DNA of 64,000 bases from positions 15,910,501-15,974,500 of the forward strand of contig CM077649.1 of the NCBI GenBank assembly GCA_039707465.1, given 5' to 3'. Both the position numbers and the translations under genes were made by a program. The notes beneath the pieces are model-generated. The model saw nothing but the letters and a program-made list of their open reading frames with translations. It was not told the DNA's origin and made no database searches. The DNA is from Rhabdophis nuchalis. Taxonomy: Eukaryota > Chordata > Lepidosauria > Squamata > Natricidae. Shown in pieces: positions 1 to 64,000 of this stretch; the stretch's first letter is position 1; each line of letters begins with the position of its first letter.

Positions 1-157
1 CAGCAGTGATGTAACTTTGACAATCGCTGAGGAAAGCACATTCTGTCTGCCGTCTTTAGCCTTACAATGAGCTTATTTCTTAGTCTAGACTGCCTTCTAA
101 GGTTGTGATATCAATGTAATGAGAAATTATTATAATTATTATTTATTAAATGACAAA

Positions 158-1665
158 AACGGTCTGAATTTCTGCATTTTGGACCAGCTGCAGCTTCCTA
201 ATGCTCTTTAAAAACAGCCCCATATACAGCATGTTAGAAAAATCCAAACAGGAAGCAACTATGGCATGAGCCACCACAAGCAGAGCAATAGGCACGGTTG
301 GTGTGTGACAAACCTTTGGAAAGACAGGCCTGCCCTCTAGCCATGGCTACCACCTGCTTTTTAAGCAAGAGCCAGACATCCAGGAGGACCTCCAAATTGT
401 AGACCAACTCAAACTAAGACACTCGGTTTCCGGGCAAAGTGCAATGGGAAAAATCTCCAGATGTGTGGGCTTTAACATCAACAGGTCTTGTGCCAGAGCG
501 AAAACCAGGATGACACGTGAAGGGTTCAATGTACTGTTTTATTGCTCAACCTTATACATCGGAATCTTATCAGACCAATGATTTACACCTGGATAAAATA
601 TAAGATTCAATGGCATTCAAGGGGGTGTTGGACTTTGCCCTCTTGTAACTATGTAGATTCTAAACTAATTCCCTGCTTGACGTCTCCTTGTGGTTCTGCC
701 AGTCTCACTCCAGCATCTTGCTAGGATTGAGCCAAAGCTTTCTGTTCTGACTCCCTCCCGACACAGGACAAATGACTAGACTGGCTGCTATTTGGCAGCT
801 TGCCTGAACTAACCTTGACTAGAAGATAACACGATCCAAACTCTTCAACTCTGAAAAACTCTCTGACTCTGAAATAACCTCTCTGCGTTGTTTCCTGCAA
901 ACCTTTTGATGTACCGAGGATTTCTTTTAAAGCCTCTTGGGAGGCGCCAGTCAATCAGGCAGCTGCTACTGATATCTCCGACTGCGTCGTTCTGCTAATT
1001 GCCATTGCCTCCTCTCAATCCTTCTTAGCCTGACATCAGGGACAAACTGGGCTTCCTCCTCCCCACTGCACCAAGCCCCAGGTGGCTCCTGATGCCTAGC
1101 CAGGCTCTCTGCTCTCTCACTCTCGGCCTCCTCCTCTAGAGCAGACTCATAGGACTCCTCACTAGAGGAGTCCATCAGCAGCTCATCCTGAGCCGGCTGG
1201 GCCACAACAGCTTTCCATCCAAGCTCCCACAACCTGCAGGCATTGGAAAAAACCCTTGGCAGTATCATATGGTTGGTCCAAGGCAGAGATATACAGCTGG
1301 GTATCATTATTGTATCAGTTATACTGTATCCTGTCTTGAGGAATGATCTTACCTAGTAGCTACATATAGATATTAAACAGGAGCAGGGAGAGTAGAAACC
1401 TGAAGTACTCCACAAAGCAGGGGCTTGATGCTCAATCTTCACACTCCCCCCCCCAACACCGACTGGAGTTGCCCCAGAGAAAGAAGTACTATTTCAATAC
1501 CACATCTCATACTTTCAATCTCCTGATACCATGACTGATGGCACTGAAAGTTGCTGAAACATCAAGAAGGGCCAGGATAGATGTACTATCCCCATTTCAA
1601 CTCAGCTAAAAGGCATCCATATAAGTAATCAATGCCATCTTAATGCTATGACCAGCCACTGATGA
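158..1665 (-). mobile_element. Degenerate CR1 LINE, RT to C-terminal region, split by an LTR
   Basis: Read on the minus strand, this stretch aligns by eye with the younger CR1 at 61778-63348. Around 1590-1280 it matches the CR1 region coding for the catalytic YADD part and the 'pseudo-intergenic' notes on the cassette; around 470-160 it matches the C-terminal part (NLGVLLD-like, then LDYCNSLYMGLPL-like residues). Stops and frameshifts are frequent, so it is an old dead copy. The two halves are separated by the LTR-like insert at 489-1209. Family assignment is by similarity to the other copy in the window. Confidence 0.7.
489..1209 (-). mobile_element. Candidate solo LTR (about 721 bp) inserted in CR1
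   Basis: On the minus strand the insert begins TGTTGTGGCC and ends TCTGGCACA, the TG...CA form of LTRs. A TTTAAAAG TATA-like stretch lies mid-element and an AATAAA polyadenylation signal (plus-strand TTTTATT at 535-541) lies about 45 bases before its end, as in a U3-R-U5 layout. The reading frame near 966-1307 is Glu/Ser-rich but has no recognised domain. The CR1 resumes on both sides. The target duplication is not clean, so the exact ends and the LTR family (Gypsy-like or ERV-like) are uncertain. Confidence 0.5.
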
Positions 1666-1810
1666 CATCAAATTAAACAAAGTACTAATGAATGTATTCT
1701 TACTGCTGTTAGAGGAATGAGAGTTGTAATTAAAATATGATCCATTGTAGATAAACAATTGAATAATATACATTAAGGCAAAACATGCAAATTTCATATA
1801 TGCCCTATGG

Positions 1811-1945
1811 CAGGGGTCTGCAAAGTCGGCTCTTTTAAGACTGGTGGACTTCAACTCCCAGAGTTCCCCAGCCAGCATAGCTGGCTGGGGAATTCTGGGA
1901 GTTGAAGTCCACCAGTCTTAAAAGAGCCGACTTTGCAGACCCCTG
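1811..1945. mobile_element. hAT hairpin MITE, subfamily C
   Basis: 135 bp, near-perfect palindrome starting CAGGGGTCTGCAAAG and ending with its complement, so the whole element folds into one hairpin. Flanked by a perfect 8-bp target duplication CCCTATGG (1803-1810 and 1946-1953). CAGGG termini and 8-bp duplications are hAT features; the TA at positions 4-5 of the duplication is the Buster-branch preference. It is non-autonomous, with no coding capacity. Confidence 0.93.
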
Positions 1946-2865
1946 CCCTATGGGATCTAAGATATAACAGACTAGAAAGGTTATGATTAGTTGTGACTCA
2001 TATTGGCTGTAAATCTTTATTCACTAAACTATCATCAATACACAAATCAGAATTAGCATTCCTGGAACATTGTTTCTCCATTATAATGGACCAACATACA
2101 CTTTCAAGGGGGTCTATCTGCTTATGGAAGTGAATTCTCCAGATGTGGAACACCATAAAGCATTTATTGTTCTCGATAATTAACTTTTAGAAATGAACTG
2201 TTCGTGGAGCACTTGAAATTGCAGTACCAGAGGAAAAATTCAAGAACAGACCACTCTGTTTTGCACATCTATAGGAGAAATAGTTTGATGAAAAAAAAGC
2301 AAATTCCCTATTGGAGGGTTTCAGGAAATAAATCACTTAGTACTACTCATTCTGATTGCAACCACACTTGGAATAGTATGGAGCATTGAATACTGCACAT
2401 CAAAAAGGAAGAGAAATTGTCAAAGGTGCAAAAGAGAGATGTTCAAATGTCTCTAATCAACCTCAAGAGAGAGGTCTTAGTGAAAACATACTAGTTAGTA
2501 ATATTTGTTGCATTATGACATCTAGCATTTGGGGATGAAAATCTTGTTATCCCCAGGTTTGAAAAACAAAAGACCACTAGTTACTAATTGTGCTTCCTGC
2601 CACAGATAAACTACAGAAGTTCCAGTCTGGCAAAGAACAGAAATAAACACTGCTGTTTTTCTATTGGTGAAGCCAGAGTTTAACTGTAGGTGGTGTCCTT
2701 GATAAAAATATGTTTTTGAGACAACTTACCTGGCAAAGAATTCTGGAGAACTCAAAAGCTTTTTTTTGTGAGGGGGAGGGAGGGAAGGAAATTATTTTGG
2801 GCCTGAAGAAAAATATCACCTCTACAAAGGTTTTGGGATTACTATAGTGCCTGTGTTATATCTCA

Positions 2866-3390
2866 CTTTATCAACCAGGGGTTGCCACAAAGAAGAGGGA
2901 GTCAAACTATTCTCCAAGGCACCTGAGGGCAGAACAAGAAGCAATGGGTGGAAACTAATCAAGGAGAGATGCAACTTAGAACTGAGGAGAAATTTCCTGA
3001 CAGTTAGGACAATTAATCAGTGGAACAGCTGTCTCCAGAAGTTGTGAATGTCTCAACACTGGAAGTCTTCAAGAAGATGTTGGATAGCCATTTGTCTGAA
3101 ATGGTATAGGGCAGTGGTCTGCAAAGTTGGCTCTTTTAAGACTGGTGGACTTCAACTCTCAGAATTCCCCCGCCAGCAAAGCTGGCGGGGGAATTCTGGG
3201 AGTTGAAGTCCACCTGTCTTAAAAGAGCCAACTGCAGACCCCTGGTATAGGGTTTCCTGTCTAGGCAGGGAGTTGGACTAGAAGACCTCCAAGGTCCCTT
3301 CCAACTCTGCTATTGTATTGTATAGGCAGGGGGTTGGACTAGAAGACCTCCAAGGTCCCTTCCAACTATGCTATTGTATTGTAATTGCTT
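2866..3390 (+). mobile_element. CR1 LINE 3' end (bird-type tail)
   Basis: The open frame at 2877-3047 encodes the last part of CR1 ORF2 (residues like GCHKEEGVKLFSKAPEGR followed by LRRNFLTVRTINQWN). The 3' end carries the GTTGGACTAGAAGACCTCC AAGGTCCCTTCCAA block typical of CR1 3' ends in birds and reptiles, followed by a TGTAT-type tail. The tail block occurs twice (about 3265-3325 and 3327-3385), a short tandem duplication. A MITE (3112-3244) sits inside it. The 5' part is missing. Confidence 0.8.
3112..3244. mobile_element. hAT hairpin MITE, subfamily C, nested in CR1
   Basis: 133-bp palindrome closely related to the copy at 1811-1945. Perfect 8-bp target duplication GTATAGGG (3104-3111, 3245-3252), again with central TA. 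Removing it plus one duplication restores the CR1 3' region, so it inserted after the CR1. The left terminus has CAGTGG where the right has the complement of CAGGGG. Confidence 0.92.
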
Positions 3391-3895
3391 CTGATTAAAT
3401 TTTCAGAGAGGTAGCTGTGTTAGTATTTTGCAGCTTAAACAAGTATTTTGCAGCTTCCCTTAAATAAGGGAAAAAGACAGTACTAGACAAACTAGCTATT
3501 GCATACACGTTCCAGAACATATTCATTGTATCCGCTGCACTTGCAGGACCATCTTCCAATGCATCTCATTAGGTGACTTCGAACCACACAAGCTTAGGCA
3601 ACCATACATTTTGTAGGCTTCAAGTGTTTTAAGTTTCTCGGTTTTGCTTCATAAATTACCTTCAAACCTCTGCTATAAAAGGTGAGACATTGAGGAGCTT
3701 AGCCTTCTGTAAAGATGTCCACATTTGGATACCATCAAACAAAAAGAGGATATCTAGATGGTTAGTAAAGTTACAAGAGGTTTGCAGAATTTCTTCGTTT
3801 AGAGAAAGATTGGTTGCAATTCCGCGTCGGTTGTGTTACAAGTAAGCTGCCATCTCTTGAATTAATAGCACCCATCCATCCAACACTTCCAGCAG

Positions 3896-3936
3896 TCAGT
3901 CAATCAATCAATCAGTCAATCAATCAATCAATCAAA
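3896..3936. repeat. (ATCA)n/(GTCA) microsatellite at CR1 tail
   Basis: About ten tetranucleotide units of TCAA with a few TCAG variants. It directly abuts the 3' terminus of the minus-strand CR1, so it probably grew from the CR1 tail. Confidence 0.85.
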
Positions 3937-4002
3937 ATAGAGCTAGAAGGGCCCTTGAAGGTCTTGTAGTCCAAATCTTTGCTCAAGTAGGAGATCTTAT
4001 AC

Positions 4003-4239
4003 CAGTGATGGCAAACCCATGGCACGGGTGCCACAGGTGGCACGCGGAACCATTTCTTAGGGCACGCGAGGCGTTGCCCTGTCAGCTCCAGCGCGCATCT
4101 GTGCGCTGGCCAGCTGATTTAGGCCTTCTTTTGAGGCTGTTTTTTGCCTTCTGGGGGGCTTCAGGGAAGCTCCTGAAGCCTCTGGAGGTGGGAGGGAGGC
4201 TGTTTTCACCCTCCCCAGGCTCCTAGAAAGCCTTTGGAG

Positions 4240-4289
<50 letters not shown>

Positions 4290-4416
4290 AAAGCACACCA
4301 AAAGCAGGGGGTTGTGCACATTGCATTATGGGTGTGGCACATGCATGCACGATTCCCCTGTGCTTCCCCCCGCCCCGCTTTTGGCACGCGAGCCAAAAAA
4401 AGGTTAGCTATCACTG
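4003..4416. mobile_element. hAT-like nonautonomous element, 414 bp
   Basis: Termini CAGTGATGGCAAACC and GGTTAGCTATCACTG are inverted repeats with a few differences. Perfect 8-bp target duplication TCTTATAC (3995-4002, 4417-4424) with central TA. The interior is GC-rich, repeats a 'GGCACGCG' motif near both ends, and has a (TG)n tract. No transposase reading frame is present. Confidence 0.9.
4244..4286. repeat. (TG)n microsatellite
   Basis: About 21 TG units inside the hAT element. The apparent Val-Cys/His-Thr reading frames across it are artefacts. Confidence 0.97.
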
Positions 4417-4713
4417 TCTTATACCATTTCTAATCTCTTCTTTAAAAACCTACAGTGATGAAGCATGGACAACTTCTGAAGGGAAGCTGTTCCACTGGTT
4501 GATTGACCTCACTGTTAGGAAGTTTCTCCTTAGTTCCAGGTTGCGTCTCTCCTTGATTAGCTTCCATCTTTTGTTTCTTGCCCTGCCCTCTGGTGCTTTG
4601 GAAAAGAAGTTTATCCCCTCCTCTTTGTGACAACCTCCCAAAGAGGAGGGGATACCCACAACACCACAACACCGAGTTAAGAGTTTGCGCTCCTGCTACG
4701 CTTTCGTCTATTC

Positions 4714-4850
4714 CAGTGTTTCTCAACCCTTGGCGGCTTTAAGTCCCGTGGACTTCAACTCCCAGAATCCCCCAGCCAGCTGTGCTGGCTGGGGGATTCT
4801 GGGAGTTGAAGTCCACAGGACTTAAAGTCTCCAAGGGTTGAGAAACACCG
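4714..4850. mobile_element. hAT hairpin MITE, subfamily D
   Basis: 137-bp palindrome with termini CAGTGTTTCTCAACC and its complement. The core TGGACTTCAACTCCCAGAAT is shared with subfamilies B and C. Target duplication GTCTATTC/GTCTATTA (4706-4713, 4851-4858) matches at 7 of 8 positions, with central TA. Confidence 0.9.
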
Positions 4851-5344
4851 GTCTATTAATAATAATTATCATCTTTATTGTCGTTGTACTAAAATTACAA
4901 TGAAATTGGTTTCGAAAGGGATGGGATAAAGCCCTGTCCCTCTTGTCTTCGTAATAAATAGCCAATCGCTACAAATCCATTTGAAGGCGCGCATAATTTA
5001 ATCCTAAACCTGTCTTCTGATTGGCCCATTTCCCTACTGGATCGGCTGAGGAGGGAGGGGGGAAAAAGCCCTACTTTTGTTTCAGGTAGGCTCTTTCCCC
5101 GCTTTCGGACCGCCTCCCTCCAAAGGCTCGAAGGCTGCCTTAAACAAAACCCACTCCTCCTCCTCCCTGACTGGCTTTCCGCGTGCGGCTCCTATTGTCA
5201 CGCCGCCTTCTAACTCCAAAGGCCCCGCTGTTCATCGCCGGCTTGGCTCATTGGGCCGCGTCGCTTGGATTGGCCGGCCGCGCGACCAATAGCCGCCGGG
5301 TTTCCAAGGAGTCCCCCCCTCCCTTCGCCCCGCCCCTTCGCCGC

Positions 5345-5541
5345 GCTTGCCGTAGCAATATGGCAGCAGTTGCTATTGGCAGGATGGCATCGTGAGAACC
5401 GCGGCGGCGGCGGCTGCTCTGCAGTTGGAGAAGAGCCATCGTGTGGCTGCCCTTCTCGGAGAGATCTCTGGTTGCTGCGGCACTCGGGTGGGCTGCAGCG
5501 CCCCATCGGTGCCTCTTTGGCGGGCAAGAAAGCAATGCTTG
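5345..5541 (+). other. Candidate first exon with splice donor
   Basis: From about the YY1-like site, a typical start-proximal position, to a good splice donor: ATGCTTG then GTAGGT at 5542. An ATG at 5534 is the last in-exon start; the earlier ATG at 5360 opens only a 12-codon frame (MAAVAIGRMAS then stop), which would be an upstream ORF. A run of GCGGCGGCGGCGGC occurs at 5401-5414. So this may be mostly 5' UTR. No homologous protein was recognised and transcription cannot be shown from sequence. Confidence 0.35.
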
Positions 5542-5579
5542 GTAGGTACATCGCTATGCAGTTGGCTGACTTGAGTGGC

Positions 5580-5659
5580 CGAATGAATGAATGAATGGAT
5601 GGATGGATGGATGGAAGCTCTGAGGAGAGAGAGAGAGAGAGAGAGAGAGAAGGAGACGC

Positions 5660-5691
<32 letters not shown>

Positions 5692-5692
5692 C
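5580..5692. repeat. (GAAT)n/(GGAT)n and (GA)n simple repeats
   Basis: GAAT and GGAT tetranucleotides (5580-5614) are followed by a polypurine GA tract (5623-5692), immediately downstream of the candidate splice donor. Long Ser/Leu or Arg/Glu reading frames across it are repeat artefacts. Confidence 0.9.
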
Positions 5693-6199
5693 ACCCCCCA
5701 CCTCCCCTTGTCCTTCTCCATCAGATTCCCCGTCTCTCCTTTCCCCACTTCCCTAGCGCAGATGCGAGGGAGCCTGGCCTGCGCCGTGCATTTGTACGCA
5801 TTTCTCAACCGAGCACGCTGAATGGATGCCCGTCGGAAAGGAAAAGTGCGTGGCCAAGGAAAGGCGCTGGAGGGTCCGCGGGGGAAAAAAAAAAAGAGAG
5901 CGAGCGAGCGAGCGAGAGAGAGGATCGTGTGCGAGAGTCTATCTGGCGAGCGGGAGGTCTGCCTACCCCAGGAGCCCGTTTTATCCCCTCGGTGCAATCT
6001 GAGCCTCTGGGGTTCATGCCAGTTTTGCGGGAGCGAGGTCCTCCCGTGCTTCAACGCGTGCTCTTAAAGAGCTGAGCCCATGTACAGCCTTGCCGGCCAC
6101 TGGGGTTTAAGAAAGCGGGATAAAGCTGCCGGGCTGAAGCGCGCTGTGGCTGCTCGGCACAACTGCGAGAAACATATCTCTCTCTATATCTAGAATTGT

Positions 6200-6485
6200 T
6201 CCACAACACCCTGTTAGGACCCCAATTAAGGGAGGAAGCACACTGCTTTCCTCTTCTGCCTTTCGGCTCATCACCAGAGACCATCTAGAGCAGGGGTCTC
6301 CAACCTTTGCAACTTTAAGTCTGAAGGACTTCAGCTCCCAGAATTCTCCAGCCAGAATTCTGGGAGCTGAAGTCCTTCAGACTTAAAGTTGCAAAGGTTG
6401 GAGACCCCTGCTCTAGACAGAAAGCCATGAGTTCCGTTGTGTGATTTTTTTTTAATATGTGTTAGTTGATCAGCTCATAAAACTA
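6200..6485 (-). repeat. Half copy of the hammerhead-linked repeat
   Basis: Shares with 36485-36640 the blocks TTAAGGGAGGA, TCTGCCTTTCGGCTCATCAC, AGACCATCTAGA and GATCAGCTCATAAAACTAAC. It includes only the part lying upstream of the tRNA-like and ribozyme segments on the minus strand. A MITE (6291-6410) has inserted in the AGACCATCTAGACAG block. Confidence 0.75.
6291..6410. mobile_element. hAT hairpin MITE, subfamily A
   Basis: 120-bp palindrome, CAGGGGTCTCCAACCTTTGC to its complement, lacking about 15 bp of the usual centre. Flanks ATCTAGAG (6283-6290) and CTCTAGAC (6411-6418) match at 6 of 8 positions. The paralogous uninterrupted site at 36550-36557 reads ATCTAGAC, which supports this as the original target. 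Confidence 0.9.
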
Positions 6486-6924
6486 ACATCTATATATCTA
6501 TATATATATTCGCCTAATAGTGGCGTTGTGGCGGGTTGGGGAACGGAGCCCGAGAGCAAGACAATCGTTCTTTCGGAAGGGCATAATTGCACAGAGAGAT
6601 CCGAAGGAGCCGGAGTTGTTAAGCGCCTCCCCCCCACGCCGTCTTATTTGCATTTCAAATGCTCGGAGATCAAAGCCAAGAATCGGCTCGGTGGAGATCG
6701 TCGACGCTGTATTTGCCTGGGACATTCCAGTGAATAAATCCCATTAAAGTCGGTGGGTTTATTTCTTAGTAGATGGGTAAGGCCACGGCGTTGAGGATTG
6801 GCTCGTTGGTTTGCTTGCATGTGGCGGTTTCTGGGTTTTTGGGCAGGAGGCTCTCTTGAAGAATTTCACTATTGAATTTGGGACAACACACTGGGATGCC
6901 TGTATTACCTGTACTAGGGGGTTG

Positions 6925-6976
6925 AACTAGAAGACCTCCAAGGTCCCTTCCAGCTCTCTTCTGATTGATTGATTGC
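6925..6976 (+). mobile_element. CR1 3' tail fragment
   Basis: Only the terminal CR1 block (GGGTTGAACTAGAAGACCTCC AAGGTCCC-type) with a short TGAT tail is left. This is a severely 5'-truncated CR1 insertion. Confidence 0.7.
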
Positions 6977-7205
6977 TGTTGAAATCTCCTGTCTGCTTTG
7001 AAAGGAAGGGAGCGGGTTGGTTTGGGTCAGAGACCTCTTTGGGCATATATTAGTGGATGGGTTGTGGATCTTGTTGCTCTCCTCAAAGAAATGTGGATGT
7101 CAAATTGCTGAGCATTTTTGTTTATGTTGGCAAATTCCAGAGGTTTCTTTCAGTGTCCTAATAAATTATGTAGCCGTGCATGTGATCATCTTTGATGGTT
7201 TAGAC

Positions 7206-8396
7206 GAGGGGTCCCCAACCTTTTTTGCACCAGGGACCGGTTTCATTTTAAAGAAAATTCCGCGGACTGGCCAGCGTAGAGGGCGAGCGGGGGGGGGGGG
7301 GGAACAGGCCGCGCATGCGCACGCGGGGGGGAGTCAGCTCACTCGCCCCTCTGTTTTTTTTAATTTTAATTTTTTATTAAATTTATACCCCGCCCTTCTC
7401 CTTGTTAGGACCCAGGGCGGCGCACAGGCATTATTAAAACCACAAAATACAATATCAATTAAAATATATTAAATTACTAGACCCGTGCTAAAAACCCATG
7501 TTAAAACCATACCAAATTAATTTATTTTTTAAAAGTCAGAAGTAGGGGCTATCCTAGGCCGGCTTGTTGGAATAGATATGTCTTAAGACGTTGGCGGAAG
7601 AGGCAGAGGTCCGAGATAGTGCGAAGGTCGGGGGGTAGGTCGTTCCAGAGGGCCGGGCCCGCCACAGAGAAGGCCCTTCCCCTGGGTGTCGCCAACCGGC
7701 ATTGCCCCGCTGACGGCACCCGGAGAAGACCCTCTCTGTGGGAGCGGATCGGACGAAGGGATGTATGGGGCAGGAGGCGGTCTCGTATATAGCTAGGCCC
7801 CGAGCCATGGAGCGATTTAAAGATGGTCGTCAGCACCTTGAAGCGCACTCGAAAGGCCACAGGCAGTCAGTGCAGCTCGCGCAGGAGAGGTGTTACGTGG
7901 GTTTGCCTTGAGGCACCCATAATCACCTGCGCGGCCGCATTCTGTACTAACTGTAGCCTTCGAGTGCACCTCAAGGGGAGCCCCATGTAGAGAGTGTTAC
8001 AGTAATCCAGCCGGGATGTCACGAGCGCTTGAGTGACTGTGCAAAGGGCTCCCCGGTCCAGTAAGGGGCGCAACTGGCGTATCAGGCGTACCTGATAGAA
8101 CGCCCCCCTGGCCACGGCCGTCACATGGTCCTCCATGGACAGCCGGGAATCCAGGAGGACGCCCAAGTTGCGCGCCCTCTCCACGGGGGCCAGTTGTTCG
8201 CCCCCAATGGCCAGTGTTGGACTTATCTGGCTCTAGGGCCCCCAACGGTGCGAGCGGCCACGCCGGCGCTTTCCTGGCCCCGGCGCACCCTCTTCCCAAG
8301 GGATTGCTCCCTCCTCCTCCTCTCCGGCCCTGCGGCCCGGTTCCTATCAAGCCACGGACCGGCACCGGTCCATGGACCGGGGGTTGGGGACCCCTG
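7206..8396. mobile_element. hAT element (1.2 kb) containing a CR1 insertion
   Basis: Left end GAGGGGTCCCCAACC and right end GGTTGGGGACCCCTG are inverted repeats. Perfect target duplication GTTTAGAC (7198-7205, 8397-8404) with central TA. Subterminal blocks 'CCAGGGACCGG' and 'CCGGTCCATGGACCGG' resemble a hAT MITE known from many amniotes. The native element is probably about 300 bp; the rest is the CR1 at 7350-8235. Confidence 0.85.
7350..8235 (-). mobile_element. CR1 LINE 3' part nested in hAT
   Basis: The minus strand codes for the CR1 C-terminus in two overlapping frames: LGVLLDSRLSMEDHVTAVAR-type at 8184-7867, then RVRFKVLTTIFKSLHGSGPSY to AGLG at 7860-7549. A frame break separates them. 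The 3' UTR has the CACCGCCC/GGGTCC-type block (rc at 7385-7425) and ends in a T-rich tail. It inserted into the hAT element and was carried inside its target duplication. Confidence 0.85.
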
Positions 8397-8404
8397 GTTT
8401 AGAC

Positions 8405-10396
8405 AACAGTAGCGTTCCCTGAGATGCTCTGTGTAAATTCAGCTTACTACACGAATGAGTTGCATTTCATTTTTGGAGGCATAAATATTACCGACCTACC
8501 TCACAACTCATGGTTCCTTCTTTTACAAAACCTATTGCTATGTTTGTTTCTTTACTTCAGTGTATCAATGAATCCCTTCTATAAATAGCTGTAGATGAAT
8601 GTCATGGGCAGTAATAAGATTTAAAAATTAGCATAAACTGGCCTCTATCTCACTTGAAAGATACTTTTTAGCACAAAGGCATAGAGATAATGCTACATGC
8701 TTTTGTAGATGCCTAGCCACTTTATATGTTCTTAATTTATTGTTTAAAAAGCAGTTGTACAATCTGCAGAAGTATATTTTAACTTCTACTTGGTATATGT
8801 TGTCCAGCCTATTTTCAGATGAAGTTTTCAGTGTTTAAGGAACATATTAGTTGCAGATGGTCTAATGCCTAGTATGTTTAGCTATGGATGGGGGGGGGGG
8901 GAGGAGAGGAAAGAGTAGGGGAACAAAGAGCAGGAAATATATCCATTGCCACTTTCCCCCTTTCCCTGTTGCACATCATGCTAACCTTTTAATCATAATT
9001 TGTTGAAAATGCCATTGTCTGGGTCCAACAAAGTAACAAGATTTACCGACAATAGTAGCTAAGTTAATATGACAACCTAAGATTGTGGACATCGTATTAT
9101 AGTTTACAGGAGTGTCTGAAATGAATAATAAAATATTGTCTAGTGTTGCAAATTCTCACCATGTATAATCAGACCATTTTAATATTTATGTTCCATAAAT
9201 CTCTGTTTGCAGAATAATATGAAAGGCTAATCTTTCAGACTTAGTTGAGATGCAGGAATGGCATTGCAATCTATACACTACTAAAAGTCTAGTGTTTGTA
9301 AACTTTAATTGAGGAAAATTGTGCAAAAACATGGCAACAAGTTTTGAACCAAATGGACTAACTTACAGAATGTGTCCCAAATTTGGGACGCATGACTCCT
9401 ATGGAATTGACATGTGGCAAATTTTGTTAAACATTTTATGACAAAACCAGATACTATTTAAATGTTATGACATAATACAAAATGTCATAAACCATTTCCT
9501 GTAGTCAGCTCCTGATGTTTGACTGTGCTATTTTCAAGGCAGATGCATCTCTGAATACCTCCCTGAATTTTTAAGAACTTTTTCATCATATTAGAAGTTC
9601 TACCATTGTTGAAAGCCATTGAGGAATCTGGTAAGGAAATATCTCAGAAACAATGACCCAATGGGTGAAGAGTTATCTAATGTTTTTAAAAGTCTAATTG
9701 CCTTAGTTGCCAAATAACATACAAATTACTGTGTTTGATATTTTCAATGCATGACTTTGTTACCCCATTTCTGTTATAAAAGTCTCTAGATAAAGTTTAC
9801 TTGCTTCAACTGGCAAATAATATTCAAATGACTATTTTTGGTATTTCTATTGCATGACTTTTCCTACCTATTTCCCCCATTAAAAGTCTTTAGATAAAGG
9901 GCAACTTGGATGAATGAGTTTTGGGTTATCGTTACACCGGAGGATGGTTATACAGTATTCAAAAAAGAGAAACTCTCTTGGCAGAGTATCAGATTAGAAG
10001 TTCACTGCTTCTTGTGTTCCACTTTATCTAAGTCCCAAAGCTGACTGACGGTGTGTTATCAGTATAACAATATGGGGGAAGAGATAGTTTACAATGCAAG
10101 GAACAAGTGTTGTTCATGAACAGTATGTAATATTTAGTGTAAAACAGCCAATGTAGGCTCTCTTTCCAGAATATTTTAGATAGACAACACAGCTTTCCCC
10201 TTATGTAACCTATAAGACTGAATTGTCAGATGGTATTTATTTAACAGACATTGTAAGATCCAGTGAGAGCCTATTTGTGGAAGTAGAGCTTAAGTGTCTC
10301 TGATTTTGGCTGGGTACAAAGACATCTGCAGGATAGAAAAGCGGGGGAAATATGAGACATGGGTCAGATATCATGATGCAAGTGTTTGGTTGGGTC
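8405..10396. other. AT-rich unique DNA
   Basis: No gene, exon or clear mobile element was seen. It holds a G12 homopolymer (about 8889) and the diverged tandem duplication at 9686-9890. Confidence 0.6.
9686..9890. repeat. Diverged tandem duplication, two ~100-bp units
   Basis: Two units share in order: AAAAGTCT, a CAA/ATAA block (TGGCAAATAA / TGCCAAATAA), AAATTACTG/AAATGACTA, TGCATGACTTT, and TTACC/CTACC. A third partial start (TTAAAAGTCTTTAGATAAAG) follows at 9880. Divergence is high, so the duplication is old. Confidence 0.6.
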
Positions 10397-10404
10397 CTTT
10401 ATAC

Positions 10405-10539
10405 CAGGGGTCTCCAACCTTTGCAACTTTCAGTCTGAAGGACTTCAGCTCCCAGACTTCTCCAGCCAGCAAAGCTGGCTGGAGAAGTCTGAGAGCTGAA
10501 GTCCTTCAGACTGAAAGTTGCAAAGGTTGGAGACCCCTG
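10405..10539. mobile_element. hAT hairpin MITE, subfamily A
   Basis: 135 bp. Perfect target duplication CTTTATAC (10397-10404, 10540-10547). The two arms share compensated changes (CAG for AAG, ACTTCTCC for ATTCTCC), as in the copy at 37470, so arm identity has been kept by copying from one master or by arm conversion. Confidence 0.95.
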
Positions 10540-10547
10540 CTTTATAC

Positions 10548-13180
10548 AATGATGTTATGATGTATGTTTCATCATTTTGACATCAATGTGGTTGGTTATG
10601 GACATTGCTGGCTTGGCTCAGATTGGGCTAAATGGTAAAAAAGGTTTCAGTCTGGCTTATCTTGGTATGTAAACTCAGGCACTTCTGTTTGTAATCAATG
10701 TTTTATGACTTTTCTTAAAATGTGTGAACTATTATATTTTTCAATGTCAAGAACTTCCACATTCTTTTGTAAAATTTAGATATCAGAAACTGTTTTTATG
10801 ATGACCTGAAGTACAAAAATTGGTGAATGGTACCATTTTACATTCCTGTCGTAGCTGAACCAACTTTTTGATTCTGTATTCTGTTTTGCTCTGAAACACA
10901 TTTAACACTTAACGCTTAAACACATACAGCTCAAAATTTTCAATATATCATATGGAGATTTTTATCCAGGGTTTTTCACGAGCTCCTGTAATGGGCTCTT
11001 GTTTTCATAGTTCCAAAAATCACAAGTATTTTGGATTCAGTCAACATAAAATGTTACATGCTTAATTAAAGCTCTGCAAAACAGGGCTTAAGAGTAAAAT
11101 GATAGCACCCACTCATTAGCCAAACTTTTTAGTGTTGTGCAAAACATATCACAATTAATAACATGAAAGGTAAGTTTGTATCTCTGCACAAACCATTGAT
11201 GAAAGTTTCTGTTGTTATTTTAAGCATAGAGAACTCAAAAACTCTGCCTTCTCCCATTTCCGAAAGTAAGATACGTAAGAATGAAAACCTGACAACTATC
11301 CCACAGAAGGGTTCTTTGCATTAGCCCTTTGAGAAGGGACAATTAGTTGTGTTTGCACAACACACTGAGCTATACACCACTGATGGACAACGTGGAGCTC
11401 CAGGCTTTATATGGTGATCAAGCTTCCTCAGCACATAGTTGTGGAGATTTTTTCAGAGAAATTTAGCATATTCAAGATAGGGAACTTCTCACCTTCCATT
11501 TATTGCTTAGCTACAATTCACAGCAAGTGAATGCAACTCAACAACATCTGGAGGCCACATTCCCAACCTTCCTTCAGCAGCATCTAAAAAACTCAGCCCA
11601 AAAAGATAAAAGCAAGAACAGCTAATTCTTACTCCACAAACATTGAGAATGGAAATGTTAACATTCTCTGGAATAAAAAACAACAACCCCTCTTGCTATT
11701 GAGATGTATTAGTGGAATACTTGCAACTCACCAGAGTTTGAGTGGTCCTTGTTACAAACCTTTGTGTTAGACATGCACACGCAAAGGTTACCGTTTTCAT
11801 TCTTCCAAAACCTGTTCAAGAATCTGATTATCCCCCTTCTGTAATTTGCAATTGTTGCCTACAACTCTAATCAGTTTGAGCCAAAGATGCTTTTTAAAAC
11901 TACAGTATGTGTGTCTGTGCGCATGCTACTGTAGGTATAGGTGATTTTGAAGATATGCCTAAATTACTGTAAGTTACATGATAACCAAGAATATAATGTT
12001 TTGAATTTTAGTTAAGAATTACTGCCACTGTGCAGCATTTCTTAATTTGCTTTAAAGCTGCATCAATGGAAGTGATACTGATGAGTGTAGCTACCTCGGC
12101 AGAATGACTAAAGTTTAGTAACAAGTCAAAGTTCTTGTCTCCATAGCAACTGTTGCTGGAGCCTCTTTAGATGCGGATAACATTTTGCTTTTTAAAAAGG
12201 CTTAGCTTTTCATGCTTTATCACGTCAACTCCTCCTCCCTGACCAAATCTTGCTGTCATACCTCCTACTCTTCTCTCCTTTCTTCTCTCTTCTTCATCCT
12301 TGAGAACCTCCTGCTGCTTTTTGTGCTGCCTCCTACTTCCAACAGCTCAGAGATGCATCACTACTTACATAATAATTGTCTGTTGTCTTCTGTGGGCTTT
12401 ATTTTGCAACCGTTGTATGATTCCAGCAGGGTCTACAAATAACATCCCATGATACTTTATAGATAGGATCTTAGCTACAGATGAACTAAGCCATTTTTCT
12501 TCTTGTCTGAATAGACTCACGTTTATGCTCTTGAAAATGTATCCTTTTATCTTATATTTGCCTTTTTTTTTATTATACCCTATATTCAAACTTAATTTGA
12601 CAAGCATAAATTCTAGAATAGATATTTTTGCCTTCAGAGCAAACTTGAAATTCTAGCAAAATTGCTCTCCCAAAATGAGCCTCAAAGTATCTCCATGAAA
12701 CTATCTCATATACGAATAACTAGGCCATCCTATCTACTGATGTATAGATTTATTCCCAGGTAAACAATTCCATTGAACTATTTGCGGTTACTTAAGAATA
12801 TAGTCATGTAAATGGTACTGCAAAATATATTTTCTGATTGACAGTTCTCAAATTCAACAGCAAATTAATTCCGGTTTGGATGTTTGGAATGACATGATAG
12901 AATTTCCTTAGTACAGTCTGAAGAGGTAAAATCCCACAGGAAGATGTTGCCATGTGGTTTCTTGAATTGACTTTCGTAGGTCAGTCAAAGATGTGATAAC
13001 TTTAAAAAAGCCCTAATATGTTTCAGAGGAAAGATTTTCTAATCTGTATGTAGCACGTAGGTCTTTGATAATAGTGCCCTACAGAGTACAGACCCCTACT
13101 TAGTGCAATGAGATACATTGAGGTAAGTGTATAACATTGTGGTTAGTCTTGAAATATTTTTTGTGAGTTTTTCAGGTTCA
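10548..13180. other. AT-rich unique DNA
   Basis: No gene or recognised element. An imperfect RFX-like half site (CCATAGCAAC) lies at 12141-12150. Possible intronic or intergenic conserved blocks cannot be judged without alignment. Confidence 0.55.
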
Positions 13181-13390
13181 GCTATCTCCCTTATTTATTT
13201 TTATTTTATTTTATTTTAATCATATTTATATCCCGCCCTTCTCCACAGAGGACCCAGGGCGGCGCACAGGAATTTAAAAACATACAAAAGAATAAATACA
13301 TAATTTAAAAACATATTAAATTATTCTAGTCCTATGCTAAAACCAATTTTAAAATCCCCAATTTAAAACTCTCTAAAATAGTATAGAACT
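13180..13390 (-). mobile_element. CR1 3' UTR fragment
   Basis: Minus-strand CR1 tail: the complement of the GCCGCCCTGGGTCC block at 13236-13266 plus the TTATTTTATTTTATTTTA tail at 13191-13216. No coding part is left. Confidence 0.8.
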
Positions 13391-15490
13391 TAGTTTGACT
13401 TAGTTAAATCATTTCCTTATTTTTGATAAATTCAAAATTGGGATGTATTCTTGTTAGTTGGGAACTTTACTCTGTGAATTTCTGGAAGATGCTAGATTAG
13501 AGATGCTGCTGTACATATTTTCCTGAGCATGTTACATTTAATTCCGAGGACTTATTTCTGAGATTTGCATTTTTAAACCTTTCTGTTATTAATATGTTCA
13601 CAATGATACTTTGAAATTAGTTATTAAAATAAAAGAACACACTTAAACTGCAATAGATTCTATGATGTGTAATTTTTTTAGACAAACTAAATTTGTTATC
13701 ATAATAGTTTACAATGTTATCGTTATTCCCTCCTCTTTTAAAATTAAATATTTTTGCCTCAATTTGGTATATTCCAAATACTGTAATTGCACTTCAACTC
13801 CCATAATTACCCAGCCACAATCCTGATGGATATGTATGGGGACTGGTCCATCACATCTGGTAATATCAGACTGATATTAACAATTCAGCAGCACATACTT
13901 ATGTAATTATGTCTCCAAAATATTGAGACATTACAATACATAATCATTAAAATCAATTCCAAGTATAGCTTCAAATGTAATATTCTTAAGTGGTCGTTCT
14001 ACTTGTTTTTTCTTCTTCTTTCCTTATCAATATCTCCATTTATTTTTCTTGTGGTAATTAGGTATATAAATAGACTGTTTGTGCGTGTGAATCTATTATT
14101 CTGGCTCAGGAGTTTAACCACAATGGATATATTATGGGTAGCATCTTTAATGACATTGCCTAAAACTATATGAGAGTCCTAAATGTTTCTTATAATCAGT
14201 TGCTTAGAACTACTACTAGAACTGGATAAAGGCTATATAACTTTAATTTCCCTAGGGACATGTAATGTGATACATTTTCAAACATTTTTTTAAAAAACAA
14301 CATTGCTCACAAGAAAGGATCTTTCTTACTTCATTAGCTATGTATGTCTTTGCTGGATATTCAAGATTAGTGCTGTTATCAGCGATTCTGTAAAGCCTGA
14401 AGGCTGCTTAAGATCATAGGCAGAATTCCTTAAAAGTGTAAGCTTTGACGGTAGTATTACTGGACATTATCATTCAGGGGATCTGAATATATGTTTTTCT
14501 TTTCCTGTTTGTAGATTTCAACTCAATCTATACTTCATTTGTATGTCCTGTCCACAAATCCTTATCATAACTAGTTAAAGAATTGTCAAGCAGAGGGGGG
14601 AAAATCCTTCACGTAGGAAAAATATTTCTTTCCCTCTCCCCGAGAAATGGGTTAGTGTGTATCTAGCAAAAACATTAATAGAGGTGCACATAGACGATAT
14701 GCTTCAGTGGCTCCAGTGGGGTACCTTAATGGTAAATGAAATCTTAGCAACTTGGTGCCTCAAAGGCTATTTTTAATGCAAGCATGACCTCATAATACGT
14801 TGGAGAAAATGCCATCAAGAAAATGTATTACCTGAAAAAAAATATCACTAAAATCTACGGAGTAGAACTTGGCAGATGAATGAACTTTAATTGCCAGGAA
14901 GTGTTTCCTATGTATTATCCAGGATTTTAAATGCTGCTCTTATGTCATTCAGCAGGTACTTTGTCATACAGTTTGAGATACGTAACTATGAGGGGATATT
15001 GGAAACCTCGTAAGCCAGTTAGAGTAGCGGAACGGAAAGTTTGCATTTCAGTATTAATATGTTGAAAGCTCATTTAATGTATTAAATAATCAGTTAGTCA
15101 AATAATCCTTTTTGTAATGTCCAAAAGTTATTGCCTTAATGCTCTGGGAGAATCTAGAACCATCATACATCTAGATTCAAGAAATGGCAAAAAACGTAAC
15201 AGACAAGCGAAGGCGGTAATAACATTCTTGTTTCCTTTTACAGTAGAGAGGTAGCTTCTCTCAATCAGGCACTTCTAGATTTTTGAGACTTCATTTCCCA
15301 GAATTCTCAGTGATCTCAAGCATATTTTCCCCTACAGATCATATGAAACAATAATAAATGTTTTGGTGCTGCTAGCATAACCTTGATTTTTGTACCATGT
15401 CTGCCTCAAAATATAACAGTAAGCCACAAGAGACTGCAATACGTAGGGCGAGTTACTCACAGAAAGCACAATCCTATCTGAAAGAACAAC
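13391..15490. other. AT-rich unique DNA
   Basis: No gene recognised. A short block at 13792-13816 (ACTTCAACTCCCATAATTAC) resembles the MITE core but lacks termini. Confidence 0.5.
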
Positions 15491-15496
15491 TCTCTC

Positions 15497-15531
15497 AGCC
15501 AGCCAGCCAGCCAGCCAGCCAGCAAGCAAGC
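15497..15531. repeat. (CCAG)n/(CAAG)n microsatellite
   Basis: About six CCAG units then CAAG units. No adjoining element is obvious. Confidence 0.9.
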
Positions 15532-15675
15532 AATGCACTGGCCCTTTGTGAAGGTTGCTGTACACCCCTGCCAGGAAGAATGATATTGTTCTTTTTTTGG
15601 GGGGGGGGGGGAGATATATGATTCAGAAATGTTGGAATGGTGTGTCTGTGTGTGTTTTATATCTATAACTATCTA

Positions 15676-15676
<1 letters not shown>

Positions 15677-15770
<94 letters not shown>

Positions 15771-15892
15771 CCATCCATCCATCCATCCATCCATCCATCC
15801 ATCCATCCATCCATCCATCCATCCATCCATCCATCCATCCATCCATCCATCCATCCATCCATCCATCCATCCATCCATCCATCCATCCATCC

Positions 15893-15935
<43 letters not shown>
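15677..15935. repeat. Compound TGTC/TATC/CCAT/TATC microsatellite
   Basis: Four ordered blocks: TGTC (15677-15708), TATC (15709-15769), CCAT (15771-15893) and TATC again (15894-15935). Each neighbour differs by one base per unit. GATA-type arrays are abundant in snakes. Long Ile/His/Pro/Ser reading frames across it are artefacts. Confidence 0.97.
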
Positions 15936-16699
15936 ACAAATAATCTGTACAAGAGTTTTTGTTAGGTTGATTAATAGAGACAGGCTTCCTTTTTATGAGT
16001 CCCTCTCTCTCTTTACTAGGGCTATAAAATCTTATCAAGCCAGCTGCAGAATAATGGCTTGGGGTTGTAATGGAGCTGATTTCCTGCTTTATCATGGAAA
16101 CCAGACATAGGAATAAGATGTTTCCTACAGATTATTCTAACCTCCTAATATAGTCCTAATGGTTGGAGGGAATGGGAAAGAACCTTTGTTGATATTATTA
16201 CAGAATTGAGATTCAAACTCTTGATGATATATTGCAGATGTTTGTATAATCAATATCTGACATAGAAATGTCTTTAATCATGGAATGAGAAAACTTCAAT
16301 TAGGTCCTTGAATTCACCTTTGTGCTTAATGTAAGAATCCAGATAACCTCTAGCCCAGATAACTGCTGAATCCAGATTTATTTCTGGGGGGTGTTTGGGA
16401 AGTTTCTCAGTAACTTGGAGGATGGTTCAGCAGGGGGTCTGGCAAATTTCTGGAACATGGAGGCAATGAAAGAAAGGATTGCCCCTAAATGGTGTCTTCC
16501 TATGTTCTGCTCTTTGGGATCTCCAAGAGATGAAGCAGATATTTGGAGTAATGCTGATGGAAAATGGACAGTAAATCTGGATATGGGTAAAAGTCCGAAT
16601 GTGAGCCTATACTATAGCAATAATGGCAATAAAGTAGAATTACTTTTCTGCCCTCATTTCCCTTGAAGAGTACTGTATGCTGTTCTTTTTTTAAGTTGC

Positions 16700-17650
16700 C
16701 CGGACTATTTTTAGGAAGGTTGCTGTGAGAGGTTAACAGAGTACTTTGCAGATAAAATCCCCCTTGTATTCACTTAGAGTTGAAAGCTGACTTGATAGAA
16801 TCCAAAGAGGTTTGGGTAATATTTGACAGTGTTGTTTGTGAATAGTTTAACATGTTGATCCTGAGGAAGTAGACAGTTTCCTTGAAGAATTGAGTTCTGT
16901 TACCTGCCCTACCCTGATAATATGGCAATCAAGAAGAGAATGAGAGGCTAGATTGGGGTACTGTGTATCATTGTGGGGATGGTGGGGAGGGTGAAGTGTG
17001 GGCCTCCTTAAGGAGGGAATTGTACACCTTCCCTTTAAAGAGGTGACCTTGGATCTTGTATATTAGACCAGGGGTCTCCAGCCTTTGCAACTTTAAGTCT
17101 GAAGGACTTCAGCTCCCAGAATTTGCTGGCTGGAGAATTCTGGGAGCTGAAGTCCTTCAGACTTAAAGTTGCAAAGACTGGAGACCCCTGTATTAGACAA
17201 CTAATACCTAATCTCCAACCTTCCTTTTTGGGGAAAAATGATGGAAGGTAATGAATGACAACTACAAAAGGCTTTGGATAAAGTGGATTATCTCGAGCCT
17301 TTTCAGGTCCAGGCAAGGGGCAGAAACTGTACTGGTTGCTCTCATCAGCAACCTGGGGTAATGTCTACATAATGGAAATGTAATCATATTAAATCTGCTG
17401 AATTTTCAGGTGACCTAGTCCATCATACCTATACCATTTTCAACATGGCATCCTTTTGAGCTGTTTGCAAGGATTTGGGGTGCTGTTTCACTGTGGCCCC
17501 ATTCCTTGTTAGTGTGATAGTTCTAATTGATGGACAGGTAGCAGGAGACATTGAGCTCCGGGGTACTTCAGCATGTACTGGAGATTTTTTCAGAACTTCA
17601 GTTCCTAATGGAAAAGCAGGTGGATGGTGGAATGAGGAACAGATGTATCT
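16700..17650 (+). mobile_element. Degenerate CR1/L3-like LINE, RT region
   Basis: Old copy recognised from patches that line up with the CR1 at 63348-62900: a 'NYLISNLPFLGK'-like patch at 17199-17240, 'SRAFS..RQGAETVLVALISN' at 17293-17350 ([16 protein letters not shown]), then a 'VSLW' patch near 17480. Stops are frequent. The MITE 17069-17190 is inserted in it. The frames at 16391-16666 and 17475-17819 are chance or decayed remnants. Confidence 0.6.
17069..17190. mobile_element. hAT hairpin MITE, subfamily A, nested in CR1
   Basis: 122 bp with a shortened centre (TTTGCTGGCTGGAG). Perfect target duplication TATTAGAC (17061-17068, 17191-17198), central TA. It splits an old CR1 RT region. Confidence 0.94.
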
Positions 17651-17924
17651 GAGATGTATGTCAACACTATCAGTCTGGATTACTTTATTTAGTTTTATGA
17701 TAGATTGGTTTATGTTAGAAATGCCAGAAGTTATAACATGGTGGTTTCTAACTCTTACGGGCCTTTTTTGGTATTTTTTGCTATTGTTGGTGCAAGCTGC
17801 TTGGAATTGGAGGGTTTGAAACATAAACACATTTGAAATACATACATTAATTAAAATGTTATTTTACTTTCTCTAGGTACTGATATTATTAAAATACTTT
17901 AAAAATAATATCATTACTATTTTG

Positions 17925-18335
17925 GTGAATGCCGGCTGGCGACTCCTAGGGGAAGGGCCTTCTCTGTGGTGGGCCCAGCCCTCTGGAACTGCCTACTCCC
18001 CGAACTTAGGATCATCACGGACCTCCGCTCTTTCTGCAAACACTTGAAGACACATCTCTTCCATCTAGCCGGCCTGGCCTAGTCCCCCGTAACCACTGGT
18101 ATACTGAGTTTTAAATTGTTTTAATTGGATTTTAATGGGTCAGTAGTTTTTAGGGTATCTTTTTAGCACAGGGCACCATGAATTTAATATGCTTTTAGTA
18201 TGTAGTCTTATTTATTATAGTCTTGTTATTGTTATGTTTTTTGTATTTCTTTTTAATTTCCTGTGCACCGCCCTGAGTCCCCCTGGGGAGATAGGCGCGG
18301 TTATATAAATTGAATAAAATAAAATAAATAAATTA
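17925..18335 (+). mobile_element. CR1 LINE 3' end
   Basis: Codes (with breaks) for the CR1 C-terminus: GRAFSVVGPALWN..., RSFCKHLKTHLFHLAGLA, ending near 18082. The 3' UTR contains CACCGCCCTGAGTCC and ends in GAATAAAATAAAATAAATAA. It is 5'-truncated inside the ORF. Confidence 0.88.
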
Positions 18336-18694
18336 GGTTCATTTAATATGGATTAGAGCCCTGTGTGCAAATGGAAATACCAGGTGGAAATGTCACCTGG
18401 TTTTAGAAAAGGCTGATGGACAAAGACATTATTTCTGGTGCATGCAGGACAATTGAGAAAGCCATACACTATCAGTATGTGCTTTACTAATGACAGAAAG
18501 GGTTTTGATTGAGTCCACCCATGTTAAATTGTGGAATGTGCTTAGAAAAAACAGGAATCCCAGAATATCTCATTGTCCTATCTCATTGTGAAACCACTAC
18601 ACAGGCCTGGTAGCCACTGTCTGGATGGAACACGGTGAAAAAGATCAAATCAGCAAAGGAGTAAGGCAAGGCTGTATGCTCTCCCCTTATTCAA

Positions 18695-19189
18695 GGTATT
18701 AGTAACTACCTTTAAAGCGCTTCATGGCAAGGGACCTGGTTACCTGCAAGACTGCCTCCTGCCATCAAATACCTCCCATCGACCAGTGCGCTCCCACAGA
18801 GAGGGCCTCCTCAGGGTGCCGTCGGCCAGGCAATGTCGGCTGGTGACCCCTAGGGGGAGAGCCTTCTCTGTGGCGGCTCCTGTCCTCTGGAATGACCTAC
18901 CCACCGACCTACGCACGACCACGGACCTGCGCCTCTTCTGTCGGGCTTTGAAGGCCTATCTATTTCGTGCGGCCGGCCTGGCATAAATTTTAAATGGTTT
19001 TAGTAGGTTTTATTAATGGTTTTAGTACAGGCGTATTATTTAATACATTTTTAAATATATATTTCATGTGTTTTTTTATCATTGATTTTATTGCTGCCTG
19101 TACACCGCCCTGAGTCCCGGTAGGGAGAAGGGCGGTATAGAAATTTAAATAATAAAATAAATAAATACAATAAAATAAAGAAATAAAAT
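18695..19189 (+). mobile_element. CR1 LINE 3' end nested in BovB
   Basis: Encodes the CR1 C-terminus (FKALHGKGPGYL at about 18708; RSHREGLLRVPSARQCRL to RAAGLA at 18789-18986), then the CR1 3' UTR with ACACCGCCCTGAGTCC and a (AATAA)n tail. Flanked by an 8-bp duplication TTATTCAA (18687-18694, 19190-19197), so the insertion end points are exact. The host BovB frame resumes on the far side. Confidence 0.9.
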
Positions 19190-19518
19190 TTATTCAACCT
19201 GTATTCGGAATATATATGGAGGGAATCTGGAGTGGAAGAAGATGATCAGGTTTTAAAATGGAGGAAGGAATGTCAATAATTGCACTATGCTGATGACATG
19301 ACTGTGATAGTTAAAAATGCAAATGACCTGCAAATTCTAGTAATGGGAGTCAAAGAGCACAATGAAAATAGGACTGAGATTGAATATAAAGAAGACAAAA
19401 CAAGTGGCAACAAGTACAACTACTTGTTAGAACTGGCATATTGGAGAGCTTCTGTCTTTTAGGATAAACTGTTAACAGTAAAGGAACTGGCTGTTAAGTA
19501 ATACACCACAAAGTAGTA

Positions 19519-19599
19519 CTGTATTTTTCAGACCATAAGACGCTCCGGACTATAAGCTTTTTTTTGGTGGGGGGGGGGGGGAATATACGAAAAATACGG
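19519..19599. mobile_element. TA-flanked mini-MITE (81 bp) nested in BovB
   Basis: Termini CTGTATTTTTCAGACCATAA and the complement-type AAAAATACGG are inverted repeats flanked by TA. It belongs to the same family as the 561-bp element at 41931-42491, but the interior is collapsed to a T/G homopolymer tract. Confidence 0.75.
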
Positions 19600-20009
19600 T
19601 ATTTGAAAAGATGTCAGTGAAGGTCTTGGAAAAAAAAATTCAAATACCATGACATGCCTACATTCATAAATATCCGAATCATTTTCCTTACAATGGCCTA
19701 TAGAAGCAAAGATAGAAAGATGGCACATTTGTATTGGAGAAGACTCTTGAGAATACTATGGATTGTCAAAAACAAAGAAACAAATGCAATGTAGAACAAA
19801 TTGTTCAAAGTTCTTCCTTGAGACACGAATGCCTAGGCTCAAATTATTGTACCCATTATACAACTGAGAAGCCTATGTTGTTTGAAAAGGTATTAAAAAA
19901 AGGAAGAGGAGAATCACCAGGAAGATATGGAAAAGTCTATGGAAGACCTGAATGACCAGGTTGGATGAAGATTATTATGAAGAAGGTCTATTACTGAGGT
20001 TGCTAAGAG

Positions 20010-20052
<43 letters not shown>

Positions 20053-20071
20053 TCAATCAATCAATCAATCA
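20010..20071. repeat. (CAAT)n microsatellite at BovB 3' end
   Basis: About 15 CAAT units with one slip, immediately after the BovB-like 3' sequence. Confidence 0.95.
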
Positions 20072-20332
20072 CAATCAAGTATTGTTTAATTGTATTTTTA
20101 AAGTTTAGAACTTTAGAAATAAATCTATGATCCATGTTAATAATTTTAGAGCATTTCTCTAGAAATAAATTATCTTTACAGAATTGCTGTTTCAGTTGTT
20201 TTAGTATAATTTTGAATGTGCATTGTTAGGAAAGAGTGAAACTTTATAGAGACATTTGTTATTTATATCACCAATATAAAATAAAGCATTTAGGTAAGTA
20301 TTCATGACTAGTGCCTTTCTTACAATAGTTTT

Positions 20333-20575
20333 AGATAGTTAGTTTATTAAATTTCTATACCGCCCTATCTCCCAACATGGGACTCAGGGCTGTGCACAGG
20401 AGCTATAAAATATAAAAATACAGACAGTCAAAAAAGTTAAAACTAGGATTAAATAAAATTTGGCCCGTGCTAAGAACATTTATTAAAACCGAGCTAAAAT
20501 AATAAAATAGCTATGTCAGCTATGCCAGGCCAGCCATATGGAAAAAGTATGTTTTTAATGTCCGACGGAATACAT
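20333..20575 (-). mobile_element. CR1 3' UTR and last codons
   Basis: Minus-strand CR1 3' end: CACAGCCCTGAGTCCC complement at 20380-20398, the 'AGCACGGGCC' block, and the last coding part (complement of GCCAGGCCAGCCATATGG) at 20523-20565. The tail is toward lower coordinates. Confidence 0.8.
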
Positions 20576-21470
20576 GATAAACAATATAAAATGTGAATAG
20601 ATGGAGATTTTTTAAAAGAAACAATGCAATATTGTATTTGTACTCATAAAATAATTGAATATATCCAGGTTTTCCCCCCTCAAACTTATTTTTTAGAGTC
20701 TCAATGCCACGCTTAACATTTTTTTGTAAGTTGAGATTAAACTGAAATGTAAACTTAATTAAAAGGTTGTCACTTGCTTATTTAGATCATTTGACTTTAA
20801 TATATTCTTGGGGGAAATAACCTTCAAACACCAGAAAGAAGCATGTGGAAGCCAACTCTTCAGTTTTCTTCTCCTCCGCCCCAAACTCCGGCTAAAAATG
20901 TTATACAAATTATTAGGAACATTTCCTGAATTTGTACCAGAAAGGGCTGGAAGGATCCTGAAAAACCATGCACGAGCTTTGCAAAATTGATGCCAATGGA
21001 TGCAATCCAGTTAACTTCTAAGGTTATGTTAGTCATCAACATAACTCTAGCTGTGCAATTCAGTCCCAAACTTCAGAAATAAATAATCATTATAAACATA
21101 CTATCCTAAATGTGGGAGAAGGGAACTACTTGGAGAGAAGAAAAAGTTTGGGAGGACAAATAACAAGAGAAAAAGAAGCTGAGTACAAGATGACTTTGTT
21201 TATTTTTGCAGCCAACTCAGTGGACCAGTTCACTTCATATTTCTGTATGTAGCCTGGAAATCACTTGGAAGCCACTGATGTTTAATTGATATATATGAAT
21301 CAAAAAGTGCTATTGATTCAAGGCCTCTTATAGGTGTCTATCCTATGAATATTTAGTTATTTGCTGTGAGGATAGAAGGCTGGATTCGATGGCTTGTAGT
21401 CTGAGATAGTAAGGCAGGTTACTTCATTGTAAAAAGAAGATATGATCTTACCATCAGTCTTATTTTATAC
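20576..21470. other. AT-rich unique DNA
   Basis: No gene, exon or recognisable element. Confidence 0.5.
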
Positions 21471-21474
21471 TCTA

Positions 21475-22180
21475 CTAGTGGTACCCGGCCACACGTTGCT
21501 GTGGCCCAGTCTGGTTAAATGGCCAACCAAACTGTACACATAACCACTGTATAACTCCCAACCTACCTACCTACTGTATTTTTTCCTCTCTCCCTCTACC
21601 TATCTACCTACCTACCTACTGTATTTCTCCCTCTCTCTCTATCCCTCTCCCTACCTACTACTGTATTTCTCCCTCTCTCTCTCTCTATCCCTCTACCTAC
21701 CTACCTACTGTATTTCTCCCTCTCTCTCTCTATCCCTCTACCTACCTACCTACTGTATTTCTCCCTCTCTCTATCCCTCTACCTACCTACCTACTGTATT
21801 TCTCTCTCTCTCTCTCTATCCCTCCACCTACCTACCTACTGTATTTCTCCCTCTCTCTCTATCCACCTACCTACCTACCTACCTACCTACCTACCTACCT
21901 ACCTACCGTATTTCTCCCTCTTTATTCTTCTACCTACCTACGTACTACCTACCTACTGCATTTCTCCCTCTCTATCCCTCTACCTACCTACCTACCTACC
22001 TACCTACTGTATATCTCCCTATCTCTCTCCCTCTACCTACCTACCTACCTACCTTACCTACCTACCTACCTACCGTATTTTCCCCCTCTCTCTGTATCCC
22101 TCTACCTACCTACCTATCTACCTACTGTATTCTTCCCTCTCTCCCTCTACCTACCTACCTATCTACATATGTAGTATCAG
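21475..22180 (-). mobile_element. Nonautonomous Helitron with internal minisatellite
   Basis: The minus-strand 3' end reads GTGGCCGGGTACCACTAG followed by T, the CTAG-T terminus of Helitrons, at 21475. The subterminal block (GGCCACAGCAACGTGTGGCC, and the complement of GTTTGGTTGGCCATTTAACC) is shared with the Helitron at 30532-31083. Most of the rest is the CTACC minisatellite. The 5' TC end was not located, so the upper boundary is approximate. Confidence 0.7.
21558..22172. repeat. CTACC/CTCTCC minisatellite
   Basis: About 13 imperfect ~40-60 bp units, each of the form (CTAC)n, TGTATTTCTCCC, (TC)n, ATCCCT. It lies inside a Helitron and recurs, in the opposite orientation, in the other Helitron copy. 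There are no unique spacers, so it is not a CRISPR array. Confidence 0.9.
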
Positions 22181-24825
22181 ATGTCTATCTAAGCACTTGA
22201 AGAACGGGTTCACCAAAGGAAAATCTCTTTGTACAGTATGTGTGTAAAAATGTATTTGATATTAAATATAAAAGAAGGCTTTTACACTGTTACATGTATA
22301 GTTTTTGAGGTTTACATATTTTTTTGTTGTTCTAATCATGACATCCTTCAGTAGAAGACTCTGTTTAGTTATCTAATCCTACTTCTAAAAAAGCCATATA
22401 GATTTATTTCCGAAGGACTATAATATGAAAAAGGTGTGAATATGTTTTATTGAGCTGATACCTGCAAGGGCTGTCTTAAATTAAGGGAGAATCAGCCAAG
22501 ATAATTGTTAAAAAGTATGCATCAGCTAGAGACTAGAGTGAATGACTATTTGCGTAAATATGTTTATCAGATTGGCTGATGGCAAGTTGGTATATATGAA
22601 TCTGAAAATAAAGGAAGGCATATGAATTGATTTAGTTTTTCCCATTAATTAGATGAATTCCTTTATGCTTAGCAATATCCAGTCAGATAGCAATGAATGC
22701 ATGCATTTGGTAGGTTTTAATGAAGGTTTCTTTTTAAATGATAATTAAAAGAGGTTCCATTAAATGTAAATTAAGCTTCAAATTATTTCTCAAAAAGTCC
22801 TTTTGAATTCTTTTTATTCCTCAATGTACAATAAATGGCACTTTTAGGCTTCTGATTAAAAACAAAAAATCTACGAAGAATGTCTTTTATAGTGAGAGAG
22901 AATGATCTCTGGAGGCTGTTATCACCTCTCACAATGGTGACTTCTAGTCTGAATACAGCTATGCTCATTTGTCTAATGAGCAGTGGCGATGGTCATTTGT
23001 CAAAGAGGAAGAAATGTCTTTCATTGGGATATTAATTTTTGTCTCGGTTTGAAATTTGAATTGATTCCCCTCGTCCGTAAGTTATATTAACAATTTGAAT
23101 TACTTTTGTGACTCTGTAAACTCTTCCTTGGAACTGAGTAGGTCTTGTAATGATTGCCTAATGATTGTGTCTACAAAATGTATGTGTCTTTAAATAATGC
23201 CCTTAGATTTTTTTATTTGTGCTCATAATTCCTGTTTGCAATTCTTAGTTTATATATGGGAACTAAAGGTTCAGAAAAGACATGTGCAAGACCACTAGCT
23301 GGAGCCCAAGGATAATTTTTCTGAACCCAATGTATCTCATAAGTCCCCTTCTACTTTCAGACTGGGTTAGAAATGTGCTTTGTTTGATTTTGGCTTAGAA
23401 TGCTTTATGAACTTGCTTATTGTGGCTTTTAAGCTATGATCTATAGTGACGTGATATGTTGTGCAAACTGAGATAATTCTAGTTTATTTTACTTAATTCA
23501 GTAATTTTGTAAGCCATGCTGCAGCTTAGTGCATTGAATGCATCTAGTAGCTAAAAATCTCAGTTTGTATCCATGGTTTCTTGGGTCATAAATGATTTTT
23601 AAAATCTATTTTAATTCTTAAATTACATTTACAGCATAACGTGTCCTAGAGGTTTTTCTGTCATGCCTTTATGCACCTACCAAATGTTTTTTGGATTCTA
23701 TTTTGGTAAGCAAAAATTGCAACAACTCTATATATTTTTGCATTGAGCAGATCAAAAACCCAAATCCAGTATAATTATAATTTAGAAAATAGACATTTTA
23801 TCTGGCATATGAACTAGAATAATTCAGAAATGTTATAATGGAAATTAAATTAAAACATATGTGGCATTTTAAGATGATGCAGAGTGATTTTTAAATAAAT
23901 AAATATGAAATATAGATGTTAACCTAAGGAAACTGAAAATAATTGTCAAACTGAAAGTACTGTAGTGAAAAAAGTGGAAATAGCAGAGGCTATACAGATT
24001 ATCAGTTTTTGGGCTCGATATTAATTACAGTATATGCAGTTGAATAGTTGTTTAATTTGAGAACTGAGAGATTCATCATAGTAAGATATATAAATAAATT
24101 CATAGCTAATAGAAATGTTGTATCCAAAAACAGCAGTAGTAAATAACTTATGATGATATGTTTGAAGAATGATTTCTATGGACCTTTGATAAAGAAACTG
24201 CAGAGTAAGCTACTCACTATTCATTCTATACAAATGCTTAATAAGGAATCTTGGTATTATGATGAGGTCAATGTTGATACATTTGTGATTCAAACTTAAA
24301 ATGCTGATTTGGAATTGTAATTCATTATTCCATTTTTACATGATTACTGCATTCCACAAATAGAATATTTACCTTTATGGCTTAGCCTGAATAAATAGCT
24401 AATAAAAATTTAATGGATTTGTAGAGTGCAATCTGACATGATAAAATATTTAATTTTGTTGAAAACTACAATCAAATATATACATTTCTATTTATTGTTT
24501 TTAAAAAAATATTTCTCATTTTAAAAAGATTTCTCTTGGTTTATTATATAGAAAGAAAAACAAAAACAAAAAGGAAAGGCAATCCCAAAACAATTTAAGG
24601 GAAAAGAGAAAGAAGAAAAAATAGAAATGTAGATTTTGCTTATAACAAACATCACTGTTTTAAATACATTGTAAACTCTTGATTGCATAGAATAAAATCA
24701 ATCGATCTTTCCATTTTGTTCCAGAGACAGAATATATCTCATAAATCTGAGACTATAAATTCAGGGTGATGCAGCCATTCCATCATAACAAAATGATTTT
24801 GTCTTTGCTATGCCTCAAAAAAAAA
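22181..24825. other. AT-rich unique DNA
   Basis: No gene or element recognised; A-rich stretches at 24540-24640 may be the remains of a LINE 3' UTR. Confidence 0.5.
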
Positions 24826-25315
24826 AAAATTAAATTCAAATTAAGATTTATTAACCGCACCCTCTCCCCACAGGGACCCGGGGCGGTGCACAGGCATAAT
24901 TAAAAACAATATACAAAATACAAACATTACTTAAAATAAAATTAAATAAATCTACCTATGCTAAAAATATATAATTAAAACCCATTAAAATTTGTAATTA
25001 AAAGACAGAGAGAACTATTCAAGGCCGGCCAGTCGAAAGAGATGGGTCTTCAATTTTACCCGGAAGGAGCGGAGGTCGGTGGTCGTTCTAATATCAGGGG
25101 GAAGGTCGTTCCAGAGGGCCGGGCCCGCCACAGAGAGCGCCCTTCCCCTGGGCGTCGCCCGCTGACAAAGTCTAGTGGACGGCACCCGGAGAAGCCCCTC
25201 TCTGTGGGAGCGAATCGGTCGTGAGGATGTGTGGGGCAGGATCCGATCTCGCAGATAGCTAGGTCCCGAGCCATGGAGCGCTTTGAAGATGATAACTAAC
25301 ACCTTTATTGGCCTC
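24826..25315 (-). mobile_element. CR1 LINE 3' end
   Basis: One clean frame on the minus strand (25323-25015) gives the CR1 C-terminus: KVLVIIFKALHGSGPSYLRD, RSHREGLLRVPSTRLCQRA, GRALSVAGPALWNDLPPD, FRLAGLE. The 3' UTR carries the complement of GCACCGCCCCGGGTCCC (24870-24895). The frame is close to that of 61979-63034, so the copy is fairly young. It is 5'-truncated at about 25315. Confidence 0.92.
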
Positions 25316-25662
25316 ATGGTCAATAAATGAATATATTTTTATATATTCCAAATATAAGTTGTATAGTATATTTAGAATCACATACACATTTTAAGCCTTT
25401 TTTCTTTACCAATGAGTATATAAAAAAGAACTTGTTACAAAGGTATCACATAATAGTTTATCAATTGGTTTAAATTCCATAAAGAAATATGTTAAATTAT
25501 ATGTTAAATTAAAAAAAATGAAGAGTTTATTCTTATAAAATGTTTTTAATATCAACCTTCTTAAGTTACGCTGAAGCTATTAACAAAGAAAACACATTTA
25601 GAAAGACACTGATGGCTTTAGTCCTGAATGGTAGTAAATATGTAAAAATAAGTCTTAGCCTA

Positions 25663-26141
25663 CCCTGTTTTCCTGAAAATAAGACCTCCTCGGATAATAA
25701 GTCCAATCGGACTTTTGAGCGCATATGCTACAATAAGCCCTTCCCTAAAATATTTAACCACATGTGCAGCCAGTCCCCCCCATTTCCTCGGGGGGGGGGG
25801 AAAGCAGGAGAACATGCCCCCACGCCCCACATGCACCTGCCATCCATGTGGAAGAGTCTCACAGAGGCCACTCCCGCAAACCCTAGCTACCGCACCACTT
25901 CTCTTAGTAGCGACCGCAAAAAGAGCGGCAGGCCCAGTGATACTAGGGCTGGCAAGAGTGGGTCAGGAACAGAGACAGAACTTCCAATCCTCTCTGGATC
26001 AGCTGATCTGTGGGCCGCAGGCTGAGGTTAAGGGGCTTCCTGTATCTCAAAAATAATAAGACCTCCCCAAAAATAAGGCCAAGTGTTTATTTCGGGTGTC
26101 AAAAGAAAATAAGACTGTGTGTTATTTTGGGGGAAACACGG
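25663..26141. mobile_element. TA-flanked mariner-like MITE, 479 bp
   Basis: Inverted ends CCCTGTTTTCCTGAAAATAA and the complement-type ATTTTGGGGGAAACACGG, flanked by TA on both sides. 'AATAAGACC' motifs repeat near both ends. The interior is GC-rich relative to its flanks, which produces spurious reading frames. No transposase is encoded. Confidence 0.75.
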
Positions 26142-26143
26142 TA

Positions 26144-29110
26144 TCACGTTATTGTACAAAATTCTCATGGTCTCATCTAATATTGTTCAATATCATTCCA
26201 GTGGGAAACCAAAATTTGATGTAATGTTGCAATTTAATGGCTGTTTTATTTATTACGTTTTTAAAAATGGAAGTAATTTTTATTTAAGTTTAGAATTTTG
26301 CTAATGCAATGGAATGGAGGCACATTGCCAATTCTTGGTTGATGTGTCAATCCTCAAAAACTGACTGATGGTGATGATTTGAAAAAAAAATTCTTTTTTT
26401 TTTTTGAAGCAAACAGTCTTTTTGTTGTTTGTTTTAATTTTAAATTCTGAATCCATCTGTGAGATTAGTTCTAATTCTGTTTAAGCAGGAAATAATTCTC
26501 TTTAAGTACTCACAGTGTGAGAACTTCATTTGGAGTAGTGTCCTCTTGAAATGCCTTTGTCCTGTCAGAAGGGGCCATCTAGCACTCTTCACTTTAGTTT
26601 CCAGAAAATGAAGATTTCCATAATTGAGCTGGGCCATGAAGTAGCTTTAAAATAGTCTTCTTTACTTACCTTTTGACCCCAACATGGACTCCACAAATAC
26701 TTGTAGTTGCCCTTGCTGGCTGTGGAGTGTTAAGCTTCTGCATTATCTTTTGCTCTCAAAGGAAGAGATGCTTAGCTAAAGTGCTGGTTCTCTGTCAAAA
26801 TAAACGGCTCCATTTTAATGCTTTGTACACTACAAATACAAGGTAAGATTAATAGCACTTAGGTTGTCATAACTTAGGAAGAATGCCTTCTTCATAGTTA
26901 CACTGCACACATGATTTGACCTGTGGCTCTGAAATCTGATGTGTATTCAGATGATCTATTCTTTCCTTCTTCTTTTTTCTATTCAGTGTGATAACCTTGT
27001 CAGTGGAGGAGCCTGAAAGTCTCGTTCTGTGGTTGTCGCCCCAGGAATATTTCCTGTTCCCCCATTCAACTGAAAAGCAGAAGAAAACTGAAGGTCATGG
27101 GTGTATGTGTGGGAGAATGTAAGCAATGAATGAACCTCCTTTTTTATTCTCTCCCTTTATTTCTCAAACAACAAAATATTGTTCTATTTACTTCATGTAA
27201 TAGGATGAAATCCTCGATATCGTTCTGCCAGCATTGATTTCCCAAATCTGGTATCTTCAAAATCTTTAGGGCCAAATTCCCATGAACACAAATAGAGACT
27301 GTAGAAGGGATTTAGTCTTGTTAAGCCATGGATTGCTTCAAGAAACCAAAAGTAAGAAAACCATGGCTGATTTATAAATCAGATCTGTGTGAATTTCTAC
27401 ACATACATACATACATAAACATACATACAGATATACAATGAAAGTTGTTCCATAAAAAAACAGGATATATATTTTAAGAAAATAAGTGCATTACCAGTTC
27501 AGGGTTGGAAAAGCAATTTCAACATTTTACACAAAATTGATTTTAGTGCAATTTTAAGAAATTCTTTAAGGTAACAGATGGCACATTCAATTTGGTTAGA
27601 CTCCATAGAAACTCTTTCGGAAAACAGAGTTATCATTGCTAAAAACCAGAAATGTGCTGATTTTCAAATGTGCTGATAGTTATGCTGCATACTAAATTTG
27701 AGATTGAATATTAGCTCTAGGGAGAATTTAAAATGGGGAAAAAAGGTTTATTGGCCGTATGGAAGCTGCTGAGCTAAGATTAAGTGATTGGAACTGGTTC
27801 TGCTGACAGAGATGACACTGGGCACTGGAAATATAAACCAGTGATTCTCTAAGAAAAGTGGCATCTATTCTTAAGCACATAAATTCTTGATCATGGCAAC
27901 GTGGTACTGTATGTAGAGCTTTATTAAGTTAGTTTTAGTGAAATGCCATTCATAAAACATTTTTACCTTTTTCATTACTTCAATATGATTGTCATTAATG
28001 GGTTACTTTCACATGAAGTTTGCAAACACATATTTTTCTCCTGTTTTGCCAATTTCCTTTGTCTAATTAGGATGCCTAAAATTTATTTTAATACTGTATT
28101 CATTAGACGTAAGTAAAAATACTATGTGTATATGAGAGTGTGTATAGAAAAACTCTTACCTTGCATTTTAGCTAGCAAGAAAATGTATGCAGTAATTAAT
28201 ACAAACCTCCAGTAGAACCAGACAAGCATTAAATAGATTGATAAACTGAAACCCTTGGCAAAAAAAAAATATTCTAATGCAGAAAGCAAAACTAACATAA
28301 GAGAATCATCCATAGATGATGTTTCCAATGAAAGATTTGGACTCTGCCTTTAGTGGAAGTGGTATAAAATTAAGAGAAGGGGTTCAAAGTATGGTATTAA
28401 AATATTGGTGGGTTTGCATTGGGAAGAATAATTTTAAGGATTAGAGGCTAAAGGATAATCTGCTGAGTGGAGTATATCCTGATTGTGGGAAACGGAGGAA
28501 AATAGTCTTAGATGATGTGTATTCTAAGGAATTGTAATCTGAGCTGTGAGGGGTGACAAGGTCATCTACAAGGTCATAGCTGCTGCACAAGAAATGTATC
28601 TTGAGAGCTGCTGATTGCCCAGCATGTTTGAATGACTACTTTCTGCCGAACAAGCAGAGACTATAAAAGGTAGCTAACAAAAATATGTCTGTTGACTTGG
28701 GAAGATGTAGGAGTCCCTAACCATTTTTCCTCTAAATCAAGAATTTCCTAACCTAAGAGGCTAAGAAGGACATAAATACATGTGTTTCTAATGGCACTTC
28801 TCTAAGGAACACAAGTTATACTGTTTGTGTTAATGGAAAAAATACAATTTCTGGAGTAAGAACAGAATTATCTAGATTCTAGATAAACTGGAGGCATGAG
28901 ATGGGTTCTTCCTGAAAAGGCTGGTAAAAATGTGGTTGACCCAAACATAGGACGATTATTAATCGTAGAACTGAATTCTGTAAAGTTGCTAACAGTACTT
29001 GTGGAAGATAGGTTGTAATTACAAACTGAATATGAGGCAACAGATGTTCTTACAAAGAGAGAATATGCAGTTTTAGACTGCATCAACAGAAGTGTACCTT
29101 CCAAATCATA
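26144..29110. other. AT-rich unique DNA
   Basis: No gene or recognised element; short (ACAT)n at about 27396-27430. Possible intronic conserved sequence cannot be judged without alignment. Confidence 0.5.
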
Positions 29111-29119
29111 GCATCTAGT

Positions 29120-29560
29120 TGCCGCACTTCATTTTGCTTTGGTAAGAATCTATTTTTGTGTCCAGTTCTGGGCATTGCATTTAAAAAGGCTTCAGAGAAA
29201 TTAAATTAGAGAAGAGCAGCAATGATGATCAAGAGTCTAGAAAAGTCTGTCAGGTGATATTTAGCCTTGAGGAAAGATAACTAAGGGGAGGAAATTATAG
29301 CAATATTTAAATACCTGAAAGTATATCACATTGAAGAAGGTCAGCTTCTATTATCTATCATTACAAAATATAGAATGCGGAATAATAGACTTAAATTACA
29401 GGGAGACAGATTCTATTTGGATTTTAGAACGGAAAAAAAGCAACTTCCTAACAGTTCACATTGAAATTAATTACAAAGAAAGCGGTAGGTTTCTTTTTAC
29501 TGTATATATTCAAGAAAAGATGGACTTGTTAAGCTTAAACCCAAGATGACAGAGTGAAAT
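29120..29560 (+). mobile_element. Very old CR1/L2-like LINE fragment
   Basis: Patches such as VQFWALHLKRLQ (29160-29195) and, downstream, KKATS*QF... resemble the C-terminal ORF2 region seen more cleanly at 58920-59330 ([17 protein letters not shown]). Many stops. Confidence 0.5.
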
Positions 29561-29989
29561 CTAGTTGAGGTCAATCCTTATATTTGCTTACACCTAATTG
29601 ACAGAATCTTGCCAAACTAAAGCTATAACCTTCTAATGTGATATATCACGAGAGTTCTAGGGTGTGGCTATTCTAAACCTCTTCCCCCTCTCCCATCTAG
29701 TTTGGGACTGCACAGTGTCTTAATCTGGGCCTCTCTCTGAGAAAGCTCTGTGCTGCCAAAACTCTTCCCCCACTGCTCCTCCAGGTGCACATTCCATCAC
29801 AAGACTAGACATTCAATTTGGATTTGTGCAATGAGTGGGGGATGGGGAGCTGGACTCTCTGGCATAAATGGGCACTTTCTAAGTTTATAATTCTATTAGT
29901 CAGTACTTTCAGAAGCCAGGTCAAAGCACAAGGAATCCTTAGAAGAAGTGTATTGCCTTCTGAAATACTCTATAACATAGCCTCCGCTG

Positions 29990-30178
29990 TGACTAATTTT
30001 AGATAGTTTTAAATGGGGAATTTTAATTGGTTTTAGCGCAGGTTTTTGTTATTTAATAGGTTTAAAATTTATGTATTTTGTACTATTTTTGTATGTTGTT
30101 TTTAAATTCCTGTGCGCCGCTCTGGGTCCTTTTGGAGAAGGGCGGGATATAAATTGAATAAAATCTAAATCTAAATCT
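29990..30178 (+). mobile_element. CR1 3' UTR fragment
   Basis: Contains the CR1 3' UTR signature GCGCCGCTCTGGGTCC (30115-30130), GAAGGGCGGGATATAAATTG and a short (AAATCT)n tail (30162-30178). No certain coding part. Confidence 0.8.
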
Positions 30179-30531
30179 ATAAAGATACAGTTTGAAAAAT
30201 TGCTTAAAAAGAAGTAAGATATATTCTTTTTGCTTTCTTAGACCAATCAAATATTTAACTGTAGTGTAGTATTTTGAACACTTTTCAGAATCAGTTCCAC
30301 ATCCAATATCCTCATGTCAGACATAAACACCTGCAGAAAGTAAGTTAAATGCACATTAAAAAATGTAAAGCATGCATGATATATTGCTTCCATCTAGCTC
30401 GCCTGCCAGACTGTGCCTCCACTGCAAAGTGGAGGCACATTTGCTAGATGAAGTATGGGATGGCTTGTCTTTTATTAAAGAAGGGTCAGTTGAAAGTACC
30501 ATCACTTTCTACATGGCTCAAATACACACAA

Positions 30532-31083
30532 TCTATATAAATAAAAATGTAACTATGAGTTTGTTCAAAACTGCTAATCTCCGAAAGTACTGCATCGATC
30601 ACTTCCAAATTTTCACACAATGTTCCTTTCAAATACAGCACCAATGATATCTATAGATTGTGTAGATGTCACACCTGTGCCAGATACATGTAATGGAAAT
30701 GTAAAAAATTGTTAAAAAGGTAGGTAGATGGATAACAGAGAGAGCAGAGGGCCACAGGTATTATGTTTTCCTTTATGACATAAAATACTCTGAAGGAGAA
30801 ATACAGTAGGTGGTAGGTAGGTAGAGGGATAGAGAGAGGTAGGGACAAATGCAGTAGGTAGGTAAGTAGGTAGGTAGGTAGGTAGGTAGGTAGGTAGGTA
30901 GAGGGATAGAGAGAGGATAGAGAGGGAGAGGGAGAAATACAGTAGGTAGGTAGGTAGAGGCAGAGAGGGAGTAGGTAGGTAGCTTGGGTTACCTGTTTGT
31001 GTGTGCAGGTGTAGATCTACACACAGATTGGTTGGCCATTTAACCAGACTGGGCCACAGCAAGGCATGGCCGGGAACGGCTAG
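30532..31083 (+). mobile_element. Nonautonomous Helitron, 552 bp
   Basis: Starts TCTATATAAATAAAAATGTA, a typical Helitron 5' end, and ends in a 4-bp-stem hairpin (GCCG-GGAA-CGGC, 31069-31080) and CTAG. It sits between A (30531) and T (31084), the Helitron insertion rule. It carries no Rep/helicase gene. A CTACC-type minisatellite (complement) fills 30716-30990. Confidence 0.85.
30716..30990. repeat. GTAGG/GAGAGG minisatellite inside Helitron
   Basis: The complement of the array at 21558-22172: runs of GTAG, then AGGGATAGAGAGAG and AAATACAGTAGG. Its internal position at the same place in both Helitrons shows it is part of the element. Confidence 0.9.
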
Positions 31084-31492
31084 TATGAAAATAGCTATAT
31101 ATGTCTGCCAGCTCTTGAAAATTTGAGAATGGTAACTAGTTTTTGTTTCATATGGCAGATAGGGCATTCATAAAGCTGCTATATTTATGAGTGTTCATTA
31201 TCTCAAATACTAATTTTAGTTGCATATAATTTAAGCAAATCAGTGATTATTTTAGCTTTCTAATCATTACCGATCACCAGCTCCACATTGGTTTTCTCAG
31301 AAATTAGAGAAAAGATAATAGCATGCTTTTCACATCTACTAAGCCAAAACACGGTTGATTTAGTTTTGACATACCATCTCAAGTAAGACCATCCATTGAG
31401 ATATGTAAGTAGTAGTTTTGCTTAAACCTGTATAAATCCAGTTAGGGTGGCTTATACAATAAATTGAGGTTAAGCCATCACATTATTTATGT

Positions 31493-31627
31493 CAGGGGTG
31501 TCCAAACTTGGGAACTTTAAGACCCGTGGACTTCAACTCCCAGAATTCCCCAGCCAGCCATGCTGGCTAGGGAATTCTGGGAGTTGAAGTCCACGGGTCT
31601 TAAAGTTCCCAAGTTTGGACACCCCTG
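31493..31627. mobile_element. hAT hairpin MITE, subfamily B
   Basis: 135 bp, CAGGGGTGTCCAAACTTGGG to its complement. Perfect target duplication ATTTATGT (31485-31492, 31628-31635), central TA. Confidence 0.95.
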
Positions 31628-31639
31628 ATTTATGTTATA

Positions 31640-32760
31640 GGAAAGTAAGAAACTGTTATTTCTCATGTTTTCTGCATTTTTAATATTGCAGTTGAAGAGA
31701 GAATTGAGGAGTGGCTTCCTTTCTAGTAGACCAAAAACATTTGTCTCTATCTTGTGGAGTTTTGGTATCTGCTCCAACAATACCCCTATTCCCCACTGCA
31801 TTGTTTTTTCCCCCCTCGTTGAGCTACAACACACACACTCTATGGGTGATTTTGCTGCTGTTATGAATATTTTCAGTCCCCTCTGGCTGTTTCTTTTCCT
31901 TCTTCCTAGCCTGGAAGCTGTTCCTAACAAAACCCATTCCAGAGCTTTCCAATTTCACTTCCTCCAGAAAGTTTGGCTACAGGTTCCAGAATTGTGAGCC
32001 AGTGTAGTAGTATGGCCAATAGCGGCTGTAATCCAACATTTTTGAATTTCTGAATCCACAGCTGGATTGTAGAAGGCTTTGGTGTACAACCACATGTTCA
32101 GTGTAGGACTTTCTCTCCCTCTTTATTGCTCTCTGAATGTCCTCTGTCCTGTTTTAGCTCAGAAGTAGAATGCTTGCTTTCCTGAAATCCTACACCTAGT
32201 TCTACAAGTTAGTCTCCTAACCCTTTGCTAGTGGGAATGCTGTTTATGTCAGTGTGCTTGTGCAATGTGTGTGGGAAGGCTCTGCAGACCGGTTCCATCA
32301 TGCTGTCACTGCCCCTCACTGTTCAATGGAATATAATAATTGAACGTGATTATGATTAGTCATTGCAGTGCTCCGTGGGAAGTTGCTCCTGCTGTGGCTT
32401 TGTTGGCGTTTTTACCCATAGCAACAATTGAAGTTTTAATTGTGTCACTAGGAGAGCATGTAATTAGAATGTGTTATTTTAGTTAAGGTTAGTGTATTGA
32501 TAACCATTTCATCCAAGCCTAATGACTTGGATTAGTGACTTGAAGTTAATTTTCATTTTGTAAAATACGTCTTACGCATGATTTTCCTACCTTTTATAAA
32601 TAGAATTCTTTTTTCTTTGCACTATTAGGATTTGTGGTGGTATCTTTTGTTTTAAGAGAATGAATGAAGACAAAAAAATATTCCATGTTTGAAAAGAAAT
32701 GACAGTATCATAAGAATAAGGTATGCTATTGCATAGATTCCGGTCTATTTAATGGGCTCT
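31640..32760. other. Unique DNA
   Basis: No gene or element recognised. Confidence 0.5.
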
Positions 32761-32768
32761 ATGTAGGT

Positions 32769-32958
32769 CAGAGGTCTCATTCTCGCAGCCCATGGGCCAA
32801 TTGCGGCCCGCAGGACGGTATCTTGTGGCCCCCACTGTGATATGAAAGTATAATATTAGTGCAGGGGGAGTGGACCTCTGTGGAATCCCTTATGCGGCCC
32901 AGCCTCACCCAGCCTCTGCCTCCAGCGGCCCCCAGGTAAATTGAGTTGGAGACCCCTG
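32769..32958. mobile_element. hAT nonautonomous element, 190 bp
   Basis: Ends CAGAGGTCTCATTCTCGC and the complement-type TTGGAGACCCCTG. Perfect target duplication ATGTAGGT (32761-32768, 32959-32966), central TA. The interior is unlike the hairpin MITEs: GC-rich with repeated 'GCGGCCC', not palindromic. Confidence 0.92.
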
Positions 32959-33902
32959 ATGTAGGTGAACTCTCAATACATCATAACCTTTGAGGATTTT
33001 CCCCTCAGCTACTTGGAAATGAACTGCTCATGGAAGTCTTTATACAATGGCTACACATATGCTTGTTTCAAGCTAGTCTCAGAACTGTTTTGAGAATCCT
33101 ATAGTAATCCTTTAATAGTATGGGTTTGGGAGAGTTTGGCTCTTTTTGGATCTAATTTTAAACAACACATTACATTTGGCTACTTCTATTTTAAGCCATA
33201 GACATTAAAATGATTTTTTTTTTTCATTTTGAAGTTCAGCATTGCTATTATCCTTTCAAAGTTTGGGTGATCTTAAAAAGAAACATCATTGTGGAAGTGT
33301 GGTTAATAAAATCCTGTGATTGTTGCATTTTTACAGCCAACTGCCATCACAGCACCTTGCTTACCCTGGATGGTCATTGGCAAATGGAGGTCGTCGGTAA
33401 AAAGTGTATTAGGTGTGTATTGCATTCCAGCATCTTCTGCAACCTGTCAGAACTAGCCATTTTAAAGATCGGTGAATGCCAAATTCTGTGTGTGCTGTCA
33501 CTACTCATATGATAGCACTTGTGTTGGTATAAGCAACTAGAACAACAACAAAAAAGTAGTTGTGAAATTGATCCCACTTTTAATTAAAATTCTTTCATTA
33601 GGAAGAGGATAAATGCAACTCTAAATATTGCACATGTTTCAATGTTCAAGTCAGAACTGGCTGGTCTGACTGTACAATTACGCTACAAAAATGGAATGTA
33701 ACTGCAAGGATGAATTCACTCTCAGCATTGAACTGTAGCTTCCTTTTCCTGCCTCCAGTTCTGTTCTTGGCACCTCCCTTAAATTATGTCTTGTGCTTGC
33801 TAGCCATCTGCTTCCTCCTCCCCTACACACTATTCTGATGGAACTGGAAAGGTGTGTTTAAATGTTATTAAAATGAAGACTGACTGACTAGTTCCTGATG
33901 TT

Positions 33903-33957
33903 TGAACTAGTCCTGGGTCCTCTGTGGAGAAGGGCGGGATATAAATTTAAATAATAA
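33903..33957 (+). mobile_element. CR1 3' terminus fragment
   Basis: Only about 55 bases: TCCTGGGTCCTCTGTGGAGA then AGGGCGGGATATAAATTTAAATAA, the CR1 3' terminal block. Confidence 0.75.
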
Positions 33958-34074
33958 GTTCAAATTCTGTTTGCTTTGCTGTCCAATAGTATTTTTTTTT
34001 AAAAAAGGTCTTAGCATTCTTTTTAAAGAAAAGTACTGTGGAGTGTTATGTTTATGGCTTTGCTCATGCATAAG

Positions 34075-34121
34075 ATCCTATCCTATCCTATCCTATTCTA
34101 TCCTATCCTATCCTATCCTAA
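34075..34121. repeat. (ATCCT)n microsatellite
   Basis: About nine pentamers with one ATTCT variant. Confidence 0.95.
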
Positions 34122-34442
34122 TTTACAGAAAAGAATGTTAGAAGTAACTTGCGGTTAACATTACTATCCCAATACTATCATATTAATCAATCTATAAATA
34201 TGAAAAACACATATGCAGGGCAACTTTAACAGAACAACTGATTTGAGTTTTTAGTCTGGACAGAGTTTATCATTAAACAGGAGTTTTAAACATTGGCACC
34301 ACATGAAAGAAATGCAGTTTAAAATCAGAATCTGATTTACCAAACTTCAATGAATTATATTCTAAGTTAATTCTGTATTGTAGGCATGTCGGGGGTAGAA
34401 TTGATATAGAAAAGGCCAGTGAGAAATCAGATGGCCTCTATA

Positions 34443-34731
34443 CAGTGATGGGATTCAAAAAAAATTACCGCCAGTTCTGTGGGCGTGGTGTGACTTGGTG
34501 GGCGTGGCTTGGTGGGCATGGCAAGGGAAGGATACTGCAAATTTTCCACCCGACCCCACTAACCCACTTTCCAGCTCCGAAGAAGATCCAACGATCAGCA
34601 GGGGCTCAGGAGGCGGAGAATAGGTGGGGGTGGAACCAGCAGGGGGTGGTATTTGCCGGTTCTCCGAACCACTCAAAATTTCTGCTAACGGTTTGCCAAA
34701 ACCGGTCAGAACTGGCTGAATACCACCTCTA
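34443..34731. mobile_element. DNA-transposon-like MITE, about 290 bp
   Basis: Ends CAGTGATGGGATTCA and TGAATACCACCTCTA are inverted repeats with mismatches. Possible 8-bp duplication CCTCTATA/ATTCTATA (6 of 8). Interior repeats GGGCGTGG/GGGCATGG. The TA-centre rule is not met, so it is likely a different hAT-type family. Confidence 0.6.
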
Positions 34732-35231
34732 ATTCTATAGTACACTAGGGAGAAGACTTCCCAGTTTTTAGAACTGTACAAAGATAATCCCCTTTAAATG
34801 TTTCCTGACCTTGCACAAGACTTCATATTTTTATTACATCTAGCTTTGGGTGCTTGCTTGTTAGGAGCACTAATTTTGAATTATATGCCCTGGGCATGCT
34901 ATATGAAGGACTTGGGAATTGCTTAATAGTGAAGGTAATGAATTTTATTGTAAAGCAGAGTGTTTTAAAGAAATGTTAATAGGAATGTATGTACTGATAG
35001 AGCTGTTAATGTGGCGGCAGTTCTAAACAGACATCCTAGGGAGTAACTATAATTGAATGTAGTGGGATTTATAAGATAACATTATATGACTGGGCTGCAA
35101 ATGCTTTTAAAAAGAAATGGTAAGGCAGCTGTTGATTCAACATATCTTAAAATATTATCTTTGTATAATACTAGGTAGCTTGTTGACTTTTGCTACTAAA
35201 TTAACTTTTAAAGGCAAATGAAGTAAAAATT

Positions 35232-35246
35232 GGTTGCCTAGCAACC
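35232..35246. promoter_or_regulatory. RFX-type X-box motif
   Basis: GGTTGCCTAGCAACC matches the X-box consensus GTNRCC-N(0-3)-RGYAAC at every position, with one spacer base. RFX factors bind such sites in cilium gene promoters and enhancers. It is a single 15-bp match in a long noncoding stretch, so function is unproven. Confidence 0.4.
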
Positions 35247-35378
35247 TATGCCAGTTTAAAAATATTGGTGAATGGGTCAATAAGTAACCAACAGTATCAT
35301 GCGACATTGGTATGAGGATCTATGAACACCCCCCCCCCCCCAAATTTATGCTGCTTGTTAATTTTTAATGTTGTAGAA

Positions 35379-35513
35379 CAGGGGTCTCCAACCTTTGCAA
35401 CTTTAAGTCTGAAGGACTTCAGCTCCCAGAATTCTCCAGGCAGCTTTGCTGGCTGGAGAATTCTGCGAGCTGAAGTCCTTCAGACTTAAAGTTGCAAAGG
35501 TTGGAGACCCCTG
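35379..35513. mobile_element. hAT hairpin MITE, subfamily A
   Basis: 135 bp. Flanks TTGTAGAA (35371-35378) and TTCTACAA (35514-35521) agree at 6 of 8 positions with TA in the centre, and are also exact reverse complements of each other. Confidence 0.92.
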
Positions 35514-36300
35514 TTCTACAAAATTATTGTTGATGGCTAACCGGATTATAATGATTTGTGAGCCAGAATATTTGAAGATAGGTTTTTGAAAGCTTAACTT
35601 TTCATTTCATCAGAACACATTATTCAAAACAGAAAGGAGGCATTTTCCCATAGTGATGGATAGTACAAGTGGGTTTCACAAATGGATCTATGGTGCCATG
35701 GTTTCTGCAGGAACAAGTAGAATCAGTGGTATGAATCCTGGTTCATACGATCTGGTACATTGTAGTCACGTTTTACAAATCCCCACAGTATTGCTCACGT
35801 AACAACCAAAATGGAAGCTACTTCATGGCATTGATTGATATGTGAATCATGACCCAAGCAACCATTTTCTGTAAATGACAATTCTGCTTCTTCACTGGAT
35901 TGAATGTGTCTTCCCACTGATTTGGAGAATCGCCGTTTATAATCTAGTCTCTCCAGTGGAACTATTGTGAATCTCTGTGATTTTATCTAGAACTTTAAAT
36001 CAGAAATAGTATACGATCTTTCCAAATTAAAAAATGAATGGTATAAGTGGAAGCAGTAGTCAATGTTAATTGACATTTAAAAAGCATGCTGTGTGATAGC
36101 CTGTGATAATATTTTCAGTTGATGACAAATGAGATTAGTTGGTGATCTCACCAACTGAGATTAGTTGGTAAAATTGATATTGTTTAAAGAAAAGCAAAGG
36201 AAAATGGAAACATACTATATATTTTGATTATCTGAAGCGTACTGTGGTCTCTTATATCCAGTTTTGAGATCACAAGTGGAAACAAAAATAACTGGCAGAT

Positions 36301-36322
36301 GTGTGTGTGTGTGTGTGTGTGT
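36301..36322. repeat. (GT)n microsatellite
   Basis: Eleven GT units directly next to the terminal GTTAGG of the hammerhead-linked repeat. Confidence 0.95.
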
Positions 36323-36640
36323 TAGGTTTTTGAGCTGATCAATAAATAAATCAGGGAGACTAGGATAGATCTATTTCGAGCTATTTAGCTCTCATCAGCT
36401 AGCCATATCCTTACTGGGATTTGAACCAGGGAAGCATTACATGTGAGGCAGCTGCAATTGCCACCAGACCACTGGCTCTTATCCTGATCAGCATTAAGGG
36501 AGGAGACATACTGTTTCCTTTTCTGCCTTTCGGCTCATCACCAGAGACCATCTAGACAGAAAGCCATGAGTTCCGTTGTGTGATTTTTTAAATATGTGTG
36601 TTGATCAGCTCATAAAACTAACACACACACAAACATATAT
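36319..36640 (-). mobile_element. Retroelement-like repeat with tRNA-like promoter and hammerhead ribozyme
   Basis: Bounded by inverted ends TGTTAGGTTTTTGAGCTGAT (left) and the complement of TGATCAGCTCATAAAACTAA (right). On the minus strand it has, in order: a block shared with 6200-6485; a tRNA-like part with A-box-like TGGTCTGGTGG (36463-36473) and B-box-like GGTTCAAATCC (36418-36428); and a hammerhead fold (36358-36404). A nonautonomous SINE- or Penelope-related element is the best guess. No protein is encoded. Confidence 0.6.
36358..36404 (-). ncRNA. Type I hammerhead ribozyme
   Basis: Minus strand: stem I strand GGCUAG (36404-36399), core CUGAUGA (36398-36392), stem II GAGCU-AAAU-AGCUC (36391-36378), core GAAA (36377-36374), stem III AUA/UAU closed by GAUC (36374-36365), cleavage-site C at 36364, stem I return strand CUAGUC (36363-36358) with one G-U pair. 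All invariant residues are present. The minimal stem III is the form seen in Penelope-like elements and retrozymes. Cleavage is predicted between 36364 and 36363. Confidence 0.75.
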
Positions 36641-37469
36641 ATATACATCACAACAGCCTTGTTGGTAGAAAACTATATTGTTGCTTTTGCCTATTACTTG
36701 GGAATGTCAAACCTTTTGTGGATTAGCATTACTGCTCCTGGTAACGTTTCTTCTTAAAATAGAGTTTGTGATTTGGGTCACAGCAGGTCTCGCAAGCAAT
36801 GACATTACATCTCTTGGGTGATAAACTTCTTTCTCTCCAGGCCACTATTGTTGAAAGGCCTTCTTATTCTCTACTGAAAGCATCCTGCTGGATATATGAA
36901 AAGACATGCTTGACCATAATAATGGTTTGTGCAAAGGTTCCTTAGCATTTTCATAATGTCTAATTCGCAAAGGTTGTGTGCTTTGGTGAAAAGAAAGCAT
37001 ATTCACTCTTACTCATTCTTGTGCACCATCAAATCCTGTAGGGCTCCCAATGGTTAACTTGTTTGTACAGGTAAACAACCGTGGAAGGTAACATGAACAC
37101 CATTGTGGTAAAGAAGAATAAAATTAAATAAATCAAACTGTAGTAAGCACACATCAGCAATATATACATACCTTGAGGTTAGATGGCACAGTCAACGTAT
37201 AAGTGCTCTGTGAAAGTTTTGAGCGTCTTGCTGAACCAGATAAAAAAGGAAGACAAGACTAACAGAGTCCAGGAGCTGCTACACTGACTGTCCCTATGAA
37301 CTGATTATGCTTCTGATCCCTAAACTGATTTTTCGGACAAAGGATTGTGAAATGGCACATGGGGAGTGGAGGGGGAAGCATATCTGTGCCCTTTCCTCTC
37401 TTAACAGGGGCTATGGGTTGTCAAAGGAAGTGGCTTTACGAAGATTTGTAATGGGGTGATACTCTACGG

Positions 37470-37604
37470 CAGGGGTCTCCAACCTTTGCAACTTTAAGTC
37501 TGAAGGACTTCAGCTCCCAGACTTCTCCAGCCAGCTTTGCTGGCTAGAGAAGTCTGGGAGCTGAAGTCCTTCAGACTTAAAGTTGCAAAGGTTGGAGACC
37601 CCTG
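37470..37604. mobile_element. hAT hairpin MITE, subfamily A
   Basis: 135 bp. Perfect target duplication CTCTACGG (37462-37469, 37605-37612), central TA. Shares the ACTTCTCC variant with 10405-10539, so the two probably derive from one source. Confidence 0.95.
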
Positions 37605-38260
37605 CTCTACGGCATGGCTTGATATATGCAGAGGCCCTCTTCCGGTATTATAAAAATCCTTTGAAAAGCATAAGCCACATAGCCCAATTTAAGAAATTTC
37701 TCTTGCCTTCATTGGTGTGGGTTGGGGAATATTTCCAATACTGAAAGCATTTTCTTTTTTTTTAAAAAAAAGATATCCCCTGAAAAACAGTGCGTTTGCT
37801 ATGGCAAAAAGCACCTTCTCTTTAGTTTCCATGGTAAATACTCCCCCGTAATTGAGTCATAGACACAGGAGGTTCTATAAAAGAAACAAATGTCTCGAGC
37901 CCACCTAGGAAGGTTGCCTGTGTTAGTAGAGTACGTACTTTTCACAACAAATACCAGTGGTAGAACCAAAACGCATAAAGGCAAAACGGTTTAACACCTC
38001 TGTTGTGTACCTCCTTAGGGACGATCAAAATGATTCATAAACATCTGGACTTTTAAAAATGTTTAATTCTACCAATTTTTGTAAGAAAATAATTGAGCCA
38101 GTTTAAGCAAGAGATTAGCAGGGGTCGGGGCCTTGGTATGTTGGAGATCAGTGGGAGGGAAAATAACAGGATTTGGTGTAACATTGTTAAAAGAGATCCA
38201 TTATGATGTATTCAGAATTTTCTATTGCTTTCTTATTTTGTACAGAAGATAATTCCTTTT

Positions 38261-39050
38261 CAGCAGGGAGCTGAGGAACTCTGGCTAACTTGAAATACCA
38301 GCACTACTGATACTAATAAAATACGCTGTCTTGTTTCAATCCATACACAGAAAAGTTTTAAGGGCTTTATTGATAGTCCCAGCCGGTAATGAGAATTTCC
38401 CCACTTTCCCACTGGCACCCAAGCCAAAGTACTGTTGAGTCCAGCAATGCTCAATTTAGGCAAGGATACTCAATTCAAAAGCAGAAGCAAAGGCAAGGCG
38501 ATAGCCCACAAAGTCCATAATCCAGGTCCAATCCGCAGTCCAAGGTATGAGTCCAAAATCCATGAGCAACTCTGAAATCCAATTGCAGCACAGTCCAGAG
38601 TCCAGGAAAATGAAATCACAAAGGCAAGCCATGCACGCAGAAGGAGAATGGGTGGTTGCTTCCAATAACCCCTGTTCCACTTGTCCAAATAAATAGGTGC
38701 TCACTGGTGTTTCCTTGCGAGTAGGCTCGCCAATCTCCATTGAGTCTGCCACCCTTCTGACCTGCACATCTGCAGATCAGGTGGAGGAGGCAATTCTTCC
38801 TCATCCCCACTGGCCACCTACAGCTGTGCACCTTCTCTACCCTGAACTTCCGGAAGGGACTCTGAGCTTTCCTGATGCAGCTGTACTTCTTTTCCTTCTC
38901 CAGCTGGGCATTCATCAGGTTGCCCCTTGAGAGACCCTTCTGCTGTGCCTTGCCTCTCTATTCCTGGCTTGGAGCCCTCATTAACTTCCTAGTGCTTCTC
39001 TGTACACCCCCCCCCCCCTCCTCCAAGTCTACAGAGTCATCACATATACT
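38261..39050 (-). mobile_element. Candidate solo LTR
   Basis: On the minus strand a U3-like segment with many TGGACT/GGACTC repeats (38620-38480) leads to an AATAAA signal (complement at 38362-38367, context ATCAATAAAGCCC) and a downstream U5-like part ending near CAGCTCCCTGCTG (38261). No gag/pol is seen beside it. Ends and target duplication are not certain, and family is unassigned. Reading frames in it have no recognised domain. Confidence 0.55.
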
Positions 39051-39716
39051 GCCTTATCACTTCTTATACTGGAGTGGCTACTGAAGATTTTCTGGAGCAA
39101 AACATAATTTTAATTTCTTCCCCTACAAATGTAAGAATTGTACCATTTTTGATTCCCCTCCCCCCAAGTGAGTAAAATTCTAAGGGATTTATTGTGGAAA
39201 CATTTATCTTTTCTTACAATTCCATGTAGAACATACAGAAATGAGATTAAAGCTTTTTGTGAACCATTGTATATTAAATTCTACCCAGAATAGGGTTACC
39301 AGATGTGCGATATGTCTGGTAGGCATGGCCTTAAAATCAAATTTGTCCAGCTTTTTGAGTGCCTTGATTTAAAAAAAAATATTTTCACAACAGTAGTTGT
39401 TCAAACTTTCATCTAGTGCATCTTTGTAAATTGTATGTTTCTTTTCTCTCATCTGCCAACCGATAGACTCAATAGCTAGATTTATGTGAATTAATGTATT
39501 TCCTGATTCCAGCAATCAGCTTCAGTCCAGCCCCTTCAAATCTATTACCACTGTGGTCTGTAGATCGCGTCACTCATCAAAAGTTGAAAAGCACCCCATT
39601 GTGGATTCTGCATTACCACTAGTGTATGTGCTTGAAAGTGAAGATTTGTTAGGAAAAATACTATAAATGAAAAACCAGTCTTTCTGATGCTGATAAAATA
39701 ATTTAATGTACTAGGC

Positions 39717-39850
39717 CAGGGATGTCCAAACTTGGGAACTTTAAGACTTGTGGACTTCAACTCCCAGAATTCCCAGAATTCATAGCTGGCTGGGGAATTC
39801 TGGGAGTTGAAGTCCACAAGTCTTAAAGTTCCCAAGTTTGGACATCCCTG
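39717..39850. mobile_element. hAT hairpin MITE, subfamily B
   Basis: 134 bp, ends CAGGGATGTCCAAACTTGGG and complement. Perfect target duplication TACTAGGC (39709-39716, 39851-39858), central TA. A short AATTCCCAGAATTC repeat asymmetry lies near the centre. Confidence 0.94.
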
Positions 39851-39859
39851 TACTAGGCC

Positions 39860-40960
39860 TAAGAACTTTTTTTTAATGTGATTTATCTTGCAGATGCCAA
39901 GAAAGCTAAACATTTGGTGTGCCCTCCCCTCTCCCTCCATTTCCTATTTTCCAATATGTCTCCTTTTAGCTGTTCAGATATTGGGTAAGTCTAACCCAGA
40001 AGAACAAAGCCAACTGAACTGAATTACATTCCAGTTAGAATGTTGCGTACAGAGAAAATTGCCACACAGTCTAATCCCACCTAGACATTTCAGACGATGA
40101 GGTTTTATTAATACTCCTTCTCTCTTTTCAATTAATGTAGAGTTTGCAAGTTTGCATCTTGAAGGAATGGCTATTACTTTCAATTTTATGCAACAGTGTA
40201 AGACTAAGAGAACAGGTTACAAGTTACAGCAAATCTTAAAAGTTGTACAATATTGACTTACGAAACAGAAGGGTGGGAAGATTTCTCTATCAAGATCAGA
40301 TATTATTGTTGAGCAAATAGTTTAGTTATCTTGTCACTAGGTGTATTTGTTAGCAGGAGAGAATTAGAAGATCTTACTGCGTATTGTGCTTTAATTATAT
40401 TTCAGATCACCGCCTTTCTTTCTCATTAACAATTTAAAATGAAATACTTTAAAAATGAAAAGAAAGATGGCTCTCAGAAGCGTTCAGAAATTTTTCCTGT
40501 TTTGGTGGCCATTAAAAATTGCAATAAGTTTAAAAAGTGGGACAATTGGAAAAAAAATAGATGGAAGGTTGAGGTACTTTCTTGTTATCCTGAGTTCTGC
40601 ATCCTAGTCACAAGAGTTTTACTGTTTTTCAAGTTACTTTCTAAGGTTATGATTATGCTGAATTTGAGATGCTTGTAAAGAGAGAGATACATTTCTCAAA
40701 CGCACTTCAACAGCAGAGGTGATTACCATCTTTTTATTATGCCTAAAGGAATATGGTCAGTTATGATGAGCACTTTAAAAGACTCCTGTCTATTTTGGCA
40801 ATCTTGAAAGCTAGTTTACTAGTCAAGAAAAAAGCTCATAAGACCTATTGAAACTGATTCAGAAATATTTCAGGACCATAGCTATAGTCGCCTACTCTTT
40901 CATTGTGGATAAGAAAAAGTTACCAGTTTCTTAAATATGTCAGGAACTCCATCATCTAGA
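39860..40960. other. Unique DNA
   Basis: No gene or element recognised. Confidence 0.5.
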
Positions 40961-40962
40961 GC

Positions 40963-41120
40963 AGCGGTCCCTAACCTTTGTGACTTAGTGCTCTGATTGG
41001 ATGGATTGAGAGGGGAACCAGTTCATATGACTGGTGGGCATGGAAGATTTTATACGTGCTTAACCATCCTGGGCTGCAAATATAAAGGGACACCACTGGC
41101 TGAAAGATTCTGTCCCTGTG
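40963..41120. mobile_element. Partial hAT-like element
   Basis: Begins CAGCGGTCCCTAACCTTTGT, a hAT-type terminus like that at 7206, then GAGAGGGGAACCAGTTCATA. No matching right terminus was found, so it is truncated. Confidence 0.4.
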
Positions 41121-41431
41121 ATTTTGGAAAAGTGGAAACCTCTGGTCCCGTCCTTCTTTGCTGCCCTTTTTGTAGGCAAAATGTATTTTCCCAAGAATTA
41201 ATAGGTAACCTGGCCATTCTGTTTATCTTCAGTGGTTGCTTAAAGATGACAGATTATAGGCACAGTGCAGGTAGCACACATTCTCCCCATCAGCACTAAA
41301 GATTTGCTGGAACTTGATGGATCATCCACTACAACCATTTTATATAACTAACGCATCAAATATTTTGATATCATCACCCTGTTGCATTTTAGTTCCTAAG
41401 AACTATAGGTTTCACAATGTAAAGATGAATA

Positions 41432-41797
41432 GAGCCGTGGTGGCGCAGTGATTAGAATATAATATTGCAGGCTAACTTACTGCTCACTGCCAGGAGTTCA
41501 ATTCTGACTCAGAGTTCACTCAGTCTTCCATCAAGGTCAGTAAAATGAGGATCAGGATTGCTGGGGGCAATATGCTGACTCTATAAACCAGGGGTGTCCA
41601 AACTTGGGAACTTTAAGACCCGTGGACTTCAACTCCCAGAATTCCCCAGCCAGCATGGCTGGCTGGGGAATTCTGGGAGTTGAAGTCCACGGGTCTTAAA
41701 GTTCCCAAGTTTGGACACGCTTGCTATAAACTCTGTAAACAAAGAGGACTGTAAAGCACTGTGAAGTGGCATATAAGTCTAAGTGCTATTGCTATTT
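41432..41797 (+). mobile_element. tRNA-derived squamate SINE, interrupted by a MITE
   Basis: Head GAGCCGTGGTGGCGCAGTGA has a tRNA-like A box and CAGGAGTTCAATTC a degraded B box. Body CTTCCATCAAGGTCAGTAAAATGAGGATCAG and GGGGGCAATATGCTGACTCT, tail CACTGTGAAGTGGCATATAA GTCTAAGTGCTATTGCTATT. The MITE 41589-41723 divides the body. Confidence 0.85.
41589..41723. mobile_element. hAT hairpin MITE, subfamily B, nested in SINE
   Basis: 135 bp. Perfect target duplication CTATAAAC (41581-41588, 41724-41731), central TA. Excision in silico restores the SINE phrase GACTCTATAAACTCTG. Confidence 0.95.
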
Positions 41798-41930
41798 TAT
41801 TATAGGCCGTGCCCTTGTTTTATGTGATAGATAAGTTGTCAAATTAGGATTTCAACATTGTTTTTATTCTGAAATTTTAACTAGATTTTTGAATATTTTT
41901 AATTGTATTGGTTCTTGGCTGTAATAAATA

Positions 41931-42491
41931 CTGTATTTTTTGGCGCATAAGACACATCTTCCCTCAGCCCAAAAGAGGATGAAAATCTGGGTATGTTTTA
42001 TACACTGAATACAGCATTTTTGGCTTCCCAAAACCCCGCCCTGCACATCCTGTTTTTCACAAAAAACGAGGCATGCAGAGGATTTGGGAGGCCTGTAGAA
42101 TGATCCTGGGGGCTGGGAAGGACAAAAATGAATGAAAACAGGCCCGTTTTTCACAAAAATTGGGGTGTTTTTGTCCTTCCAAGCCCCCAGGAGCACTGTA
42201 CAGGTCTCCCAAGCCCTCTGCATACCCCGCTTTTGCAAAAATAAGGTCTGCTTTCATGAAAAATGGACCCAATTTTCACCTCTCAAATCCCCCATGCGCC
42301 ACTTTTTTGCCCTCCCAACCCCCCAGGAGTACTCTGGAGTATTTTCACAAAAAATGGGGTGTGCAGAGGGTTTGGGAGGCCTGCACAATGCTCCTGGAGG
42401 CTGGGAAGGGCAAAACCTTAAAAAAAAATTGCCTCTTCAAAATCTTGGTGTGTCTTATACTCCCATGCGTCTCATAGTCTGAAAAATACGG
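41931..42491. mobile_element. TA-flanked mariner-like MITE, 561 bp
   Basis: Ends CTGTATTTTTTGGCGCATAA and the complement-type TAGTCTGAAAAATACGG, TA on both sides (41929-41930, 42492-42493). Inside, a ~75-bp block (CCC/CAGGAGCA..., GGTTTGGGAGGCCTG) occurs three times in alternating orientation, so the interior folds back. No transposase. Confidence 0.8.
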
Positions 42492-42549
42492 TACTTTGTT
42501 TGATTTATATTTGCTTACTAAATACAAATGCAGCATGAATTTAGCAGTA

Positions 42550-42940
42550 CAGATAGCACTCAATTTGTTTTAACAGAAGTTTGAAGCTCCAATTGTGCTA
42601 AAGCAAAGTGATTGTCTGCATTTATGACTTTGCAGTATCCCTGCAATCACATGATCAAAATATAGATGCTTGGCAACCCGTATTTGTTTATGACAGTTAC
42701 AGTGTCCCAGGTTCACACGACTGCCATTTGCAATCTTTCCAGGGGGGTTCCCAACAAGCAAAACCAATGGGACAATCTGCTTTCAGTTAACCACTGTATG
42801 ACTTGCTTCATAATTGTGGTGGTGATTTGCTTAACAACTGTGACCAAAGTCATAAAAGTGGACATGATTCATTTAATGACAGCATTGCTTTGTGATGGAG
42901 ATTCTGTTCTCAATTGTAGTCCTAAGTCAAGGGTTACCTA
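42550..42940. mobile_element. Mariner-like MITE, CAGRTAG..CTACCTG family
   Basis: Left end CAGATAGCACTCAATTTG, right end TCCTAAGTCAAGGGTTACCT with TA around it. Interior ATCACATGATCAAAATATAG and CTTAACAACTGTGACCAAAG blocks are shared with the copy at 59791-60187, which lies in the opposite orientation. Confidence 0.75.
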
Positions 42941-43102
42941 TATTCCTATTTAAAAGAAAATACTCAAACCATATATTCTTATCAAAATAATAAACCCAGC
43001 TCATTTACTGTTAAGCAATTACTGTTAAGAAGATCTGAAGGAACAAGACAGGACAATATGTGTTATCTTTGGAATAGAATCTTATTTCGTTATGAGCGTG
43101 AC

Positions 43103-43104
<2 letters not shown>

Positions 43105-43151
<47 letters not shown>
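43105..43151. repeat. (CA)n microsatellite
   Basis: About 23 CA units, uninterrupted. Confidence 0.97.
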
Positions 43152-43152
<1 letters not shown>

Positions 43153-43602
43153 TAAAAAAACGTTCAGAGATTGATGGCATAAGGTTTTTTTTTTACTCTC
43201 TAGGGAGAATGTCTGACTTGCAGTGAGTGAGTGAGTTGGATTTCAAGCTTGGCTGACCAAGACGTTGTTAATAAAAACTGCCAGTAAGGAATGCCATATT
43301 GCAGCAATTAATCATCTGTCTCTAATATTTTCTACTTGCACGTGAATAAGTGACCCATACTAGAAAGTAAAGGTTGGTAGCTCTCTTCATAAGTGCCAAA
43401 AGTACCAAAAGACACTTTATTCAGCTATGGAATTATTATTTAGTAGACTGTTTTCAATTTGCCATGATGTCTGTGTCTTTTGTCTTGATACTTTTGTACT
43501 TTTAAAATTGTTATTTTCTTGTTGCAAACATCGTATATGTTACAATTGGCCCATAAGTGTCTGCTTCTTTTTGTAATAATATTTCTCTTCATCTTTCTAG
43601 GT

Positions 43603-43699
43603 CAACGTTTCTCAACCTTGGCAACTTTAAAATGTGTGGACTTCCAAATTGGCTGGGGAATTAAACACATCTTAAAGTTGCCAAGGTTGAGAAACACTG
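43603..43699. mobile_element. hAT hairpin MITE, subfamily D, shortened
   Basis: 97 bp; ends CAACGTTTCTCAACCTTGGC and complement. The palindrome centre has lost about 40 bp. Flanks TTCTAGGT/ATCTAAGT (43595-43602, 43700-43707) match at 6 of 8 with central TA, so it is older than most copies. Confidence 0.85.
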
Positions 43700-43709
43700 A
43701 TCTAAGTCA

Positions 43710-45160
43710 TACATGAAAATCTCTGTGCTATTTGATCAATCTTTATAAAGACATCCAAATGAACTTTCTGAGAATCATTCACAATTCATGACTACAAAGG
43801 AAGAAATGTTTGGTTTTCCTTTGGAATGTTATATCTATTTATATAGCTTCTAAAGTGCAATCTTTGTACCTTTAGATGATTCTGAACTGACATTTTATAT
43901 TTATTACATCATTGATTACTTTGATATTTGGAAGCTTAGCACTTTTTTCTGATAATTTTTTTAGGGGAAATAAGCTTTGGACAAAATGAGCAAATTGTCA
44001 GGAGGCCACAGTTACTCTAATATGACATATGGTACTTATCATTTGAATTTCCATTAAAAAAAATTTATTGGAAACTTTTTCAACAGAATTAAAAACCGTA
44101 CAAATTTTAAGAATAATATAAGAAAAGTAATAAAGTGAAAATATAGAAAAAAGTAGAAATAGAAAAGAAAAAAAGGAAAAAGAAAAGAAAAGACAAATTT
44201 AGTGGCTTCTGGTCTTTTTGACAGAAATTATAGATACATTTATATTTTACTCTCTCTCTAAGTTTACATCATTTTCTTCTTTCTAATTTCCAAACATATA
44301 AATCCCAAATTTATTTTTCCCCTTTCAGCAAAAACTTCGTAAGAGGTTTTCAGTCACCAATAAATGTAGCCATTGATTTTTCTGTAATTAAACAAGTTCA
44401 TTTTGTCTTCTCTGCTAGTTCAGTCATTTTTACCAAACAATCCTACAATGTGTATTTCAGAGTCTTTCCATTTTTGTACATAAAATAGTCTTATAGTTGT
44501 AATCATATACAAAAATAATCTTTCATGTCTCTTTTCTAATTGTCCATTAAACCCTCCAAGAAAGTTCTGGTTTCAATTGAATGTTGATTTGTGTGTGTGT
44601 ATATCTGTCTGTATGTCTGTATATGCTATATATGGATGGATGGATGTGAACCCGAAAATTGCTTTTCAACCAACTTTCCCTGGAAGATCTCAATGTTTGT
44701 TTAATTAATTCCACATAATGCCGAAAGTATTTTTGCCTTGCCAAAATCTTTCTCTCAAATTTAATACCGTCCCCTTTATCTTGATTATATTCTTTGCTGT
44801 TTTGAAATATTTAAAAGTGTTATTTTCCTCTTTATTTCACTTTCTATAACTCAGAAGAAAGGCTAACTCACCAAGAAGTTTTCTTTGACCTGTTGTTTTC
44901 AGAGAGCTCTTTTCAATTGTAAATTGATTATATTCCAAAGATTAAGAATTAATTAACAATGTGGATTGGTCATATTTAGTGTCATTCAAGCGAGCTGTTT
45001 CTCTCATGACCTTCCAGCTACCTACAAGAAGACCACAACACTTCTATCCTCCAGTAGCCAGTCTGCAGATGGGCAAAGTCTTGTTCTCTCCTTTCTAGTA
45101 TGCACGAGAATTTCACCTGGAAGCAAATCATTTGAATTGTCTTATTATTATTAGTATTAT
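43710..45160. other. AT-rich DNA, possible LINE 3' UTR at 44050-44560
   Basis: No gene recognised. 44050-44200 is A-rich after AAATTTATTGGAAAC, and 44330-44440 has patterned TTTTACCAAAC text that resembles old LINE 3' UTR sequence, unassigned. (TGTR)n and GGAT repeats lie at 44590-44646. Confidence 0.4.
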
Positions 45161-45164
45161 TATT

Positions 45165-45672
45165 GTTAATTATCACCTTCAAAGCGCTCCATGGCACAGG
45201 ACCTAGTTATTTGCGGGATCGTATCCTGCCCCACACATCCCTTCGGCCGATTCGCTCCCACAGAGAGGGACTTCTCCGGGTGCCGTCCACTAGGCTGTGC
45301 CAACGGGCGATGCCCAGGGGAAGGGCCTTCTCTGTGGCGGGCCCGACCCTCTGGAATGACCTTCCCCCTGACATTAGAACGACCACGGATCTCCGCTCCT
45401 TCCGCCAGAAACTCAAAACCCACTTGTTTCATCTAGCCGGCCTGGCCTAACTCCAGCTTTCCCACCTCAGTTTGTATTTTTAAATTTTGTGATTTGGTTT
45501 TAAGGTTAAATTTTTAATTTTTATAAATTTGTACAGGGGTTTATTTAATTCGATTTTAGTTATATGTATGTTGATTGTATGGTTTTAATTTGTACCTGTA
45601 CACCGCCCCGAGTCCCTTCGGGGAGAGGGGGCGGTCTAGAAGTCCAATAAATAATAAATAAAATAATAATGA
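45165..45672 (+). mobile_element. CR1 LINE 3' end
   Basis: One uninterrupted frame (45163-45450) gives the CR1 C-terminus: ITFKALHGTGPSYLRD, RSHREGLLRVPSTRLCQRA, GRAFSVAGPTLWNDLPPD, LFHLAGLA. The 3' UTR with ACACCGCCCCGAGTCCC (45600-45616) ends in an ATAAATAATAAA tail. 5'-truncated; a (TTA)n tract precedes it. Confidence 0.92.
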
Positions 45673-45941
45673 ATTGACTTAGAAAATTTATATTAACAAA
45701 AGTTTACTTAATGGATCTTCTGCTGGAAAGATTAGTAGGAAAGAGTAACCAATGAGCCATCGTAATAAAATTATTGGGAAAGTTGAGAATTGCTATTCAT
45801 ATAGATCAATCTCTATAGGTTGCTGGTCTCAAAAGGTAGATTTATGCTCATTTTTTTCATACTTTACAAGTAATCCGGCCCCATTTTTTTAATAGGAGCA
45901 TATAGGTCAACATGTTTTGCGTGTGAACAAGTAGTATAGCA

Positions 45942-46076
45942 CAGGGGTCTCCAACCTTAGCAACTTTAAGACTTGTGGACTTCAACTTCCAGAATTCCTC
46001 AGCCAGCTTTGCTGGCTGAGGAATTCTGGGAGTTGAAGTCCACAAGTCTTAAAGTTGCCAAGGTTGGAGACCTCTG
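45942..46076. mobile_element. hAT hairpin MITE, subfamily E (A/B mosaic)
   Basis: 135 bp. A-type ends CAGGGGTCTCCAACCTTAGC with a B-type core (GACTTGTGGACTTCAACTTC). Perfect target duplication GTATAGCA (45934-45941, 46077-46084), central TA. Confidence 0.94.
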
Positions 46077-46697
46077 GTATAGCAAACATACCAAATATGT
46101 GAATCACTTCTGTTGTCTTGTAGTACTTACTGTCTAAAATATTTTGAGATTGTATAAGTGCATGCATACTTTTCCTGTGTATGTGTATATTTGTGTGTTT
46201 TCATTATGTCACAAATGACATGAATAATTACAGAGAGATAAACCTGTTGAACTGCCACTCTGCAAACCTGTGGAATCTAGTATTTAAAACAATTGAAGGC
46301 ATAATACCATTTGATTCCGTAGGAAGATTGGAGTCTATGTGTCTGTGTCCTAGTGAGCTAGGCTGAAGATGTTTAATTTAGTTAAAGATGCATTTTTTAG
46401 TTTAGTTTTTTAAAACTTTGCATGCGTGTGCATGACATTGGATTGTTCCTTCTTGACTCCTCCCAGCAGGAGTATCTTAAAAACAACAACAGGAAGTCGA
46501 GTCCCTATGTCTTTAGTGTACATTCAGCATGCGTTGTGAACAATTTGGATTTTGACATCAGTACTTTGTTCTTTGATTCCAGTTCTCGACATATTTGAGA
46601 ACAAGAAGTCAAGAGTTCTTGCTTCACATGCAATACTGAAATAAAACAGAGAGAAGTGGTTTTATTAAGATTTTTCCCCTGTCAGGAGAATATATTA

Positions 46698-46699
46698 AT

Positions 46700-46740
<41 letters not shown>
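46698..46740. repeat. (CAA)n microsatellite at CR1 tail
   Basis: About 14 CAA units abutting the 3' end of the minus-strand CR1 fragment at 46741. Confidence 0.96.
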
Positions 46741-46741
<1 letters not shown>

Positions 46742-46895
46742 ATTTTATTTTTATATACCGCGTCCTCTCCCCAAGGGGACTCGGAGCGGTGTACAGGGAA
46801 AAATTAAAACACATAAAAATATACAAAAATAGATACAATAAATAAAAACAAATTGAATTTAATTGTCCCTGCACTAAAATCCCCATATTACACTA
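46741..46895 (-). mobile_element. CR1 3' UTR fragment
   Basis: Complement of TACACCGCTCCGAGTCCCC (46776-46796), then the A-rich 3' UTR to GTCCCTGCACTAAAATCCCC. No coding part. Confidence 0.85.
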
Positions 46896-47139
46896 GTGGG
46901 GAAGGATATCCATGTTCCTTTTCTACTGGTGGCTTCCCATATCTTTCTCCAAGATTTGAAGTGATTGATTGAATGCCCCACATCATCTTATTTTGTTTGG
47001 TACAGTTTTTTAGCAGGATTCAGTAACTGCCTATGTAAATATCTTATGGCAAACACTTCTTCAGTTCCTCTTGATGACAAATAAATACGGCTTCCACAAC
47101 AGTTCAGAAATGACGCTTTGTCTAAAGTTGCTGCATTAT

Positions 47140-47310
47140 TTATTATTTTATTATTTATCATTTTTATATCCCACACCCATCTCCCACAGAGGGACCCGGG
47201 GCGGCGCACAGGAAAATTAAAAAATACAAATATACAAAAATACAAAAACTCTTAAAACTATATTAAACCAAACCCTGTGCTAAAACATAATTAAAACCCC
47301 CAAATCAAAA
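47140..47310 (-). mobile_element. CR1 3' UTR fragment
   Basis: Complement of CGCCGCCCCGGGTCCCTCTG at 47190-47210 with a TTATT-rich tail (47140-47160) toward lower coordinates. Confidence 0.85.
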
Positions 47311-47322
47311 CTTTGATCAGAT

Positions 47323-47364
<42 letters not shown>
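47323..47364. repeat. (ATCA)n microsatellite at CR1 tail
   Basis: Ten TCAA units abutting the CR1 3' terminus at 47366. Confidence 0.96.
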
Positions 47365-47365
<1 letters not shown>

Positions 47366-47734
47366 TTTTTATTTATATAACCGCATCCTCTCCCCAAGGG
47401 GACTCGGAGCGGTGCACAGGGAAAAATTAAAATACTATTAAAAATATATACATAAAACAAATACGATGATAAAAACGAATTAAACCGAAATTGTCCCTGC
47501 TCTAAAATCCTCTCAATTTAAATTATACTAAAAAACCCCTAAAACCCTATCAAAAGACGGAAGACTAACCTAAAAAAAATAGGCCGGCCAAGCAGGAAAA
47601 GTGTGTTTTCAATTTTTGACGGAAGGAGCGGAGGTCCGTGGTTGTTCTGATTTCGGGGGGAAGGTCGTTCCAGAGGGCCAGGGCCGCCACAGAGAAGGCC
47701 CTTCCCCTGGGCGTCACCCGCTGGCATAGCCTAG
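47366..47734 (-). mobile_element. CR1 LINE 3' end
   Basis: The 3' UTR (complement of GCACCGCTCCGAGTCCCC at 47398-47417) and C-terminal codons on the minus strand (MPAGDAQGKGLLCGG in one frame; GRAFSVAALALWNDLPPEIR-type in the other). It is truncated at about 47730, just where the next CR1 copy begins. Confidence 0.88.
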
Positions 47735-47755
47735 TAATAGTAATAGTTCGGTATT

Positions 47756-48004
47756 GGGTAGTTCATGCCAGGCCAGCTAGATGAAAAAAATGCATTTTTA
47801 AGCGCTGGCAGAACAGGCGGAGGTCTGAGGTGACACGGAGTTCGGAAGGAAGGTTGTTCCAGAGGGTTGGGCCCACCACAGAGAAGACCCTCCCCCTGGG
47901 CGTCGCCAACCAGCCGACGGCACCCGGGGAAGACCCTCTCTGTGGGAGCAAATCGGTCGTAGGGACGTATGGGGCAGCAGATGGTCTCGCAGGTAACTAG
48001 GCTT
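47756..48004 (-). mobile_element. CR1 LINE C-terminal fragment
   Basis: Minus-strand frame 47951-47763 gives LATPRGRVFSVVGPTLWNNLPSELR to FHLAGLA; a second frame covers the upstream YLRDHLLPHTSLRPI part. It is the fourth CR1 piece in 1.3 kb, all in the same orientation, and lacks its own 3' UTR. Confidence 0.85.
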
Positions 48005-48009
48005 TAGCA

Positions 48010-49290
48010 TTAGCTACTATGTATGCCTTTTAATCTTGGTTGAAGATTTGTCTTCATTGAACATCCAGATATGTTGGATTACAACTGCTGGAAATGGTGG
48101 AGTTTAATATTTGGAGAACTTTTGCATTTCTTTTTCAAATGATTCTCAGACAGGTGAGCTCACCTATTGTATATTTATTTTCATGTCCTTTAGACTCTTT
48201 GCAATTAACACAGGGTGACCAAAACTAAATCTGCAAGTTGGTACATGCTGTGTACTGATGGCTTTGTGCAATTCTATTTCTCAGGTTTAAAGCTGCTAAG
48301 TGACACAATGGATTTCCTGTTTCCCTGGCTCATATATATCATACTGTAATGCTTTTCTTTGCTCTTTGTTTATATAGATCCAGGCTAAAAGAAAGGTATT
48401 TGAAAATGAAGGCACTTGTTAGGACTGGAAAAGCCTTTGTCTGGTTTCTCAAATGCATTATAGTGGAAGATCTTCTCCTTTGAAGTATGTGGTAAGAATA
48501 GGTTGAGAGATAAATTGAATCCTCCAATACAATATACAATTGTATGAGTCATGAGAACTTTGGAAAGGATCAGCCAGTTAAAGAGTGAAGATTTAAAGGG
48601 AGAAATGGTGCCCCAATTAGGATTTGAGGAAAGTAGTAGTGGAGGAAAGCATATCTGAACAAGAAAGGATTTTGATGTGCATGAAGGCTAATTATAGGAT
48701 ACTTGTGTTTTATTAGCTCAGTGCTCAAAATCTTGTAAGAACTCTTAATGGGACATACACTTCCTTACCAAGGAGTTCTTAAATAGTGTACAGTCTGGGT
48801 TGAAATTACAAGCTTTTATGTAGGGGCCTGGAAGGTTGTCAAAATTATGTTGATTTTCCATTTCAACACAAGGCTCTTCAGATTTCTCCCATTCTTCATG
48901 TTTTAATTACTGAACAAATCCGTGCTTCAGTAGATAGTTTAAAGCAGTGTGCAAACTTGGGAGTATGCAAATTAAAAGAGCTTTGAGAAGTTGGTTGATA
49001 GATGGATTTTATGCAGTTTGTTCTTCCGGGTTTTTTTTTTAAAATTCAGTGATTGGGTTCATTGGGTTGGTATTGATATATAATTGAAATAATGAATTGT
49101 GAACATTGATTTATTTCAGTTGTTAACTTTTACTGATCAGGGAGTTACATTTAATGGGCTAAATGGCCCCTTCCAACTCAGGGATTAAAATGATTGTAGA
49201 GTCAACTCATTACGTATTAGAATACTTAGATTTGTAATATACGAGATTACTTGAAAGATAGAAAAAACATAGTCCAAATAATGGAAATAT
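48010..49290. other. Unique DNA
   Basis: No gene or element recognised. Confidence 0.5.
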
Positions 49291-49302
49291 GATCTGACCT
49301 AA

Positions 49303-49437
49303 CCTATCCTATCCTATCCTATCCTATCCTATCCTAGCCTAGCCTAGCCTAGCCTAGCCTAGCCTAGCCTAGCCTAGCCTAACCTAACCTAACCTAACCT
49401 AACCTAACCTAACCTAACCTAACCTAACCTAACCTAA
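49303..49437. repeat. Pentamer array (CCTAT)n(CCTAG)n(CCTAA)n
   Basis: Three pure blocks of about 6, 10 and 11 pentamers, differing only in the fifth base. It is not the vertebrate telomere hexamer. Confidence 0.97.
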
Positions 49438-49504
49438 CGTGTTATCTTTATATTGTTTTCCAAAGGCATATTCCTTTAATAATACTTCTCTATTTAAGAG
49501 ATGG

Positions 49505-49872
49505 AGAGAGCCAATTTGGTATAGTGGTTAAGGGATCAGGCTGAAAACTGGAAGTAGCTTAGTTCAGGGGTCTCCAACCTTTGCAACTTTAAGTCTGAAG
49601 GACTTCAGCTCCCAGAATTCTCCAGCCAGCAAAGCTGGCTGGAGAATTCTGGGAGCTGAAGTCCTTCAGACTTAAAGTTGCAAAGGTTGGAGACCCCTGG
49701 CTTAGTTTACTCCTGCCTTGGGCACAAAATCAGCTTCATATCCTTAGGCCAATCACACTCTCTTAGCCCTAGGAAAAGGGCCATGGCAAACAACTTACAA
49801 AATCTTGCCAAGAAAACTACAGGGACTTTTCTGGCAGTTTCCCAGAGTCAAGATTGATTTGAAGGCACTTAA
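49505..49872 (+). mobile_element. Sauria-type SINE, interrupted by a MITE
   Basis: tRNA-like head GAGCCAATTTGGTATAGTGG with A box; body after the MITE (GCCTTGGGCACAAAATCAGC, AGGCCAATCACACTCTCTTAG); 3' part GCCATGGCAAACAACTTACA then CTTGCCAAGAAAACTACAGG and GAGTCAAGATTGATTTGAAG, which resembles the BovB 3' tail. The (CA)n at 49873-49896 follows. Confidence 0.88.
49565..49699. mobile_element. hAT hairpin MITE, subfamily A, nested in SINE
   Basis: 135 bp, near-perfect palindrome. Perfect target duplication GCTTAGTT (49557-49564, 49700-49707), central TA. Confidence 0.95.
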
Positions 49873-49899
49873 AACACACACACACACACACACACATAA

Positions 49900-51160
49900 A
49901 CCAACTTACTTTATTTGTTCTTGAAACTGCTTCTTCCTTCCTTTTCAGGCAAAACAGAATGTGTTTTGACTTTTTGTTGACTGATAATCCACATTCCTCT
50001 TGTAATTTAAAACATTCTTTTTCTCTTAGGTAGATGTAGACCTAGATTTAAAACAGTGAGGAATTTATCTGTTACATTAGAAACCAGTGTTTTCATATGA
50101 TTTGGACTGTAATAGATAACAAGCTGCCCTCCAGATGTTTTGGCTACAACTTTCATAATTCCCGACTATGCTACAACTAGTGAGAGTTATAATCCAAATC
50201 TGAAGGATGTTAGATAATTTAACTCTTAGATGGGGATTCAGTTGATATACTTTAAGCTCTTTTGTGAATGAGTCTTGTATCCAAAATCTGATTTGTCTGC
50301 TTTTGATAGTGGTACTTGAATATTAAAGGGGTAAATTTAAATTTATGCTGTGTCTAATATCTTCATGATAACTGATAATAAGCCCAAATCAGTCTATAGG
50401 AGAATGAATGCCTATTGTTTCATAATAATTTTAATTTTTTACAAAACAAATAACAGCTAACATGAACTAACCACCAGGAAGAAAGATAAAGAGGAGAAGG
50501 GTAGATAGAAATAGAGATGCCGAATGATATAAAGAAAAAGAAAAGAAATAAAACATGTATAAATAATTTTTATTTATTTATGATTTGAATTTGTATACCT
50601 TTCCTAACTTTCAACTTCTTCCAAGGTTATAAGAAACACATTAACCACTTAGTTTAATACTATAATATGATGTCCATTTTCCCCCCAAAAGGAAAATTTT
50701 AAATTTTAGCAATGATCAAATCCATATGTCATAATTTGTTTTTTTTTTAAATTTCCTGCAAAAAATGCATAAAAAAGGTTTCAAATTGTAGATACATTTC
50801 TTCAGTGACTTTTCTCTCACAAGAGTTGAATGCCTCTTAATTGAAGATTATGGATCTTAGTCTACCATGCAAAATCGGTGCAGATCAGTAGATTTTTTTT
50901 AAAAACCCTTGTTCTTGGGCTGAAAGAAAGTGACTGGCTGAAAGATTAGATGCCACTTCTAGTCTAGCGCCTTAATTAACTGCTACATTACACTGACTAT
51001 CATTCTCATATGAATTTGTGTGCGTGTGTGTGTGTGTAACTATGTATGTATATAAAATCTCCCCCTCATGATTAGCAGGAACCCATATTTGTTGGACAGA
51101 ACCTTGCAAATATTAAAGTGATATTGTGCCCCCTTGGGATAAGGAGTGGTTAATTGTAGA
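49900..51160. other. AT-rich unique DNA
   Basis: No gene recognised. A-rich stretch 50440-50560 may be an old LINE 3' UTR. (TG)n at 51014-51038. Confidence 0.45.
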
Positions 51161-51289
51161 TATGTGATTGTATTTTTTTTACCAATATACTGATATTTCA
51201 GACTTTACAGTGATCTTTTCTACGTATAAAAAATTGAACAATAGTATGATTGCTATACTGAGGTATGAAAATGCAGTGTGCGTGTGTGT

Positions 51290-51545
51290 GGTGGGGGTTG
51301 ATTGGCTGTGTAGTTGTATCATGATTGGTAGATTGGTACTGGCTGTGTGTCTGTTGTTCTTTTGTGTTGTAATGACCTGGGTGGTGGGTGGGGCTCGTTT
51401 GTTGACTAGGGCTGGTGTCCAGATGTCTGGTAGGTGGGAGGTATCGTCACGCTTATTCATGTTGTGGGGGTGTTTCTCTATTTTGATGGCTTCCATAATT
51501 ATTCTCTTGTTGAAGTGTTCAGTTTTGGAGATTAATTTGGTTCCA
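51290..51545 (-). mobile_element. Inverted copy of the Penelope-like element 3' end
   Basis: The minus strand (51545 to 51290) matches the plus strand at about 52100-52345 almost base for base: both code KLISKTEHFNKRIIMEAIxIE KHPHNMNK and then the same Asn/Thr/Gln-rich tail. So the element begins with its own 3' end in reverse, as in many Penelope-like insertions. The (TG)-rich block at 51280-51295 marks its outer edge. Confidence 0.88.
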
Positions 51546-52540
51546 CACCATCTACCAGAAAAAACACACACCAACCGCTACCTAAACGCACAATCCCATC
51601 CTGCACAGATCAACTCTGTAGCCAAGACCCTCATCTCCAGAAGCAAACGCCTAGCCGACAAAGACCACCTGAAAACTGAATTACACACTCTCATCAATGC
51701 ATTAATCTCCATCGGATTCCAAAGAAAAACAGTTACCAATCTAATACAAAAGGAGACACCCTCTAAGAACCGCGACACAGAACAGGACAATGGCATCGCT
51801 CTTCTCCCTTACATCAAAGGCACCACAGAAAAAATCAGCAAAATTCTCCACAAGCACAATATCAAGATAGCCTTCAACACTTACCAAAAAATAGCCAACA
51901 TCTTAAGAAACTCCAAAGACAAGATCCAGCTAAAAAGGAGTCTACGAAATACCATGCAAAATCTGCCCTGCAACATACATTGAACAAACCAATAGGAGAA
52001 TAAATGCATGCATCGCAGAACACAAGAACGTAGTAAGAAAAAAAAAAGAAAAAAACGTCCTCCTTTTTCAGCACCTTAAAGCTACAGGACATGAAATTGA
52101 TTTTGAAGGAGCCAAATTAATCTCCAAAACTGAACACTTCAACAAGAGAATAATTATGGAAGCCATTGAAATAGAGAAACACCCCCACAACATGAATAAA
52201 CCTGACAATACCTACCAGACATCTGGAAACCAGCCCTAGTCAACAAACAAGCCCCACCTACTAGCCAGGTCGTTACTACACAAAAGAACAACGGACACAC
52301 AGCCAGCACCAATCAGCAATCATGATACAACTACACAGCCAATCAACCCACTTACAGAAACAAAGCCAGCACTCCCCCCCCCCAAGATTTATAGTAAGAT
52401 GGCAACTCCGACCACGCTTTACTCACACAAATACGAAGCCAAAAACACCAGCCTGAAGATGGTGAGTGAGACCTCGCCGAAACATTGCCAAGACAATCTC
52501 AATCTTACATGGGAAAAGACCCGAATACAACAAGACCAGC
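51546..52540 (+). mobile_element. Penelope-like element, RT C-terminus and GIY-YIG endonuclease
   Basis: The frame 51546-51980 encodes the region after the RT palm: KTHTNRYLNAQSHPAQ (the conserved xPTHTDRYL motif), a Leu-rich part, LPYIKGTTEKISKILHKHNI and AFNT. A one-base shift near 51938 moves the frame; the next frame reads GVYEIPCKICPATYIEQTNR, the endonuclease GIY-YIG region with YIE in place of YIG, then LISKTEHFNKRIIMEAIEIE. The RT catalytic part is missing (5'-truncated). A nonfunctional copy. Confidence 0.88.
52453..52494 (+). ncRNA. Hammerhead ribozyme core in Penelope-like tail
   Basis: CUGAAGA (52453-52459, matching CUGANGA), stem II GGUGAG/CUCGCC with loop UGAGAC (52461-52478), then GAAA (52479-52482). 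A stem III AUUG/CAAU (52484-52497) can form but with a C-C mismatch next to the cleavage site, and no matching stem I was found. Hammerheads are known in Penelope-like elements; this one is probably decayed. Confidence 0.5.
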
Positions 52541-52567
52541 ATAGATAGATAGATAGATAGATAGATG

Positions 52568-52627
<60 letters not shown>
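52541..52627. repeat. (GATA)n microsatellite at PLE 3' end
   Basis: About 21 GATA units with one GATG. It starts exactly where the Penelope-like sequence ends. Confidence 0.97.
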
Positions 52628-52628
<1 letters not shown>

Positions 52629-52629
52629 A

Positions 52630-55200
52630 AAGTAAACTTCTGCAACCCATTTATGCATCCCCCCTTCTCTCACCTGGGGTCTAGTAAAAATAAAATGTAG
52701 GTAAGAAGAATCACAAAATGTTATCGGATTCTGTGATCTTCAGTTGCTTAATCAATCTGTATAACGATTGACCATGAAGGGCCTATTCTTTTAGAAGCAT
52801 TCATCCAGAAAGAACAGTTTATGTTTATTTTCTTACAATTCCGCTTAGAGCGAGGGCTGCTAAAATGGTAAAGATTCACAGGGGCAAATGGAACATTATT
52901 CTCTCAGTTGGGCAGATGGCTGTGACTTTTGTAACAATGGTATTAATAACCTCAGTAGGCTGCACAGGGAACAAAATGTGAAGTAATTGAGTTTATTTTG
53001 GATATATTTATAGTGAAGAAACGACCACATATTTTACTCAAAATGGAAAAATTTGTTGCTACCTTGAATATGTGACAAATAGAAAGTCGTGTACATAACG
53101 ATTTAAAAACTGATGAAAGACAGTAATTTGTAAACTGGTGAGAAACTGGAAAGTAGGTTTATAGATTATGAAACAATTAGTTTTGTTTCCATAGTTCAAT
53201 TGATATAAATTAATAACCACAGCTTTATGGATAAATTAATGTACTGTAGAAAAATAATACATTTTGGGCGGACTGTTTCACAGGATTATTTACTATCATA
53301 AAGTAATATCATATACTTTACTATGAACTGCCCAAATCAGGACCAAAAATATTGAAATGTGAAGAGTATCTCCAGATGTAAAGCCATTAAACTATGATCT
53401 CTCTCTGAGTAATATAAACAAATGATTATTGTTGTATTGTAACTGTACTGCCTTTATAAAGATACTATCCGTGCCATAAAGAGAAAAAAAGAAATGTTTT
53501 CATATTAGAAGAAGCTGAAGCTGATCTCTACCCCTGATGTGTATCTGTGTGTGTCATTTAATTTACAGCTTTCAATTTGGACATCATCTTTGGGAGTAGC
53601 TTCCCTCACGAGATATGTATTGCCCTAAAGATGTGCTGGCTTTTAAAAATATGATGTGCTAAATTGTTGCTGCTGGGCCTTCTTCAGTGTGACTTGGAAT
53701 GCTGAACTTCAAGACTGCACAGCATCAAGGTCATTGAACTGCTTTTCTCATGGAGCAAAGGTATTTTTTCCTATTATGTAGCATTGTAAATCCTTTGTTT
53801 TAAACCTTAATGCATCCAATGCAGATTTGAATAGTCCCATTGGTTTGGTCCGACTAGTTTTTCCCAGCAATTACCTTGGGTTTATTTTGGTTAAATATGC
53901 ATTCAACCTATTCAATGATGAACAATTTGCATGTTCATTTCAGGATTCTAAGATATTCAATAAGTGATGCAAACATAAAAGCAAATTTGTGGATGCAAAA
54001 CTAAGCACATTCTTGTTACCTTACCATTTGCCTATTTTGAGGATGGACAGTACTTTAGTGTCAGAGCATATCCTGTACATCCAGAAATTCCAGATTCGGC
54101 CTCTAACATCTCTAAGTAGAATAGGGGAAAACCTGAAATGTTAGGAAAATCTGCCTGTCAATGTAGAAAGGTTTCCTTCAACTGATTGGCTAGGGAAGCG
54201 CCAAGTTGTTGTCTAATATAGTAAAAAAAGAAGCAAGGTTAAGAAGGTAATATTGTACCAGTCTATATAACAAATTGATGTAGAATGCCTTAATATATTC
54301 TTATTACATTCATTATTATCTATAGATGTGTAGCAAGTCGTAAAATATATATTTTACGACTTGCTACACATCTTATATTTCAGAGTGCACAATTTATGAA
54401 TAAGGATGACAATTGACAAAAATTTATATATCCAGGTTTCTTGTGCTAGAATGACTTTAATGCTTAAGAAGATTACATGAAAATCTTCTCAAGGTTCCTT
54501 GCAAAAATGAATCAAGTCATGGTTAATTTGATATGGAACAATCCCCCAGTGTCTTTCGTTATGTTGCTAAACAATCTCAGATGTAGACAATTCTTTTCAG
54601 TTTCCCAAGGTTCTTATCTAACAGTCCCCAAGGATGACACACTTCCCATGCTGCAAACCTGTGCAAATAAAAAATGGCTTTATTTCTATGCAGCCATCAC
54701 TCTGAAATTATGGAGCCATGATGTCAAGTGAACTCATCAGATTCCGATGCTTCTAATGGAAAAACTGCAATTGGTAAGTCAACATTCTAAGCATAGTATC
54801 ATTTCTTATTACTGTTATCATGATTGCTATCATGATAACTGTTAGGAGTGTTATATCATAATTTACTAAACGTTTCTTGCTCATATCACTAAGAAAGCTT
54901 CATGCTTCTAACTTCTAATTATGCTTGAGTTAGAATTCTGCATATTCTCTTAAAAGAAAGGTGGTATATGAAGATGGTGCACAATGATGCATAATTCTTG
55001 CAAAATAAAACAAAACCCCTCTACATATATAATACATTACAATAATTAATTGTAGTGGATAGTGAAAATGTAACAAAGAAAATGTAAAAAAGAAAAAAGA
55101 GGCAAATGCTATATAACAAATAATTAGTAAAAGAAATCTAAATTATCTAAATTATCTAAATTATGCTTGCACTTGAAATAAGTGTATTTTTTGGCAATCT
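52630..55200. other. AT-rich unique DNA
   Basis: No gene identified. Contains the palindrome at 54324-54373. A frame at 53576-53660 preceded by TTACAG was considered as an exon and rejected. Confidence 0.5.
54324..54373. repeat. Perfect 50-bp palindrome
   Basis: AGATGTGTAGCAAGTCGTAA... to its exact complement, 25-bp arms without a spacer, centre ATAT. Unlike the hAT MITEs it has no CAGGG ends; TAT flanks both sides (TAT/TAT), so it may be a TA-type micro-MITE or a replication-made inversion. Confidence 0.9.
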
Positions 55201-55204
55201 ACCT

Positions 55205-55815
55205 TTAAAAATATATAGAGCTGAAAGATGCAGAAAAGAATGAATCAAATGACTGGGGAACTAGACTAATTCCCCTACAAGGAAATATAGGAACTCTGGA
55301 TTTTATACTTGGAATAAGAGTAATTAAAGGAAGGTATGATAAATGCATATAAAGTCATGCATGGTAAGAAAAATGCAGCTAGGGAGAATATTTTTTTTCC
55401 AGAATGTTAGAGCACACAATCATTTATTGTCATAAATTCAGACAGTTTCAAGCTAATAAAGCAAGTATTTCTTTAAACAATGCATACTTAAACTATTTCA
55501 TTTACTGGATGTACATGGTGATGACACAACAAATTTTGTGCTTTGTCAAAAAAATTTTTAAAAGGCTAGTTGAATTTATAAAAGACCGAGCTATCAATGG
55601 TTACTAGCTTGATGGCTATGGACTACCTCTGGAAACAGTGCATGTTAAGTGCAACAATGAAATAGATCTGTTGTTCTTCCATCCATATTTATGAGCTTCT
55701 CAAATGCATCTGGCTGACCAAGAAGTGATACATTATGCTGGACAAGGTGACTCTGCTCTGATCCAACAAGCGGTCCCCCTACATTCTCAAATTATTTTGA
55801 AGAATTTTAAACCAG
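55205..55815 (+). mobile_element. Old CR1/L2-like LINE 3' part
   Basis: Text order fits a C-terminal LINE part common in reptiles: 'AAAGTCATGCATGGTA', 'AGAATGTTAGAGCACACAAT', 'FKRLVEFIKDRAINGY' (55560-55607) and 'GGTTACTAGCTTGATGGCTATG GACTACCTC' (55598-55628). Many stops. Confidence 0.6.
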
Positions 55816-55819
55816 AAGA

Positions 55820-56910
55820 GGTTCAAATAATATGTTATATTTTTTCTTTTTCTGATTGAAATTTTGTGTATGTAACTTTAACATCCCCCCCCACCGCCCC
55901 ACTTAGATACAAATAAAAATTTATGCACCTTAATTTGCAGAGAAATTATGCTGATACATAGTGCCCAAAAGGTAAGTTAGATGTAGAGCAGGCATTTGTA
56001 CTGGATACTATAGCCTCAAAATGAGTTATTAGAGTTGAAGCAGCTCCCTCCCTCCTTGTCTCTTTCTTTTCTGTTGGAAACCATACTTGAGATGTTTCTG
56101 AAGCTGAAGAATTGACAGGTTGCTGTTTTTCTAGCCAAAGATGCAAATTCTTTTTTAAAATAGTCGAAGCTGATAGAAGAAAATGTAAAATTAATTCCCA
56201 GTAATAAATGTTAAGTATTATACATTTGCCTAATTATTGATGAGAACATTTCCTTCTAGAATTACCTTTATGGCTAAAGATGAAGGAAAGAAAGACTGCC
56301 AGTGTTTTATGTGGCTATGTTTGCACACATCAAGAAGTAATGCTAAGACTGCATTCTGAAAGATGGGATTTCCTGTCTCAGATTAAATTCTTAACAAGAA
56401 TAAATTCTCTGGAGTAGCTTCCTATTATCCTGTGCTCTGCTAGAAGTGCTACAAATATTTCTGCTTTGTCTGGCTTTTAATCTATGATTTATTATTGTTT
56501 TTGACTTCTAGCGACTAGTGGGGGAAGTGATTTTAAGAGTTAGATGTGCAATTAATCTCAATGCACTGTTACTGTACAAATCAGTGAGACTTAAATTTTT
56601 CATGCTGTTTGAAGTGTTTACATTCAAAGGGCATATTAGAAAATCACCGCATCTATTTTTATGAATGTTGGCATATTAATTATACTGGCAAAAAATACAA
56701 CTGTTTTGTTTTCCTAAGTTAGATTAGAGGAAATGGAGCCCCATTTCTTTAAAGCTTGTTTCAGTTTTAGGTATCACACATATCTTTCTTAGTGTGCTTG
56801 CCAGCTCCCTGCTCTATTCTATTTTCTATTATTCTTTTTTGAAGAGAAAAGGAACCTGGAATACTGTACAGCAATGTTTAGACTTAGCTGTCTTCATTTT
56901 AGGAATGCCT
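55820..56910. other. Unique DNA
   Basis: No gene or element recognised. Confidence 0.5.
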
Positions 56911-56914
56911 AGGG

Positions 56915-57318
56915 GTCACTTTATTTATTTATTGATTTGTTTCGATTTATATACCGCCCTATTTTCCCCGAGGGGTCTCAGGGCGATGCACAGCAAGATA
57001 AAACCCAACAACACATACAAAATATAAAAGACAATTAAATTATTAGATCTGTGCTAAAATTTAGATAATATAAAAGTTAAAATCAATAAATATCAAAATT
57101 TAAAATTATATCCTTAGTCAATGTTAGGCCGGCTAGATGAAAGAAATGTGCTTTTAACATCCGACGGAAGAGGCGTAGGTCCGTGATGGTATGGATATCG
57201 GGCGGCAGGTCGTTCCAGAGGGCCGGACCCGCCACAGAGAAGGTCCTTCCCCTGGGAGTCGCCAGCCGGCATTGACCGGCTGGCGGCACCCTGAGGAGGC
57301 CCACTCTGTGGGAGCACA
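56915..57318 (-). mobile_element. CR1 LINE 3' end
   Basis: Minus-strand frame 57319-57083: SHRVGLLRVPPAGQCRLATP RGRTFSVAGPALWNDLPPDI to FHLAGLT. The 3' UTR (complement of GCATCGCCCTGAGACCCC at 56971-56990) ends in a (TTTA)n tail near 56920. It is 5'-truncated at about 57318. Confidence 0.9.
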
Positions 57319-57319
57319 A

Positions 57320-58620
57320 TACTTAAAGGCATTTGCAAAAACTTATTGAGAGAAATGAACATTCTGGGTTTTTTTTGTGTGTGCTTTTTATGTAACCATG
57401 TCATGTCTTTAGCTCTCACCCATTTTATAAGTGGATGTTTCCCCATTATTACCAGATTTAATTCTAAGAGAACGCCTAAAACAGATTCTTAACCCAATAC
57501 CCCCACATTAAATTATTCTGATCAGATTATGTAGTGCCAGCAAAAATTCTATGTTACTACATTCTTATTATTTTAACTGGATGCTAGTAACAGCAATGCA
57601 CTTTCTATTCTGCCTTTCAATGATGCAATCAGAGCAGCCAACATTATTGACAAATTGTTTTTGCAACATAAAGTTTGTAAAGGGTAATGTAATACTGTCT
57701 TTTGTTAGAAATAGGTGAAAATGCTTATCCATGTGCTCAGAGGGCAGCTAGTAAACCCAAACTGGCTACATATGAAGATATCTTCAATAGAGACACTAGC
57801 AACATTATTTTGAGTCTTGCTTGGCAGATGTTCAACTGTATTTAAATCCCAGATAAGTAGTAGGGTTTGGAGTCTAACATTAACACATTTAAGTTCTTCT
57901 GCAATTTGTTCCTAGGATGGAAAAATGATTTTTATTTTATGCATTTTCAGAAACAGTTGTACATATTATCATTGTATAATTATAATTTATTGTAAATCTC
58001 AATCATTCTTGATTTAAGTAACTACTTTATGTATTATTTTTAGATCATTGTTTTTTATTTACAAGCACAGAAACATAAAACAAGCATAAAACACAAAAAG
58101 AAGAATCTAAATCAGGGACAATAAAGTAAATGGAATAAAACAACTGGCAGCATTTCAGGAAGAAGCCATTATGTGAGCAGTCCATTAAAGCTAAAAACAA
58201 TAAATCATCTTCAAAAGCCTGACAAAATAAAAACCTCTTTGCTTTATGTGCAAAGTTGGATGTTGGAGAGAGACTTGATTTATTAAGTCCCTCAGAAAAA
58301 TGAAGGGAAGTATTGGAGAAAGCCATCAGAAACAAAGTCTTCTGTTGTTCATCTGCAATCTAAATAAATTAATCTTGTTGCAGCTTCAGAATGGGACTTT
58401 CCTAGACTGGAGCTCACTTAATGGTTGTAGTTCCAGAGTTAGTAGATGATCTTATTTTGTCAGATGTGTGATGGCACTCTATTGTCTTGTCTTCCTTACT
58501 TTGCTTCTTTCAGATTGGTTGCATTTCAGCTTCTTTAATAATAACAGCTGAAGTCTAGGTCAGATGGACGGTATCAGATTATAGAAAGCTGATGTGAAAG
58601 ATTTCCTGTTAAAAAAGTCC
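57320..58620. other. Unique DNA
   Basis: No gene or element recognised. Confidence 0.5.
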
Positions 58621-58624
58621 TTTT

Positions 58625-58690
58625 TTCCCTGTCCTTTAAAAAAGTGTGTGTGTGTATGTGTGTGTATATGTGTGTATATGTGTATATATA
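58625..58690. repeat. (TG)n/(TATG)n microsatellite
   Basis: Interrupted TGTG and TGTATA units. Confidence 0.9.
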
Positions 58691-58904
58691 TTCATTTTTC
58701 ATATATACTCATGTTTTTTTTAATCCTGTGCTTTTCACATTCTCTTAAAAGCAAGTACGTCTGCTTAGAATTCACATCTATTTAAGCTTGGAATTTATAT
58801 TACCATCTGGTACAAGTTGAAAGTCTGACAATTTATTGGAAATACAGGATAATTAAAAAACAAATGTTGACATAAATGCATGTGTGCACGCTCACACACA
58901 CACA

Positions 58905-59455
58905 CAATACTGAGAAGTGTCTTGGTAATGCCTTGGCAAGGCCACACTTGGAATACTGCATTCAGTTTTGGTCACCACGATGTAGAAAAGATGTGGAGAC
59001 TCTAGAAAGAGTGCAGAGAAGAGCAACAAAGAGGATGAGGGGACTGGAGACTAAAACATTTGAAGAGGTTGCAGGAACTGGGTAGGTCTAGTTTAATAAA
59101 AAGGACTAGGGGAGACATGATAGCAGTGTTCCAATATCTCAGGGGTTGCCACAAAGAAGAGGGAGTCAAACTATTCTCCAAAGCACCTGAGGGCAGAACA
59201 AGAAGCCATGGGTGGAAACTAATCAAGGAGAGAAGCAACTTAGAACTGAGGAGAAATTTCCTGACAATTAGGACAATTAATCAGTGGAACAGAAGTTGCC
59301 TCCAGAAGTTGTGAATGCCCCAACACTGCAAGTCTTCAAGAAGATGCTGGATAGCTATTTGTCTGAAATGGTATAGGGTTCCCTGCCTAGGCAGGGAGTT
59401 GGACTAGATGACCTCCAAGGTCCCTTCCAACTCTGCTATTGTATTATTAAGTAAT
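58905..59455 (+). mobile_element. CR1 LINE 3' end (bird-type tail)
   Basis: Codes [35 protein letters not shown] (58930-59040), then in another frame the [39 protein letters not shown] part to LRRNFLTIRTINQWN (59080-59290). One frame change separates them. The 3' end has GTTGGACTAGATGACCTCC AAGGTCCC and a TATTA tail. The best copy of this family in the window. Confidence 0.88.
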
Positions 59456-59512
59456 ACAATACTTAATAATTCTGTGTGTTTCCATGGTTTCTTTTACTTG
59501 TTTGTATTAGAG

Positions 59513-59758
59513 ATATAATAAAGGGTTCCCCTGCCCCCTTCCATTATGTCTGATTCTCAGAGCCTGCTGGGACAAGTCCCTTCAGTTTTCTTGGCAAGGT
59601 TTTTCAGAAGTGGTCTGCCATTGATTCCTTCCTAGAGCTGAGAGAAAGGGACTGGACTAAAATCAATCCAGCTTGCTTTGTGACTAAGGCTGGACTAGAA
59701 CTCATAGTCTTCCGGTTTCTATTCTGATGCTTTAATCACTATACCAAACTGGCTCTCA
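59513..59758 (-). mobile_element. Sauria-type SINE
   Basis: Minus strand: GAGAGCCAGTTTGGTATAGTG (tRNA-like A box), GAGTTCTAGTCC (B box), GATTTTAGTCCAGTCCC, then CTTGCCAAGAAAACTGAAGG and GAATCAGACATAATGG, the BovB-like tail. No MITE interrupts it. Related to 49505-49872. Confidence 0.85.
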
Positions 59759-59790
59759 TGAGGAAAGTAAAGCAGCTCTAATACAAGATA

Positions 59791-60187
59791 CAGATAGCCC
59801 TCAATTTACAACCACAACTGAGCCCAACATTCATGTTGCTGAGTGAAACATTTGTTAAGTGAATTTTGCCCCACTTTATGCCTTTTCTTGCCACGGCTGT
59901 TAAGTCAGTCCCTGCAGCGGTTAAATTAGTAACATGATTGTTAAGTGAATCTGGCTTCCCCATTGACTTTGCTTGTTGGAAGGTCACAAAAGGTAATCAC
60001 ATGACCCCAGGATATAACAACGGTCATAAATATGAGTTAGTTGTCAAGCGTGTGAATTTTGATCATGTGACCATGGGAATGCTGTAACAGTCGTAAGTGT
60101 GAAAAATGGTTATAAGTCACTTTTTTTCAGTGCTGTTGTAACTTTGAACAGCCACTAAATGAACAGTTGTAAGTCAAGGACGATCTG
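59791..60187. mobile_element. Mariner-like MITE, CAGRTAG..CTACCTG family
   Basis: Ends CAGATAGCCCTCAATTTACA and TTGTAAGTCAAGGACGATCTG. TA is present on the left (59789-59790) and mutated to CA on the right. Interior blocks match 42550-42940 in reverse orientation. Confidence 0.8.
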
Positions 60188-60301
60188 CAGTTGTAGTAGT
60201 TCTTTTGCATGCTGCCTTGAATGACTTTCCAGTCTGTGAGAATTTTGGCAGTAATACTTGAAAGACGGGATCTCTAGAGCTGGCATTTCTTGTAACAAGA
60301 A

Positions 60302-60770
60302 TTTATGACCTGGGACTTGGTTAACTGCAAGACCACCTCCTGCTACCAAATACCTCCCACCGTCCAGTTCGCTCCCACAGAGAGGGCCTCCTCAGGGTGC
60401 CGTCGGCCAGGCAATGTCGGCTGGCGACCCCCAGGGGGAGAGCCTTCTCTGTGGTGGCTCCTGCCCTCTCGAATGACCTACCCACCGACCTATGCACGAC
60501 CACGGACCTGCGCCTCTTCCGTCGGGCCTTGAAGACCTATTTATTTCGTGCGGCCAGCCTGGCGTAGTTTTTAAATGGTTTTTAGTAAGGGTTTATTAAG
60601 GTTTTAGAACAGGCCAACCATTTAATGTATTTTTAAACATATTTTATGTATTTTATATTTTATACTACTGATTTTTATTGCTGCCTGTACACCGCCCTGA
60701 GCCCCAGAAGGGAGAAGGGCGGTATAAAAATGTAATAAATAAATTAAATAAATAAATAAATTCCTCATTT
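60302..60770 (+). mobile_element. CR1 LINE 3' end
   Basis: Codes RSHREGLLRVPSARQCRLAT-type then GRAFSVVAPALSNDLPTDL and LFRAASLA across two frames, followed by the CR1 3' UTR with ACACCGCCCTGAGCCCC and a (AAATAA)n tail. Closest relative in the window is the copy nested in BovB (18695-19189). Confidence 0.88.
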
Positions 60771-61273
60771 CTTAGAGATAACAAGATTGTAAAGTTAGGG
60801 GTTGTTTTTTTTTAAAGGCAAGACCTTTTTTTTAAAAAATGCAGCGTCAGTGCAAACATCACTTTTTGAGCCATAAGCATAATCCTGATTTTCTTTCATT
60901 TTCGTAAGTTAGAAATGGAAAACATGGTTTCTGTAGGCAACGGAAAGGCTTTTGGAGCACTTGCCGTAATTGAGGAGGTGGAGAATATTTGAACACTTTC
61001 TAAAAATGAGGAGTGAATACACTGCATCTGCTTTGTGTAGGAGGGCATCTCTGAATTCTATCTGGCAGCTGTAGTATCCAGCTAAAATATTGTTCTCTAA
61101 CTCCTACGCTCCTAATATTCTTCCTACACCATCTTTCTTGGGATAAAATCCCTCCTGTGAGAATACTAGAGATATATACCCCAGGGACTTAGTCTGCAGG
61201 ATGTTGCGGGTAAAATACAAAATCCTATAGGTCAGTCTTGCTGAAGATAATTCTGTCGGTTTTTGCTTCACGC

Positions 61274-61672
61274 TTCATTCATTTCATTTCATTCATTTCA
61301 TTCATTTATTAAATTTATAAACTGTACCACTCTCCCCAAAGGGACTCGGGGCGGTGCACAGGAAGTTAAAATAGAAAAAAGCACAAACATGACAATAAAT
61401 AATACTAAAAATAGATTAAATCCCAATACCCTGTGCTAAAAAATCCTAAAACCTTAAAATCCTAAAACTTTACCCTTAAAATCCGAATTAAAACAATTTA
61501 AACTTCATTCTATAGCTTGATGGTGCGGATTAGTCCAGGCCGGCGAGATGGAAGAAATGCGTCTTCAGACTTCGGCGGAAGGAGCGGAGGTCCGTGATAG
61601 TTCTAGGTTCGGGGGGTAGGTCGTTCCAGAGGGTTGGGCCCGCCACAGAGAAGGCCCTTCCCCTGGGCGTCG
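61274..61672 (-). mobile_element. CR1 LINE 3' end
   Basis: Minus strand: RGRAFSVAGPTLWNDLPPEPRTITDLRSFRRSLKTHFFHLAGLD ends at 61530; the 3' UTR (complement of GCACCGCCCCGAGTCCC) has an (ATTTC)n tail at 61274-61310. Its upstream end joins the MITE fragment 61673-61741. Confidence 0.9.
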
Positions 61673-61741
61673 AGAGCTGGCTGTAGAATTCTGGAAGTTG
61701 AAGTCCACAAGTCTTCAAGTTGCCAAGTTTGGGAACCTCTG
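61673..61741. mobile_element. Right half of a hAT hairpin MITE
   Basis: AGAATTCTGGAAGTTGAAGT to CCAAGTTTGGGAACCTCTG matches the right arm of subfamily B/E. The following 8 bases AACTAGAT have central TA. The left arm is missing, replaced by CR1 sequence. Confidence 0.8.
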
Positions 61742-61775
61742 AACTAGATCATAATTCAGAAGATATTGACAAGCA

Positions 61776-61797
61776 TAGAATAGAATAGAATAGAATA
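61776..61797. repeat. (TAGAA)n microsatellite at CR1 tail
   Basis: Four TAGAA units at the 3' terminus of the CR1 that follows on the minus strand. Confidence 0.9.
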
Positions 61798-63348
61798 ATT
61801 TAATTTATATACCGCTCCTCTCCCCGTAGGGACTCGGAGCGATGCACAGGGAAAACTAAAACCACAATACAATAAATATACAAATATAATTAAGAACAAA
61901 TTAAATCTGGGCCTGTGCTAAAATCCCCTTAAAATGCTAAAATACCCAATTAAAACAGCTAGACCCTGTAGAGAGAGGCTACCCAAGGCCGGCCAAACGG
62001 AAAAAATGAGTTTTTAATTTCAGACGGAAGGAGCGGAAGTCCGTGGTTGTTCTGATGTCAGGGGGAAGGTCGTTCCAGAGGGCTGGGCCCGCCACAGAGA
62101 GAGCCCTTCCCCTGGGCGTCGCCCGCTGACAGAGTCTAGTGGACGGCACCCGGAGAAGTCCCTCTCTGTGGGAGCGAATCGGCCGTGAGGATGTATGAGG
62201 CAGGATCCGATCCCGCAGATAGCTAGGTCCCGAGCCATGGAGCGCTTTAAAAATGATGACTAATACCTTGAAGCGCACCCGGAAGACGACAGGCAGCCAG
62301 TGCAACTCGCACAGAAGTGGAGTTATGTGGGCAAATCTGGAGGTACCCAAGATTGCCCGCGCGGCTGCATTCTGAACCATCTGAAGTCTCCGGGTGCACC
62401 TCAAGGGAAGCCCCATGTAGAGAGAGTTACAATAGTCCAGTCGGGATGTCACGAGAGCATGAGTGACTGTGCGAAGGGCGTCCCGATCCAATAGGGGGCG
62501 CAACTGGCGAACCAGGCGAACCTGGTAAAACGCCCTCCTGGCCACGGCTGTCACTTGATCTTCCATGGACAGCCGGGCATCCAGGAGGACACCCAAGTTG
62601 CGCGCCCCATCCACAGGGGCAAGATGTTCGCCCCCTATGGCCAGCGATGGAGTGAGCTGGTTGAATCGGGCAGCCGGAAACCACAGCCACTCGGTCTTGG
62701 TCGGGTTGAGCCTGAGTCCGTTACTTCCCATCCAGATCCGCACGGCTTCCAGGCACTGGCACATCACTGCTACGGCATCGTTGGGGTGGTTTGGGGTAGA
62801 AATGTACAGCTGTGTATCATCAGCGTACAGGTGGTACTCTACCCCAAAACCACGGATGATCTCACCCAGCGGCTTCATATATGTGTTGAACAGGAGAGGC
62901 GAGAGGACCGATCCCTGAGGCACCCCACATGTGAGGGGTCTCGAGGTCGACCTCTGCTCTCCTGCCAACACAAATTGCGATCGGCCAGAGAGGTAGGAGG
63001 AGAACCACCGTAAAACGGTGCCTCCCACCCCCAACCCCCCAGCCGATGCAATAGGATACCATGGTCGATGGTATCAAAAGCCGCCGAGAGGTCTAATAGG
63101 ACCAGGATGGAGGAACAACCCCCATCTCTGGCCCTCCAGAGATCATCAACCAACGCGACCAATGCCGTCTCAGTGCTATGCCCGGGCCGGAAGCCGGACT
63201 GGCGCGGGTCTAGATAATCAACTTCCTCCAGGTGACGGGGAAACTGTTGTGCCACCACACTCTCAACAACCTTCGCCAAAAAGGGAAGGTTGGAGACTGG
63301 ACAATAGTTGTTTAATAAAGCTGGGTCCAAAGAGGGCTTCTTAAGGAG
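61778..63348 (-). mobile_element. CR1 LINE, youngest copy, RT to 3' end
   Basis: Two long frames: 63330-62875 ([38 protein letters not shown], then [10 protein letters not shown] motif with catalytic Asp) and 63034-61979 ([23 protein letters not shown] with the catalytic Asp pair, SRLDYCNSLYMGLPL, to FRLAGLG). One frame shift near the C-run at 63025-63040 separates them. The 3' UTR (GCATCGCTCCGAGTCCC) ends at 61798. 5'-truncated: the endonuclease and ORF1 are absent. Confidence 0.95.
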
Positions 63349-63850
63349 GGGTTATTATGTATTACTTTAGGTAATCATTGCCAGTAGAACAGCCAAAGCT
63401 GTAATATCTTCAGGGTGTAAATTGAGAACATAAGAAGGACTAATTATTTTTGATCAGACTCCTATCTGGTCAAAATTCAGTGCTCACTGGGGAAAACAAC
63501 ATCCCTTAGCCAATGATATTGGATGTAATTCACAGTAAGGCTGGGTAAGGCTTCTTTGTAAGAGATGCAATATATGGGTCAATATATGACCCCTTTCTTC
63601 AAATTATTTAAACAGTCACATCCTTTTGCAGCCCTTCTTGACTGCTTCAGCAACTATTTTTTTGACAGTTTCTACACTTTTTCTGAAGAATTTGTCCACG
63701 ACTAACATAAAGCCTTCATAATTAATAGCCACTGCTTACCTTCTATTCCATTGATAATTGATATAATTATATTTAACCAATAAAAAATTAAATCATTAAA
63801 TGTTATTTTAGTTCATTTTCAACTGCAAATTGGTTTCTTTTCTGTAAGAT
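63349..63850. other. Unique DNA
   Basis: No gene or element recognised. Confidence 0.5.
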
Positions 63851-64000
63851 CTTTAGTTTAATTTAGTTTAGTTTATTAAATTTGTATACTGCCCTTCTCC
63901 TTTGCGGGACTCAGGGCAGTGAACAGGCATCAATAAAACAACAAAGAACATCAATATATAAAAATACTTTAAAATGGCATTAAACTGGGGGCCTGTTCTA
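63851..64000 (-). mobile_element. CR1 3' UTR, runs off the window
   Basis: (TTTAG)n tail at 63851-63880, then the complement of CACTGCCCTGAGTCCC (63902-63922) and the A-rich 3' UTR. The rest of the element lies beyond the window. Confidence 0.88.

Follow-up and report, generated by a model that had tools for sequence, protein, structure and literature searches.

The window, the whole 64-kb stretch of DNA that was analysed, carries on its minus strand a retrozyme monomer (36324..36602) that spans M1-M331 of the family unit, with approximately 52 nt missing at 36493/36492, and is 79% identical, gap counted, to the reference unit L099:763-1093. Along this strand an A-box-like motif (TGGTCTGGTGG, 36461..36471) and a B box (GGTTCAAATCC, 36417..36427), both read directly from the sequence, are followed by a type I hammerhead ribozyme (36358..36404) with a predicted cleavage site at 36364/36363, position 291/292 of the family unit; the hammerhead is conserved in 130 copies, and its palindromic stem III (ATAGATCTAT, 36365..36374) is found in 109 of them. 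The first-pass annotation had proposed this succession of tRNA-like promoter boxes and complete hammerhead on the minus strand, and both direct reading and the Rfam match bear it out. Past M331 the monomer runs into an AA(CA)n tail (36300..36323, minus strand), the main 3' insertion end of the family. The repeat had been placed at 36319-36640 as one unit; the monomer lies within this span at 36602-36324, but the span also includes, in inverted orientation, part of the tail of another copy (36603..36640, plus strand; approximately M313-331 and a CA repeat), recognized by an inverted match of query positions 6-49 to the tail. Monomer and inverted tail piece form a head-to-head arrangement.

Two other loci in the window belong to the same picture. 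BLAST and the sequence itself reveal a second, fragmentary retrozyme copy (6196..6505, minus strand) composed of an inverted tail, M5-51, an inserted MITE and M46-138. The MITE belongs to a near-palindromic family with ends CAGGGGTC, which we take to be hAT-like; this member occupies 6284-6410, and the window contains 12 other copies. Further along lies a 5'-truncated Penelope-like element (PLE) of the candidate helper family (51550..52543, plus strand), with broken C-terminal reading frames, a 3' UTR and an (ATAG)n tail, and an inverted PLE piece (51295..51544, minus strand; 90.4% inverted match) stands head-to-head with it. Within the PLE 3' UTR, at 52453, a hammerhead-like core (CTGAAGA...CGAAA) occurs that has no Rfam match.

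The window element is a damaged member of a family that is dispersed in the genome as single, tandem and inverted copies. A search of the assembly holding the window (1.92 Gb, 348 contigs) with the 322-base query returned at least 101 pieces (40 scored of 1973 first-look candidates), and 27 genome pieces are 95-98% identical over the right-hand part, 36492-36319. At some loci query end 322 is joined straight to position 39, and these joins define a monomer of 331 nt (L099:763-1093). Searching with this monomer returned at least 83 pieces (40 scored of 3983 candidates), the full-length ones besides the query being 93-97% identical; neither candidate number, 1973 or 3983, is a copy count. Merging the loci from both searches and from the Rfam search gave 70 fragments; the retrozyme is present in 69 and lacking in one (L119). 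Loci found by the RF00163 search were excluded from the monomer profile, copy L127 (55 nt) from alignment A1, and clusters shorter than 150 nt or lying 60 nt or less from a fragment end from the junction and end counts. Among the 88 clusters that reach 150 nt, 62 head-to-tail junctions occur in 51; head-to-head junctions are present in 35 and tail-to-tail junctions in four. In viral and bacterial contig collections the family has exact-word matches only, with nothing better than E 0.13 from nhmmer against 90 loci.

Metazoan non-LTR retrozymes are distinguished by a type I hammerhead, a tandem monomer of 150-450 bp, a lack of coding sequence and low GC content; they are also devoid of LTRs, have target duplications of more than 4 bp where these occur, and give rise to linear and circular RNA of approximately 170-400 nt. 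In the present family the hammerhead lies in the monomer, units of 331 nt occur in tandem, the longest stop-free run in a trimer of one monomer is 53 codons, and GC ranges from 0.39 to 0.45 (mean 0.42; 46 monomers). The earlier suggestion of a small retroelement containing both a tRNA-like part and a ribozyme is thereby kept but recast: this is not a simple SINE but a tandem-forming retrozyme, and its copies look PLE-made. Judging from the sequence comparisons set out below, the element is probably a retrozyme with a putative internal pol III-type promoter, mobilized by PLEs.

Evidence for the promoter comes from the persistence of the two boxes. In 96 full-span copies the majority A box is TGGTCTAGTGG and the majority B box GGTTCGAATCC, both nearer than the boxes of the window copy to what we take to be the canonical A- and B-box consensus. 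That the tRNA-like and ribozyme parts occur together in genomic copies, as had been anticipated for a genuine composite element, was found in 124 of the 131 nhmmer matches that span the hammerhead, which also include the B box, and 97 of the 131 include the A box too. Chance rarely produces such a pair: a perfect B box with an A box matching at 9/11 or better arose in 3 of 200,000 order-1 random monomers, and no more than one mismatch per box is seen in 39 of 46 monomers vs. 3 of 9200 shuffled heads. The spacing between the boxes is 44 in 42 of these monomers, 45 in three and 49 in one. Clustering the heads of the 46 near-full monomers together with that of one reference gives five groups (38, 6, 1, 1, 1) that differ between the boxes, and representatives of all five types keep the A box (0-2 mismatches) and the B box (0-1), so that the internal pol III promoter characteristic of SINEs is represented by putative A and B boxes in five head types. 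Scans of the window and of 21 retrozyme loci with ARAGORN detected no tRNA, and the tRNA likeness is therefore at the level of the promoter boxes only. A possible CORE/MIR kinship of the tRNA-like unit was dropped after a MIR sequence scored 14, a value equalled by 11 of 500 shuffles.

The boxes could instead be relics, with the retrozyme RNA produced by pol II read-through, as the published model permits any polymerase (PMC7761336, in the part describing that model) and the A box is less conserved (0.83) than the B box (0.953). We consider this origin unlikely, though deserving of attention, given that boxes and spacing persist across five diverged head types; the absence of a TTTT run from 44 of the 46 monomers points the same way as weak evidence.

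A conventional tRNA-derived SINE moved by a LINE, with the hammerhead as decoration or chance, would share with the family the constantly spaced boxes, the short length and the simple-repeat tail, and LINE-like sequence that we presume to be CR1 occurs in 14 of the 70 fragments when a second reference set is used (PLE in 16 of 70). Such an element is improbable here in view of the head-to-tail junctions in more than half of the clusters and the compensatory changes in all three ribozyme stems described below. Moreover, CR1 labels just two contact rows, at M45 and M52, where the MITEs insert. No 3' tail shared with a partner LINE was noticed in the window or the loci; in a LINE-tail search that was not exhaustive, the 3' tail was seen to be common only to pieces of the retrozyme family.

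Outward 3' ends of the retrozyme number 119: 71 at M326-331, the site of the tail in the window copy, 22 at M131-153, six at the MITE site and 20 elsewhere, so that two preferred sites, both AC-rich by eye (AACCTAACACAC, GTGACACAAGC), together account for 93. The 3' flank is a microsatellite in most cases: a short-unit repeat follows 62 of the 71 ends at M326-331 and 10 of the 22 at M131-153, vs. 123 of 2000 background stretches. The 5' ends are scattered; a group at M1-8 is mostly due to a piece of tail that comes before it and is too short for the 30-nt limit. Ends at M45-52 were considered as retrozyme ends but are read as MITE insertions and counted separately; six MITE-retrozyme junctions (contacts of at most 30 nt) occur at three loci, where the retrozyme resumes beyond the MITE. 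The hAT-like MITE, presumably so classed, also sits in the TCTAGA site of several retrozyme copies.

PLEs, whose hallmark is a reverse transcriptase (RT) joined to a GIY-YIG endonuclease (PMC11167929, in part), have been called "a strong candidate" for retrozyme copying in a section of PMC7229834 and are named as candidate retrozyme helpers also in a section of PMC7761336. The PLE family of this genome (40 loci scored of 3575 candidates) has head-to-head neighbours at six of the 40 loci. A related copy in L173 retains a YVDD motif and a GIY-YIG-like one, which lie in different, interrupted frames, with weak Pfam matches below the cut-offs (GIY-YIG, E 0.0059; RVT_1, E 0.064). PLE sequence is found in 16 of 69 retrozyme fragments (approximately 135 kb outside the retrozyme) vs. 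one locus in a 104-kb control, a small one made up of ten random 4-kb stretches without PLE and the window with one place; two of the 16 fragments (C4:26634500.. and C4:26732000..) resemble copies of each other, and a looser threshold gives 17. Direct contacts between retrozyme and PLE (at most 30 nt) comprise eight junctions at seven loci, some via short TA tracts, and the same contact list includes just the two rows labelled CR1.

Three loci present a plain fusion of PLE and retrozyme in which the interrupted element does not resume in the fetched flank. At C3:181844504.. PLE coding sequence leads into retrozyme M313-331, then M1-331 and (CA)n, facing an inverted PLE; this arrangement crosses the 331/1 junction, and copying accordingly went past the junction, as from a multimer or circle. 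At C1:234379207.. (L093) the retrozyme passes into PLE near M107, while at C3:170075100.. PLE passes into retrozyme at approximately M316. These fused insertion scars suggest that Penelope does the copying of the retrozyme, and as genomic sequence the chimeras are direct support for the published hypothesis of PLE mobilization. For the PLE protein of Anolis, cleavage and extension of both target strands have been shown, with a start inside the RNA at an AC-rich stem-loop and two start sites that account for two alternative genomic ends; the PLE ribozyme is dispensable for insertion in vitro (PMC11167929, sections on the purified protein). Two-strand action and two start sites of this kind would explain the head-to-head copies and the two preferred ends observed here.

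Spread of a satellite-like repeat by recombination and microsatellite exchange, with PLE neighbours brought in by a shared preference for microsatellites, has some appeal for those contacts that run via TA/CA tracts (C6:19117033.., C1:273421323.., C2:158341800..). It has little probability, however, as an account of an element with two preferred 3' ends and variable 5' ends, or of chimeras formed at non-repeat sequence, as at C3:181844504.. and C1:234379207...

The hammerhead of the window copy consists of stem I (GGCTAG/CTAGTC, with one G-U pair) followed by CTGATGA, stem II (GAGCT/AGCTC) followed by GAA, and stem III (ATAG/CTAT around AT), with C17 at 36364. A covariance model had been proposed as the check on this reading, and RF00163 does cover all 45 model positions (E = 1.7e-6 over 600 bases; 1.8e-4 over the full 64 kb with 4227 families), but the score of 33.4 bits falls 0.6 below the gathering score of 34. 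It is the sole hammerhead among the matches listed in the 64 kb, and no Rfam family reaches its own gathering score anywhere in the window. In the genome at least nine hammerheads exceed the Rfam cut-off (73 scored of 227,684 first-look candidates), eight of the nine being retrozyme copies other than that of the window, which score 34.6-37.7 with Hammerhead_1, over the cut-off of 34. The majority base of 130 full-span copies (102 distinct) agrees with the window copy at all core and stem positions, as the first-pass reading would require of a consensus. No tested core base is lost in 95 of the 130, which retain at least 5/6, 4/5 and 3/4 pairs in stems I, II and III.

Covariation supports the fold. 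In 90 distinct aligned copies 96.0% of cells pair, vs. 34-56% for slid partners, and changes on both sides of a pair occur in 24 cells, vs. 2.9 in shuffles (none of 500 reaches 24) and 2-13 when slid. They touch six of 17 pairs, a number reached by 2 of 500 shuffles. Two results run counter to this: in one slid version two-sided changes affect more pairs (eight vs. six) but fewer cells (13 vs. 24), and the number of pair types is no higher than in shuffles (237 of 500). Compensatory changes occur in each of the three stems. The double changes sit in few older lineages: L092 and L114 have them only in stem I, and copies in L165, L140, L113 and L096 have them, between them, in all three stems; being so concentrated, they are read as at least three compensatory events and not as 24. 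Conservation of the ribozyme was also considered as a sign of selection, and this argument was dropped since the ribozyme window ranks 60 of 285 in 46 copies, with no extra conservation relative to the rest of the monomer. The hammerhead fold of the window 47-mer is predicted at -7.2 vs. a minimum free energy (MFE) of -11.0 kcal/mol, and the MFE structure of the whole window monomer (z -1.05) contains 5/5 pairs of stem II, 0/6 of stem I and 0/3 of stem III; these modelled energies, like the shortness of stem III, would speak against a highly active ribozyme in vitro. A hammerhead that is degenerate or due to chance and has no catalytic role would suit the score slightly under the Rfam cut-off, the weak stem III and the unfavourable energies, but is very improbable for a motif common to 130 copies, intact at its core in 95 and bearing compensatory changes.

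The family may accordingly be pictured as following a life cycle in which a retrozyme depends on PLE enzymes. RNA polymerase III would start at the internal tRNA-like promoter and could read through tandem units, most of which are free of TTTT. The hammerhead in every unit would cut the multimer into 331-nt pieces, which might be closed to circles. From the anatomy of the insertions, the PLE RT-endonuclease would then take up multimeric or circular retrozyme RNA and begin copying internally at an AC-rich site, and both cut target strands would be extended, the two cDNAs being joined head-to-head. In its full form, this reading takes the element to be a circular RNA parasite in an amniote genome, transcribed by pol III, able to cleave itself and dependent on the Penelope machinery. 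Its tRNA-type promoter would be kept or exchanged across lineages, and Penelope RT would copy the circle or multimer, switch between the retrozyme and the mRNA of Penelope and extend the two strands of the target, with head-to-head scars as the result; taken as a whole we put it forward tentatively, at somewhat under an even chance.

Several known systems resemble this element in part. SMalpha of Schistosoma has a pol III promoter; it is a flatworm element, compared here through the Rfam consensus alone, and we know of no head exchange or PLE fusions for it. Like the present family, it is small and SINE-like with a type I hammerhead, active in that case (PMC8490949, in part). The metazoan non-LTR retrozymes share the type I hammerhead, non-coding tandem monomers of approximately 300 bp, GC below 45% and co-existing PLEs, with axolotl monomers of approximately 330 and 350 bp (Cervera and de la Pena 2020, PMC7229834, in the sections describing them). 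In those sections, unlike here, the vertebrate cases are amphibian only and no tRNA-type promoter is described; the terms "polymerase III", "reptile" and "lizard" are absent from the main text. An amphibian retrozyme hammerhead with a palindromic loop is described there as working better as a dimer, and the palindromic stem III noted above parallels that loop. Penelope/Poseidon also has a hammerhead motif, tandem copies, an internal AC-rich RT start and extension of both target strands, but encodes RT and GIY-YIG endonuclease, whereas the retrozyme encodes nothing (PMC11167929, in the relevant sections). The Squam1, Squam2 and Squam3 SINEs share a tRNA-type head and simple-repeat tail and are set apart by the LINE-derived 3' region in their descriptions (parts of PMC7983390 and PMC10702118); the word ribozyme is absent from both main texts. 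Intronic amniote hammerheads such as HH9 are isolated motifs, as treated in parts of PMC6155905 and PMC3088659, in contrast to the dispersed repeat analysed here.

Among the literature matches listed (titles and starts of abstracts, with few subscription papers covered) there was no reptile retrozyme or retrozyme with a pol III promoter; PMC10886601 was the sole match listed that joins retrozyme, polymerase III and hammerhead, and a search by sequence words gave no relevant title among the matches listed. What is new is the combination of retrozyme and promoter together with the PLE chimeras, the retrozyme class itself being already known. The transcription route and the copying enzyme of animal retrozymes are two questions left by the treatments in PMC7229834 and PMC7761336. 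The family has promoter boxes that its subfamilies retain and insertions physically joined to Penelope sequence; it makes both questions testable in one system, and a lizard Penelope protein has already been purified and is active in vitro (PMC11167929, in part).

A few other observations concern individual copies and loci. Scored with HH9 (RF02275, cut-off 52), six retrozyme copies (L106, L118, L165) reach 24.7-32.5 bits, under that cut-off yet above their Hammerhead_1 score, which may bear on the origin of HH9. The best of the nine genome hammerheads (38.1 bits with Hammerhead_1) is at L119:1501-1543 (C4:77436078-77436120) and BLAST finds nothing that matches it in the retrozyme fragments or in the rest of its own locus; as it reads AAAA for GAAA, it is possibly a decayed intronic hammerhead. 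A second hammerhead was considered in the 5' half of the monomer (TGATGAGCCGAAAGGC, M62-77), which has no Rfam match, is without C3 and G12 by eye, and is treated instead as a conserved hairpin. The surrounding stretch, at 36558-36493 in the window (M45-112), is a second conserved structured region, whose hairpins seem by eye to stay paired in an old copy of 64% identity. Finally, at positions 240-2689 of L093 (C1:234379207..) inverted pieces of Penelope and of the retrozyme are densely interspersed over approximately 2.5 kb, a pattern that suggests repeated insertion into microsatellite tails.
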